From Planctomycetaceae bacterium (GTDB taxonomy: Bacteria; Planctomycetota; Planctomycetia; Pirellulales; Pirellulaceae): 64,000 nucleotides of DNA. Below, piece by piece: positions 1 to 64,000 of this stretch. The stretch lies in the NCBI GenBank assembly GCA_018660825.1, contig JABJJO010000047.1, positions 33,566 to 97,565 of the forward strand, written 5' to 3'. Every line of letters begins with the position of its first letter. Positions within the stretch are counted from its first letter, which is position 1. The translations under genes and the position numbers were made by a program. A model generated the notes under the pieces. That model was not told the DNA's origin, did no database searches, and saw only the letters and a program-made list of their open reading frames with translations.

Positions 1-2
1 TC

Positions 3-833
3 TCTACGCGATTAGGTTCATTAATGAGCAGGTCCGTGAAAAACTTAGGTATTTCGCATACGGGTGTTCTTAATCAAACCGCTTGCTTGCAGCATTTTGG
101 TATCTCTGAGTCGACCAAGCACGTTGTCTGGGTGTTTTTTGAAGGGAATGACTTACAAGACTTGGGCTTGGAGTTAGAGCGACGGCTGCGGATTAAAAGG
201 GGGGAGAGTGAACATGTTGATTTACTTGTCAAAAGTAAAAAAATCCAAACATCATTAACCAAAGCAATTCGAAATGTGTTGTTTGTACCTTCGCGTTTGG
301 ATATTTATGGTCCCGCCGTCAATGCGACTCTAAGTCGTGGAAGTGAGTCTGTTCGATTTAAGTTGGATTATACTCCTGTCGGTTCAAAGACGTTGGGATC
401 CGCGGGAGGTCAACTTCGAACTGCAATCGGGAAATTAGCGGATTTATGTAGGCAACGTGATTTGAAACTGTGGTGTGTCTATATGCCAACGAAGCGTCGT
501 GTGTTTCACTCGTTACGGTACCAAGTTGATGACGACGCGGCTCAGCATTTACGGCAACCTTGGCAACCGTCTGACTTGCCTCGATGGTTGGAACTACAAT
601 GTTGGTTCAAACAAATTGAGTTTGTTGATGTCACGTCGTCGCTAATTGAGTTGAATAAGTCAGATGAATTCTCACATAACTTGGCGTTTGACACACATCT
701 GTCTGTTGCCGGAGCGCGAGTGGTTGCAGATTCGTTAGCGGCAAGAATGGAGCCATTTTTTGAAAACGGAACTTCTAACGATCGCCGATCGACATCCGTT
801 ACGGCGGAACGACTACCATCGGATACTGAATGA
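3..833 (+). CDS. SGNH/GDSL-hydrolase-like protein, 5'-truncated by the window edge
   Basis: The frame stays open upstream of the listed ATG at 24 to the window start (..STRLGSL-MSRSVKNLG). Motif-like stretches VVWVFFEGNDL and C-terminal FDTHLSVAGARVVADSLA resemble SGNH/AlgX-like proteins. Confidence 0.55.
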   Translation, partial: STRLGSLMSRSVKNLGISHTGVLNQTACLQHFGISESTKHVVWVFFEGNDLQDLGLELERRLRIKRGESEHVDLLVKSKKIQTSLTKAIRNVLFVPSRLDIYGPAVNATLSRGSESVRFKLDYTPVGSKTLGSAGGQLRTAIGKLADLCRQRDLKLWCVYMPTKRRVFHSLRYQVDDDAAQHLRQPWQPSDLPRWLELQCWFKQIEFVDVTSSLIELNKSDEFSHNLAFDTHLSVAGARVVADSLAARMEPFFENGTSNDRRSTSVTAERLPSDTE

Positions 834-850
834 CGATGACGGGTCGTCAT

Positions 851-2950
851 TTATTTCCGAGTTCCGATTACGTTGACATAAAGAGCGTTAGAGTTGGTTG
901 GGTGATGTCGCATTTTGGAAGTTGCTCCGTGAAAACGTGCGACAGCGTCAGATACGACTAACAAACGGTCGGCAGTCCGGATGCTAGTCCGCCCAGTAGT
1001 CTGCTCTTGGATTCGTGCTTCGATTTCTTTCACAATGTCCGATCCTTGTTGTCGATCCAATGGTAGTGACTTGGCGAACCACAGATAACATTCAAGCTGG
1101 ACGTATAAATGTTCAAGTGAAGGCTGTGCTGGATTACAATTGGCTTGGTTGAGCACCTTATCGGCTTGCCCTATTCGGCCGTTGGCGATATAGCATAAGG
1201 CAAGGTTAACTCGTAAATCTAGATTTTTCTCGTCGGCTGGTAATACTCGCTCGTACCATTTTTCCGCTTCGGCTACCCAATTCATGCGATGATAGAGGTT
1301 GCCTAGTGCTTCCATCAGGTGGGGATTGTCCTGTTGATCTAGTTGCACTAAAAGGCTCAAAATAGTTGTTTGAACCCCTTGTTGTTTAACCGTTGCGGCG
1401 ACTTTTTCCATCACGTCGTCTCGCGAATATTGCTTGGCAGTCGAACCCACAAAACCGTGCACAAAATGTACCGGCGCGATGGGGGTCGGTTTGATGGACT
1501 GCCAAGTTAGCAACGCACCGAGTGTACCAGCGCATGCCAGGCCGAACAGAGATCGGATTATTCGTTTAGCTTTGATTTTCGATTTCCAGCGCAACCTTTT
1601 TTCTTCGCGGCTTAATATTCGCAATACGTCCTGCACACTGTCGGGTCGATCGTCGCGATTAAATGCTAGACAATGCGAGATTAGTTTTTCTAATTTGTGT
1701 GGTACGTCCTTGCATTCATGGTTAGACTTCAATGGCAGTTTGGCCTGTTGTTTTCTTAGTACCTGTCCAGCTTGAAATAGATTTTGGTTTGGACCAAAGG
1801 TGTTAAACGGTAGTTTTCCATAGAACATTTCAAACAGTAGCACGCCGAGTGAGTAAATATCGGAACGGTGGTCGAGTACCAGCGAATCTTCTTTTAAAAT
1901 CACCTTGTTTATTTGTTCAGGTGACATGTAAGTGATCGTCCCCCCACTTGGTTGTGCGTTGTGTAACGCGTTATGTGCGAGGTTGAAGTCTAACAACAAA
2001 GCCTGATCTTTATCGGTGACCATGACATTCGACGGTTTCAGGTCCAAGTGCAATACCCGCTCGGCATGCGCATAGACTAATGCGGCGGCAATCTCCGTGC
2101 CATATTTGAGGCCGCGTAGTAATGCGTCGTGTGACGCCCAGACAACATGGGGAATGATGAATTGCTGTGAGTGCTTGGTGGTGGCCGTACTGTGAGGCGG
2201 GCTCTGCTTGAGGATGTCAGGGAGAAAATTTGAATAGGACAGATGCCGTAATTCAGTCAGTTTGTTACTCAGAGTTTCTCGCCCAAGGTAGGGCATGCAC
2301 ATGACAGAGATACCATCCGAGTCGGTTGTCAATGAATAGATCGGGACAATGTTGTGATGGCATAATCTCCCGAGCGTATCGGCTTCACCAGTGCCAAACT
2401 TTCCGATTTTGATAACAACGGTCCGTTGGCCAATTTCGTCTTCTGTTGCTTTATACACGGTGGCAAAAGACCCGCGGCCGAGTTCCTCTTTGATCGTAAA
2501 TCCGTTGACACTTGGCATTGTAGGAAGTGTCTCGGAATCAGGGTACGAATCTGCTAAGTGGCTATCGTATGCAGGACCAGATTCGGCGTCGACAAAAAAC
2601 AATATAATTTGTCGAAACAACATAGTTCCTATTTGTTCAGGAAACAACAAACAGAACTCTTGCAAGTCGATCAATAGTCCGCTTGCCATCAGTTCTTGGT
2701 ATTGCTGGTAGGCGATGTTAACGAGTTGCATTACCGACTGCGGGGATAAGTCCGAATTTTTAATTGATATCGAAGCTTGGGACGCTCGTATTCGAAAGTC
2801 ATGGATAACATCATCGGCCCAATCTGAGGATGATGGAGATGTTATTTTGGAGATAGTCTTTGTACCAGCCAACGCAAATTGCGGTGGTTCGTTGGAGACC
2901 TGGTAGTGCGGAGGTGAATCTATTGATGATGCAGTTAGATCCGTTTCCAT
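851..2950 (-). CDS. Ser/Thr protein kinase with C-terminal TM segment and TPR-like region
   Basis: GRGSFATVYKA glycine loop, HLDLKPSNVMV catalytic loop, DFNLAH, YMSPEQ; TM segment then TPR-like helices (NLYHRMNWVAEAEKWYERVL). Confidence 0.9.
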   Translation of the reverse strand: METDLTASSIDSPPHYQVSNEPPQFALAGTKTISKITSPSSSDWADDVIHDFRIRASQASISIKNSDLSPQSVMQLVNIAYQQYQELMASGLLIDLQEFCLLFPEQIGTMLFRQIILFFVDAESGPAYDSHLADSYPDSETLPTMPSVNGFTIKEELGRGSFATVYKATEDEIGQRTVVIKIGKFGTGEADTLGRLCHHNIVPIYSLTTDSDGISVMCMPYLGRETLSNKLTELRHLSYSNFLPDILKQSPPHSTATTKHSQQFIIPHVVWASHDALLRGLKYGTEIAAALVYAHAERVLHLDLKPSNVMVTDKDQALLLDFNLAHNALHNAQPSGGTITYMSPEQINKVILKEDSLVLDHRSDIYSLGVLLFEMFYGKLPFNTFGPNQNLFQAGQVLRKQQAKLPLKSNHECKDVPHKLEKLISHCLAFNRDDRPDSVQDVLRILSREEKRLRWKSKIKAKRIIRSLFGLACAGTLGALLTWQSIKPTPIAPVHFVHGFVGSTAKQYSRDDVMEKVAATVKQQGVQTTILSLLVQLDQQDNPHLMEALGNLYHRMNWVAEAEKWYERVLPADEKNLDLRVNLALCYIANGRIGQADKVLNQANCNPAQPSLEHLYVQLECYLWFAKSLPLDRQQGSDIVKEIEARIQEQTTGRTSIRTADRLLVVSDAVARFHGATSKMRHHPTNSNALYVNVIGTRK

Positions 2951-3149
2951 GAAAAGCCCCTGTAATGGAATCGGAGAATAGTAATCGTTATTCGATTATT
3001 GAAAACCACACCAAGTAGAGCGAGGAAATGGTAAGTTTTTTTAGCGTGAATGGCACCAGATGACACTGTTATATATTTACTTCCTCCCCCCATTCCGGAA
3101 AAATGCTGCAAATTATCACAAGTTACTAAGCGGAGCTTAGATTTACGTT

Positions 3150-5093
3150 TTAGTTTCGTTTGTAAATAATGTAACGTCGTGATCCATCGAGCATAATTCT
3201 TTGTCCCCATTGCTTGAGCCAATCTATGAACTCGCTGGAATAGGGCTGCGAAAATTCAGGGGTAGTATGGATAACAACTAGCTTAATATTATGATTATGG
3301 ATCGCTATTTTGAGTTCTTGTTCAACGGTTGTTGTGTAGTCTCGCTCACTTTCCCAACCACGGATCACGGACGCTTGAAACAGGTCATAAAATTGAGGTG
3401 TGGGGTTTTTGCGGTTTGCTAAAAAATAGAACTGTGGGCAATCCGGCCCAGCCAAAATATATTCATCAGGCTGACTGTGTTGTTGGAGGTAATCGATTGT
3501 CGGCTTGATTTCATCGTGCCCGACGGCGGGAATCTTGATTCCTCCCCGGGGTAGATCCAGTGTTACCATTTCACCAGCTGGTTGATAAAAAACGCCAACT
3601 GTCCGTGGATTAGAAAAGTTGATCCAAACCACCGAGAATATTCCCGCAATTGCGGCGACGCTACCCCAGAGCTGGCGGTCGTATTTCTTGGTTCGTGTGA
3701 CGATTGCGGAAACTGCTAAAATCAAAAAAGGGCTGGTGTAACAAAAATAAATACCACTGGAATACGGGTATTGCATCAATGACACCGCCGCGGCAAACAT
3801 TAAGATAATAAATAACCGATTGCGAATCGCCTTACTCATAAAATCGGTGCGACTCTGAATGAGCATGGTCGAACCAACAGTGACGATCACGGGTAGCAAT
3901 AAATGTCCACTTCGAAAAGCGATTAGGTAGACCAGTGGGATGCCACCAAGGGCAATGAAGATTGTGCCGGTCACGATAACAGTGATGACTACCGGCATTT
4001 TAGCCGTTTTGAGTATTTGGCGATCGTAGTAAATCAGCAACCCCAGTGGGATGGTTAGGAGTAACCAAGTGGGATTAGGAGGGGAAAAAATAGCCTCTTC
4101 AAGTCTCACCATGGGCAGCATAATCACACCGTGCAGAAGTTCCGTTAATGCCTCGCGGTTGAAATAACCATAGCAGAAGACAAATAATACAACCTGGACT
4201 ACAGTGATGATTAACAGTGTGTGGAGTAGTAATTGTGAAACTGATGTGGAGTGTGTTTTTGCAATCTGGCTTTGTTGAAACACCACCACCATCAGTATTG
4301 TGCCGGGTATGCAAAAGAGTACTACGTTACTAATACTTCCTCGACCGCCGACCAAAAGGAAAAGCAGTGTGCAGTAAGCGACAGCCAACAAGGCAGCCCC
4401 AATCATTAATTGCCTTGAGTTGCCTTGGCGGTGATTGGGAATTGTGTCACTCTCGGGGTGTCTCACCCCCGGGTCTTGGTTGAGATGAATAAATAGCACT
4501 GCAAAAAAGGTTGCTGCGAGTGCGTAGATTCCAGTAATCTTACAAAGAATAGACAGGCCGATTGTGAATGCAGCTGCGACTAGAAACCGTGGTTTCAGTT
4601 GGTCGCTGTATTTTAGAATCGCCCACATCGTCCAACTGGCAAACATCAAGTTGTACCACGACGGTAAGGCAGCAAAATAGTTAGGAAAGCTCCAAACTAG
4701 GCACACGAGTGTAACGACACTGGCACTAACAGGCGGCAAAAATCTCGCCGCAATTAGAAACCAAGCGATCACTGCCAGACCAGCAACGGCTACTAATATA
4801 GTTCGTAGCGAAGTCAGAGATGTTCCCAAGACGTTGAACACTTGGGCATGCCAGTAACTGAGGCCCCCTGTATAGGGATCTTGAAAATCGATATGAGGTG
4901 TTTCGCCATCGAGTATTCGTTCAGCCGAGTGGGCTAACAGCCCTTCGTCATGCGCAATCCAGCCTTGGTTGCCCATCGTATTCAGATAGATCGTTGTAAC
5001 CACGAGCGTCACGAGCAATGCTATTCTATAGGACCTTTCTACAGTCGGTTTGACGGGGGTAGTCTGCTGCGAGCTAGCTGGTGAATTGGACAT
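3150..5093 (-). CDS. multi-pass membrane protein, GT39/ArnT-like glycosyltransferase
   Basis: 647 aa with many TM segments; N-terminal WIAHDEGLLAHSAERILDGETPHIDFQDPYTGGLSYWHA resembles the acidic loop of GT39-type enzymes. Confidence 0.6.
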   Translation of the reverse strand: MSNSPASSQQTTPVKPTVERSYRIALLVTLVVTTIYLNTMGNQGWIAHDEGLLAHSAERILDGETPHIDFQDPYTGGLSYWHAQVFNVLGTSLTSLRTILVAVAGLAVIAWFLIAARFLPPVSASVVTLVCLVWSFPNYFAALPSWYNLMFASWTMWAILKYSDQLKPRFLVAAAFTIGLSILCKITGIYALAATFFAVLFIHLNQDPGVRHPESDTIPNHRQGNSRQLMIGAALLAVAYCTLLFLLVGGRGSISNVVLFCIPGTILMVVVFQQSQIAKTHSTSVSQLLLHTLLIITVVQVVLFVFCYGYFNREALTELLHGVIMLPMVRLEEAIFSPPNPTWLLLTIPLGLLIYYDRQILKTAKMPVVITVIVTGTIFIALGGIPLVYLIAFRSGHLLLPVIVTVGSTMLIQSRTDFMSKAIRNRLFIILMFAAAVSLMQYPYSSGIYFCYTSPFLILAVSAIVTRTKKYDRQLWGSVAAIAGIFSVVWINFSNPRTVGVFYQPAGEMVTLDLPRGGIKIPAVGHDEIKPTIDYLQQHSQPDEYILAGPDCPQFYFLANRKNPTPQFYDLFQASVIRGWESERDYTTTVEQELKIAIHNHNIKLVVIHTTPEFSQPYSSEFIDWLKQWGQRIMLDGSRRYIIYKRN

Positions 5094-5116
5094 GATAGTG
5101 ATTGCTTATTGTAAAA

Positions 5117-5854
5117 CTAAGATCGAACAGCGATGGCGAATAACGAACTACCGAAAGGGAGGCGTAGTGGCGTGATGAATCGTTGTTCGATTTGGCACAG
5201 TGTTTGACAAGTTTTGTTAACCCACGTTGCGGGCACTTGCGCACTTGCTGGTGGAGCGGTGACGATTGATTCCTTGAGTCTGACCAACAGTTTGGCGGCG
5301 AACGTCCAGTGATAAAAATAGTGCATGTTGATGATTTTCAAACCCGCTGCGGTGGTTTGTCTTTTGAGCAAGCGTTTGTTATAGCGTGTTTGGTGATGAT
5401 TGAAATCGTCGTGTTTGGTCCACAATAGGTTAAATGCTGGAACAGTGATTAACACTTTTCCATCGTCGGTAAGCAGCGCACTAGCGAGTTGCAAAGCGCT
5501 AGTTGCATCTGGAATGTGTTCAATGACATCAAGCATCGTAATCCACTGGAATTGTTTGTGTGGTTGATAGGAATCATCGAACTGACCGATATGAATTTGC
5601 TCGAAGAATTCTCCCGCGGGATCGACAATTTCGGTATCAGATTCAACGCCGGTTACGTTTCCGAACTGGCTCAGCGCTGGGAAAAAGAGACCGTCGCCGC
5701 AGCCAACATCCAGAATTTCTCGAGTCGCAGGCACTGGATCTTTTACTTCTCGGTGCCAGCGAGTGAGCGTTTTTAGGATGTAAGATTCTCGCGATCGCCA
5801 CCACCAGTGATTGCGGTAGAGCTGCCGGTAGTTTTTTGCATATTCGCTTTGCAC
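5117..5854 (-). CDS. class I SAM-dependent methyltransferase
   Basis: ILDVGCGDGLFFPAL motif I, ITMLDVIEHIPD, VLITVPAFNLLWTKHD. Confidence 0.85.
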   Translation of the reverse strand: MQSEYAKNYRQLYRNHWWWRSRESYILKTLTRWHREVKDPVPATREILDVGCGDGLFFPALSQFGNVTGVESDTEIVDPAGEFFEQIHIGQFDDSYQPHKQFQWITMLDVIEHIPDATSALQLASALLTDDGKVLITVPAFNLLWTKHDDFNHHQTRYNKRLLKRQTTAAGLKIINMHYFYHWTFAAKLLVRLKESIVTAPPASAQVPATWVNKTCQTLCQIEQRFITPLRLPFGSSLFAIAVRS

Positions 5855-6819
5855 TTGGCTGAATTCCCAATGATATTTTTAACAATAAATGAGGGTCGTC
5901 CTTTAACTTCTTCAAAAATACGGCCTACATATTCACCAACCACTCCCAGAAACATCAACTGTACGCCAGCGAAGAATGAAATAGTAACAAGTTGTGCCGT
6001 AAAACCGGCAGGTATTTCTGACATAAATTCGGGTAGCTTTTCAGATGCTGTGAATCGTGCCCAAGTCGCAAACACTGTCAAACCGAGGGCGACGAACACT
6101 GATAGGGCACCGATACAGGTCGCTAGTCGCAGCGGAATTAACGAAAACGAAAAGATCCCATCGGCGGCTAATCGAAAAAGTTTACGGAGTGTATATTTTG
6201 TATCACCGGCCGCTCTCGGTGCGCGCTCAATCTCGATACCAGTTTGTTTGAACCCGACCCAACTACGAATACCTCGTAAGTAACGATGACAATCGGCGTC
6301 ACGCACTAATAGGTCCGCAACGCGGCGACTAATGATGGAAAAGTCGCCGCTGTCTCGCGGCAAAGTAGTTTTGGATAGTCGCTTAATCAGGCGATAGAAC
6401 AAATTGTAACAGGTCCGTTTCAAAATATTCTCTTTGCGATTCACGCGGACCGCATAAACGACATCGAAACCTTCGTTGTAGCGTGCAAGTAACGCGGGTA
6501 TTTGTTCGGGCGGGTCTTGTAGATCGCCGTCCATTAATACCACGGCATCACCCTCTGCGTATTCGAGTGCCGCGGCGTAGGCTGGTTGCTGGCCAAAATT
6601 TCGCGAGAAGGAGATTGCTACGATTCGGGGGTCGGTTGCAACTGCTTGGGACAATAGTTTCGCTGTGCCGTCATGGCTACCATCGTCAACGATGACAATT
6701 TGATGTGGGCCACCGGGTATCGCATCAAGTACTTGCGAGATACGGTTAATCAATTCTTCGATGACATCTTGTTCGTTGTAGACAGGTATGGCAATAGTTA
6801 GGCAGGGAGTTTTGTTCAT
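5773..6819 (-). CDS. glycosyltransferase family 2 (DPM1/GtrB-like) with C-terminal TM segments
   Basis: LTIAIPVYNEQDVIEELINRI, IVIVDDGSHDGTAKLL, AVVLMDGDLQDPPEQIP; two C-terminal TM helices. Its 3' end overlaps the methyltransferase ORF by 82 bp. Confidence 0.92.
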   Translation of the reverse strand: MNKTPCLTIAIPVYNEQDVIEELINRISQVLDAIPGGPHQIVIVDDGSHDGTAKLLSQAVATDPRIVAISFSRNFGQQPAYAAALEYAEGDAVVLMDGDLQDPPEQIPALLARYNEGFDVVYAVRVNRKENILKRTCYNLFYRLIKRLSKTTLPRDSGDFSIISRRVADLLVRDADCHRYLRGIRSWVGFKQTGIEIERAPRAAGDTKYTLRKLFRLAADGIFSFSLIPLRLATCIGALSVFVALGLTVFATWARFTASEKLPEFMSEIPAGFTAQLVTISFFAGVQLMFLGVVGEYVGRIFEEVKGRPSFIVKNIIGNSAKCKANMQKTTGSSTAITGGGDRENLTS

Positions 6820-6820
6820 G

Positions 6821-6993
6821 TTATGCAGTCCTCTTCAACTTGTCTTTAAAGTAGACCATTTGCCACAAGGAAACGCCTGCGTTCGTTCCAGGGCCACAGT
6901 TGACATCTAAAACGCGTTTGATTTTCGTTAAATCGATGGTTTCAAGAAACGGTAAACCAAAGGTAGTGATAAGATGTCGCGTATTCCAGCCAT
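6821..6993 (-). pseudogene. decayed methyltransferase remnant (frameshifted, internally deleted), not in the ORF track
   Basis: Minus frame from ATG 6993 reads MAGIRDILSLPLVYRFLKPSI*; a shifted frame reads ..DLTKIKRVLDVNCGPGTNAGVSLWQMVYFKDKLKRTA* and ends 1 nt before the GT2 ATG. VLDVNCGPGTNAG resembles SAM motif I. Confidence 0.5.
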
Positions 6994-7320
6994 GGCTGTA
7001 TTATAACGACACCATTTTAGGGTCGACGAGCGGTCACATGGGGCAGGAGGCTAAATGTAAAAGAAACCCCGCAGTCATAACGACTCTAACGGTCATACTG
7101 GGTTTAGCTAATGGATAACGCGGGACAGTACATCCACAGAACACACCGTAGGGCTTTCCCCGTGGTCCGCCCGTGCTAGCGAGTTTTCGCCTAAAATCAC
7201 GTTCTCTCTACCGTTTTTCATGGTTTCAAGGTATTCTATCTTTAACATATGAAGCCTATCAATGCGCAATCGAAGTTGATTGTGCATTGCAATAGAAATA
7301 AAAAGTAAGGAAAACAACGG

Positions 7321-8157
7321 ATGGGAATGTTCGACGGTAAAAAAGGTTTAGTTCTAGGTGTTGCCAATAATCGTTCGATTGCGTGGGCAATTGCTAAAAC
7401 GATTATGGATGAAGGCGGCGAAGTTGGATTTACACACTTGCCGGATCCTCCGGGCGACGAAAAATGCAAGAATCGTCGTCGGGTTATCAAGTGCACCGAT
7501 CAGTATCCTGAGAAAACCAAATTTGTGGTTCCTTTGAATGTGCAAGACGATGAGAACATTGCTGAGGTCATGAAAACTGCGGAAGCTGAATTTGGCAAGA
7601 TCGACTTCTTGTTACACTCGATTGCCTATGCTGATCGCGAAGATTTGTCGCGTGATACTATTGAAACCAGCCGAGATGGTTTCAAAATGGCGATGGAAAT
7701 CAGTGCTTACAGTTTGATCGCTGTCGCGAATGCCGCTCGCCATATCATGAACGATGGTGGTGCGATTGCTACTATGACATACTTTGGTGGTGAAAAGTGT
7801 GTTCCTGGCTATAACGTGATGGGTATTTGCAAAGCTGCCCTAGATGCGTCGATGCGGTACTTAGCATATGATCTTGGCCCACGTGGGATTCGAGTCAATG
7901 CACTGAGCGCTGGCCCGTTAAAGACTCTTGCTGGCTCAGCCGCTGGAGTGGGTGAAATGCTTACGATGTATCAAGACATCGCACCGACGTGTCGAAACAT
8001 TACACACGAAGAAGTTGGCCGTACTGGAGCTTTTTTGCTCTCGGATTGTTCCAATGGAATTACCGGTGAAATTCTTCATGTCGACGGCGGTTACAACGCA
8101 ATGGGTTCTCCCGGTCGTTTGCTAGACAAAGTTCGCGAGCTGCAGCAGCAATCGTAA
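7321..8157 (+). CDS. fabI: enoyl-[acyl-carrier-protein] reductase (NADH)
   Basis: GLVLGVANNRSIAWAIAK, LLHSIAYADRE, MTYFGGEKCVPGYNVMGICKAAL, GPRGIRVNALSAGPLKTLA: FabI-type SDR. Confidence 0.95.
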   Translation: MGMFDGKKGLVLGVANNRSIAWAIAKTIMDEGGEVGFTHLPDPPGDEKCKNRRRVIKCTDQYPEKTKFVVPLNVQDDENIAEVMKTAEAEFGKIDFLLHSIAYADREDLSRDTIETSRDGFKMAMEISAYSLIAVANAARHIMNDGGAIATMTYFGGEKCVPGYNVMGICKAALDASMRYLAYDLGPRGIRVNALSAGPLKTLAGSAAGVGEMLTMYQDIAPTCRNITHEEVGRTGAFLLSDCSNGITGEILHVDGGYNAMGSPGRLLDKVRELQQQS

Positions 8158-8175
8158 AGTTGCAGGTTTAGTATC

Positions 8176-8586
8176 ATGACGAAACCAACCAAAATAGCGA
8201 TCGCCGTAGTAAAAAACGGCGATCGTTTTCTTGTTGGGCAACGGTCCCAAGATCAAGTCCTTGCTGGTTTGTGGGAGTTTCCTGGCGGTAAAATCGAAGC
8301 GGGAGAATCGGATTTAGAGGCGGCTGTGCGTGAGTGCTTCGAAGAGACGGGTGTTACAGTGGCTGCGGTTGGTCGTTATATGACGGTAGAGTATTCTTAT
8401 AAACATGGGGATTTGCAACTGAACTTTATGGCTTGTGAGCCAAAGCCAACGGCGTGTGCTCCAAACCAGCCATTTTGCTGGGTCGATCGGGAGCAGTTGG
8501 CGGAGTTGTCTTTTCCCGAGGCGAACGCTGTCATTGTTGAGCAACTGCGAAGTCATCGAGATATTGTCCAACCAATTCACGCATGA
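8176..8586 (+). CDS. NUDIX hydrolase (MutT-like (deoxy)nucleoside triphosphate pyrophosphohydrolase)
   Basis: NUDIX box GGKIEAGESDLEAAVRECFEETGV. Confidence 0.92.
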   Translation: MTKPTKIAIAVVKNGDRFLVGQRSQDQVLAGLWEFPGGKIEAGESDLEAAVRECFEETGVTVAAVGRYMTVEYSYKHGDLQLNFMACEPKPTACAPNQPFCWVDREQLAELSFPEANAVIVEQLRSHRDIVQPIHA

Positions 8587-8941
8587 ATGCACTCTGATAA
8601 TCGAAATGTGGGTTTAATTGGGAATAGTTACTAGGACCGGAATAATCGGGAATACGTGTTCTATGCAGTTCGGTTAGGGCGTGTTGCGACGGTTGCAGAG
8701 GGGACTGCAACGCGTTGCGGGCAGAAATCGATACAGGTTGTACCACGTATGCCGCTCGAGCTTATTGCACCGATTTGTGCAAACGTACCCATGATATCAC
8801 CACCGGCATTTATTTTGCGGTTTTGCTACAGGGCAGGTCGATGTCTGTTTTGCTGGGACGAGTTGTGCTCCATCACACATAAACTTTTAAACGTTACCAG
8901 TTATGCGAAAATCGAACTAGTATTTTGATGTGGATAAAACG

Positions 8942-9244
8942 ATGAAAAAAACATTTCGAGTAGTTTCCAGTGGGCCTAATGATTCTTTGCTAATGAGTGA
9001 CTTTCTTAGTGAACGTGCACTTACTAAAGAATTCGACCAAATTGGCATGGACGACTGTAGCACGGATTTAACGCTCCGTGGTCTTCCTGTTCTTAGTGGT
9101 CTCATTGGTCCCATGGCAGATGGCCCCCAGGTCGTTCGATATGAAACTCCAACTGTGTTCGAGGAAATGACCAAAGAGTGGTCCTATAGCTCCACTTCAA
9201 AGCGCAAAAAATTTGATTCGATGGATACTACCGAGATTCACTAG
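8942..9244 (+). CDS. hypothetical small protein
   Basis: Full ORF of about 100 aa (MKKTFRVVSSGPNDSLLMSD...); the listed start 8930 is GTG, and ATG 8942 is an alternative. Followed by a strong terminator. Confidence 0.55.
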   Translation: MKKTFRVVSSGPNDSLLMSDFLSERALTKEFDQIGMDDCSTDLTLRGLPVLSGLIGPMADGPQVVRYETPTVFEEMTKEWSYSSTSKRKKFDSMDTTEIH

Positions 9245-9352
9245 CCTTTTGTTGTGCACGATGTGCAAGTTTAACGAAAGCAGTACACACGCAATACGAC
9301 GGAAAACGATCTACTTCTCTCTCTCTTACTTGATTATTCTCCTCGTACATGA

Positions 9353-9396
9353 AGGGACACCACCGCTATTCTGCGGTCCTGGTGTCCCTTTTTTGT
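9353..9396 (+). terminator. rho-independent terminator
   Basis: AGGGACACCACCGC tattct GCGGTCCTGGTGTCCCT followed by TTTTT. Confidence 0.88.
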
Positions 9397-9489
9397 TTAC
9401 CTCGCTCAACGCCTGCGAATTAGAGTACAATGTGCTAAATATTGTCAGCCAGTTTGCTGATCAACCGTAATTCAATAACCAATCCCCCC

Positions 9490-9780
9490 ATGATTCACCC
9501 CCAATTACTTTCCATTCTCCGCTGCCCGACGACGCAATCACAGTTGCAGATTGCAGATGAGGCGGTGATCGAAAGCGTCAATGCGGCTATCGCTGCGGGA
9601 AAGATGCAGTCACGAGTTATGGAGACGCTAACGCGGCCTCTCGACAGTGGGTTGGTAAATGCAGATGGCTCACTGTTGATGCCCGTGTACGAAAACATCC
9701 CAGATATGAATCCTGACGATGCGATAATTCTGGAGCAATTGGATCAACTCGATCGGGAAATTACCGAGGGATTTGAATAA
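9490..9780 (+). CDS. Trm112-like protein
   Basis: MIHPQLLSILRCPTTQSQLQIADEAVIESVNAAI...GLVNADGSLLMPVYENIPDMNPDDAI: Trm112-type start and IP.M/L..D ending. ATG at 9490 preferred over the listed 9442. Confidence 0.75.
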   Translation: MIHPQLLSILRCPTTQSQLQIADEAVIESVNAAIAAGKMQSRVMETLTRPLDSGLVNADGSLLMPVYENIPDMNPDDAIILEQLDQLDREITEGFE

Positions 9781-10097
9781 TGGAAAAGAGTATCTTCCAA
9801 CGCATCATTGACCGCGAAATACCAGCGGAAATTATTTACGAGGACTCGCTGTGTTTGGCATTTAAAGATGCAAACCCTCAAGCCTCGACGCATCTTTTGA
9901 TTGTCCCTAAAAAAGAAATCAAATCACTCGATGATATTTCTGTCGAGGATGAGTCACTGTTGGGACATTTACAACTAGTGATCCGTGATTTAGCGCGGGA
10001 GTTTGAATTAATCGATGGTGGCTATCGAGTGATTACCAACTGTGGTGCTGGAGCTGGGCAAACGGTTTTCCATTTGCATTATCACCTGATGGGCTAA
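9780..10097 (+). CDS. HIT (histidine triad) family protein
   Basis: IFQRIIDREIPAEIIYEDSLCLAFKD, FHLHYHLMG (HxHxH). Start overlaps the stop of the Trm112-like gene. Confidence 0.93.
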   Translation: MEKSIFQRIIDREIPAEIIYEDSLCLAFKDANPQASTHLLIVPKKEIKSLDDISVEDESLLGHLQLVIRDLAREFELIDGGYRVITNCGAGAGQTVFHLHYHLMG

Positions 10098-10134
10098 GCA
10101 CATCCTGATTGCCAACGGGCCATGCACACAATGC

Positions 10135-11229
10135 TTAGATGGTGAAGAATATCTTGGTGAGGTGATAAAACACTGGGGCTGCGAAGCATAATGAGTCGAT
10201 GCGATCTAGGATACCCGCATGGCCTTGTACCAAAGTGCCATAATCTTTGACTCCCCGATCGCGTTTGATTGCTGACATTGTCATCCCGCCGGCAAAACCC
10301 ATAACCGAAATCACAATCGCCATAATCGCTGCTTGCCAAAACAAAAATGGAGTCACCCATGAGAATAGGGCACCAAGTAATGCGGAAGTCGCCACTCCGC
10401 CAATGACACCCTCCCACGTACGACTAGTATTGATCCGTGGGGCAATAATATTTTTCCCCAAGAGCTTCCCCCAAGCGTATTGCAACACATCGTTAAGTTG
10501 AGTGATTAGAACAAAGAAAAACAACAATCCCTTATTGCGGTTGATGTCATGTCCGTCGCTGTCTTGGACGTGACTCCACGGTGTCTTCTGCACAGCCTCA
10601 TTTGCAGCAGGAGCGTCAATTTCGACATTTGATTGTGTAGTGGATCCGAGATTGAGGTAAAGAATGGCGGGGGCAAAGCTCAGCGCATAGACACAAATCA
10701 ACAATCCAATTTGTATTTTTGCGGATCGTTCTAAGAATCGTTTTGCATCGTTCGCCAACGCGATTCGGGCAGGGATGAAGAGCGATGCATAGATTGGTAT
10801 CGCGATGAGAAATAGCTCACCTTGAATGGCTACTAAAAAAAACTGTAATGGCGTAAATACAACTAAAACCCAAAACAGTGTTCGATGGTCACTGCGTCGA
10901 GTCGGCGTCATGGTAATAAATTCGCGGAGGGCCCAGAAGCCGATCAAGCCGAACAGAACGACTGTTCCTTGTTCACCAATGAACAAGCCGGCGATTAGTA
11001 CGGCTGACATCAGCCACCACGAACGAATACGTTGATTAAAAGAGCGAACGATAGCGGTGTTAAGGCGTTGTTCGGAGCTACCGTCAAGTAGTTTGCCGGC
11101 CGTCGAGGCGAGAATCAGCAGCAACATCACTGTCGCGATGAGCCAAGCGGTTCGTTCATCAAATGGCAGATTCAACACGCGTTTAACGTCGACAAAGGCC
11201 CACAAAAATTGATTGAATAAGTTAAGCAT
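10135..11229 (-). CDS. cdsA: phosphatidate cytidylyltransferase
   Basis: Multi-TM; C-terminal signature-like MSAIKRDRGVKDYGTLVQGHAGILDRIDSLCFAAPVFYH. Confidence 0.93.
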   Translation of the reverse strand: MLNLFNQFLWAFVDVKRVLNLPFDERTAWLIATVMLLLILASTAGKLLDGSSEQRLNTAIVRSFNQRIRSWWLMSAVLIAGLFIGEQGTVVLFGLIGFWALREFITMTPTRRSDHRTLFWVLVVFTPLQFFLVAIQGELFLIAIPIYASLFIPARIALANDAKRFLERSAKIQIGLLICVYALSFAPAILYLNLGSTTQSNVEIDAPAANEAVQKTPWSHVQDSDGHDINRNKGLLFFFVLITQLNDVLQYAWGKLLGKNIIAPRINTSRTWEGVIGGVATSALLGALFSWVTPFLFWQAAIMAIVISVMGFAGGMTMSAIKRDRGVKDYGTLVQGHAGILDRIDSLCFAAPVFYHLTKIFFTI

Positions 11230-11247
11230 CAGATTATTATACTGTCC

Positions 11248-11853
11248 TTAACAATCTTTGAGGTTGATAATTGCCGTACGGGCGCGGTCGAGGAACTCAT
11301 GTTTTGTTTCACCTTTTTCCAACCAAATCGGCGCGCCAACAGTAATGTGACTCAATAAGGGGACAGGTAGAATTTCACCACGTGGTAATACTCGGCTCAT
11401 GTTGTCCAAATATACAGGAACTAATTCTAAATCGGGTCGTTTCTTCGCGAGGTAAAATAGACCGCTTTTGAATTTGATCATTTCTTCAGCAGGATTACGA
11501 CGACCTTCGGGGAAAATAATCAATGAGTAACAATCTTTCATCTCTCGAATCATCAAATCGATTGGACTTTGGTGCACTTTAACTTCGTTGCGGTCGATCA
11601 GCAAGGCATTAAATGTCTTGGCGATGTGCTGCCGTAACCAGCCTTTTTCCCAATAATCTTTAGCAGCGACGGGTCGCGTGAGTTCACGTATTTCGCGAGG
11701 TAGGCTCGCCCATAATACAAGTGCATCGAGATGACTTGTGTGGTTCGCAAAGTAGATACGTTGGCACGTGTCTGGCAGACAATCAACCCAGCGTATCGTG
11801 TAGCCACTGATGATTTTGGCTGTCGCGACAAGAAGTTTACTGGTTAATTGCAT
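11248..11853 (-). CDS. 1-acyl-sn-glycerol-3-phosphate acyltransferase-like (PlsC)
   Basis: NHTSHLDALV (NHxxxxD block) and IIFPEGRR block. Confidence 0.9.
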   Translation of the reverse strand: MQLTSKLLVATAKIISGYTIRWVDCLPDTCQRIYFANHTSHLDALVLWASLPREIRELTRPVAAKDYWEKGWLRQHIAKTFNALLIDRNEVKVHQSPIDLMIREMKDCYSLIIFPEGRRNPAEEMIKFKSGLFYLAKKRPDLELVPVYLDNMSRVLPRGEILPVPLLSHITVGAPIWLEKGETKHEFLDRARTAIINLKDC

Positions 11854-11961
11854 GATTTAGGAAACTCAAGAAAAGAAAACATTTTTATATTCTATCGGAA
11901 CAGGCAGAAACCACCACAGGCGGAAAAGCAGTTATTTTAAATCTCTGGTACATTAAACCCC

Positions 11962-13215
11962 ATGGTAAAAGCAATCGTTTTGGTTTTAGACCACTTATCT
12001 GCGAAATATTTAGGTCCCTACGGCAACACTTGGATTCCCACGCCCGGATTTAACCAACTAGGGACCTGTTCGTTATTGGCCGAATCGATGATTGCTAGTA
12101 GCACCGATATTGCGGAAATCTACGCGAGTTTTCTAGGGGGGCAACATCCCGTTATTACTGGACCCGGTCGAGTTTCGTTATTGGATCAACTGACCGAGAA
12201 AGGTGCGACGAGCACTTTGATATCAAGCAGCGAGCAACTGCTGCAGTTGCCGTATTGTGATGCCTTTACACAACAGGTCCTCGTTCCGCTTACGGCTAAT
12301 ACGGAAACGGCTGCTGATATTGAATCCACGATGATGGCAGGTTTCTTTGGTGAAGTATTGAATTGGCTAGAAACGACAGCAGCGGCGGACCAGGAAGATT
12401 TATTGTGGATTCATGCGGACAGCTTAGGTAAATGTTGGGACGCGCCCGCTGAATTACGAGAGATGTTTCGTGGCGACGAGGATCCGGAAGCTAGCCTAGC
12501 TACAGATCCTCCGTTTTCTCAGCAGCAGCAACCATTGGATCCGGACGCGCAGCTTCAAGTTAGTCATTCTTATGCTGCCCAAGTCTGTGTGGCAGATACT
12601 TGTTTAGCAGCGTTGCATAGTGCCCTCGAAAATTATGCTTTGGGCCATCCGTCCGATCCGATCTTGTTGATCGTGACGGCGGCACGAGCCATACCGATCG
12701 GTCAGCATGGTACGGTCGGTTATCAACAAGCGGCATTGTACAGCGAACAGTTACATGTGCCGCTGTTTGCCACGATACTCGCGTCAGAGTCTCGAGTTAC
12801 ATCTTCACGCAACCAACGGTTGCTGCAATCGGAATCGATTTATCAAACATTGGTTGAATGGTTTGGTTGCGCGAATGTAGCTAGCGATGAATTGCCCCAA
12901 TGCCAGCAGTCGTTTTTGTCATTAATTGTTGATGAGAGCAGCGCTGGGATTTACGATCTTGCCAATGCGGTGGCCATTTCAAAAACTGACCAATCTACCG
13001 AGATCGCTATCACGACCGCCGCTTGGTTCGCTAAGGTTGTTGGAGATCAAGTAACGGAGTTATTTGTGAAACCCGATGACCGCTGGGATATCAATGAAAT
13101 TGCCGCAAAGCGTCGTGATGTCACGTCTGCGATCGAAGAGATGTTCACCGCTGGCGATTTGCAGCAATTTTCCGTCGAACTGCCCAAATTATTGTGGAAT
13201 CAGATTTTGCGGTAA
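11962..13215 (+). CDS. sulfatase/alkaline-phosphatase-fold protein, probably catalytically degenerate
   Basis: MVKAIVLVLDHLSAKYLGPYGNTWIPTPGFNQLG resembles a sulfatase N-terminus, but no C-x-P-S-R motif is visible. Confidence 0.6.
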   Translation: MVKAIVLVLDHLSAKYLGPYGNTWIPTPGFNQLGTCSLLAESMIASSTDIAEIYASFLGGQHPVITGPGRVSLLDQLTEKGATSTLISSSEQLLQLPYCDAFTQQVLVPLTANTETAADIESTMMAGFFGEVLNWLETTAAADQEDLLWIHADSLGKCWDAPAELREMFRGDEDPEASLATDPPFSQQQQPLDPDAQLQVSHSYAAQVCVADTCLAALHSALENYALGHPSDPILLIVTAARAIPIGQHGTVGYQQAALYSEQLHVPLFATILASESRVTSSRNQRLLQSESIYQTLVEWFGCANVASDELPQCQQSFLSLIVDESSAGIYDLANAVAISKTDQSTEIAITTAAWFAKVVGDQVTELFVKPDDRWDINEIAAKRRDVTSAIEEMFTAGDLQQFSVELPKLLWNQILR

Positions 13216-13387
13216 AAATAGACGCTTCATTTTGCGACGTTTCTACTGGGCCGGCGAGTCATGCTCGATTGCACTTTCAAGGCCGTCGACAAAACCGTTA
13301 TAATTCGCTGCCGCTATGCACATTTGGCCAACGCGGGGCAAAATCGCATAGCGAAATTTTTTCAAGCAGAGACAATGGAGGTCGTAA

Positions 13388-16300
13388 TTGATTGTGTGGA
13401 AGTTTTCTAGATGTGCTGTGAGAATAGTGACGCTCAGCATTTTTATGTTGACGCTAGGAATAGCTGCGTTGCTCAACGCACAGCCACCACTTGTTCAACG
13501 GCCTGCTGCTCCCGCGCGAAGCAACACTGCAACGTCGCGGTCGCAAGAGTTAGCTGAAGCGCCTCAATCGAGTCCTTTTTCCTCGAGTACGCAACCCGCT
13601 GGATTTCGAAGCGATGGAGGTAGCGCGGGACCAATTAATTTGCGATTACGAATTGCCTGGGGTGGTGGTGTTGTTCGACAATGGCGGGGCACCATTACTA
13701 TTTCTGCCGGAGAAATTGAGGATTTGGTCCCTCGTAGTATCCACCCAATTCCTTCCGCTCATTTACTGCCAGCAATTAGTTCACTCACTGTTGGAACAGA
13801 CAACAGTGATTCACTCGTACGACATAATGCGTCTGTCGATGGTCAAGCTAGAGGGCAGTCCAAATCGCAGGCGGTGTTTGTGCAACAAAATAAACCTAGT
13901 CAATTTGATGCGTTTGACATCAGCGTAACTGCCCCCCGGCAAGCGATTTTGACTGTGGAACTGGCAGCTGTTGACGATTCAAGTATTCATTTTGAATTAC
14001 GCCGTCCGCTCGCCTTTTTTGTGACTCGTGACGCCGAAGTTGAGTTAGACAATACGGGTAACCGAGGGCAGGTGCGGCGGATCGCTGGTGATCGTTTGAG
14101 GATTGTCACTGAGCGGGTGCATTTGGTGTTTCACCCACAGGAGCTATTCGAACTAACTCTTGTCCCGCATCAACTTGGTGAAAACAAAACCGGTAACTAT
14201 CGATATGAATTAGACGTTATTGCAGTTGCTGAGAATCTTAACATCCATCATCAGCAGCGAGCGATTGAGGTTGCAGCGACGGAGGAATTTCCCGCCTGGA
14301 ATCAGATAAAGATTCCGATACCGACTCGGCCGGGTATTTACAACGTTCGTTTCGCGGTGCTGGCAAAACGTTTTACAGACACGTTTGTACGAACTTCGCC
14401 GCTTGCTCAACGAATGGTCCAAATTGTCGTGGTTGGTGGAAAATCTCCGGTTCCGGCGGTGGCGACGAAATGGCGAGAAGTTACAAATTATAATCCGGCT
14501 GACCCGAGTTGGTGGCAACGACTACGTGAAATTGATCCGACCAATAGAATTAAATATTTGGCGGGGTCAAGTCCGTCGTCGATTGGCTTTGCACCTTTCG
14601 GCAACCGACGCGCACAGAAAATACAGCATCACAATAAAACGATGACTCGTCTGGGGAGCGGGGGATGGCAAGCGTTGCCCCTGGAAATTGAAAACCCGCT
14701 ACGTCCACACTTGTTGGAAATTGAATATCCCAATGACGTTCAACAGACGGCAGCAGTCAGTGTCATAGAACCTAACGCGCTCGGAAAAATAGGACCGTTA
14801 GGAGTGGATACTGGTTGGGATCTTGATGAGATCCCTTGGCAAGCAACGCCCGAAACTCTAACGCATAAGGTGTTGTTCTGGCCGAACACGAATACACCGA
14901 TGTTAGTGATTCGTAATCAGCTTTCTAATAAGCCAGTGGTGTTTGGTGAAATTCGAGTTCAGCAATTACAAGGAAATTTGTCCGAACTCTATCCGGAATT
15001 GGCGCGGGAAAAACATAGTCGTTTAGCGTTAGCCTACTATAAAAAACCATTGTTTGCAGAGAACTTCAGTAGTCGCGAAGCAGTCGGGCCCGACAGTGTG
15101 GCAACGTTGGATGACTGGAACACGTTTTACGACGGCGGTCAGCGGTTAGTGCAGTATTTGCATTTTGCTGGCCACAATGGCGCCGTTGTGAATGTGTTGA
15201 GTGAAGGTAGTAGTCTATTTCCGAGTGATCTTTTTCATGCGACCCCAAAGTACGATAGTGGAGCATTTTTTGACAATGGGCAAGATCCATTGAAAAAAGA
15301 CGTGCTGGAAATGCTCTACCAAATGTTTGATGAACATCAGCTCGTGCTAATTCCATCCATTCAACTAAACATGCCGCTCAACGAATTGGAACAGCAGCTC
15401 CAGCGCTCAACACGTCGCGGGGGTATCGATTCAGCGATCGGCATACGATTAACTAACGCCGCCGCGGGCCTGAACGGTGCGAGTACCGGTGGTCGCTACA
15501 ATCCACTGGATCCGCGTGTTCAATTGGCGATACGAAATCTAATCAAAGAGTTGGTGCAACGGTATCACGAACACCCTAGTTTTGCGGGTATTAATATTGA
15601 GCTTATTCCCGATTCGTATACACATTTGCCAAATTCAAATTGGGGCTTAGATCCGGTGACGTTACATCGTTTTTTTCAAGATCAAGAAATTCGACCGAGT
15701 GACTTGCCTGCTGATAATGTAAATGCAGTTCGGACTAGTTTGGCAAACGAGTGGAATCTGTGGAAACAACAACAGTTAAGCAAACTGTACAAAGACATTG
15801 CTGCCGACATAAATATTTCTTCAAAAATGTCATCGGGGAACGACCAGCGGCATCCCCAGCGACTATATCTCTCGACAGCCGAGTTGTATGAGACGGTAGA
15901 GATTCAACGGCAGGCGTTTCCAACATTGCCATCAAAGAATATGTTGATAAACATCACTCGCAACATGTCGATCAACCCAGCGCTTACTCGAGATGTAGAA
16001 AACCTAGTGTGGTTATCCCCGCACAAAGCCAATCCAGTTGTTGATCCAGCATTACAGAATATTGATATTGAGTTGGCTCAATCGGTGGGCGTTCATCAAT
16101 TGTTTTCACAATCCGAATTGCATGGCGCTGTTTTCTTTCATGCCCCCACCACGGCTCAACTTCCACAACTCGATGCCAAATCTCCGTGGGGCGCTGTCAA
16201 TACGCAGACTTGGTTTGCCAACACAATTACACCATCACATTTCTACAACCGTGAGCGATTCATTAGCAAACTTGCAAAGACAGATTGTCGAGTGTTGGTG

Positions 16301-17551
16301 GACGGAGGTTGGTTTTTGCCTTTAGGGCAAGAGGATCACACGCGTGATTTATTGGCCACTTATCAACAATTGCCCGATGTTACGTTCGAAACGATTAAGA
16401 ATAAATCCAATCCAATCCCTCAACCGCTAGTAATTCGTCGTCATGTTGAGAGTGGCTTCAAAGACGGCACCAAGACCTACTTGTATGTATTGAATAATGC
16501 ACCTTGGGCGGTAACCGCTCAAATCGATATTAACATGCAACCGGATGGCGTGCCGGTTTCGCTCAGTCAAAAATCTAAGTCGAGTTATCGGTGGCACCTT
16601 AATGGTGCGACTTGGCAAGTTGTCATGGAACCATTTGACTTAGTTGCCATTCGTATTGACCGTGTCGAGGCGCGAGTGGTATCGGCCTCGGTTCAATTTA
16701 ACAAGGACGTGATCTCGAAATTACAAGAAAATATATTGGCGGTCAATCAACAACTTAGTCGCCTAGAACAGCCCAAGGCACTGTTGATTCGCAATGGTGA
16801 TTTTGAAGACCGTGGTGTTCCCCCCTCGGTAAACGGATGGATATTTGACAAGAGTGCGGGCAATCTTGTGACGATCGGAACCGCAGTCGCTCAACAAGGG
16901 GAACGGTACTTAGAACTGCAGCGAACGAACGCTTCGCAAAATATTCTGTGGGTGCGTAGCGAACCGTTTACTGTGCCCACGACGGGTCGGATTGCATTTT
17001 CAGTTTGGTTAAGAACACAAGATGCAGTTAAAGCACCAACGGTACGATTGGCAATTGAGGGTCGGTATTATGGACAACCATATTACCGACCGCGCACGAT
17101 TGGGAGGTTACAGACAGGTCGGTCGAGTAGTCAGCAACCGGCGGTATTACATGCGAATTGGACGAAGTATGTGATTGTGGTAGATGACCTGCCAGTGCGA
17201 GGCTTGACTGATATACGCGTTGGTTTTGATCTGATGTCCGCTGGTCAAGTTGAAATTGATAATTTACAGGTTTACGATCTGTGGTTTCAACCGCGTGAGT
17301 ACCGCGAGTTGAAGAAAGAGGTTTCGCTTGCGTATTCATACCAGAAACAAGGTCGAGTGGCGGATAGTTATCGGTTTTTAAATGCATTTTGGCCACGATA
17401 TATTTCTCGCTACGCGCCGCCGGGATTCTCAGAGGTCGCCAGACGGTTAGACGACACAATCAATACAGGGCCTGAGACGTCGCAATGGCCTTTGATGCCA
17501 AACGTATTACAGCAGTTTAAAGACTTGCCGCAGAAGCTATTTCCGTTTTAG
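13388..17551 (+). CDS. large secreted protein; possible glycoside-hydrolase-like core with C-terminal carbohydrate-binding-like region
   Basis: TTG start after AATGGAGG; signal-like TLSIFMLTLGIAALLNAQ; HPSFAGINIELIPDSYTHLP TIM-barrel-like segment; C-terminal LIRNGDFEDRGVPPSVNGW...VEIDNLQVYDLWF resembles a CBM-like beta-sandwich. Confidence 0.6.
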   Translation: MIVWKFSRCAVRIVTLSIFMLTLGIAALLNAQPPLVQRPAAPARSNTATSRSQELAEAPQSSPFSSSTQPAGFRSDGGSAGPINLRLRIAWGGGVVRQWRGTITISAGEIEDLVPRSIHPIPSAHLLPAISSLTVGTDNSDSLVRHNASVDGQARGQSKSQAVFVQQNKPSQFDAFDISVTAPRQAILTVELAAVDDSSIHFELRRPLAFFVTRDAEVELDNTGNRGQVRRIAGDRLRIVTERVHLVFHPQELFELTLVPHQLGENKTGNYRYELDVIAVAENLNIHHQQRAIEVAATEEFPAWNQIKIPIPTRPGIYNVRFAVLAKRFTDTFVRTSPLAQRMVQIVVVGGKSPVPAVATKWREVTNYNPADPSWWQRLREIDPTNRIKYLAGSSPSSIGFAPFGNRRAQKIQHHNKTMTRLGSGGWQALPLEIENPLRPHLLEIEYPNDVQQTAAVSVIEPNALGKIGPLGVDTGWDLDEIPWQATPETLTHKVLFWPNTNTPMLVIRNQLSNKPVVFGEIRVQQLQGNLSELYPELAREKHSRLALAYYKKPLFAENFSSREAVGPDSVATLDDWNTFYDGGQRLVQYLHFAGHNGAVVNVLSEGSSLFPSDLFHATPKYDSGAFFDNGQDPLKKDVLEMLYQMFDEHQLVLIPSIQLNMPLNELEQQLQRSTRRGGIDSAIGIRLTNAAAGLNGASTGGRYNPLDPRVQLAIRNLIKELVQRYHEHPSFAGINIELIPDSYTHLPNSNWGLDPVTLHRFFQDQEIRPSDLPADNVNAVRTSLANEWNLWKQQQLSKLYKDIAADINISSKMSSGNDQRHPQRLYLSTAELYETVEIQRQAFPTLPSKNMLINITRNMSINPALTRDVENLVWLSPHKANPVVDPALQNIDIELAQSVGVHQLFSQSELHGAVFFHAPTTAQLPQLDAKSPWGAVNTQTWFANTITPSHFYNRERFISKLAKTDCRVLVDGGWFLPLGQEDHTRDLLATYQQLPDVTFETIKNKSNPIPQPLVIRRHVESGFKDGTKTYLYVLNNAPWAVTAQIDINMQPDGVPVSLSQKSKSSYRWHLNGATWQVVMEPFDLVAIRIDRVEARVVSASVQFNKDVISKLQENILAVNQQLSRLEQPKALLIRNGDFEDRGVPPSVNGWIFDKSAGNLVTIGTAVAQQGERYLELQRTNASQNILWVRSEPFTVPTTGRIAFSVWLRTQDAVKAPTVRLAIEGRYYGQPYYRPRTIGRLQTGRSSSQQPAVLHANWTKYVIVVDDLPVRGLTDIRVGFDLMSAGQVEIDNLQVYDLWFQPREYRELKKEVSLAYSYQKQGRVADSYRFLNAFWPRYISRYAPPGFSEVARRLDDTINTGPETSQWPLMPNVLQQFKDLPQKLFPF

Positions 17552-17559
17552 TAGCGCTG

Positions 17560-18354
17560 TTAGACCTCAGCGTCGTCTTTGAGTTGCACTTGCAGGGCGC
17601 TGAGGATTTGGTTCACTCGTTCATTTTTGCTGCGGACGTTGATGACGTTGTCGAGTACGAATTCTTCTTTGTCGCCGGTTGGGCGAATGTAGAGTCGACC
17701 TGATTTGAGCAGCATATGTTCAAAGATATCGTTGATTTCCATTTCAAAACGCATGTGGGGTGCGGAGAAACGGCGAGTATGTCTGGGGAGTCCGTGATAA
17801 TGAATAACTTCGTTGGGTCGGATGACCCAATAGTCGAGTAAACGTGCGAGGTACATTACGATGAAGACAAATCCAAGCAATCCCGACATCGTCCAGTAAA
17901 ATGCTTTGTCGGCAACGGGGTTAATGCGGGAAATCATATTTCCAAAACTGCCCATGAGTTCAGGGGATTTCACGCCGACGACCACGAGTCCTAAGACGAC
18001 AGCAAAGATGAAGAAAATGACCGCTAGAAATTTACTTTGCGGAAAATCAAACGCCATGACGAAAAGGTTGAATGTGAAAAGGAAGAGGAAGATCACCGTG
18101 ACCAAGATGGCGGATGATCGTTTGACGGGTTGGGGCGACTTGCTGGCGATCGGTGTTGCGTTATCCGCCTGAGTCTCAGCGGCAGTCGCTGTTGCAGGTT
18201 CTTCATAAACACTAACGGAGAATGAGAGCACCAAGGCAGCAACGATGCTCGCAATCAGAGTGGGGTAGAGGAAGATTATTTTGGGGTAATGATAAATCCG
18301 TACTTCATCTTTGATGCGAGCGTTTTTTTCTTTTTGACTTAGTTCGGGATCCAT
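17560..18354 (-). CDS. hypothetical membrane protein, possible C-terminal PH-like domain
   Basis: Several TM segments, then VIRPNEVIHYHGLPRHTRRFSAPHMRFEMEINDIFEHMLLKSGRLYIRPTGDKEEFVLDNV. Confidence 0.55.
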   Translation of the reverse strand: MDPELSQKEKNARIKDEVRIYHYPKIIFLYPTLIASIVAALVLSFSVSVYEEPATATAAETQADNATPIASKSPQPVKRSSAILVTVIFLFLFTFNLFVMAFDFPQSKFLAVIFFIFAVVLGLVVVGVKSPELMGSFGNMISRINPVADKAFYWTMSGLLGFVFIVMYLARLLDYWVIRPNEVIHYHGLPRHTRRFSAPHMRFEMEINDIFEHMLLKSGRLYIRPTGDKEEFVLDNVINVRSKNERVNQILSALQVQLKDDAEV

Positions 18355-18441
18355 TGTTTGTAAACCTCGCGGGTAATGCTTGGTGTTTGTCTGATGTTAA
18401 GCGTAAGGGGTTTGTAATCGCAATGCAAATGGAAATAAAAG

Positions 18442-18524
18442 CGGAGGGCACGGGACTTGAACCCGCAATCCGCAAGCGGACGTCTGATTTCGAATCAGAT
18501 TGCTAGCCAATTCGCCTACCCTCC
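18442..18524 (-). tRNA. tRNA-Ser(CGA)
   Basis: Reverse complement GGAGGGTAGGCGAATTGGCTAGCAATCTGATTCGAAATCAGACGTCCGCTTGCGGATTGCGGGTTCAAGTCCCGTGCCCTCCG: acceptor stem GGAGGGT/GCCCTCC, anticodon loop TTCGAAA (CGA), long class II variable arm, GGTTCAAGTCC T-arm. Confidence 0.93.
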
Positions 18525-18767
18525 AGTGATTCCATACGTCGACGCATGTTTAGCAGTTGCTATTCTTATCGGATATTTAGCCAAAGGCAAGGGCAGGAGC
18601 TAGTCGCACTGAGAGTTTGCTCGCTGACAGTACCCGCTTGCGCTGCCTGTCCCGATAGCCTTCCCCGGAAAATCGGTCTATGCCCATAATCGTCAATGTA
18701 GTTTAATGTTCGCAGATACGTTTCTTCATGGATTGAAGGACATTGTTTTTTCGAGGGGGATGAGAGC

Positions 18768-19610
18768 ATGGATGCTCGAATAGCTGCAGTGATTGTGGCA
18801 ATCGGTGGATTAGGTCTGCCTTTAACTGCGAATGGGGCTAGTTACCGCACACAGAATTTTATGGTCACAGCAGATACTCCGCGTTTGGCCAGAGAAGTTG
18901 CATTAGCCGCGGAAACCTATCGTCATGGTTTGTCTCGACAATGGTTAGGCTATGATTTAAAGCCATGGTCTGCACCAGTGCCGATTCAAGTAAACGTTGC
19001 GTCTCATTTGGGTGCGGGCGGTGTCACGAGTTTCATCTTTGAATCAGGAGTTCCTAAGCATTGGCAGATGACGATTCAAGGCAGTCGTCAACGCGTGCTC
19101 GATAGCGTGTTGCCACACGAAGTGAGTCATACTGTTTTTGCCACTCACTTTGGCAGGCCTTTACCGCGGTGGGCGGATGAAGGTGCCTGCACGACGGTTG
19201 AGCACAATTCCGAGAAACAGAAACAGCATAAATTGTTGTTGCGTTATCTGACGACGGCTCGCGGAATTCCGTTTAACAAGATGCTGCGAATGAAGGAATA
19301 TCCGCGAGATATCATGACGTTATATTCTCAGGGATTTTCCGTATCACAATATTTAATCGCGCATCATGGAAAACGGACCTTCATCAAATTTCTCGAGGAT
19401 GCGATGTCGAGTGGTAATTGGGATTTGGCGATCAATAAACATTATCCGTTTACTGGAGCATCAGATTTGCAAGTGAAATGGGTCGCCTGGTTAGGTAAGG
19501 GAAGTCCACAGGTATCGATGCCAGCAACGCTGGCGACATTTATTGCCACGGGCAAACCGGCAGACGAGGAGCACCCTGCTGATGTGGGTTGGGTTGCTAG
19601 ACGACGTTGA
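18768..19610 (+). CDS. peptidase MA-like (gluzincin-type) protein
   Basis: VLPHEVSHTVFATHFGRPLPRWADEGACTTVEH: HExxH followed by WxDEGxA; N-terminal signal-like segment. Confidence 0.72.
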   Translation: MDARIAAVIVAIGGLGLPLTANGASYRTQNFMVTADTPRLAREVALAAETYRHGLSRQWLGYDLKPWSAPVPIQVNVASHLGAGGVTSFIFESGVPKHWQMTIQGSRQRVLDSVLPHEVSHTVFATHFGRPLPRWADEGACTTVEHNSEKQKQHKLLLRYLTTARGIPFNKMLRMKEYPRDIMTLYSQGFSVSQYLIAHHGKRTFIKFLEDAMSSGNWDLAINKHYPFTGASDLQVKWVAWLGKGSPQVSMPATLATFIATGKPADEEHPADVGWVARRR

Positions 19611-19658
19611 TTCAAAAAGACATTCTGGGTGTTTCGTCTAATTGGAAAGTAGATTCGG

Positions 19659-20096
19659 ATGAAGTTATCACCATTTCACTTGGCAGTGGGTGTACATGAT
19701 TTAGTTGCCGCTCGAGAATTCTATGGGGAACTGCTGGGATGTGCTGAGGGGCGTAGTTCGGTACGGTGGGTCGATTTCAATTTTTTTGGACACCAGTTTG
19801 TGGTGCATGTTGACCCTGGCAAAGACGCGAGTGGCCCAGCGGTGGACGTGACCAATGCAGTGGACGGACATGCTGTGCCGGTTCCCCATTTTGGAGTGGT
19901 ACTTGAGTGGCATGCTTGGCAACACCTAGCAGCCAAATTGAAGTCAGCGAATATAGAGTTCCTGATTGAACCGCATATCCGCTTTGCAGGCGAAGTTGGC
20001 GAGCAGGCAACGATGTTCTTTTACGACCCGAGTGGCAATGCGTTGGAGTTCAAAGCGTTTCAGGATGAGACGCAAATTTTTGCGACTACGAATTAA
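19659..20096 (+). CDS. VOC/glyoxalase family protein
   Basis: [46 protein letters not shown]...[16 protein letters not shown]. Confidence 0.88.
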
Positions 20097-20337
20097 TACC
20101 TCACCCTCCGCGCGGCGATTTCCGCGGATAAACTTGGATCATGATTGTAGCCTCGACATGCGCTTGCCGCACGAATGCGTTTTTGGTCCAATCACGGAGT
20201 TCTAGACATTGGTCTGGACTGGCGTGTTGTGAATGCTTCCAAGACGGCAATTGCCTGTTCGAGGAAACGCTGTATTTCTTGTGACGTTGCGGCGATACGA
20301 ACATCACGCTGCAAGAAGACGAAACGATTGGTGAATA

Positions 20338-20478
20338 TTAACGATCGGTTGAATGGGTGTTATTGTTGAGTAGTTTTTTGATGATTAAGACAGTGGTTGT
20401 GGCGCCGAGTGCAGTTCCAAAAAAGATTGCGGCCGGAATGATCCAATGTTCATTTGAGGTCAGGTGAGCGAAAAACAT
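20338..20478 (-). CDS. candidate 46-aa single-TM small protein downstream of ureG
   Basis: Minus ORF MFFAHLTSNEHWIIPAAIFFGTALGATTTVLIIKKLLNNNTHSTDR*; below the 60-aa cut-off of the supplied track; hydrophobic core with a basic C-flank. Confidence 0.4.
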   Translation of the reverse strand: MFFAHLTSNEHWIIPAAIFFGTALGATTTVLIIKKLLNNNTHSTDR

Positions 20479-20537
20479 GAGAGAGATTGTCCTTAGGAAT
20501 AAGAGATGTGTCGCTACAGTTTAAAATAGTAATATAT

Positions 20538-21278
20538 TTATGATGAGCAAGGCTTGGTGTTCTGTTGCCAGGCGGCGAGCAATTCTTCGACAATTTGGTC
20601 GATCGGGTGGTCGATATTAATTTGGGCCATCACGATAGGACCCTGACCTCGCATTCTCTTAGCATCAGCTTCCATTACATTGAGGTCGGCACTAACGGCT
20701 TCAGCCAAGTCGATTTTATTGATTACCAGTAGGTCTGATTGGGTGATCCCAGGTCCCCCTTTACGTGGCACTTTATCACCCCCGGCAACATCAATAACGT
20801 AAATCGTATAATCCGCTAGCTCGCGGCTAAAATCGGCAGCCAGATTATCTCCCCCCGACTCGACAAATAAAAGTTCCGGCGTATGTAGTTGTGAAAGTTC
20901 TTCAAGGGCAAGTAAGTTATGTGAGATATCTTCGCGAATGGCAGCATGGGGGCACCCGCCGGTCTCTACGGCGCGAATGCGGTCCGCTTGCAATGCATCG
21001 TTTCGCAAAAGGAATTCTGCATCTTCTTGTGTGAAAATATCGTTTGTGACCACAGCGAGATTATGTTTATCGCGGAGTGCCTTGCAGAGTGAAAGCAACA
21101 AGGCTGTTTTCCCACTTCCGACAGGACCACCAATACCAATAGTAAACGCTCGCTGTTGATAGTCTCGATTAGCACCCGGCAAAGCGCGTTGATCAAAGTA
21201 ACCGGGATTTTCAAGTGGTTCATGTGAGTGTGTTGCACCGTGCGAATGGTCATGGCTATGGTCGTGGTCATCATGCAT
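20538..21278 (-). CDS. ureG: urease accessory GTPase UreG with His-rich N-terminal extension
   Basis: N-term [79 protein letters not shown]. Confidence 0.95.
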
Positions 21279-21343
21279 GATTGTAGTGGCCTATCTGTGG
21301 AAGCTGCAATAAAAGATTGTTGTGGATTTAAGATATTCCAAGG

Positions 21344-22021
21344 CTAACTCTGAAACAGCCTTGAGTAGAGTCGGTCGTGGTTGGATTGTAAGATATCGAG
21401 GATGGGTGAGGTTTGTGCGATGTCACTCAAGCAATACGCCTCACAGTGTTTTAGCACTTGTGTAAATTCGTTGTCAAGTTGGGGCCAAATGGATTGTGCG
21501 GCTAAGGGGCCGATAATATTTAGTCGTATCGCACTGGAAATCAAATCGCGGATCATGGTGAATAGAAACAACTCCGCACCGTCGTGAAGAGAAATTCCAA
21601 GTGAGCGAGTGACATATCCGAACGTCGGGAGTAGATGCCCCCGGATCGTCTTATTGCGAACTTGCGCCCGTAATAGCTCGACGGTATCGCAGTCAAACGC
21701 TTGGCAACAAGTCGCTAGAAATGCTTGACCCTGCCGTAAGCTCGCGCGCCTAGCCACATGATTACCAAGCAGGGCGTGACATAGGTTGTCTAATTCAACG
21801 GTAGTTTGAATTTGTTGATGAGCGGCCACAAATTGTGGCAGGCTGTAATGACGACTTTGGCGAATTTGTGTGACCAATAGATCCAAAAGTTGCCCAGGCT
21901 GTTTTAATTCGCCCCATTGATAGAGTGCTTCAAGACCGCCGGAATGTGCAAATCCTCCACTTGGGAATGACGAATCGGCCAATTGGTACAGTAATCGTGT
22001 ATTAGAAGATGTTTGGGACAC
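21344..22021 (-). CDS. ureF: urease accessory protein UreF
   Basis: LLYQLADSSFPSGGFAHSGGLEALYQWGEL; C-terminal SAIRLNIIGPLAAQSI. GTG start. Confidence 0.92.
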   Translation of the reverse strand: MSQTSSNTRLLYQLADSSFPSGGFAHSGGLEALYQWGELKQPGQLLDLLVTQIRQSRHYSLPQFVAAHQQIQTTVELDNLCHALLGNHVARRASLRQGQAFLATCCQAFDCDTVELLRAQVRNKTIRGHLLPTFGYVTRSLGISLHDGAELFLFTMIRDLISSAIRLNIIGPLAAQSIWPQLDNEFTQVLKHCEAYCLSDIAQTSPILDILQSNHDRLYSRLFQS

Positions 22022-22103
22022 AGTAAACGCTCAATTCAATGAATAGCAATCGTTATAGTTTAACAAATTAAAATTTTATCACGATTCTTCCTCAATAATG
22101 TGG

Positions 22104-22148
22104 TATACGAACCAACGAAAAATCGAAACTATAATAGTGGTTCGTATA
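22104..22148. promoter_or_regulatory. perfect 11-bp inverted repeat in the divergent ureF/porin intergenic region (candidate operator)
   Basis: TATACGAACCA (22104-22114), 23-nt spacer, TGGTTCGTATA (22138-22148). Confidence 0.45.
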
Positions 22149-22320
22149 TCGCAATCAATTTGCAAGAGTTGATGGCGACAACGATTTAGTAGATGAACCG
22201 AGTGTTGCATTATCTTAGGCGATGATATTGTCTCAAACTAGATATCAATGGAATGTATTTGAAAGGGAATCAGAGATAGCGGCACTTAGCGTTATTTTTG
22301 TATTTAAATGGAGTTGTAAT

Positions 22321-23481
22321 ATGAAAAGGTTACTATTTACGGGAATGTTGTTAGCTTTAGGGATGTTTGTGTTCACGCAAACAACTCAGGCCCAAATCGA
22401 ATTTAGTGAATTTACCGGTACACGTCTTGTGACTTACACGCAAGATGATGCGAATGAAAGCACGTTCAAAGATTGGGTCGGTGAAATGAATGTTGGGGCG
22501 GGACTTCGCACAAGCATGAATTCGTCTAAACCTCAAGGTGCTGCTCGTACATATGATTTCAATCTAGATAATGTTCGTTTGTATGTTAGCAGCAGTGGTC
22601 ATGACGTGATTACTTTGGAATTCAACATGGACATAAACAACGCTCAAGGATTTGGTACTGGTGCTGAAGCAGGCGAAGCTCGTGTTCTCGATGCCATCGC
22701 AAAATTCAAGCTCAGCGATGCTGTCAATATCTGGATTGGCCGCATGTTACCTCCCAGCGATCGAAGTAATCTAAGCGGACCTTACTACTTGAATGCTTGG
22801 ACATTTCCTTGGGTTCAATTTGGATACCACAATATTTTCCAAGGTCGTGATGACGGTATTTTGGCCCATGGGAAGCTTAAGGAAGGCCGATTTGAATATG
22901 CAATTGGTGCTTTTGAAGGTAAAGATGCAGCCGCAGGAAGCAATGACAACATGATGGTTGCTGGACGGCTGAACGTTAATCTTCTTGATGTTGAAGAAGG
23001 GTATTACAACTCTAGTACATATTTTGGTTCGATGGATATCCTAACTATAGGATTTGCATTCCAAAGCCAAAATGGTACGGATGTTGCTGGTGCTGGAGAT
23101 TACGATGGGTACAGTTTTGATGTACTATACGAACGTCCAACTGAAGATGGCGGTGCTATTACCGTTGAAGGTGCATGGTACGATTTCGAAGGTACTAATT
23201 CCTCCAATGATGGTAACAGCTATTTCGTCATGGTTTCACGTATGACCGGTTCGGACATTGCAATTGGCCCAGCTTCAGGCCGAGTGATTCCTTACTATCG
23301 CCATCAAAACTTTGATCGCGATGCTGGTGCTGCAACGGATAAAATTCGTAGCAACGACTGGGGATTACACCTTGTCATGAACGGACATAATTCACGTTTT
23401 ACTCTGGAATACTCAAAATCTGAGACTGTTTCAGGTAGTTCAACAGAAGACGTTCGTTTTGGGTATCAACTACAGTTCTAA
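22321..23481 (+). CDS. outer-membrane beta-barrel porin-like protein
   Basis: Signal peptide MKRLLFTGMLLALGMFVFTQTTQAQ; alternating beta-strand pattern; C-terminal VRFGYQLQF with terminal Phe. Start 22321 preferred over 22222. Confidence 0.78.
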   Translation: MKRLLFTGMLLALGMFVFTQTTQAQIEFSEFTGTRLVTYTQDDANESTFKDWVGEMNVGAGLRTSMNSSKPQGAARTYDFNLDNVRLYVSSSGHDVITLEFNMDINNAQGFGTGAEAGEARVLDAIAKFKLSDAVNIWIGRMLPPSDRSNLSGPYYLNAWTFPWVQFGYHNIFQGRDDGILAHGKLKEGRFEYAIGAFEGKDAAAGSNDNMMVAGRLNVNLLDVEEGYYNSSTYFGSMDILTIGFAFQSQNGTDVAGAGDYDGYSFDVLYERPTEDGGAITVEGAWYDFEGTNSSNDGNSYFVMVSRMTGSDIAIGPASGRVIPYYRHQNFDRDAGAATDKIRSNDWGLHLVMNGHNSRFTLEYSKSETVSGSSTEDVRFGYQLQF

Positions 23482-23511
23482 GAGTAGTTATATTTCCCCC
23501 TTGATTCGTCA

Positions 23512-23554
23512 AAAGGGGCAGTTGCGGAGTTTTTCGCAACTGCCCTTTTTTTTT
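23512..23554 (+). terminator. rho-independent terminator after the porin gene
   Basis: GGGCAGTTGCG gagttttt CGCAACTGCCC followed by a T9 run. Confidence 0.88.
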
Positions 23555-23809
23555 GCACTAAGCTCAAGCCTTGCATGTATTCTAGGCAAAGCCGAAATCG
23601 AACAAGACTTCCGGTATTATTTTTAGGAAAAAATAAACGGCGTAAACTCTTTAATAAATGACAGTTGCATTTGTTGCAGGTCTTTTTGTCGGTGCAATTT
23701 GGCACGGTATTTGCATAATGTGTTTGTTTATACAAACGTGAAATATTATGTAGCCATTGTGTTGATGGCTTTTGTATTGATTTTATTAAATGAAAAGGCG
23801 GGAAGCGTT

Positions 23810-25120
23810 ATGTTGAAGAAGATAAATTTAATGTTGTTTGCTGGGCTAATAGCCACAGTACTTTCGGTTGGTTGTAGTAGTTCTACCACGACGGAATCAT
23901 CATCAAATGAGGTTGAGCTGGAAGATATAGCAAACCAGGGCCTGACGGAAGAGGAAGTGGGATCGGTTAAGATCGGTATCCTGCATTCCCTCAGCGGTAC
24001 GATGGCGATTTCTGAATCGTCCCTAGTCGATGCAGTTCAATTGGCAGTGGACGAGATTAATGCTGCCGGTGGTGTGCTTGGAAAGACGATCGAACCTGTT
24101 GTTGTTGACCCCGCTAGTGACTGGGACTTATTTGCAGAAAAGGCCAAAGAATTGATTGTGACGGAACAAGTGGCAGTGACTTTCGGTTGCTGGACGTCTG
24201 TAAGTCGTAAGTCAGTATTGCCTGTGTTTGAGGATGAAAATGCATTGTTGTTCTATCCCGTTCAATATGAAGGTGAAGAACAATCATTAAATGTCTTTTA
24301 TACGGCCGCTACGCCAAATCAACAGTTGATTCCAGCAGCTCAATATATGATGAGTGAAGCAGGCGGCAGCTGTAAGAAATTCTATTTGCTGGGAACAGAT
24401 TACGTATTCCCACGTACTGCCAATAAAGTACTCAAGGCATTTCTCAAGAGTGAAGGTGTTGCTGATGAAAATATCATCGAAGAATACACACCATTTCACC
24501 ATCAGGAATACCAAACCATCGTTGGTAAAATTAAGGAATTCGCTGCTAGTGGAGATGCTTGTATTCTGTCGACCATCAATGGTGACAGCAACGTACCTTT
24601 CTACAAGGAATTTGCAAACCAAGGTCTTTCTTCCGTGGATTGCCCAATCATGGCTTTCTCTGTTGCCGAAGATGAATTGCGAGCCATGGATGTACCACCA
24701 TTGGTAGGCCACTTGGCTGCTTGGAACTACTTCCAGAGTGTAGATTCTGATTCGAACGCTAAGTTCATCGCAGCGTTCAAGGCCAAGTTTGGTGCAGATC
24801 GAGTTACGGATGACCCGATTGAAGCCGCATATTTTGGCGTCTACGTCTGGGCTGCAGCAGCAGAAAAAGCTGGTAGTTTCGATGTTGATCTGGTTCGTGA
24901 AGCGGTTTACGGTATGGAATTCGACGCTCCCGGTGGTCCTAAAAGGATGCACGAGAGTAATCAACATACTTTGAAGCCTGTGTACATTGGTGAAATTCTA
25001 GAAGACGGACAATTCCGAATTGTTCATGAGAGCGATGGGTTAGTATCCCCAGATTCTTATAGCTCCTATCTGCACGCCGATGGAGATATTCCAGCACCAA
25101 CTGGTGGACCCAAAAAATAG
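23810..25120 (+). CDS. urtA: urea ABC transporter substrate-binding lipoprotein
   Basis: Lipobox-like LSVGCSSS; VKIGILHSLSGTMAISESSLVDAVQLAVDEINAAGGVLGKTIEPVVVDPASDWDLFAEKA, FGCWTSVSRKSVLPVFE, LLFYPVQYEGEE: UrtA-type. Confidence 0.92.
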   Translation: MLKKINLMLFAGLIATVLSVGCSSSTTTESSSNEVELEDIANQGLTEEEVGSVKIGILHSLSGTMAISESSLVDAVQLAVDEINAAGGVLGKTIEPVVVDPASDWDLFAEKAKELIVTEQVAVTFGCWTSVSRKSVLPVFEDENALLFYPVQYEGEEQSLNVFYTAATPNQQLIPAAQYMMSEAGGSCKKFYLLGTDYVFPRTANKVLKAFLKSEGVADENIIEEYTPFHHQEYQTIVGKIKEFAASGDACILSTINGDSNVPFYKEFANQGLSSVDCPIMAFSVAEDELRAMDVPPLVGHLAAWNYFQSVDSDSNAKFIAAFKAKFGADRVTDDPIEAAYFGVYVWAAAAEKAGSFDVDLVREAVYGMEFDAPGGPKRMHESNQHTLKPVYIGEILEDGQFRIVHESDGLVSPDSYSSYLHADGDIPAPTGGPKK

Positions 25121-25169
25121 TCGTGTAATCTTCGCAGTTCTCAAGGGTGTTCCCTTGTAATTATGGATG

Positions 25170-25217
25170 CCAAATTGGAGAATTAGGAACATGTTTTGTT
25201 CTTAATTCTCCGATTGG
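25170..25217. promoter_or_regulatory. long near-perfect intergenic hairpin between urtA and urtB, without a U-tract
   Basis: Left arm CCAAATTGGAGAATTAGGAACA, loop TGTTT, right arm TGTTCTTAATTCTCCGATTGG; about 19 contiguous pairs including two G-U. A smaller hairpin CAAGGG-tgtt-CCCTTG lies at 25142-25157. Confidence 0.65.
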
Positions 25218-25276
25218 CTATTCCCCATCACGCCACCTGGTGTAATCAAAATTCGATTAGGCGATTTCTATAGACA

Positions 25277-27655
25277 ATGACGATCATGCGGTTATTTGAA
25301 TTTCGATGTTTGCGCATTGTAGTGTTGTTTGCCTTGTCGCTGATCAGTTGCGTTCTCTGCGCTGAAGATGACAAATTGCGTGCTGTGATGAGCTTGGTCA
25401 GTGCTGACGACGCAGAAATACGTCAGCAAACGCTCAAAGAGTTATCCAATATTGAGGATCCTCGGATTCTTGGATTTTTGGAGGATTACAAGTTGGGGAG
25501 GTTGTTTAGGTTTGAGTCTCAACTGGTTCGGGGTGAAACGCAAAAGGACGAGAATTCTGTCAGCGTAATTCCGTTAGAAGATTTTCTCGATCGGACACCC
25601 GTGCTTGATGCGGCGGGACAACAACACGTTATTATCAAGCGAAATCTTAAGTCATTAATTGTTCCGCGTGCTGATCGTGGATTGTTGCAAAATGCAATTC
25701 TGATTCACACATTACGCTCTGGTAGTGTCAAACAACGCTCGGAAGCTGCTCAACGTCTGGGTACAACACGTCAATTGGAACATCTCCCGCTGTTGCAGAA
25801 GATCGTTGCTCAAGACAAAGCTGCTGAGGTTGTTTATGCTGCTCGGGAAAGCATCGGAATATTGCAACTGCAGGACTCTGCAGCGGAAAAGACCACGATT
25901 CTGAAAGCAGCTAAGGCACTAGGCGAGCTGAAAAGCCTGCGTGGCAAAGCGCGTTTGGAGCAGGAGTTAGAAAAAATTGACGATCGTCTTTTGCAGGGCG
26001 AGCTGATTGATAATGAAATTCGGCTGGCATTGCATACTGAGTATCAGGCGATTGAGCAGTATCATGAGCAAACATCGTTATTGAAAAGCCTATTTAATGG
26101 AATTAGCACCGGTTCTATCCTGATTTTGATTTCCTTGGGGTTGGCCATCGTATTCGGCCAAATGGGAGTGATAAATATGGCCCATGGAGAACTGGTGATG
26201 TTGGGAGCTTATGCAACCTACGTTATGCAATTAAGTTTCGGGCATACTCCGGATGATCCCAACAATTGGTTTTATGTGGCCGCCCTGCCGATGGCATTTA
26301 TAGTAGCAGCGACTGCGGGAATTTTGATTGAGTATTTTGTTGTCCGGCATCTCTATGCCCGCCCGCTGGAATCCTTGTTAGCGACTTGGGGAGTGGGGTT
26401 GATTTTGATTCAGTTCATACGAGCTGGATTTCCTTGGGCCGATTACGATAAGGCAGCATTTCTACCGAACTTTCTTTTGTGGGGAGGCTTTGGAGATAAT
26501 ATTGGTGTCAATGCACCGACTTGGTTAGTGGGAGCGTTTGAGCTGCAGCCAGGACTTGTGGTTCCCTACAACCGAGTGTTTATTATTGTTTTAACGATGG
26601 TCATCGTTGCCACAATTGCGTGGATGATGAAACAGACTCGATTGGGATTACGAATTCGAGCAACGGTTCAGAATCGTGAAACGGCGGCATGCTTAGGTGT
26701 AAAGACAAGGCAAGTCGATCGGATTACGTTTGCGATTGGATCAGGATTGGCTGGTATTGCCGGTTGTGCCTTAACGACGATCGCTGGGGTTACACCGGAT
26801 ATGGGACAAAACTACATTGTTGACTCTTTCTTAGTTGTCGTGACAGGTGGTGTTGGCAAACTTGCTGGGACGGTATCTGCCGGCGGGGGTATCGGCGTGG
26901 TGAATACTTGGTTGGAGACGACAACATTTGGCACAGGGCTGTTTGTAACAGGATTGTTAATGCTTGTAATTGGTAGCGTTGTTCTGATCCGCAAGGTCAG
27001 AAGTTTGAAACAGATGAGCTCTTCGCCTGCTGCTGATTCGCTGCCGTGGTGGAAGCGTTACTACCTGGAAAAGAGCGTTGTTAAAGCAGTTGTAATTTTA
27101 GGCATGGGAGTGATTCTGATGGTGGCTGTTCGCGCCACAGATACTAATAATTACTTATTTATCTACGACGAAGATGTTACCGTCGATGTTGACGATGCGT
27201 TGGTGTTGGTCGATAAGCAAGGCCGATTTCGCATATTCGATTTTATGACAGAAGAGATGCAGGAAAAGTCCGAGTTCCATGTGCCAATGGTTCTAGATCC
27301 AGCAGATTTATCGTTTCGACAACGGACGACCGATATGATCGTGCAGGCAATTAATAGTCAGAATGATTTTGCAATCAGTGCATCATCTAGTGGAACGCGA
27401 ATCGCTCTAGCAGGCGTTGCTGAGTTGAATTTTTCGGATGACATGAATTGGCTGGGTATTGCGGAAAAAGGAACAGAAGGATTTCGTGCAGTACCTCCCA
27501 AATCGACTCGAGAAATTCCTGCATCGACGCGTATCGGTGCAATTCCAGTGCGCACAATTTGGGCCAAAGTACTAATACTCGTGGTAGTCATGGTATTTAT
27601 TCAATGGCGACCGGCTGGGTTATTTCCCCCCCGTGGGAGATCCGCTGATGTCTGA
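25277..27655 (+). CDS. urtB: urea ABC transporter permease UrtB, enlarged, with an insertion before the last TM
   Basis: SLFNGISTGSILILISLGLAIVFGQMGVINMAHGELVMLGAYATYV and C-terminal VLILVVVMVFIQWRPAGLFPPRGR; 792 aa with N-terminal HEAT-like region. Confidence 0.92.
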   Translation: MTIMRLFEFRCLRIVVLFALSLISCVLCAEDDKLRAVMSLVSADDAEIRQQTLKELSNIEDPRILGFLEDYKLGRLFRFESQLVRGETQKDENSVSVIPLEDFLDRTPVLDAAGQQHVIIKRNLKSLIVPRADRGLLQNAILIHTLRSGSVKQRSEAAQRLGTTRQLEHLPLLQKIVAQDKAAEVVYAARESIGILQLQDSAAEKTTILKAAKALGELKSLRGKARLEQELEKIDDRLLQGELIDNEIRLALHTEYQAIEQYHEQTSLLKSLFNGISTGSILILISLGLAIVFGQMGVINMAHGELVMLGAYATYVMQLSFGHTPDDPNNWFYVAALPMAFIVAATAGILIEYFVVRHLYARPLESLLATWGVGLILIQFIRAGFPWADYDKAAFLPNFLLWGGFGDNIGVNAPTWLVGAFELQPGLVVPYNRVFIIVLTMVIVATIAWMMKQTRLGLRIRATVQNRETAACLGVKTRQVDRITFAIGSGLAGIAGCALTTIAGVTPDMGQNYIVDSFLVVVTGGVGKLAGTVSAGGGIGVVNTWLETTTFGTGLFVTGLLMLVIGSVVLIRKVRSLKQMSSSPAADSLPWWKRYYLEKSVVKAVVILGMGVILMVAVRATDTNNYLFIYDEDVTVDVDDALVLVDKQGRFRIFDFMTEEMQEKSEFHVPMVLDPADLSFRQRTTDMIVQAINSQNDFAISASSSGTRIALAGVAELNFSDDMNWLGIAEKGTEGFRAVPPKSTREIPASTRIGAIPVRTIWAKVLILVVVMVFIQWRPAGLFPPRGRSADV

Positions 27656-29888
27656 TTTAAATCTACTGCCAAAATCTAGTCGTGTGACGGATATGCTTGA
27701 TCGCGGCACGGCCGTCATTGATAGCAGCACGCGTGTTACCGCAGTTTTGGTGGCTTTGGTGCTGATACCATTGTTGTGGGCAAATGGAAATATCGAGATA
27801 TCGACGGTTAATATGTTTGGTCGTTATCTTTGCTTTGCGTTGGTTGCCGTTAGCCTGAATTTGTTATGGGGTTACACGGGCATGCTCTGCTTGTGCCAAT
27901 CGCTCTTTTTTGCCTTTGGCGGTTATGCGATGGGGATGTTCCTAGCGCATCATGGTGGTCCAGAAGGAATCGTGGACATTAATAATTGGAAAATGCCCGC
28001 TTGCTTGTACCAAACGTATCCAGGGCAAGTTGGCGAGTCTGAAAAGGATTGGTTAGTCCCTACTTTTTGGAAGCCCTTTTACTGGTTTAGTTCAACGGTC
28101 GTGTTGGGGTTATTACTGCCAGGATTGTTCGCAGCGATTGTTGGATTTTTTGTTTTCCGCAGTCGAGTAAAGGGCGTATTTTTTGCCATTCTCACTCAGG
28201 CTTTAACGCTCGCTGTTTGGCTCGTTTTTAACATGAACGAAACGATGCTGTGCGGAACCAATGGTCTTACGCGTTTCGAATCGGTGGGACCGTTTACTCC
28301 TGAGAATTCTGGTAGCCAATGGACATTGACGCTTGTTGTCACGGGGATATTGAGTGTGCATAGTTATATGCTGATCCGGTGGTTAACGAACACCGTCCGC
28401 GCTAGAAAATTCGCTGTTGAAAAGCACCCTCGCGCAAAAAAACTATTGTTACTGGGGCTTAGTATTGGGATGGCGCTAGCTGGGGGAATGTGGTTTACGG
28501 ATAATGTGACGCGCCAATTTGATTTATATGATCAATTGAAAGACGAACGCGTCCAATTGATTCTGTATATTGCCTCGACCGTTGCACTGCTTGATGTTTA
28601 TTTGTTCTGTCGATATTTGATTCAATCCCGTATTGGTCGAGTCCTAATCGCCGTGAGGGACAACGAACAACGCTTGCGGTTCACAGGCTACAAGCCCTAC
28701 GTATTTAAAGTATTTGTGTTTACCGTTTCCGCCATGATCGCTGGCTTGGCTGGAATGCTGTACGCACCTCAAATGGGAATTTTTACTCCGACAAACCTCG
28801 AAACAAAAGAGTCCATCTTGGTTGTCATTTGGGTTGCCGTTGGCGGTCGCGGAACGTTATCCGGACCCATCGTCGGCGCTCTGTCGGTTAACCTGCTATA
28901 CAATTGGCTTACTAGCGCAGCACCCGATACTTGGCCATTTGTGCAAGGGGCATTGTTTATCTTAGTCGTCCTGGTGATGCCCAACGGCTTAGTCAGCATT
29001 TGGTCATTTTTGATGCGAACCAAACAGCGATTAGGCCAGCCAGATATGTCGCCGTTCGATGTGACACAGCATGCCATAAAAGTAGATGATGCTGCCGATC
29101 GATTGAGTCGCATTGCAACCTTACAGCGTCATCAAACAGACTCGGAAGAAATTCAAGCGGAAATACTCAACGTTGAAAATTTGTCCGTCGTGTTTGATGG
29201 CTTTAAAGCGTTGGATATTGATAAGTTCACATTACAACATTACATGCTACAGGTAATCATTGGACCCAACGGTGCTGGTAAAACGACATTCTGTGATATT
29301 ATCAGCGGTAAAACTCGTTGTACGAGCGGTCGTTTGGAATACCAGCAGCAGGATATTACGAAGCGAGATGAAGCCGCAATAGCGAGAATGGGAATTGGGC
29401 GAAAATTTCAGACGCCGTCTCTTTTTGATAGTCTGACAGTTTACGAAAACATGGAAATTGCGTTACCGAACTGGCAAGGCTTGGGTAGAAATCTTCTCCA
29501 AGATACTTCCACGCAGGAAGACCGTCGTATATTGGAATTGCTGCATCGTGTTGGATTGAACGATCAACGTGATCGACAGGTTAAGTATTTGAGTCATGGG
29601 CAACGGCAATGGCTGGAAATCAGCATGTTGATTCTTTCTGATCCGGTATTATTACTCGTGGATGAACCCGCAGCGGGCTTGACTGATGAAGAGACTGTTT
29701 TGACGGCTGAATTGCTGCTAGAACTGCAGTCTGACCATACGATTATCGTGATCGAGCACGATATGGATTTTGTGAGATTGCTCAATTCGCCAGTTCTCGT
29801 GTTGAATGAAGGTAAAGTTATGGCGTCTGGAACTATGGCAGAAGTACAAGCAGATGAGCGCGTTGTCGAGGCGTATTTGGGTAGATAA
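27648..29888 (+). CDS. urtCD: fused urea ABC transporter permease-ATPase (UrtC-UrtD)
   Basis: UrtC-like permease (VAVSLNLLWGYTGMLCLCQSLFFAFGGYAMGMFL...AVGGRGTLSGPIVGA) continuous with an ABC ATPase (GPNGAGKTT, LSHGQRQWLEI, LLLVDEPAAGLT). ATG 27648 overlaps the urtB stop. Confidence 0.93.
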   Translation: MSDLNLLPKSSRVTDMLDRGTAVIDSSTRVTAVLVALVLIPLLWANGNIEISTVNMFGRYLCFALVAVSLNLLWGYTGMLCLCQSLFFAFGGYAMGMFLAHHGGPEGIVDINNWKMPACLYQTYPGQVGESEKDWLVPTFWKPFYWFSSTVVLGLLLPGLFAAIVGFFVFRSRVKGVFFAILTQALTLAVWLVFNMNETMLCGTNGLTRFESVGPFTPENSGSQWTLTLVVTGILSVHSYMLIRWLTNTVRARKFAVEKHPRAKKLLLLGLSIGMALAGGMWFTDNVTRQFDLYDQLKDERVQLILYIASTVALLDVYLFCRYLIQSRIGRVLIAVRDNEQRLRFTGYKPYVFKVFVFTVSAMIAGLAGMLYAPQMGIFTPTNLETKESILVVIWVAVGGRGTLSGPIVGALSVNLLYNWLTSAAPDTWPFVQGALFILVVLVMPNGLVSIWSFLMRTKQRLGQPDMSPFDVTQHAIKVDDAADRLSRIATLQRHQTDSEEIQAEILNVENLSVVFDGFKALDIDKFTLQHYMLQVIIGPNGAGKTTFCDIISGKTRCTSGRLEYQQQDITKRDEAAIARMGIGRKFQTPSLFDSLTVYENMEIALPNWQGLGRNLLQDTSTQEDRRILELLHRVGLNDQRDRQVKYLSHGQRQWLEISMLILSDPVLLLVDEPAAGLTDEETVLTAELLLELQSDHTIIVIEHDMDFVRLLNSPVLVLNEGKVMASGTMAEVQADERVVEAYLGR

Positions 29889-29972
29889 TACATTGTTATA
29901 ATTAATGTGATACAAATAGTGATTGGAGTGATTATCTAATAGGTAATCTAGAAAAAGGCAACGGTACGTGGA

Positions 29973-30668
29973 ATGTTGAGAATTGAACAACTAAGCTTTT
30001 CCTATGGATCGATCAGGACGTTGCGCGAAGTGGACATGGTGATGCAGCCCGGCGAGGTAACATGCATTGTTGGTCGCAATGGCGTTGGGAAAACGACACT
30101 CCTAAAAAATATTATGGGAGTCCTGAAACCCAATAGTGGGTCGATCACGGTTGATGACCGAGTAGTAACGAATATGACGGCCTACAAACGAGCGAGAATT
30201 GGGTTGGGCTTAGTTCCCCAAGGGCGGCAGATATTTCCCCGCATGACGGTCGAAGAAAACTTGTTCGTTGGTCTGGAAGCGTCACCCGTACCAACTCGTA
30301 AGATTCCCGAGTTTGTTTATGATTTGTTCCCGGTTTTGCAAGAAATGAAGGTTCGCATGGGAGGTGACCTCTCGGGCGGGCAACAACAACAATTGGCGAT
30401 CGCAAGAACGCTCGTCGGTAGTCCTAAAGTAATGTTACTTGATGAACCAACTGAGGGAATTCAGCCAAATATTATTCAGTACATCGGCCAGGTGTTACAA
30501 AAACTTGCTCGAGAACAAAATATGACCATTATTCTCGTGGAACAGTACTTAGATTTCGTGCATGAATTTGGCGATCGATTTTATTTGATGAATCGCGGCA
30601 AGTCGGTCGCCGGTGGTACTACCGACGAGCTTACCGCTGAGCTCACGAAGAAATATCTTAGTGTCTAA
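29973..30668 (+). CDS. urtE: urea ABC transporter ATP-binding protein UrtE
   Basis: MLRIEQLSFSYGSIRTLREVDM, GRNGVGKTTLLKNIMG, LSGGQQQQLAIARTL, MLLDEPTEGIQPNIIQ. Confidence 0.94.
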   Translation: MLRIEQLSFSYGSIRTLREVDMVMQPGEVTCIVGRNGVGKTTLLKNIMGVLKPNSGSITVDDRVVTNMTAYKRARIGLGLVPQGRQIFPRMTVEENLFVGLEASPVPTRKIPEFVYDLFPVLQEMKVRMGGDLSGGQQQQLAIARTLVGSPKVMLLDEPTEGIQPNIIQYIGQVLQKLAREQNMTIILVEQYLDFVHEFGDRFYLMNRGKSVAGGTTDELTAELTKKYLSV

Positions 30669-30692
30669 GTTTCTTCTCGCCGGGAGGTGAAA

Positions 30693-31544
30693 ATGACGAC
30701 CATTTGCACTACTGCCCAACAACGATCTGCTATTGGTGGCAAAGGATCTCTAGAGGTTTCTTTTGTCCAAGGTCAATCGGTAGTTACAAAATGTTATGCC
30801 ACGGATCCACTGAAGTTGCTTGTGCCCAAACGTGATAATCGAGCAGCTTGGGCGTACGTGAGTAGTTATGGTGGAGGTATGGTAGGCGGCGATGAAATTG
30901 AGCTCGATGTACAGGTAAATAACAATGCGATTGCCGTGCTAGGGACGCAAGCGTCGACCAAAATATATAAAGACCAAACGGGCCGAGGTTGTAAACAATT
31001 GATTAGGGCGCGAGTGGCCGATCAGGCAATACTCGTTGCGGTCCCTGACCCAGTTACCTGTTATCGTGATGCCGCGTTTGACCAGACGCAGTCCATCTAT
31101 CTGGCAGGAGATGCCTCGTTAGTACTCGTTGATTGGGTTACCAGTGGACGGCGTGATGCGGGTGAAATATGGGATTTTTCTCAATATCGTAGTAGTATTC
31201 AAATATATCGTGATGAGCAACTTCAGTTGCTCGATACAATCTTACTGGATTCCAATGATGGGGCATTGACGGCGGAATATCGATTGGGCCGATTTCATTG
31301 TTTAGCAACGGTTGTTTTGGCGGGTCCCAAAATGGTTGAATTTAGCGAGACGATAATTGCTGAGTTGAAAAAGAAAGAACCAACGCAGCGCGGCCAGTTG
31401 ATTGAGTCGATGAGTCCGTTTGACGATGGGTTCGTACTGAGAATCCTCGGCGAGACAACAGAAATGACTTCCAATCGCCTCAAACTTCGTTTAGGATTTT
31501 TAAAGACACTACTCGATGAAACACCGTGGGATCGTAAATGGTAA
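30693..31544 (+). CDS. ureD: urease accessory protein UreD/UreH
   Basis: AWAYVSSYGGGMVGGDEIELDVQVNNNAIAVLGTQASTKIYK. ATG 30693 after GGGAGG preferred over GTG 30687. Confidence 0.93.
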   Translation: MTTICTTAQQRSAIGGKGSLEVSFVQGQSVVTKCYATDPLKLLVPKRDNRAAWAYVSSYGGGMVGGDEIELDVQVNNNAIAVLGTQASTKIYKDQTGRGCKQLIRARVADQAILVAVPDPVTCYRDAAFDQTQSIYLAGDASLVLVDWVTSGRRDAGEIWDFSQYRSSIQIYRDEQLQLLDTILLDSNDGALTAEYRLGRFHCLATVVLAGPKMVEFSETIIAELKKKEPTQRGQLIESMSPFDDGFVLRILGETTEMTSNRLKLRLGFLKTLLDETPWDRKW

Positions 31545-31586
31545 AACTGAGCAAATACTTAGCACTAAAGTAAAAGGAACTGATGG

Positions 31587-32348
31587 ATGCACCTGTCACC
31601 ACGCGAAATTGACAAACTGATGCTACACCAAGCGGGATTTCTTGCGCAAAAACGGTTAGCTCGCGGAATTCGACTGAATTACCCAGAAGCCGTCGCTTTA
31701 ATTGCTACCCAAGTCCTCGAAATGATTCGCGATGGTAAAACCGTTGCTGAATTGATGGATCTGGGGCGACAGTTTCTCGGTGTGAACCAAGTCATGTCCG
31801 GAGTGGCCACAATGGTTACTGAAGTGCAGGTCGAGGGTACATTTCCAGATGGCACTAAATTGGTGACTGTCCATCAACCTATTGTTAAGGAACATGGCAA
31901 TTTGGAGTTAGCCTTATATGGTAGTTTTTTGCCTGTGCCGGAACTTGATCTTTTTTCTGATGCTCAACAAGATATGACGCCGGGTAAGACGCTAGTGGCC
32001 GCTGGCGAAATTATCTTGAACGAAGGACGTGAGTCAACGGCTTTAGAGATTACCAATACTGGGGATCGACCGATCCAAGTTGGCAGCCACTATCATTTTG
32101 TCGAAACCAATCCGGCGTTGCGATTTGATCGTGGTCGTGCCTACGGGCAACGGTTGGATATTCCGGCAGGTACAGCTGTTCGTTTTGAGCCCGGCGAAAC
32201 GAAGACGGTTGAATTGGTGCCAATTGCTGGAAAACAGATAATACGAGGTGGCAATAATCTTGCTGATGGTCCAATCAGCGAAGCAGGCAGACAACAAGCT
32301 CTACAACGTGTTGCTGACCAAAACTTCGCAAATGAAATTAATTCCTAA
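31587..32348 (+). CDS. ureAB: urease gamma-beta fusion subunit (UreA-UreB)
   Basis: Gamma: [39 protein letters not shown]; beta: [72 protein letters not shown] in one frame. Confidence 0.96.
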
Positions 32349-32378
32349 ATATGATGTGTTAGTGAAAGATGATGTCTT

Positions 32379-34094
32379 ATGCCTTATAAAATTAGTCGTA
32401 CTGGATATGCTGAGATTTTTGGAGCCACGGTGGGCGACCGTGTGCAATTAGGCGATACTTCGCTGATTCTCGAAGTTGAAAAAGATCTTACCGTTTACGG
32501 TGACGAATGTAAATTTGGTGGTGGCAAAGTGCTGCGAGATGGGATGGGCCAGGCAACGGGTGTAGCGCAGGAGGATGCGCTCGATTTGGTCATTACCAAT
32601 GCCTTGATCGTTGATTACGACGGTATTTACAAAGCAGACATCGGTGTCAAAAATGGCTGCATCCAAGGAATTGGTAAAGCTGGCAATCCAGATGTGATGG
32701 CTGGAGTTGATGATAACATGGTCGTCGGTGTGACGACCGAAACGATCGCGGGCGAAGGATTGATTTTAACGGCTGGCGGTATCGATACGCATATTCATTT
32801 TATCTGTCCGCAGCAAATCCAAGAAGCGATCGCCAGTGGAGTCACGACGATGCTTGGTGGTGGAACGGGGCCCGCAACGGGTACTTGCGCCACAACCTGC
32901 ACGCCGGGGGCAACGCATATCAGAATGATGTTGCAAGCTACCGATGATATGCCCCTGAATTTTGGATTTTTGGGAAAAGGGAACACTTCGTTACCGGAAG
33001 GATTACAGGAACAAATTATGGCGGGGGCCGTGGGCTTAAAACTTCATGAAGATTGGGGAACGACGCCAGCCTCGATTGACTGTTGTTTGACCGTTGCAGA
33101 GCAATACGATGTGCAAGTCGCTATTCATACCGACACACTCAATGAATCAGGATTTGTCGAACAATCAATTGCAGCACTTAAAGGCCGGACGATTCACACC
33201 TATCACTCTGAAGGTGCTGGGGGGGGACACGCACCGGATATCCTCAAAGTATGCGGTGAAGCGAATGTGCTACCGAGTTCTACAAATCCAACGAGACCCT
33301 TTACTATCAATACGATTGATGAACATCTTGATATGTTAATGGTTTGCCACCACCTTGATAAAAATTTGCCCGAAGATGTTGCCTTTGCCGAAAGCCGTAT
33401 TCGGGGTGAGACAATCGCTGCAGAAGATATTTTGCATGACCTAGGTGCGATCAGTATTATGGGGTCTGATTCGCAAGCGATGGGTCGCGTAGGTGAGGTT
33501 ATTTGTCGGACTTGGCAAACAGCGTGTAAAATGAAGCAACAACGTGGTAGTTTGCCAGAGGATCCAGCAGAGAACGATAATCTTCGCATCAAACGGTATG
33601 TCGCAAAATATACGATTAACCCGGCCTTAGCGCATGGGATGGCGCAACATATAGGATCCGTTACGACCGGAAAATTGGCAGATTTTACACTGTGGAAGCC
33701 AGCCTTTTTCGGAGTGAAGCCAGAGTTAGTTATTAAGGGTGGAGTGATTGCTTGGGCACAAATGGGCGACCCGAATGCATCTATTCCAACGCCTCAGCCA
33801 AGCTATATGCGACCGATGTTTGGTAGTTTTGCCAAAGCGACAGGCCCCACATCGATTGCTTTTGTCAGCCAAACGTGCTTGGATCATGATGTCGCTGGTG
33901 AGTATGGATTGGCGAAGCGACTGGAGGCGGTTGTTGGGTGCCGTAGTGTTACTAAGAAGGATATGCAGCTCAATGATTTGACGCCAGATATTGACGTCGA
34001 CCCTGAAACTTTTCAAGTTACAGTGGATGGCGCGGTGATTACTTGTGAGCCCGCTGTAGTATTGCCTTTGGCTCAGCGGTATTCGTTGTTTTAA
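32379..34094 (+). CDS. ureC: urease alpha subunit
   Basis: [36 protein letters not shown] (carbamylated Lys), [51 protein letters not shown]. Confidence 0.98.
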
Positions 34095-34160
34095 AGTACT
34101 ACGCGTTGGGTAGGTGTGAATTTTCAGTCTGTATCTTTATTTCCACATTAGGAATTTGTT

Positions 34161-35831
34161 ATGCGGAATCTTTGTATGCAGTGTTCTTTATTGGTTCTCT
34201 TATTGGTTGTAGGGAATAGTGAGGAATTGTTGGCGGAACTCCGGTTGCCTGCGATTTTTGGTGATCAGATGGTGTTGCAGCAAAAGCAGCCGATTACGAT
34301 CTGGGGCTGGGCAACGGCGGGGGAAAAAATACGGGTTGAATTTGCTGGGCAAAAAGTGGAGACGACTGCGGGTAAGGACACCCGCTGGCAGCTACAGATA
34401 GCTGCGCTGGATGCCAGTTTCGAGGCCCAGACGCTGGTTGTGAGCGGTGACCGTGACACTGTGCAAATCAAGGATGTACTGGTGGGAGAGGTTTGGCTTT
34501 GTGGTGGCCAGAGTAACATGGAAATGACCATGGGAGGGACGGTTAACCGCGATCTGGAAATTGCGTCCGCCGACTATGAGGGCATTCGTTTTTTGCGAAT
34601 ACCTCATGTAAGTCAGGGTGAGCCTAGAGAAGATATCATTATAGAGAAAGATGGAGATTGTCAGTGGCAACGGTGCACGACAGAATCAGTCGCAGAATGT
34701 ACCGGAGTGGGCTATTATTTTGCGAGAGGTTTACACCGAATTTTAAAAGTTCCTGTGGGTATTGTGGATGTATCCTGGGGCGGGACCATGGCACAGCACT
34801 GGATCAACGAGGAGAAGCTGGATACGGTTGCGGAGATGAAACCCTACTTTACAGACTATAACGAGCGACTGAGCCGTTGGAATGAGTTTGGTGGAGAGGC
34901 CCAAGCCCAGGCAGCCTATCAGGCGGCGCTGGCCAAATGGGAATCGGACAATGCCGAGGCACTGGCGAAAAAAGAACGTGTTGCGGGGCGACCCAATGCA
35001 GGGCAGTATGAAAATCCGGCACGGCAGCGGCATCCGGCTGGTATGTATAACGGGATGATTCACCCGATCCGTGATTTTGATTTCCGGGGAATCTTGTTTT
35101 ATCAAGGAGAAAATAATTCGTTTGGAGAATCATGGAAACCGTTCTACGCGACGTTTCCGCTGGTAATCCAACAATGGCGGGAGTCGTTTGGAGATCTTCC
35201 GTTTGGAATCATCCAGATCGCGGGTTGGAGCAGTCGTCGGTCGATGACCTATGACATGAATCATCACACCAATGTGATTCGTGAAATACAGTTTGATACG
35301 TGGCAAGCAACGCAGCAAACTGGTTTGATTGCCACATATGATACGAATTCCAATCAGGGAATTCACCCGGGTGCCAAACGGCCCGTGGGTGAGCGTTCGG
35401 CGCGATGGGCGTTGGGCAGTGTTTATGGCGTGAAGGGTTTTCGGTCGAATACCGCAATTTCCTATCTTGGACCGGTGTATGAAGGGTACGAAGTGCAGGA
35501 CAGCAAGGTCGAGATCCGGTTCGTAAAAGAGACCTGTGCTGGGCTACGTATTAATAAAGACGATGACGTTGGATTCTATATTGCTGGTGAAAATGGTGAG
35601 TTTCATCATGCTCGGGCGCGGGTGACGCGTGTTGAGGGGGTTGATCGGCTGGTTGTCTGGTCGGACGACGTGCCGCAGCCGGTTGCCGTGCGATACGCCT
35701 GGTCGAATTTACCGAACGGGCGATTGATGAATAGCCGAGAATTGCCCGCATTTCCGTTTCGCACGGACGATTGGAAGATGACGCCCCATCAGAGCGAGGG
35801 GGATTATCAACGGGGAATCCAGAAACCGTAG
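34161..35831 (+). CDS. sialate O-acetylesterase-like SGNH hydrolase
   Basis: LRLPAIFGDQMVLQQKQPITIWGWA, VWLCGGQSNMEMTMGG, FRGILFYQGENNS. Confidence 0.9.
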   Translation: MRNLCMQCSLLVLLLVVGNSEELLAELRLPAIFGDQMVLQQKQPITIWGWATAGEKIRVEFAGQKVETTAGKDTRWQLQIAALDASFEAQTLVVSGDRDTVQIKDVLVGEVWLCGGQSNMEMTMGGTVNRDLEIASADYEGIRFLRIPHVSQGEPREDIIIEKDGDCQWQRCTTESVAECTGVGYYFARGLHRILKVPVGIVDVSWGGTMAQHWINEEKLDTVAEMKPYFTDYNERLSRWNEFGGEAQAQAAYQAALAKWESDNAEALAKKERVAGRPNAGQYENPARQRHPAGMYNGMIHPIRDFDFRGILFYQGENNSFGESWKPFYATFPLVIQQWRESFGDLPFGIIQIAGWSSRRSMTYDMNHHTNVIREIQFDTWQATQQTGLIATYDTNSNQGIHPGAKRPVGERSARWALGSVYGVKGFRSNTAISYLGPVYEGYEVQDSKVEIRFVKETCAGLRINKDDDVGFYIAGENGEFHHARARVTRVEGVDRLVVWSDDVPQPVAVRYAWSNLPNGRLMNSRELPAFPFRTDDWKMTPHQSEGDYQRGIQKP

Positions 35832-35933
35832 AGTCCCTGGTTGAGGAAGTCATGGAATTTATAGGGGGGGGGGTGATGGTACGATAAATTATCAAAAAAT
35901 AACTCGCGTTCCTTGTCAGGGAGATTTTTGAGC

Positions 35934-36545
35934 TTAACTTAACCGGCCCCCATCTTTATCTTTCAGAACTCGAAAGATAATTAAGAACAAGTCGATAGTA
36001 GATCCAATCCAGAAACAACCACCGGTCAAAAATTGTATTAGCCCTGTAAAAATATGTCCTAAATAGAATCGATGGATTCCTAAAGGACCAAGAAAAAGAC
36101 ATAGTAATATTGCAACAATATAGCTTTTGTCACTTTGGGCACCTTCCCCACTAGCTTTAACCCGTAATTGATCTTCCATTAATGCCATCGAGGCGGCTTT
36201 CTCACGTGGGTCACCACCGTAATCAGCAATACCAGCGGAATTGAGCATGTGTGTGACGTTGGATTGCTGGTGTGAGACTGGTTTTGTATAAGTTGACCAC
36301 TCTGTTTTTGGCGCGTAGGTAATGGGTTGACTGGTGGGTGGTAGAGTGGGAGCCTGAGTTGCATTCGCACTACTGAAGGCAAGTCCACTAACATTTTTGG
36401 CAATTTGCTTTTGTTGACTTCCTTCAGGCCAGACTAAATCATCCGGACGTAATGTCCCATTTTGAGAAAATTGCTGTATTTGCTCAAAGGAAAAAGGGCC
36501 TTTGGTTTGTCCCTCTCGTTCGATAAAAATATTGATATTGGTCAT
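35934..36545 (-). CDS. GYF_2 + TM2 domain membrane protein
   Basis: N-term FIEREGQTKGPFSFEQIQQFSQNGTLRPDDLVWPEG (GYF_2); C-term KSYIVAILLCLFLGPLGIHRFYLGHIFTGLIQFLTGG (TM2). Confidence 0.88.
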   Translation of the reverse strand: MTNINIFIEREGQTKGPFSFEQIQQFSQNGTLRPDDLVWPEGSQQKQIAKNVSGLAFSSANATQAPTLPPTSQPITYAPKTEWSTYTKPVSHQQSNVTHMLNSAGIADYGGDPREKAASMALMEDQLRVKASGEGAQSDKSYIVAILLCLFLGPLGIHRFYLGHIFTGLIQFLTGGCFWIGSTIDLFLIIFRVLKDKDGGRLS

Positions 36546-37179
36546 TTGTTCTGTCTTGCTGCCGGTTTTTTACTTTACCATTACTGCTTCAAGTTAGTAA
36601 TTAGAAGATTTTAGATCGATTGTTTTTTAGTTTCCTCACCCCCCTCTTCTGCAGATCTCTTTTTATGCGCAAAGTGGGCAAGTGAATTTGGTCGTGGACA
36701 TTATTTATGTTGTTTTAAGTGAATGGCCTTACCTGTAAATATACTCAATAATTTGCCCCATTACCCGACATAAAACATGCTTATTCGTTGAGTTTATTCT
36801 CACGAAGTGGATAGGTGTTCTATTTGAAAACAACGATTCTAATTTATTGTAAAGGCGAAGATGGTACCGGGTGAAATGGAAAATCATATTTGGTTTCCAC
36901 AGGAGTTGAACCCAATGGGCAGCGGTAGGAAAACGAAAACCGTTGTTACCGATAATGACTGGTGGTGTAATATTGGACACGATACTCTATAAACTGAATG
37001 ATGATGATAAGAAGTAGGAGATCGGGAGAAGGAATCCATATGATAAAATATCCGCGATCAAGTGCCTGCCTGTATTGCTGGAAAAGACAGGAATTGCGTT
37101 GTCATTTACAATACCAAGACAACCCCACCGTTACGTATCTTTGAAATCACGTTTAATTTTATTGTTGAGGAGTGATGCG

Positions 37180-37758
37180 ATGGTCACAGTAAAGTACGTT
37201 GCGGCTGGGGTGGGGATATTGCTGCTCGCCGTTTTTCTGGCATACGGCACCTTGCTTGTATCCGAATACCTCGCACTCCAAGTGTCTAACACTGGATCAG
37301 ATTCTGAACCGTTGCGGGTAAAGATTACACCGGGTCAGTTTGAAACGCCAGATCGCCCTTTCGCGGCAGTCCAGGAGATCAGCCTTGATGATCAAGAGGA
37401 GGTGATTACGTTAAACATTGGTGAACAGCACTACGCATTTCCAAAAAGTTGGATGAACGGTATGGCCGAGCATGTGGTCAGTGAGATATATAAAGATCTG
37501 CCTATTACCGTAACCTACTGTAATGAATCTGAATGCGTCCGCGTTTTCCAGGGACAGGTCGGCGGAGAGAAAATGGATATTATGCAACATGGGCTAGCCG
37601 ACGGACATATGGCTATTTTAGTCGATGGCGTACCTTTTTTACAGGAAGCGGAAGATATTCCTTATGATGAGTACCCATTTGAATTGATGACCTGGGGAGA
37701 ATGGAAAACCAATCATCCCGATGGGTTGGTTCTGACAGAGATAATCCGCAATTTGTAG
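37180..37758 (+). CDS. membrane-anchored DUF3179-like protein
   Basis: ATG 37180 after TTGAGGAG; N-terminal TM; PITVTYCNESECVRVF and TWGEWKTNHPDGLVL resemble DUF3179 motifs. Confidence 0.6.
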   Translation: MVTVKYVAAGVGILLLAVFLAYGTLLVSEYLALQVSNTGSDSEPLRVKITPGQFETPDRPFAAVQEISLDDQEEVITLNIGEQHYAFPKSWMNGMAEHVVSEIYKDLPITVTYCNESECVRVFQGQVGGEKMDIMQHGLADGHMAILVDGVPFLQEAEDIPYDEYPFELMTWGEWKTNHPDGLVLTEIIRNL

Positions 37759-37770
37759 CTGATGCGGGTC

Positions 37771-39171
<1,401 letters not shown>

Positions 39172-39185
39172 GTTTTTCTCAACAG

Positions 39186-42020
39186 TTAATAGATGTAGAC
39201 GAACTCGTTGGAATTAAAAATCACCAAACATAGATCGGATAACGCGCGTGTGTGACGGTTAACGTCGGCGGGTTGAAGGTCGGGAACAAAGTCAGCGTTG
39301 GAATAGAGTGGTTCGGTAAAAGTGAACCTTTCTCCGGTGTTTTCTTCAACCGCTTCGCGCACAACTTCCAGCGGCGGCGTGGCGTGGGTAGGTGCCTTCT
39401 CAGGTAATGCTTTTTCAATCTCGCGCCAGTGTGTGAGAAACTCTTTCAGTTCCTGTGGGGATGGCTCACGAGACAAAGCGAGTTGAAAGCAACGCTTAAT
39501 CGCATCGCGGTCATTGCCCGATTCTTTTAATGCCAGTGCGGCTAGAGTTAATGCGCGGGTGTGCGTGTTGTGGCCGTTGAACAAACTGAAGACTTGGGGC
39601 GTAACCGTGGAGGCTGTGCGGCGTTCGCAGGAAAAATCCGGTGCTGGCGTATTGAATACTTCTAACATCGGGTGAGGCATACCTCGCAGCTTCAAAATAT
39701 ATATCGAACGCCGATGTCGTTGCGTTGGGTTTGGATTCGGCACCCACGCGGCGGCAAACGTTCCCATCACCTGACGCGGTTGCATGGCGACTTCGACGTT
39801 GATTTCCGGTCGGCACGGGATTCCCCCGAGTGTTGGGTTTAACTCCTCGGTGACGGCAAGCATAGAGTCACGCAACTCTTCCGCCGTTAGTCGTCGCGGT
39901 TTAAAAACAGTATAACGGTTACCTTGTGGATCCAGTTCGCGAAGCGCTTTGGGGTCCGGATGGTGACTGGACCGGCAGTAGGTATTCGACATCATGATAC
40001 GTCGATGTGTCGCTTTGATCGACCAGTTGTCTTCAACAAGGGTGGAAGCTAGCCAGTCGAGTAGTTGTGGATGAGTCGGTTTCTTACCGGTTGACCCAAA
40101 ATTGTTCGGATTTCCGGCAATCGCCTCACCAAAGTGCCATAGCCAGAGACGATTGGCAATCGCTCGCGTTGTCAGCGGGTTCGCAGCCGCGGCAACCCAG
40201 TTTGCGAAACCGGTGCGGCGTCCCTCGATCGAGTCGGAAATTGTGGCACTAAGCTGGTCGTTGATTACGCTTAGGATCCCAGGTGATACCGGTGGACCCG
40301 GTGAAAAGGGATCGCCGCCGGTCAGGATCGCCGTCTGCTCCAAATCACCACTTTTCAATCGATTGCCGGGAATTCGGATCGGGGCCATAACGCTGGTAAC
40401 ACTCTTCGTCCGCCCGTTGTATACGGAGAGTGCATAGGGTTTGTAGCGGTCAAACTGCCAACCCAATCGTTGTAGTCCCTTGCGGGCGATCCGTTCACGT
40501 CCGAACTGTGCGGGTGTGAAATCCACTAGTTTGGGCGGGTAATCTTTTTGTTCGAGGCCGGCCGCGCGTAACGCCGATCTGGCCGCATTGAATATTCCAA
40601 CGGTGCGGCCACTGGCATTAAAATTTTTGATCGCTTCGTCCCACGCCGCCGGCGACGTTCCTTTGTCGCGATACCACCGCTGGGCATTCACCAGCAGCAC
40701 GCGATCGAGCTCAGCCAGAGACTGCTGATGCGATTGCTGCAGCTTTCTGAGGTAGGATTGCTCCTCAAATCCAGACGTGTTTTCATCGTCCAGGAAACTA
40801 GCTTTCCGCTCAGCCATTTGTGTCGTGCTGAAGACCGCCTGAATGGAATAGTAGTCCTGCGTGGGCACTGGATCAAACTTATGATCATGGCAGCGGGCAC
40901 ATTGCAACGAATGTGCAAGGAATGTCTCGCCGACGCTGTTCGTGACATCATCGAGAAAGCGTTGCCGCGCAATTTTAGCGACTTCCATGCCGGTCAGTTC
41001 CCAGGGACCCATCCGTAGGAATCCCGTAGCGACAATCATTTCCGGATCGTTCGCGTCCAGTTCATCACCCGCAATTTGCTCACGGACAAACTGGTCATAT
41101 TGTTTGTCCTCATTGAATGATCGAACCACATAATCTCGATAACGCCATGCATTACCCCGCTCATAGTCATTCGCAAAACCGGATGAATCGGCATAGCGGA
41201 CGACATCCAACCAGTGTTGTGCCATTCGCTCGCCGTAATGGGGTGAAGCTAATAAACGGTCGACAACATGTGAGAAAGCTATATTGTCAGCTCTTGCATC
41301 GTTCACAAATGCCTCAACTTCTTGAGGCAATGGCGGCAAGCCGGTCAAATCAAACGTGGCTCGGCGAATCAACGTTCTACGATCAGCCCGCGGGGCAAGG
41401 GTCAGGCCAGTGGGGAGTTCCTGCTCAATCAGCACATCGATCGGATTTCGCGTGCCTTTAATAGCCACCTTCGTGACCGGCTGATAAGCCCACAGTCCGG
41501 CAGGATCATACTTGCGGTCGGTCCATTCGGGCGAAAGACCACCAGAGGTTCCGACGGGGATGCCATCTTCGAGTGACCACGCTTCGGCAAACTTCTTCTG
41601 GATCGTTTCCTGTTGCGGCTTCGATGGCCACTGGGCACCTGATGTGATCCATTCTCGTAACCACGTCAGTTGTTCGGCGGACAACTGTTCCGCTTCCTTC
41701 GGTGGCATCTCGGACCAATCGTCACTGTTGCGCGTCGCTGCCAAATACAGTGGGCTCTTGTCTGGTTTTCCAGTCACGATGGAAGGTTCACTGCTGTCGC
41801 CGCCTGCGAACAATCCCGCCAGCGAGCGGACGTCCAGCGATCCTTCGATTTCCTGAGGATTGTTTCCATGGCACCCCAGACATTTCTCGCGAAGTAGGGG
41901 AGCAATCCGGCGGACGAACAGTATCTCGGAATCAATGCGGGTTGATTGCTGTCCGTAAGACGTATTGTTGCACGTGATGGCAGCAATAAATACAGTGAAT
42001 ATCAGAAATAAGCTTTGCAT
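39186..42020 (-). CDS. PSD1 / planctomycete cytochrome c-type protein (DUF1549, DUF1553)
   Basis: CLGCHGNNPQEIEGSLDVRS, HYGERMAQHWLDVVRYADSSGFANDYERGNAWRYRDYVVRSFNEDKQYDQFVREQIAGDEL, CARCHDHKFDPV, ANRLWLWHFG. Confidence 0.94.
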   Translation of the reverse strand: MQSLFLIFTVFIAAITCNNTSYGQQSTRIDSEILFVRRIAPLLREKCLGCHGNNPQEIEGSLDVRSLAGLFAGGDSSEPSIVTGKPDKSPLYLAATRNSDDWSEMPPKEAEQLSAEQLTWLREWITSGAQWPSKPQQETIQKKFAEAWSLEDGIPVGTSGGLSPEWTDRKYDPAGLWAYQPVTKVAIKGTRNPIDVLIEQELPTGLTLAPRADRRTLIRRATFDLTGLPPLPQEVEAFVNDARADNIAFSHVVDRLLASPHYGERMAQHWLDVVRYADSSGFANDYERGNAWRYRDYVVRSFNEDKQYDQFVREQIAGDELDANDPEMIVATGFLRMGPWELTGMEVAKIARQRFLDDVTNSVGETFLAHSLQCARCHDHKFDPVPTQDYYSIQAVFSTTQMAERKASFLDDENTSGFEEQSYLRKLQQSHQQSLAELDRVLLVNAQRWYRDKGTSPAAWDEAIKNFNASGRTVGIFNAARSALRAAGLEQKDYPPKLVDFTPAQFGRERIARKGLQRLGWQFDRYKPYALSVYNGRTKSVTSVMAPIRIPGNRLKSGDLEQTAILTGGDPFSPGPPVSPGILSVINDQLSATISDSIEGRRTGFANWVAAAANPLTTRAIANRLWLWHFGEAIAGNPNNFGSTGKKPTHPQLLDWLASTLVEDNWSIKATHRRIMMSNTYCRSSHHPDPKALRELDPQGNRYTVFKPRRLTAEELRDSMLAVTEELNPTLGGIPCRPEINVEVAMQPRQVMGTFAAAWVPNPNPTQRHRRSIYILKLRGMPHPMLEVFNTPAPDFSCERRTASTVTPQVFSLFNGHNTHTRALTLAALALKESGNDRDAIKRCFQLALSREPSPQELKEFLTHWREIEKALPEKAPTHATPPLEVVREAVEENTGERFTFTEPLYSNADFVPDLQPADVNRHTRALSDLCLVIFNSNEFVYIY

Positions 42021-42270
42021 GATTTTATCATTTTACCAAATCGAATGGTGAATGCCAGTAACACGAAAACGTATTGTTCGCGTCCGTGGCACGCGAGTAC
42101 AGGGAATATTTCACTGTGGGAGTAAAACTATTTATAAAACCAATGTCGGGTATTATCACAGTTTCGCGAGTAATGTAATGAAGAATTTTCGTTGGTTGTT
42201 TGCTGGACGATATGATAAACTCCAAGGAAGCATTTGCCTAACAACAGTCAGTGTAAATAGACGACATTCC

Positions 42271-45606
<3,336 letters not shown>

Positions 45607-45758
45607 TTCCGTGGTCATCCTCGATCTCTGCTGCGCTGCTTCTCTGAACTCTGTACTCTCAAAGACTCCTCATATCCACCTCCCTCCATTTGTTATTGAT
45701 CTCCCGCTGGGGTAGTATGAATGCTTGCCAGTTTTCTAACCTCACAACAATACATTCC

Positions 45759-48548
45759 ATGCCAGACCACGAAGATAGCCCCGGAAGTGAAACGCTTGAC
45801 GGCAGTGAAGCGGAAGCGGACCTTTCTGGGTTAAGCCTCAGCGACAGCGACACCATGAGTGACGATACCGCTGCCAATAGCCTCGGCGAGGAGTACACTC
45901 TTGGTGATGCTAACATCGACGACGATCTGTTTGATGATGGCATGAAGTTAGAGGACCTCTCTGCACGCTACACCGAAAAAGGTGTGCTTGGTAAAGGTGG
46001 ATTTGGTGAGGTGAAGCTCGCTATGGATACACGTTTAAATCGCAAGGTTGCGATTAAACGTATTCAAGGTAAAGCAGCACGTAGTAAAACAGCCGTCCAG
46101 CGTTTCCTAACTGAAGCACAGTCGATCGCTACTTTGAGCCACAATAACATTGTGCAGATATACGACTATGGCCGTAGTACCGATGGTCCTTTTTTGATCA
46201 TGGAATGTGTCCAAGGCGGTAGTCTGTTCGACAAATGTAAAGCAGGCCCAATTGAGCTGGACGAAGCAGTAAAAATCTTCAGCCAAGTATGTGACGGACT
46301 GGCCAAAGCGCACGCTGCCAACATTATCCACCGTGACATTAAACCCGCTAATGTCTTAATGACCGAGGATGGAGTACCTAAGCTGACAGACTTTGGCTTA
46401 GCCAAGGATGACACCGCTGATACCGGTGTGACGATGGAAGGTGCCGTGATCGGGACACGGGACTTCATGCCACCTGAGCAGCAAAAAGGAGCAGAGTTTA
46501 CGGACCATCGCAGTGACCTCTGGAGTCTGGCAGCGACGTTCTATCAGATGCTAACGGGTAAGAGTCCTAAGGTGATCAACATCTCAGCGATACCACCCAA
46601 GCTTCAGTCCGTAGTTGCCAAAGCCTTAGAGGAATCAAAAGAAGATCGCTTCCAATCCGTTGTTGAGATGCGAGAAGAGATACTTAACGCTCATGCCGGC
46701 AAAATGGACACATCACGATCTCTGGGAGAAGGTGAATGTCCACAGTGCACGACGATTAATCCTCCCAACCGGAAATATTGTCGGAATTGCGGCGGTCAAT
46801 TACAGGTGAGTTGCCTGAACTGTGAAATGGACATGGCTATTTGGGACAACAGTTGCGGAGAATGTGGAGTTCATCAAATAGAACAGGTTGAAAGAAAATC
46901 GGCGCAACTTGATGATTGTATTGCCTCGGCATGGATGTTTTGTGATGGTGATAAATTTAACGAGGCTTTGGACGTTCTGAAGAAATTTGTCCTAGCTGAG
47001 CATCCACGTTATGCGCATTTAACGGAAGAAAAACGAAAGGTCGCGCGACGCATTCGATCGATCCGAAAAGAGAAGAAGCAACAAATCCAAAAGGAGTGGG
47101 ATGGTATAAAGCGTTTGTCGGCGAAAACGAACTATGAAGAGATATTTGTTGTTTTGCGAGAAATCCCGAAACAATTAATGACGCAGACAATGCGCGATCG
47201 CTTTCATCAGGTGCGCGACATTATTGAGCAAATTGCGCGAGACGAACAACATTTTGCTAAACACTGTCGCGCGTTGAAAAGACAAACGAAGAAGGGCGAT
47301 GTTGTTCAATGGAAAACAACAGTTGTTGGTCTGATCGTAGCTCGCGATGGTCTAATTGCAGGTGGAAAAATAGACGTTGTTGAACAGTTTGGTGTAGATC
47401 AATTACTAACAAATATTGAAGACCTTGAGCAAATTTATCTATATGCGGAACTGGCTCAACAAAGGCAACAATACACAAAGGCGCTGGAATTGCTTGCTGG
47501 CGCAAACGATGAATACTTCAAGACGGATCGGGGAGAACAACTGCTCACTGATATGAAAGCGACACTCGTCGAAGGTGAAACCTTGAAACGTGATGTTGCA
47601 GCTTGTATTGAAAACGAACGATTTGTAGAAGCAGCCACCAAGATTAGGGCCTATGGAGATATATTTCCGTCCAGCGAGGAAACGTTTCCGGGTCTAGCTG
47701 AATTCTTAAGCGAACGAGAGAAGTTAGAGAAAATTTTTACGGAATGTAGTTTGCAGCATTTCACCGGTGACGAACTAACGAGTTATTTACAGAGAATCGA
47801 CGAAATTAATTATATTAAATGTGGCATCACTGAAACAAATCGACACAGGATTGATGTTCGCATATCACAGATGAAGAAAAAAAGATCATTCGTCATACAA
47901 GAGTACGAGGATGGTCGGCTATGGGGATTGTTGGAACAAACAGATGATCTGGGGCAGTTTTTTCCTGGCGATAATTATTTGGTTAATATAATCGCTGAAC
48001 TCAATCATGAAACAGTACCTTGTTTTAATTGTGGAGAGCCGGTTACATGCAACGAACAACATTGTGGCGCCTGTTGTGCCGATCAAGAATTGATGTACAA
48101 GAATATCTGCGCCATCACCACCGACGACTACGTCCCTGCGGATTTGGGGGAAGCTATACGCGTGCACCAACAATTATCGAATTTGGAAACAATAGCCCAT
48201 CCAAAAATTAAGGAATTATCAAATGGCTTCGCGAGTCAAATGAAACGCATAGAAGATCGCTGGTTTAGTGAGTTGATTCAGAATGCTAAACTGGCGTTGA
48301 AAAGCTACCACTTTGACGTCGTCACTGAGATTCTACCGGAAGCATTAGAATTCCTACCACGCGTGAAGAAAATTGTTAGCGCAGCAAAAGTAGCGAAAAA
48401 ACAATTAACAGAATATGTGAGTCGTTTCCACGCCAGCAAGAATCGGACGGATCAAAGGAAAATTCTGGAGGATTGTCTCGAGCAGTTCCCGGGATATCAA
48501 TTGATTGAAGAACGATTGGAAGACCATCTGAAAAAGTTTCCTCGCTAG
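45759..48548 (+). CDS. Ser/Thr protein kinase, tandem paralogue, with zinc ribbons and long helical C-terminus, no SUMF1 domain
   Basis: MPDHEDSPGSETLDGSEAEADLSGLSLSD start shared with the upstream paralogue; LGKGGFGEVKLAMD, HRDIKPANVLMTEDG; CPQCTTINPPNRKYCRNCGGQL and a later CFNCGEPVTCNEQHCGACC. Confidence 0.92.
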   Translation: MPDHEDSPGSETLDGSEAEADLSGLSLSDSDTMSDDTAANSLGEEYTLGDANIDDDLFDDGMKLEDLSARYTEKGVLGKGGFGEVKLAMDTRLNRKVAIKRIQGKAARSKTAVQRFLTEAQSIATLSHNNIVQIYDYGRSTDGPFLIMECVQGGSLFDKCKAGPIELDEAVKIFSQVCDGLAKAHAANIIHRDIKPANVLMTEDGVPKLTDFGLAKDDTADTGVTMEGAVIGTRDFMPPEQQKGAEFTDHRSDLWSLAATFYQMLTGKSPKVINISAIPPKLQSVVAKALEESKEDRFQSVVEMREEILNAHAGKMDTSRSLGEGECPQCTTINPPNRKYCRNCGGQLQVSCLNCEMDMAIWDNSCGECGVHQIEQVERKSAQLDDCIASAWMFCDGDKFNEALDVLKKFVLAEHPRYAHLTEEKRKVARRIRSIRKEKKQQIQKEWDGIKRLSAKTNYEEIFVVLREIPKQLMTQTMRDRFHQVRDIIEQIARDEQHFAKHCRALKRQTKKGDVVQWKTTVVGLIVARDGLIAGGKIDVVEQFGVDQLLTNIEDLEQIYLYAELAQQRQQYTKALELLAGANDEYFKTDRGEQLLTDMKATLVEGETLKRDVAACIENERFVEAATKIRAYGDIFPSSEETFPGLAEFLSEREKLEKIFTECSLQHFTGDELTSYLQRIDEINYIKCGITETNRHRIDVRISQMKKKRSFVIQEYEDGRLWGLLEQTDDLGQFFPGDNYLVNIIAELNHETVPCFNCGEPVTCNEQHCGACCADQELMYKNICAITTDDYVPADLGEAIRVHQQLSNLETIAHPKIKELSNGFASQMKRIEDRWFSELIQNAKLALKSYHFDVVTEILPEALEFLPRVKKIVSAAKVAKKQLTEYVSRFHASKNRTDQRKILEDCLEQFPGYQLIEERLEDHLKKFPR

Positions 48549-48706
48549 GACGGCGGTTGGTATTTGCTTGCAGGTCGCGCAGAGACCGAAATTCCTATGT
48601 GTTAAAAACAAATTTTATATCACGAAGGGAGTCTTTGAATTTTGCAGGACAAGTTGCGTGCGGTTTGGTTGGGCATTTGCAAGCGACGCGGCTTATCAAG
48701 GGCCGT

Positions 48707-49657
48707 TCAATTCTGGGGCGGCGCCCTCAATTTCCCTTTCCAATCGCGCATGTCGTCCGTTGTGCCCACCATCCCTTCTTCGTTCGTGATGCCCTTAAAC
48801 ACCAACGGCATAAGGGGACCCGACGCCTCTCGCATGGACCATGCCATCGCCCGAAACAGTACTATGCGTAGTTCCGGATCGTAGTAGCTGAACGTGTTGT
48901 GTCCCAGCGTCGTGCCGAACACTCGACCTTTGCCTGACTGCACTGTCCAGAATATAGGCGAGGGTTTCGTCGAAAGCAGCGAGACGGGAACCCGCGCGGC
49001 GCTGTGATTGGGTGGACCGGTTCGCACACTACCGATCACTTGAACGCCGTCGATTTTGTTCAGGTCCCAGTAGAACTCGTCGGAAATCCACAGCTTATCG
49101 GGAAAGCCTTTGAAAATCGGATGCTGGTTGTCGATGGTGATGTCTTCAAAGATCGCACCCCATTGCGATCGCCCCTGGTCCCATGCCATACCTAAACATT
49201 CCGCCAGTTTTTTCCCCTCGGCAGCCGGTCGAATAATCGCGGTCTCGTGAATCGCCACCGCGCCGCCACCACGGTGAATGAACGTTTTGAACATCGTATA
49301 CTGCTTTGGCGTCAGTTGAGGCAGATGCAGGAACATTACGACTAGGTCCGCTTTGTCAAACTGTGTTTGCGTTGGGAAAAGATAAGCCGTATCAACCGTA
49401 ACGTTTGGCACCTGTTTCAGCAGACCGGTCATCAAATCGCGTACCCGCAGATAATCGTGTGCCCCCGGTCTGTGCGGCTTGTCGTAGCCCCACACCCAGA
49501 CGATGTGCCGCGCCTGGGACGGTGCCGCATTCTCGATCGGCCCGATAAGCTTCGCAACCGCTGCTCTCGGAATCAAAGGTTTGGGCTTCTGCCAAGGGTG
49601 CTGGGCGTGACAGAGCGTACTGCTAACGAGAACGATTACTGTGATACGAGAAAACAT
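48707..49657 (-). CDS. ThuA-domain secreted protein
   Basis: HIVWVWGYDKPHRPGAHDYLRVRDLM, DLVVMFLHLPQLT, GGGAVAIHETAI, FWTVQSGKGRVFGTTLGHN. Start MFSRITVIV at 49657 with upstream AGGA preferred over 49762. Confidence 0.82.
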   Translation of the reverse strand: MFSRITVIVLVSSTLCHAQHPWQKPKPLIPRAAVAKLIGPIENAAPSQARHIVWVWGYDKPHRPGAHDYLRVRDLMTGLLKQVPNVTVDTAYLFPTQTQFDKADLVVMFLHLPQLTPKQYTMFKTFIHRGGGAVAIHETAIIRPAAEGKKLAECLGMAWDQGRSQWGAIFEDITIDNQHPIFKGFPDKLWISDEFYWDLNKIDGVQVIGSVRTGPPNHSAARVPVSLLSTKPSPIFWTVQSGKGRVFGTTLGHNTFSYYDPELRIVLFRAMAWSMREASGPLMPLVFKGITNEEGMVGTTDDMRDWKGKLRAPPQN

Positions 49658-50209
49658 CGAAAATCCTAATACGAAAATCGCCATCCGGAATTGAATTAAC
49701 ACGGCAGGTATAAATAATCTCATGCTGTGGATATATCCTTTGTCGTCGTGGTTCATGCTCACGTTGTTGACACTTGTGCCGCCAACTGCTGAACGGTGTT
49801 TGTAATCATGCCGTTAATATGACGAATTTGCCGAGAGTTCTTAGGCTGATTTAATTTAGGTCAGCGATTCCGGATCTTGCGTTATCGTTTACCGTCCTAA
49901 GCAAGGTTAGCAGACTAGCGATTATTGTAAATAACACGACCATCCGCACCCAACCCATAATAGACTGAAAACATCCAATTAAGAGAGAGATCCCATAGAG
50001 ATATACGATACCATTTTCTTCTTAGTATCAAGACGCCAGTGAAATTCAGTGGTCCACTTTATAAGTAGACATCAATATTTAGTGGCGACAGAGTAAAGGC
50101 TTTATCAAGTACTTCGTGTTGTGATTTGGTAAGCTGGTCGAAGGTGGCCTCTACGAAGTCACGCTTGAAATGGCTGCTGTGTTTGTTCTTGGTTAAATGG
50201 AGGTGTGTT

Positions 50210-51037
50210 ATGAAACGGTTGAGGTTGTTGTCGAAAAGATGGTTGATAATGAAACGACTTAATTGGTTTTATCTGGGCTGCACTATGACAAATTGGTTGT
50301 GGATCGCCGTCAGTGGTTGCAGCGGTGATCAGACTGAGTTGCCACAGTTTCGCGAAACGGGCGCGTTCGCGGCTCCGCAGGCACACCAAGCAGCGGCTGC
50401 GGATAGGAAGTTTATCTATGCCATAACGAATAATATGATTGCCAAATATAGCCGAAAGACCAGACAACAGCTTGCGGTTAGTGTCGGAGATGCACTCCAT
50501 TTAAACAGCGGGTATATATACAGAGGATCCCTGTTGAGTGCTCATTCTAATTACCCTCAGATTCCCGAACAAAGTCAAATCAAGGTGCTTGATCTGCAGT
50601 CAATGCAATTGACGACATTTCATGATTTTGGAAATTATGGGGGGAGTCTCACTTGGGTCGTCCGTGTGGGAAACAGATGGCTCTGTAATTTTGCCAAATA
50701 TGATAAAAACAATAGCGCCACATTTTTAGCCGAGTTTGATCGTAATTGGATCGAAACACGACGTTGGACGTATCCCCATGAAATGGTTGCTCAACTTGGA
50801 AAATACAGCTTGTCGGGTGGTTTGTTTCATCACCAGCGTCTGTTGGTCACAGGCCATGATGCCCAGCAGATTTATTATTTACGTATTCCTCAAACGGGTA
50901 CAGTTCTGAAATATATAGGTAGAACCTCGGTCCCATTCACAGGGCAGGGATTCGCAGTCGATCCGATCGGAGGAGGGTTGGTGGGGATCAGTCGCGCCGA
51001 GCACCGCGTGATTTTTTTACGTAGTCGACGGCGGTAG
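50210..51037 (+). CDS. hypothetical exported protein
   Basis: ATG 50210 (MKRLRLLSKRWLIMKRLNWFYLGCTMTNWLWIAVSGCSGDQ), lipobox-like AVSGCSG; no family recognised. Confidence 0.5.
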   Translation: MKRLRLLSKRWLIMKRLNWFYLGCTMTNWLWIAVSGCSGDQTELPQFRETGAFAAPQAHQAAAADRKFIYAITNNMIAKYSRKTRQQLAVSVGDALHLNSGYIYRGSLLSAHSNYPQIPEQSQIKVLDLQSMQLTTFHDFGNYGGSLTWVVRVGNRWLCNFAKYDKNNSATFLAEFDRNWIETRRWTYPHEMVAQLGKYSLSGGLFHHQRLLVTGHDAQQIYYLRIPQTGTVLKYIGRTSVPFTGQGFAVDPIGGGLVGISRAEHRVIFLRSRRR

Positions 51038-51084
51038 TGCACGCCAGTATAGATATCTGATGGATACCACTGAATGAATATTAA

Positions 51085-53481
51085 TTACCGAACAATCTCG
51101 ATATAATCCTCCGCGATGTGTATTGCTTTGCCGTCTCGCAGCGTTGCCCGGACGGTGATGGGCATATTCCAGTCTATGTCCGAAACGTTTTTGAATTTCA
51201 ACTCCAAAGCCCCTTTCGTTGCCGTGGGAGGCAAGGTAATTGATTCAGCATTAATCCCATGTAAGTGATTGGGTACCACCAGCTCGATCACCGCTTTGCC
51301 ACTTAATGTTCCTCTATTGAGTCGGACGGGTACCTGCAAAGACCCGTTCTCTTGAACACTTGCCGTTTGAACTTCAGCATCGACAAACATCAGGCGCGGG
51401 GCCACCAAGCAGACAATCTGATCAGCCTGCTCCTGAGATGAATAACTTACGGTATGCCGACTGCCATCATGATCTGTAACCTCTGCAACTCCCATTACAC
51501 AGCTTCTGCAGGTTCTTCCCACTTGCATCCATGGAGGTAACTGGATCTGAAACACAAACTCAGTATCTTTCGGGGGCACCACTAATAGGTGTCCCGTGAC
51601 GCCCTGCAAGTGCCGAGCTTGGGTATCGGCCAGCATGATTCGAATAGGCCCTTTGAATTCACCTCGATCAATAAAAAACTTTCTCGTATAGCTTGATCCA
51701 CGGTTCGCATATTCTGAGTTATAGATGCCCCATACCTTAAAGGGCGTTGGCAGCCCGACAGCAAGTTTAAATGTGTCAAAAACTGTTTCGGTGTCACCCA
51801 CCGGATTCCAGGTGGCGACCACAGGAGTCACAGTCGTATTCACTTGAGTCTTTGGTTCAACCTCCACAACGGCTGTTCCGGTTACTCGGATTTCGACTCG
51901 TTGTATAATTGCTTGGTCATCACATTTAAGTGTTAATTCGACTTCCGATTTGCCCTTGGGTATTTCCAGACCTTCGGCGGTAATGCCCTTGGGTAATCCC
52001 TCTATGGAAAGCTCGATAGCTCCCTGAAATCCGCCCTGGCGTTGTGCCTTTATTTTGACCTTCACTATTTGCTTACGCAGGATCGTCAGACTGTTCCCCG
52101 GCATTGTCAGAAGAAAGGAAGGGGCGTGTTTGACCGGAACATCCACAACTAGCCGATAAGCGTAGTTTTTACCACTGCGGCCACCAACGGTATCGGCCAC
52201 GGTGACGTAGTAGTCACCATCTTTCTTAAAGGACATCAGCAAAGATGAATCCGTATTTCCATTAGTAATATCATCATGTTGCTTCAGTAATTTGCCCTCC
52301 TTGTCATAAATGGCGATTATCGAATCCAATCGTGAACCAAGTCTGGCGGCACGCAGGTCAAAGAGCAGATTGTCTCCTTCGCGGGCGGAAAACCACCACT
52401 TGTCAACTTCATCTGCTTGCAAGATCCGACCATTAAACACTGCGGGCGTTGTAAGGACGTCTTTAGCTGTTTCGGTACTCTCGATAAATTCCCTTAGATG
52501 ACTGATCTCAAAGCTCAGCGACCCGGCCTGGTAATCTTGAAAAACAAACGGGTGTTTATAACTACCTATGGTCGTGTTTGGACTTCCGTCCTCGGACATG
52601 TGCTGCGGTATTTTTATCGAAATGGCCTCGCTGGGAACATTCTGCCCCAGCAGTTCCGGCTTAATGGTCGTACCCGCTTGCCCACCAAGCGGAAATGCAT
52701 GGTCGATCAACGTTTGATCGGAAATAGTAAGGCGATAAACATAATTCTGCAAACCACCAAACTTAATGTCATGAATTCGAACTTGGTGAATTCCTGACTG
52801 ATTCGCGACAAACCTTATTCGCGAGTCGTTTCCATAGAAATCGATGTTCTCGGCATGTTGTCGCCCGTCCGGATCACGGATTTCTAGTCTTGAATCCAGC
52901 GGTAGACCCAGTCGTGCCGACATAACTTCACATGTATAAGACTGTCCGGCAACCGCTTGAAATTGCCACACATCTACATCTTCGCGAGGGAAAATACGAC
53001 CGTTGATCGTAAGCGGCACTTGCACGTCGACCGGAATAGGATCACCATCGATTTCATATTCTACGATTTCTGGTAAATCCCCAACTATAAATTTCATAGC
53101 TGGGGTGATCCCTTGGCTTGTCGAGACCCGCCAATAATGAAAACCCAACGGCGCATCTGGAGCAACGGTCAATGTGCCACCCGTGTCCTTAGGGTAATCC
53201 TCTTTTGCCTGAGACGCGGGCATAGGGATCACAGGGCCTTCAAACCAATCCGTCTTTTGCAGTGGTATAATCTGAGCTGGCCCTTTAACTCCGATTCCCA
53301 ACATCTCAAAATCAGCCTGCGCAAATAGGTAATAGCCCCCGACACGAAAATCTATGGAACTTCCTCGTTGCCCACCGGCGGGAAATATATATGCCACACC
53401 AGGTGGTTCGGCCAGCAGCGGTTTCCCCACTGTAGCACCAACTAACAGCATTATCACAGTCAATGATCGTAAGCTGAGCAT
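51085..53481 (-). CDS. secreted protein with pre-peptidase C-terminal (PPC)-like domains
   Basis: Signal peptide; PVPLTINGRIFPREDVDVWQFQAVAGQSYTCEVMSARLGLPLDSRLEIRDPDG and a second copy VFNGRILQADEVDKWWFSAREGDNLLFDLRAARLGSRLDSIIAIYDKEGK. Confidence 0.8.
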   Translation of the reverse strand: MLSLRSLTVIMLLVGATVGKPLLAEPPGVAYIFPAGGQRGSSIDFRVGGYYLFAQADFEMLGIGVKGPAQIIPLQKTDWFEGPVIPMPASQAKEDYPKDTGGTLTVAPDAPLGFHYWRVSTSQGITPAMKFIVGDLPEIVEYEIDGDPIPVDVQVPLTINGRIFPREDVDVWQFQAVAGQSYTCEVMSARLGLPLDSRLEIRDPDGRQHAENIDFYGNDSRIRFVANQSGIHQVRIHDIKFGGLQNYVYRLTISDQTLIDHAFPLGGQAGTTIKPELLGQNVPSEAISIKIPQHMSEDGSPNTTIGSYKHPFVFQDYQAGSLSFEISHLREFIESTETAKDVLTTPAVFNGRILQADEVDKWWFSAREGDNLLFDLRAARLGSRLDSIIAIYDKEGKLLKQHDDITNGNTDSSLLMSFKKDGDYYVTVADTVGGRSGKNYAYRLVVDVPVKHAPSFLLTMPGNSLTILRKQIVKVKIKAQRQGGFQGAIELSIEGLPKGITAEGLEIPKGKSEVELTLKCDDQAIIQRVEIRVTGTAVVEVEPKTQVNTTVTPVVATWNPVGDTETVFDTFKLAVGLPTPFKVWGIYNSEYANRGSSYTRKFFIDRGEFKGPIRIMLADTQARHLQGVTGHLLVVPPKDTEFVFQIQLPPWMQVGRTCRSCVMGVAEVTDHDGSRHTVSYSSQEQADQIVCLVAPRLMFVDAEVQTASVQENGSLQVPVRLNRGTLSGKAVIELVVPNHLHGINAESITLPPTATKGALELKFKNVSDIDWNMPITVRATLRDGKAIHIAEDYIEIVR

Positions 53482-53509
53482 AGCTTCAGTCTCATTTATA
53501 GGTAGAGGG

Positions 53510-54850
53510 TTAAAACAGTCCCGGGATTACTTTTCCATCTCCAGGTACGATAGGAATCGGTCGGCCGTCGGGCGTATAAAACACCTGATCCCGCCGCACT
53601 CCAAGTCCGCGATAGATCGTTGCCATCAGATCTGCCGGGCCATAAGGCGTCGTTGCCGGCCGTTCCGCCCGTTCATCGGAGGCTCCGATTATTCGGCCGC
53701 CCTGAATGCCACCACCAGCTAGGGCGATAGTTGTACTGGGACCCCAATGATCCCTGCCGGCATCTTTGTTAATTCGGGGAGTACGACCAAATTCTCCGGT
53801 AACCAAAACCATCGTTGAGTCCAGCATCCCTTGGTTATCCAGATCTCCCAATAGCCCCGCCATCGCGCCATCCAGTTGTGGCAGGAGTTCATTGCGTAGC
53901 ACATGAAAATTATTGTAATGCGTATCCCAGTCAATATGATCTATCAGCACACAGCGCACTCCTGCCTGAACCAGTCGCCTGGCCATCAGGCAGGATTGGC
54001 CCAATGAGTTTCTGCCATACTGATCACGTAATTGCGGTGTTTCCTGTTCAATATCAAACGCATGTTTTGTGGCTGCCGACGTCATAAGGTCAAACGCTTT
54101 TTGCTGAAATGTGTTCATGGACTGTACATCTTGGTTGGCTCGGGTTTCCATAGATCCCTGATAACGATTAATGCGTTGAAGCAGCGAGCGACGATTGCCC
54201 AAGCGATTGGCAGCTATGGTAACTGGAGGTACTAAATCCGGCACTTTGAAATCGGGGGCATTCGGATCTGCCGCAACGACAAACGGAGCCGCCGTCGGTC
54301 CGAGGAAACTGGACCCCGCACTGTTATGCATTTTAGGTAAGCAGACATAAGGCGGCACGGAACCTCGCGGACCCTGCTCTTTGGAAATAATGGACCCCAG
54401 ACATGGTTTTTGATTATTGGGCTTAAGGCCACCATTAAAACCCGCTGCTGGCGCATAGCCGGTCAACATCGCGTGATCAGCACTACCATGGTTTGAGTCC
54501 CCGTGGCCAAAAGATCGTACTAATGAAAACTTGTCTTGGTGTTTTGCTACCTGCGGTAAATGTTCACAAATCTGAATCCCTGATACTGCTGTCGATATGG
54601 GGGAAAATTCACCTCTGAATTCCATAGGAGCTTCCGGTTTCATGTCCCACGTATCAATCGTTGACAAACCACCTTGTAGAAAAACAACAATCAGTGATAC
54701 ATCTTTGGTGGTGCGATTCTGGTTACGATCCACAGCCTGGCTGTGCAGCAGTTGCGGCAAGGAGATTCCCATCCCAAATGCACCGGTTGCACCCCACTGC
54801 AAGAAATTTCGACGTTTTATCCGATCACAAAACCGACCCTGATTTTTCAT
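53510..54850 (-). CDS. DUF1501 domain protein
   Basis: RRNFLQWGATGAFGMGISLPQLL Tat-like leader; LIVVFLQGGLSTIDTWDMKPEAP; TMVLVTGEFGRTPRINKDAGRDHW. Confidence 0.93.
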   Translation of the reverse strand: MKNQGRFCDRIKRRNFLQWGATGAFGMGISLPQLLHSQAVDRNQNRTTKDVSLIVVFLQGGLSTIDTWDMKPEAPMEFRGEFSPISTAVSGIQICEHLPQVAKHQDKFSLVRSFGHGDSNHGSADHAMLTGYAPAAGFNGGLKPNNQKPCLGSIISKEQGPRGSVPPYVCLPKMHNSAGSSFLGPTAAPFVVAADPNAPDFKVPDLVPPVTIAANRLGNRRSLLQRINRYQGSMETRANQDVQSMNTFQQKAFDLMTSAATKHAFDIEQETPQLRDQYGRNSLGQSCLMARRLVQAGVRCVLIDHIDWDTHYNNFHVLRNELLPQLDGAMAGLLGDLDNQGMLDSTMVLVTGEFGRTPRINKDAGRDHWGPSTTIALAGGGIQGGRIIGASDERAERPATTPYGPADLMATIYRGLGVRRDQVFYTPDGRPIPIVPGDGKVIPGLF

Positions 54851-54892
54851 CTGTTATTCCTTTATTCCAATCGCATCGACGGAGGTATTTTA

Positions 54893-57316
54893 CTAGTGGT
54901 TAAACAGAAACTCTAGCGAATTCAACATGCTCCAGGCAATGTCTTCTAAGCTTTGCCGTCTATTACTACCGTGCGTTACATATTGAACCGCTGTCGCGAT
55001 TTCCTGTTTATCTCCATAGCGATTAAAAAATGTCAAATACAGTCGTTGAATCGCTATTTCATTATCTTCATAATCACTTGCTATTTGCCGGATCGTCCCC
55101 GCCTCATGGGATAATTTGTTTTCGATCCCTGGTGAATTCAGGATGTGTAACACTTGACTCACCGTTGGTTCAGATATTCTTTCGCACTCGCAAGCTGTCG
55201 CTCGCACGGGACGACCAAACGTCTCTAAAAAGTAATGTGGTACGGAACTATCCCACAAATCGATAGCGCGGCTTCCAACCGGTACGCCTTGAAACTTTTC
55301 CGCAACGCCGGTCGTTTGGCAGATGGCGTCGAGCATCACTTCCGCCTCGAGTTGTTTGAACAGAAAGCGAGAATAGTTTTGTTCATCCCGCTCGTTCGTC
55401 TCATTAACTGCTGAACTTCGCTGGTAGGCATCCGTTTGAATGATTAGTTTCAATAACTTACGAAAATCAAATTCCGCTCCGACAAAGGCTTTAGTGAGAC
55501 CTTCCAGAAGTTCAGGATTCGTTGGTGGGTTCGTCAGTCGCACATCATCAACCGGTTCGATGATGCCACGCCCCATTAAATGGGCCCAGGTTCGGTTTGC
55601 AATATTACTAGCAAACCACGGATTCTCGGGAGCCGTTAGCCAATTGGCAAGCTCATCACGCCGATCGTTCAGTGGATTCACTGTTGGCATTTGAGTGCCC
55701 AAAGCAAAGGCCTGAATCGTTTCGCCGGTACGCGGGTGTTTAGTAACTGGATTGCCCTGTGCGATTAACATCTCACCCCGCGAGGACTTCTTGTAGCGAA
55801 CCTGTGCAAAGAAAGCACGCATCCCATAAAAGTCTGTTTGTCCCCAACGATCAAAAGGGTGATGGTGACATTCTGCACATTCAATCCTGATACCTAACAG
55901 CACTTGGCTCATGGTGCTGGCCATCCGATTAGGTGACTTAACGGCTTTGTAGAAAAACCCAGCCGGTGCATCGACTAATGGTCCGGACGTTGTAATCAAT
56001 TCCCGCGCAAATTTATCCATGGGCTTATGCTGCCGAAAACTCTCTTTGATCCAGCTATAGTATTGGTAGGCATTTTCATGCCCTAGAGTTTGCCGATCCA
56101 CTCGCAATAAATCCGACCATTTTAAAGCCCAATACGAGTTGAATTCAGGACTCTCCAATCGCTCATCGACTAGTTTATCTCGCTTGTCCGGATCTTGGTC
56201 GGATAAAAACAAGGCCGTTTGATCCGCTGTAGGCACAGTTCCCGTTAAATCGATAAAGACGCGTCGTAAAAACTGTTCGTCGGTGCATGTTCCAGAGGCA
56301 ATGATGTTCATCTTTTGCAACTGACGATAAATAGATTCGTCTATCTCATTGGAACTGGTAACCACCGGATATTCTTGAATGGGGTCGCCCTCCGGAATGA
56401 AAATTCTAAATACGTCCACGCTACCCATATAGGTCGCCATCACAGCCACCACCCCTGGTTTTTGTCCAACGGTAACTTGACCGTCAGCATTCACACTGGC
56501 CTGTGACGTCGCATTTGATTGGAATTGGGCCAATTCGGTGACGTCCACGTTTTCCGCATTGGACATTTTGGCCATGACCCGCAGTTGTTGTGTTTCCCCC
56601 ATCCGTAGTATCCGCTGATCGGGAGTTAACGAAATGGAAACCACTGTCACATCATCCTTGTTCTCCCAAGGCACACCGGCAGCGATCCACTCCGTGATTT
56701 TCCTGTATTCAGCACGACTGGAAGGGATAAGTATGCCGCCACCATGCGGCAGATCACCACTCATCTTTTGCATTAACAGGCTCATTTCCGCCGCCGCGGG
56801 AAAGATTCTGCGGCCACGTGCCTCCATCGTAATTGCGCGATAATCGGCCAATGGGTCGAAACCAAAAACGGATAACTTAAAGCCATTCTGGCCTTCGGCT
56901 TTGCCATGACACCCTGATGTGTTACATCGATAACGGCTCAAAATGGGAATAATATCATTCGTAAAACTCAACGGTTGGCGAATCTGCGCATCCGTTATTG
57001 ATACCGGTATTTTTATTGACCTGCCTGCATACCTAGCTGTGATGATACTTGCTCCGTCCAGTATCCCGCGGACAATTCCCGTGGATGAAATATCCGCTCC
57101 TGTTGCCGAATGACGGTATCGAGCTTGATGCGTTAAATCCTGTGCATGCCCGGTTGCATCGAATCCCGTAATCAACAACTGGATCGAACTGTCTTTGCCC
57201 CGTAAGGCTACCTGGGGTGGAGATGCTTCTATCCGTATAATCTCTGCTGAGACAACGACCTGGAAGGTTGTGCTACACAACAGAAACGGTAGTATTAAAA
57301 ACCAAGTTAAACGCAT
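54893..57316 (-). CDS. DUF1549/DUF1553 protein with N-terminal Ig-like region
   Basis: CNTSGCHGKAEGQNGFKLSVFGFDPLADYRAI, FIDLTGTVPTADQTALFLSD, CAECHHHPFDRWGQTDFYGM, NIANRTWAHLMGRGIIEPVDDVR. Confidence 0.93.
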   Translation of the reverse strand: MRLTWFLILPFLLCSTTFQVVVSAEIIRIEASPPQVALRGKDSSIQLLITGFDATGHAQDLTHQARYRHSATGADISSTGIVRGILDGASIITARYAGRSIKIPVSITDAQIRQPLSFTNDIIPILSRYRCNTSGCHGKAEGQNGFKLSVFGFDPLADYRAITMEARGRRIFPAAAEMSLLMQKMSGDLPHGGGILIPSSRAEYRKITEWIAAGVPWENKDDVTVVSISLTPDQRILRMGETQQLRVMAKMSNAENVDVTELAQFQSNATSQASVNADGQVTVGQKPGVVAVMATYMGSVDVFRIFIPEGDPIQEYPVVTSSNEIDESIYRQLQKMNIIASGTCTDEQFLRRVFIDLTGTVPTADQTALFLSDQDPDKRDKLVDERLESPEFNSYWALKWSDLLRVDRQTLGHENAYQYYSWIKESFRQHKPMDKFARELITTSGPLVDAPAGFFYKAVKSPNRMASTMSQVLLGIRIECAECHHHPFDRWGQTDFYGMRAFFAQVRYKKSSRGEMLIAQGNPVTKHPRTGETIQAFALGTQMPTVNPLNDRRDELANWLTAPENPWFASNIANRTWAHLMGRGIIEPVDDVRLTNPPTNPELLEGLTKAFVGAEFDFRKLLKLIIQTDAYQRSSAVNETNERDEQNYSRFLFKQLEAEVMLDAICQTTGVAEKFQGVPVGSRAIDLWDSSVPHYFLETFGRPVRATACECERISEPTVSQVLHILNSPGIENKLSHEAGTIRQIASDYEDNEIAIQRLYLTFFNRYGDKQEIATAVQYVTHGSNRRQSLEDIAWSMLNSLEFLFNH

Positions 57317-57418
57317 TTCTGTATTCTATCTCAAGGCACAGAGTGAATTGTTCTTTTTTAGCCAGTTTCGCTATAAACATATTGTCGGATAAGGCGGGCA
57401 ATGCCGTGGGTATTCGTG

Positions 57419-59404
57419 TCATTGATCTTGGCGGTATCTGAATTGCTTTGATAAAACGATCTGTTCAATCACTGTGTTTATTTTGTAACCGTCCTGTTTG
57501 ACCTCTCCTAAAATACGCTGAATCGCGAGCCGATCAAATGGTTCGGATTTCCGACCCAAGGCATAAGCAAACATCTGTTCCACGAAGTTGTTCGCGATGT
57601 CATCTTGATACATTTCTAGCAACAACAGCTTCATCTCTCTCGGAGTTTTGAATGTCTTGCCGTTGGGCATCACGCCAGCCGATTGTACTGGCGTCTGATC
57701 CGGATAGAGTGTTCTCCATTCACCGGTTGGCGCAAAGTTCTCTAGTCCCAGTCCCAATGGATCTATCGATCTGTGGCAAATAATACATTCCGATTTGGAG
57801 ATATGTTGCTTAATTAACTCCGCCACCGACGGGTTTTCTTTCACCTGCAGCGCTTCACGTGCTTCTTCTATCGAAGGTACATCCGGCGGGGGTTCTAGAT
57901 CTTTCCCAATGATTGTGCTCAACACCCAAACGCCGCGACGGATTGGACTCGTCCGGTCCTTCGAGGCCGTCAGTCGCATAATCGCCGGGCTGGTAATGAT
58001 GCCACCTTCCCTGTCATCTTGCGTTTTCACGAGCACAGGCGGATCGTACCGGATACGCTTGTCCTGAGTCGAGCTTTCCCGACTCGCGAAGATATTTGCA
58101 TACAAGTTTTGCACGGACTCTGGATCAATTTTCTGATATCCGCGGGCGGAGGACCTTTTGTAGATCCAATCGCTTTGAATCAACTCCAAAAAACTCCTGT
58201 CCGATTTAATGAGCTCGTCAACAAAAAACAATACCTCGTCGTAAGTTTCTCGGTTCCATCGTTCACTTGAAAGATACTCCCGATTGGACAATAAGTCACC
58301 GAAACCAAGCCATTGCCCAGCAAAATTCTCTGAAAGAGCAATCCGTTTCGGAGAATTCAACATTCTGGCGACTTGCGACTTCAGCACCTCGTCCTGCAGC
58401 AGACTCCCGTCTCGACCAAGTTGTAGCAACTCCGCATCCGGTGTGGTAGACCACAAAAAATATGACAGGCGTGTTGCCAGTTCCAAGCCCGTAACCGGAT
58501 AAGGCGCATCGAGGTTCTTACTCTCTTCAAAACGGTACAAAAATTCGGGCGATATTAAAATCATTTCCAGGGCATAACGTAGACTTGCATTGTTGTCTTT
58601 AGAGATCTGCACGTGTTTTTGATACAAGTTGTAGTAAACATCCGTATACTCATCTAGTTGCTCGCGCGAACCACGGTAGGCCCGCATTAGAAACTTTGAA
58701 ATGACCTGTTGGATTTCAGCCGCGGCGGCATCCGGCGGAATATCCGCTCGGCCTAAAACGGATTTTCTAGCAATGAGGTCTTTGCTGAATTCCGCCAAAG
58801 CGTAGTGGACGGCATTGGCAAGGTCGTTGAGCGGCGGCTTAAGTTGTTCCATGTGTAAGGCGTCGTTGTCGAACCCGGATTCTCCGGGGATATCCGAAGG
58901 CACGATGGACTCGATTTGGGATATATCGATACGGTCGGTGATAGCATCTCGATACGGTATTTTGAGCTTAATCGATAAGACGTCTTCCAAGGTGTTTTCA
59001 AATTCATAACGCGTTAAGCGGCGTAAAGGTGTCCGCCCTATATGCGGCTTTCCCTTCCGTAAAACAAACGACTTTTGAAACCAATTCTTGATGGATTCTA
59101 TCTCAGAAGGCTTGAGGGGATCTTCCTCCGGAGGTGGCATTTCACCACGCGCCACCTTATTTTCTAGCTTGATCCACAGTTTGGTATACTTCCCGTAGGA
59201 ACTATTGTTTTTCTGGAGCAAGGGTGTTAAGTCGATCTCACCCGCGCGTGTTTCACTGTCATGGCAAGACATACAGCGAGTCTGAATCACTTCGGCGACG
59301 TCGGCAAAACTCGCATCCCAGGCTTGGGTTGGTCGCGAACTCACAGCAAAGACCAAAACGCATGCGGCGAGGGTTACAGCGTGAAATCGTTGTGTCTTTA
59401 TCAC
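57419..59404 (-). CDS. planctomycete secreted protein of DUF1587/1592/1588/1585 type
   Basis: CMSCHDSETRAGEIDLTPL; LRRLTRYEFENTLEDVLSI; LEMILISPEFLYRFEES; RRGVWVLSTIIGKDLEPPPDVPSIEEA; CIICHRSIDPLGLGLENFAPTGEWR. Confidence 0.92.
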   Translation of the reverse strand: MIKTQRFHAVTLAACVLVFAVSSRPTQAWDASFADVAEVIQTRCMSCHDSETRAGEIDLTPLLQKNNSSYGKYTKLWIKLENKVARGEMPPPEEDPLKPSEIESIKNWFQKSFVLRKGKPHIGRTPLRRLTRYEFENTLEDVLSIKLKIPYRDAITDRIDISQIESIVPSDIPGESGFDNDALHMEQLKPPLNDLANAVHYALAEFSKDLIARKSVLGRADIPPDAAAAEIQQVISKFLMRAYRGSREQLDEYTDVYYNLYQKHVQISKDNNASLRYALEMILISPEFLYRFEESKNLDAPYPVTGLELATRLSYFLWSTTPDAELLQLGRDGSLLQDEVLKSQVARMLNSPKRIALSENFAGQWLGFGDLLSNREYLSSERWNRETYDEVLFFVDELIKSDRSFLELIQSDWIYKRSSARGYQKIDPESVQNLYANIFASRESSTQDKRIRYDPPVLVKTQDDREGGIITSPAIMRLTASKDRTSPIRRGVWVLSTIIGKDLEPPPDVPSIEEAREALQVKENPSVAELIKQHISKSECIICHRSIDPLGLGLENFAPTGEWRTLYPDQTPVQSAGVMPNGKTFKTPREMKLLLLEMYQDDIANNFVEQMFAYALGRKSEPFDRLAIQRILGEVKQDGYKINTVIEQIVLSKQFRYRQDQ

Positions 59405-59406
59405 CG

Positions 59407-60978
59407 CTATTCCAGTTCCGCCTTAGTGAGGGTAACAATAGTTTTCTTGCCCTCTACCGTTTTATAGAGGCCTGTTACGGTCACCACTTTTCCGACACAC
59501 CGATCAAATCGCAACTTGTGGTTATTCATATATGGTATGCGAATCTCTAGGTCGCTCTTATCAGAAAACCGTAATTGATAATATTCGTTGTCAGATTCAA
59601 TACTGATTCGTAATAAGCCTTTCGCGGTGAGCGTTTTTTCATCATTGCTGACGAGTCTCCAACTACCGTCATCCCGATTGGTGGGTTTGAAATTGGCCTT
59701 TTCCGTAATTCCCGAAAGTTGTTCGGTTGAATTCCCAATGCTCTTAGCGTTGGTCCCCATCATTCTCATAATGGTCAACAGTAGGTTAGCGTAAGGTTGA
59801 GATTGCGGATAACGAACGTGTCGCCCTAGATCTAATTTCCCGCCGGCACCTCCCGTTAAAATAAGTGGCAGGTCCGTCAACGAGTGATAGTCCCCATGCT
59901 TAATCCCTGAACCCCACATGATCAGAGAGTTTTCAAACAAAGTCCCACTGCCTTCTCTTATTGATTTCATCTTGTCAATCAAATACCGCAATTGTCCCGC
60001 GTGCCAGATATTGATCTTGTCATAAGCGGGAAGGACTTGTCGATTGCGAACATGATGCGATACGTGATGAAATTCAGCGTTCACGCCCATGAAGTCGTAG
60101 TGGACGCGACTGTTAGTGTTGGCAAGCATGCAGGAAACGATTCTGGTAGAATCCGTCCAGAAAGCAAGTGTGATCAAATCAAGCATGGCTTTGATTCTCT
60201 CGCCGAGATTACCCACTTCTATGTTGGGATCAAAGGTCTCAGTTGTTTTGTCCAACTGGACATCGCGACTGTTTTGTCTGGCACGTTGAATGCTTTTTTC
60301 AACATCACGTATCGAGTCGTAGTAATGCTCCAGAACCTGTTGGTCGCGTGTGCTTCCCCTGCTTGCCAAAGATGACGAAGCTTCTTGGACTCCATCTAAA
60401 ACGCTCAGCAATTCTTTCTGACGAACAGTCCGAGATTCATCCTTAAACATCGTATTGAATACAGCCTGAGGGTCATACTGCCCGCGCATGGGTTGGTCAT
60501 TCTTGTCGTACGACAAAATGTTCAGCCAGGGATGCTGTTTCCAAACATTGTCGGCCGTCAATTGCATCGACTTGATGGGCGTGTCGCTTTCGATTTGATC
60601 GGCAATCCTCTGGTCAAATGAGTACCGGTTTACACGATTACGTTGTGTACCACTCATGAACGTTGTCGGCGCATCGAGATGACTCGACGAGCCCTCATTG
60701 TCAAGATTGCCGACGACGAGAATGTCATCTTGAACGCCTGCCAGCGGCTGCAGGATTTTAGACAGCTCAAAGTCTGTTTCCGTTCCCCCGACAATGTCCC
60801 ATGCATGGGGATTAACACCACATCCCTTGTACAGCACGCACAGTCTCGGCGGAGGCGTTTCGGTGGGCTTCGCATAACTTATCGCAGGGGACATGATATC
60901 CAGCAGCGGTAATGCCACAGACATTCCCGCACCTCTTAGCATGGATCGCCGTGGGATCAGGTAGGAATTACGTCTCAT
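59407..60978 (-). CDS. DUF1552 domain protein
   Basis: RRSMLRGAGMSVALPLLDIMSPA; RLCVLYKGCGVNPHAWDIVG; THE region SSSHLDAPTTFMSGT; SLIMWGSGIKHGDYHSLTDLPLILTGGAGG. Confidence 0.92.
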   Translation of the reverse strand: MRRNSYLIPRRSMLRGAGMSVALPLLDIMSPAISYAKPTETPPPRLCVLYKGCGVNPHAWDIVGGTETDFELSKILQPLAGVQDDILVVGNLDNEGSSSHLDAPTTFMSGTQRNRVNRYSFDQRIADQIESDTPIKSMQLTADNVWKQHPWLNILSYDKNDQPMRGQYDPQAVFNTMFKDESRTVRQKELLSVLDGVQEASSSLASRGSTRDQQVLEHYYDSIRDVEKSIQRARQNSRDVQLDKTTETFDPNIEVGNLGERIKAMLDLITLAFWTDSTRIVSCMLANTNSRVHYDFMGVNAEFHHVSHHVRNRQVLPAYDKINIWHAGQLRYLIDKMKSIREGSGTLFENSLIMWGSGIKHGDYHSLTDLPLILTGGAGGKLDLGRHVRYPQSQPYANLLLTIMRMMGTNAKSIGNSTEQLSGITEKANFKPTNRDDGSWRLVSNDEKTLTAKGLLRISIESDNEYYQLRFSDKSDLEIRIPYMNNHKLRFDRCVGKVVTVTGLYKTVEGKKTIVTLTKAELE

Positions 60979-61311
60979 CGATTAATCCTTAACTTGAAAA
61001 TCTGGATCAGGGCGTGAATTGGATGGAGTAAGAAATTCCCCAGTGCGCTCAATAATTGAATTGAACTCTTGCTGCTGTTATTTAAGTATAACCAATAGCT
61101 GCGGCGACTATCAATAGATGCTACTTTTGCCGCCCGGCGGGGGGGGGGGGGCAGGCCGTAGTCACGGAACTACGAACACCTGAGCAGGTGTTACTGGGTG
61201 CTGAGGCGTCCACGAATGGCCCCATGCGGAAGGTGTAAGCTGTGGATTGTTTCAGGAAGATGGCGTTATCTTATTGGCAGATCTACTATGTTATTTTGAA
61301 AGGGTTGTACA

Positions 61312-62043
61312 ATGCCGACTGACAAGTGGGGAAACCCCATTCGCGTTTGCTTACAGTGGATAACGGAACTGGATGGTCGTGCCCTCGTTGCCTGCATTAT
61401 TGGTGGGACGATTCTCACAATATTTTGGGGGTTGAGTCTCGGCGGATTAACGTTGCCCGCCATGTGTATCGTATTTGTTTTGCTCGGCAAGCGATTTTGG
61501 AAAGCGAAAACGCCGCACGAAGAATCTCCAGCGTGCGATGAAGATGGCGTCGTAGAATCTGAAGAACGAAAAAAAGAAGATCGGCGTTCGGTAGGGATAA
61601 GGTGTCTAAAAATAGTAGCTGGTTTAGCATTTCTTATTGTTATTTCGCTCTGCGTTTTTGCTCCTTATTCAACACTGTCTATAGGCATTGGTATATTGGG
61701 TCTTGGAATGTTGCCCGCCTTGTGGATCATGTTTTTTTTGCTCGGCAAGCGACTTTGGAAAGCGGAAACGCCGCACGAAGCATCTCCATCGTGTGATGAA
61801 GATGGCGTTGTAGAACCTGAAGAACGAAAAAAAGGTGATTGGCGTTCGGTAGGGATAAGGTGTCTAAGAATAGTACATGGTTTTGTATTTCTAATTGTTA
61901 TTTTGCTCTGCGTTTTTGCTCCCTATTTAACATATTCACTAGTTTTTGCGTTATTAGAGGAGATTTATTTAGCCATACTTCCCCTGTTTGAATCGATATT
62001 TGGCCCGCCTCCTTTGGAAATGGAGTTGGGCGAACGATTCTGA
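61312..62043 (+). CDS. hypothetical membrane protein with internal tandem duplication
   Basis: Two copies of LLGKR.WKA.TPHE.SP.CDEDGVVE.EERKK.D.RSVGIRCL.IV.G..FLIVI.LCVFAPY at a 258-bp (86-codon) spacing. Confidence 0.6.
   Translation: MPTDKWGNPIRVCLQWITELDGRALVACIIGGTILTIFWGLSLGGLTLPAMCIVFVLLGKRFWKAKTPHEESPACDEDGVVESEERKKEDRRSVGIRCLKIVAGLAFLIVISLCVFAPYSTLSIGIGILGLGMLPALWIMFFLLGKRLWKAETPHEASPSCDEDGVVEPEERKKGDWRSVGIRCLRIVHGFVFLIVILLCVFAPYLTYSLVFALLEEIYLAILPLFESIFGPPPLEMELGERF
61482..61940 (+). repeat. two-copy direct repeat inside an ORF, 258-bp period
   Basis: gctcggcaagcgattttggaaagcgaaaacgccgcacgaag at 61482 versus gctcggcaagcgactttggaaagcggaaacgccgcacgaag at 61740, continuing through tcggtagggataaggtgtctaa. 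Confidence 0.85.
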
Positions 62044-62290
62044 GGCTGCACATTGGGTACATCGCACGAATCACAGTATTGCCCAATTGGAAAACACACA
62101 GGCGGTGGATGAGAGCACGACGGAAGTTGACTAATTTCCTTAACCCAAAGATCCAACAGGGTTCAGTACTTCTCCCGCCCCTATTTTCCTTGCCCGGCGG
62201 CCCGGTGGTGGGGTCACAGGACTAATCCAACTCTCGACGCACTTCGCTGCAAAACAGACCAGCGACCCCCTAGGGTGAGACCGTAAATAG

Positions 62291-62340
62291 AAAAAAACCG
62301 TCGCTTAGCAGTGCTGTGATAGCAAGGCTAAGCGGCGGTT
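62291..62340 (-). terminator. rho-independent terminator for the minus-strand gene 62362..63165
   Basis: Minus strand: AACCGCCGCTTAGC cttgctatcacagcact GCTAAGCGACGG TTTTTTT. Confidence 0.85.
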
Positions 62341-62361
62341 GAGGGTGATGCAGGTTACGTT

Positions 62362-63165
62362 CTATTTGGCGACCACAGTTGCTTTCTTGCCGTATGTATG
62401 CGTCACCTTGACCGCATCGTCTTTTTTGGGTTCCCCGTTGGGGTATTTTGTTTTTTTATCACAATCAAACGTTTTACTTGACCCATCGTCTCCGGTGACT
62501 CGAATTTTTATAATCTTGTCATTACTGTCACGTTTGATATAGGACACTGTGCCGCGATAAGTAAAGAGTTTAGGCTTGGGTGTTTGCTTGCCAATTTCAA
62601 CATCTCCAGATTCAGAATTCATGACAGCGTCGGCCATTTCCACGAGAGATTCTTGGTCGAGTGTATCTCCATATGAATCTAGAATTGTTGTGATGACTGC
62701 GTCCAAGTTCCTATGCACCGGTTCGGGATGCACTATCAGGATTCGTTTTCGATCGAGTACCTGTTCTCCATTTAATGTGGTGGCTGCCATTACAAGTTGA
62801 TAGTGACCCAACGGAGTGCGGTGCGGGATTTGGCAGCGGATAGCCACGATGCGTCGACTGTCAGATGCGACGCGCACTAAGACGCTTCCAATATTTACCC
62901 GACTTAAATTGTTCGTGACGAGAAACATGTTCACCTTAACCCCCATCCCTCTTTTGCTGCTATTAAATAGGCCGACCTGGGCGCCAAATTGGTGTCCAGG
63001 AGTGGCTGCTACTGGGCTCCGCAGTAAGAGTGCGATGAGTTGACTATCGGGATTTAAGTCAACGGAGTCAGGTTGTTGTGCGTGCAGTGGCGCTGTGGAA
63101 AAAAATGCGCCGCAAACAGTGATCGCCAATAAACACGTGGTAGAAATTAAGATTCGTCTAATCAT
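62362..63165 (-). CDS. hypothetical secreted protein
   Basis: Signal peptide MIRRILISTTCLLAITVCGAFFSTAPLHAQQ; 267-aa ORF followed by a strong terminator; no family recognised. Confidence 0.65.
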   Translation of the reverse strand: MIRRILISTTCLLAITVCGAFFSTAPLHAQQPDSVDLNPDSQLIALLLRSPVAATPGHQFGAQVGLFNSSKRGMGVKVNMFLVTNNLSRVNIGSVLVRVASDSRRIVAIRCQIPHRTPLGHYQLVMAATTLNGEQVLDRKRILIVHPEPVHRNLDAVITTILDSYGDTLDQESLVEMADAVMNSESGDVEIGKQTPKPKLFTYRGTVSYIKRDSNDKIIKIRVTGDDGSSKTFDCDKKTKYPNGEPKKDDAVKVTHTYGKKATVVAK

Positions 63166-63768
63166 TGGTTGAAACCTTTCGAATTCCGCCCCCGGAATTT
63201 TAGTTCTTCTTAGTTACCATAGATAACGTTGCAAGTTGCATGCCAAGGTGTTTCTCAAAACGCCAGAATCTGTTAATGACGTCAAAATTTAGAAATTCGT
63301 GAGCAATGCTAACGTTATCAGAAGGTTATTTTCCAAACGTGTTCGATAATGCGCAAGCGAAATGCAACAGATTCGCATAATTGCACAGATTGGAAATGCT
63401 GTAGTTCCAATCTATTTCCATTTAAGGCTAACGCCGTTGTACGTTTACCCACTGCTTTTGTTGGCTAAAATGCAAATATAATAATCACAAATATTGGGAC
63501 TATCCATGTGTGAAATACTCACCAGTTAAATAGTATTGGGTTCATAATAAACCAACAACAAATGGCTGTTGAGCTACTCCAGCTTCCGCAGGACCTGGCC
63601 CAGGCGTAGTCATCCTCTACCTCTGCAGTTCTGCTTCTCTGTACTCTGAAAAGGTGCAGGGGGACTGCACACTGGGGCCGTTGCGGGGTATTTCCTTGCC
63701 CGGTGGTAGGGTAGGATGGGGAGGGAATGGCATCGGTATATTACTATCAGCCAAGAAGGTCCACATAC

Positions 63769-64000
63769 ATGTCCAAAATCAACTTCACTTGCCCGCACTG
63801 TTCACACACGATGCAACTTCCTAGCACGCTGTTAGGGAAACAGGGAAAATGTCCGTCATGCCGTTCCGTTGCAACGATTACTAACGTTCCAGACAATCCT
63901 TCTCTATCGCCTCAACAACCTCTGCAGCAACAACCTCTGCCTCAACAACCTCTGCCTCAACAACCTCTGCAGCAACAACCTCTGCAGCAACAACCTCTGC
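63769..64000 (+). CDS. zinc-ribbon protein with Pro/Gln pentapeptide repeats, 3'-truncated by the window edge; not in the ORF track
   Basis: ATG 63769: MSKINFTCPHCSHTMQLPSTLLGKQGKCPSCRSVATITNVPDNPSLSPQQPLQQQPLPQQPLPQQPLQQQPLQQQPL..; two CxxC pairs; frame open to the end. Confidence 0.75.
   Translation, partial: MSKINFTCPHCSHTMQLPSTLLGKQGKCPSCRSVATITNVPDNPSLSPQQPLQQQPLPQQPLPQQPLQQQPLQQQPL
63913..64000 (+). repeat. 15-bp coding tandem repeat (CAACAACCTCTGCAG/CCT), about 6 copies, open at the window edge
   Basis: caacaacctctgcag caacaacctctgcct caacaacctctgcct caacaacctctgcag caacaacctctgcag caacaacctctgc. Confidence 0.93.

Follow-up and report, generated by a model that had tools for sequence, protein, structure and literature searches.

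Analysis of a 64,000-nucleotide stretch of DNA from a Planctomycetaceae bacterium (the window) revealed that UrtB, a permease of its urea ABC transporter, carries ~208-210 extra residues between the end of the permease core (aa 547) and the last transmembrane (TM) helix (aa 758). The insertion is real, lineage-specific and unusual, and it marks a variant of UrtB rather than a new kind of transporter. It is built in two layers, a two-helix hairpin followed by ~136 soluble residues (Table 1).

Table 1. Features of the urt locus and of UrtB, with window positions, strand and supporting evidence
Feature	Position (nt)	Strand	Evidence
urtA, substrate-binding protein, canonical order	23699-25120	+	TIGR03407, 563 bits, single stretch
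urtB, 792 aa, insertion-bearing permease of the urea ABC transporter	25277-27655	+	TIGR03409, BPD_transp_2
N-terminal HEAT-like extension, aa 30-265	25364-26071	+	HEAT_2, E=1e-5
Permease core, aa 266-547	26072-26917	+	TIGR03409 match; AF2 core model
Minor extra insertion of ~20 aa (aa 382-405) preceding the GDNIGV motif	26420-26491	+	Only in the window and L052
Whole insertion, aa 548-757	26918-27547	+	112-protein UrtB alignment; intact in L052
Inserted TM helix a, aa 551-581, contains RKVRSLK	26927-27019	+	Hydropathy 2.43; AF2 helix 551-581
Hairpin loop, aa 582-598, predicted cytoplasmic	27020-27070	+	Positive flank, +4
Inserted TM helix b, aa 599-621	27071-27139	+	Hydropathy 2.52; AF2 helix 599-621
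Predicted periplasmic soluble domain, aa 622-757	27140-27547	+	Positive-inside topology; AF2; dN/dS 0.23
Beta-alpha element EFHVPMVLDPADLSFRQRTTDMIVQAINSQN, aa 666-696, similar to the RND docking/porter region	27272-27364	+	Rank 1 of 7,947; hhalign 30.6-30.9
Canonical C-terminal helix and tail (RTIWAKVLILVVVMVFIQWRPAGLFPPRGRSADV)	27548-27652	+	Aligned in 112 UrtB
urtC-urtD fusion, 751 aa	27633-29888	+	TIGR03408, 351 bits; TIGR03411, 315 bits
Additional pair of hydrophobic helices in UrtC, aa 230-289	28320-28499	+	Site of relatives' RND-like insert
urtE, second ATPase	29973-30668	+	ABC_tran, E=2e-32

Identity of UrtB and extent of the insertion

Every segment quoted by an earlier, sequence-only reading of this DNA falls inside the single urtB ORF. 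By its family matches, the encoded protein is a genuine UrtB, scoring 358.6 bits against the curated TIGR03409 model over the permease core (cut-off 250.3) and matching BPD_transp_2 at E=5e-39; a PDB sequence search with the protein returned no match. The five-component urt set (urtA, urtB, the urtC-D fusion and urtE) adjoins urease genes, namely ureD-like, ureAB and ureC-like ORFs. This gene order is collinear with that of relatives, including the related locus L052, whose urtE counterpart is 96% identical. The position of urtB beside urease and the other urt genes fits a working urea transporter. Upstream of urtA, an ORF that is porin-like by eye (window 22222-23481) is conserved in L052, and a Pfam search with it gave no match.

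Most of the protein follows the TIGR03409 pattern, sharing with other UrtB proteins the core, the N-terminal HEAT-like extension, the C-terminal helix and the urtA-B-C-D-E order beside urease. The N-terminal extension was modelled by AlphaFold (AF2) as a helical repeat with pLDDT mostly >90, its top Foldseek matches were alphaRep/HEAT structures, and it is an ordinary feature of UrtB proteins of this kind, most of the compared ORFs being 500-620 aa long. BtuC (1l7v_A) was among the Foldseek matches to the AF2 core, and a search with the full UrtB model recovered the HEAT-like and BtuC-like parts only. The C-terminal helix and tail are 97% identical between the window and L052. What sets the window protein apart are the ~208 residues before the last helix and a shorter addition at 382-405, where the loop spans 24 residues in the window and L052 versus 4 in all other compared UrtB.

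Insert length was measured across 112 aligned UrtB proteins, one of which (L072) is truncated, by counting the residues between E547, where the core ends, and L766 within the last helix. The 106 ordinary, complete rows had a spacing of 10-19 aa; a single divergent row (L156) had 36, L046 and L047 each had 109, the window had 218 and L052 had 219. The large insertion just before the last TM helix proposed by the sequence-only reading is therefore borne out, and the segment, absent from ordinary UrtB proteins and conserved in a second species, behaves as a domain grafted into a urea permease. Its size had been put at about 180 residues, a figure that should be raised to ~208. The core had also been taken to end at LMLVIGSVVLIRKVRSLKQ; it ends instead near E547 (nt 26917), and the LMLVIGSVVLIRKVRSLKQ helix is the first inserted helix. 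The best TIGR03409 stretch covers aa 270-565 and reaches model position 275 of 291, a second stretch being required for the C-terminal helix, and the model has no positions for the ~208 extra residues or for loop 382-405. The separation of core and C-terminal helix, which are not nearly adjacent in the window, is a length trait lying outside the curated TIGR03409 definition.

An assembly or frameshift artefact was also considered. Nothing was found in its favour, and L052, a contig of an independent metagenome-assembled genome (DTSG01000147.1, Planctomycetaceae), encodes a UrtB 89% identical to that of the window with the whole insert in frame. The probability of an artefact is negligible, and sequencing or assembly error was ruled out on this basis.

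UrtB is present in 6 of the 242 genomes of the family, and the insert in two of these, both of the window's genus. Within that genus the urt operon is patchy, UrtB occurring in 2/9 genomes (the window's own included). Searches for the insert in viral contigs and in 393 genomes of the phylum revealed nothing convincing beyond its own genome. Among the closest counterparts are the hairpin-bearing UrtB proteins of L046 (genome G696) and L047 (G572), from another family of the same class, which carry 99 extra residues with two hydrophobic helices at the same insertion point. The first inserted helix of L046 resembles that of the window (0/1000 shuffles did as well), whereas the L046 and L047 inserts are half as long between the fixed points and lack the soluble domain. 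In the UrtB tree, the window, L052, L046 and L047 fall in one supported group of 11 rows whose inner order is not settled, and a clade uniting the window and L052 with L046 and L047 was not rejected (AU p 0.55). The hairpin may have been gained once, with the domain added later, or gained twice.

Anatomy and predicted topology of the insert

The sequence-only reading had described one extra hydrophobic segment followed by a soluble stretch; the soluble stretch holds, and the number of extra helices is two. Helix a is predicted to run from the periplasm to the cytoplasm, with the RKVRSLK motif at its predicted cytoplasmic end, and helix b is predicted to return from the cytoplasm to the periplasm. 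The soluble part is predicted to lie in the periplasm because a basic stretch (net +4) follows helix a and the C-terminal tail is cytoplasmic, and the positive-inside rule and the AF2 helices agree on this side.

The AF2 model of UrtB was computed from 46 sequences, two of which cover the soluble part. The N-terminal HEAT-like domain and the core were modelled well, and both inserted helices reached intermediate values (pLDDT about 61-75). In the soluble part, pLDDT was mostly <50; locally, two strands (641-645 and 651-655) and one helix (678-693) were modelled. The insert modelled by itself gave a pLDDT of 47.6. Such values could suggest that the soluble part is only a disordered tether or spacer. 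However, since two sequences cover the region, its low pLDDT is uninformative and does not constitute evidence of disorder. Moreover, the stretch is free of low-complexity sequence, shares 83% identity between the two species, and shows regular strands together with a helix in the predictions. We consider a disordered tether very improbable.

RND docking-like domains in UrtC and a possible counterpart in UrtB

The first pointer to the nature of the soluble part was provided by UrtC. In six related loci (L046, L047, L048, L051, L151 and L152), UrtC carries an insert directly after the GTNGLTRF motif, and a profile of the six inserts matched residues 193-274 of CusA, the docking region, at E=4e-6. 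The L048 insert alone matched ACR_tran at E=4e-4, and the UrtC-insert profile, built without RND sequences, matched the docking region of 24/33 planctomycete RND pumps. These comparisons make it well supported that the periplasmic UrtC inserts of the relatives are RND docking-domain-like. The docking region, also called the DN or funnel domain, is a modified form of the ferredoxin-like porter fold (PMC8277102). At the same site, the window's UrtC instead contains a pair of additional hydrophobic helices; homology between this hairpin and the UrtB hairpin of the window was considered and not accepted (33/1000 shuffles). Other rearrangements of these permeases were also observed, namely ~200 extra residues with four predicted helices that join UrtC to UrtD in one ORF in L046 and L047, and fusion of UrtB and UrtC in one ORF in L153 and L154 (972 and 1011 aa).

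For the soluble part of UrtB, searches against Pfam, NCBIfam and the PDB gave no family match, and ACR_tran (PF00873) did not match the insert at E<=10. A similarity to RND proteins was first spotted by eye and then tested, as was a second motif, Flagellin_IN. The RND profile was made from 24 pumps whose collection did not depend on the UrtB insert, and L196, which had been found via the insert, was left out as biased. Against this profile, the window insert ranked 1 among about 3,000 shuffles and 1 of 7,947 when real protein windows were included; the insert of the congener L052 alone ranked 5. In hhalign, the UrtB insert scored 30.6 against RND (probability 55%), rising to 30.9 (68%) with the UrtC inserts added, versus 23.1 for the best of 150 column shuffles and 16.8 for the best of 71 real two-species windows. 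The similarity spans 28-32 residues, a single beta strand with a single helix, beyond which the alignment is unconvincing; when the UrtB insert was compared directly with only the UrtC inserts, no significant similarity emerged. The likeness to the RND docking domain (CusA, AcrB, PF00873) extends over the length of the UrtC insert in the relatives and to one beta-alpha element in the window UrtB, whose domain has no match to the remaining RND fold and sits in an importer, not in a trimeric exporter. Taken together, these profile comparisons are suggestive of a relationship between the soluble part of UrtB and the RND docking domain.

Alternatively, the soluble part might be a Flagellin_IN-like unit or a planctomycete giant-protein repeat (beta-alpha-beta-beta), serving as an adhesion or surface-type anchor rather than as a docking site. 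The segment TTDMIVQAINSQNDFAISASSSGTRIALAG fits the Flagellin_IN motif, hhalign gave 20.4 versus at most 14.8 in controls, HMMER placed the matches at ranks 1 and 2 of 7,947 windows, and the organism's own genome encodes giant ORFs with a similar repeat. Against this stand an hhalign probability of 14%, compared with 55-68% for RND, the lack of a Pfam match of the insert to Flagellin_IN (PF07196) at the gathering threshold, and the ranks of 99 and 148 of about 3,000 that the giant-protein repeat profile of the same genome gave the UrtB insert. This alternative appears decidedly unlikely. As to the giant proteins themselves, a 5,907-aa ORF with Flagellin_IN-like repeats lies upstream of the window on own-genome contig C200 (219-17939; L175), and similar giant ORFs are found on contigs C188 and C141.

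A candidate UrtA platform and the wider pattern in the clade

An accessory or regulatory role of the insert, as first suggested by the sequence-only reading, is plausible. As the best-supported of the readings considered, to which we give an even chance, we propose that UrtB gained a membrane hairpin and a periplasmic soluble domain that contacts UrtA for docking or regulation. A TM hairpin and then a small soluble domain would have been gained in the periplasmic turn before the last UrtB helix. The soluble domain would project into the periplasm where the UrtB-UrtC pore opens towards UrtA and could offer UrtA a further contact for docking or regulation, as MalF P2 does for MalE, and the added membrane hairpin would hold this periplasmic platform in register near the site where UrtA delivers urea. 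The recognisable element of the platform may be an RND docking/porter-type beta-alpha unit, as in the UrtC of close relatives.

The maltose importer offers an analogy in that MalF P2 is a large periplasmic domain in an ABC importer permease that contacts the binding protein, a contact that we propose for UrtB. MalF P2 belongs to another transporter class and is inserted at another point. According to titles cited in PMC3328499, the P2 loop reportedly interacts with MalE throughout the cycle and communicates substrate availability. A precedent for an AcrB-porter-like domain in ABC proteins is the periplasmic Porter subdomain of MacB/FtsX (Type VII) (PMC5985334). MacB itself is a mechanotransmission exporter of another fold, whose Porter domain is attached to stalk helices, unlike the domain in UrtB.

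The chief rival to a UrtA platform is a tolerated embellishment, neutral or structural and at most stabilising, that arose at a permissive periplasmic turn in a clade accumulating insertions in its urt permeases. Indeed, many unrelated insertions occur in this clade, including the TM hairpin in the window UrtC, the RND-like UrtC inserts of relatives, the four additional helices that link UrtC to UrtD in L046 and L047, and the 382-405 loop of UrtB. Comparison of the window and L052 also revealed that the insert evolves faster than the core: dN/dS is 0.06 in the core, compared with 0.32 in the hairpin and 0.23 in the soluble part, and the N-terminal domain gave 0.22. Nevertheless, the soluble part and the N-terminal domain have equal values, far below 1, and the insert has stayed in frame since the divergence of the two species. 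Purifying selection acts throughout UrtB, the insert included, and we regard pure embellishment as possible, if unlikely.

Changes in the same operons extend to the binding protein. In L046, L047 and L048 (genomes G696, G572 and G605), UrtA is circularly permuted, with its C-terminal ~108 residues (RVTDDPIEAAYFG...PAPTGGP) placed at the N-terminus after a lipoprotein-like start and followed by the canonical N-terminal part. Accordingly, TIGR03407 matched the L046 protein in two stretches, with model positions 1-270 at residues 185-456. UrtA is canonical in the window, L052 and L049, and 16 canonical and 3 permuted forms were found among those checked. The presence of permuted UrtA in the same operons of three relatives suggests that the partner surfaces have been rebuilt on both sides.

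Descriptions of UrtB and the LivH-type permeases present them as compact membrane cores. RND docking-like domains can evidently move into ABC importers, as is clear in UrtC. A broader and quite speculative reading, to which we give little probability, is that the importer of this clade recruited RND docking-type domains, in UrtC or UrtB depending on the species, as a periplasmic collar that keeps UrtA positioned above the pore or connects the transporter with an outer-membrane porin. If true, such a collar would be the importer counterpart of the RND funnel. The combination of RND docking-like domains with a permuted UrtA in the same operons is more interesting than the UrtB insertion by itself, and a clade with periplasmic domains in its urt permeases provides a natural experiment for studying the recognition of a binding protein by its permease.
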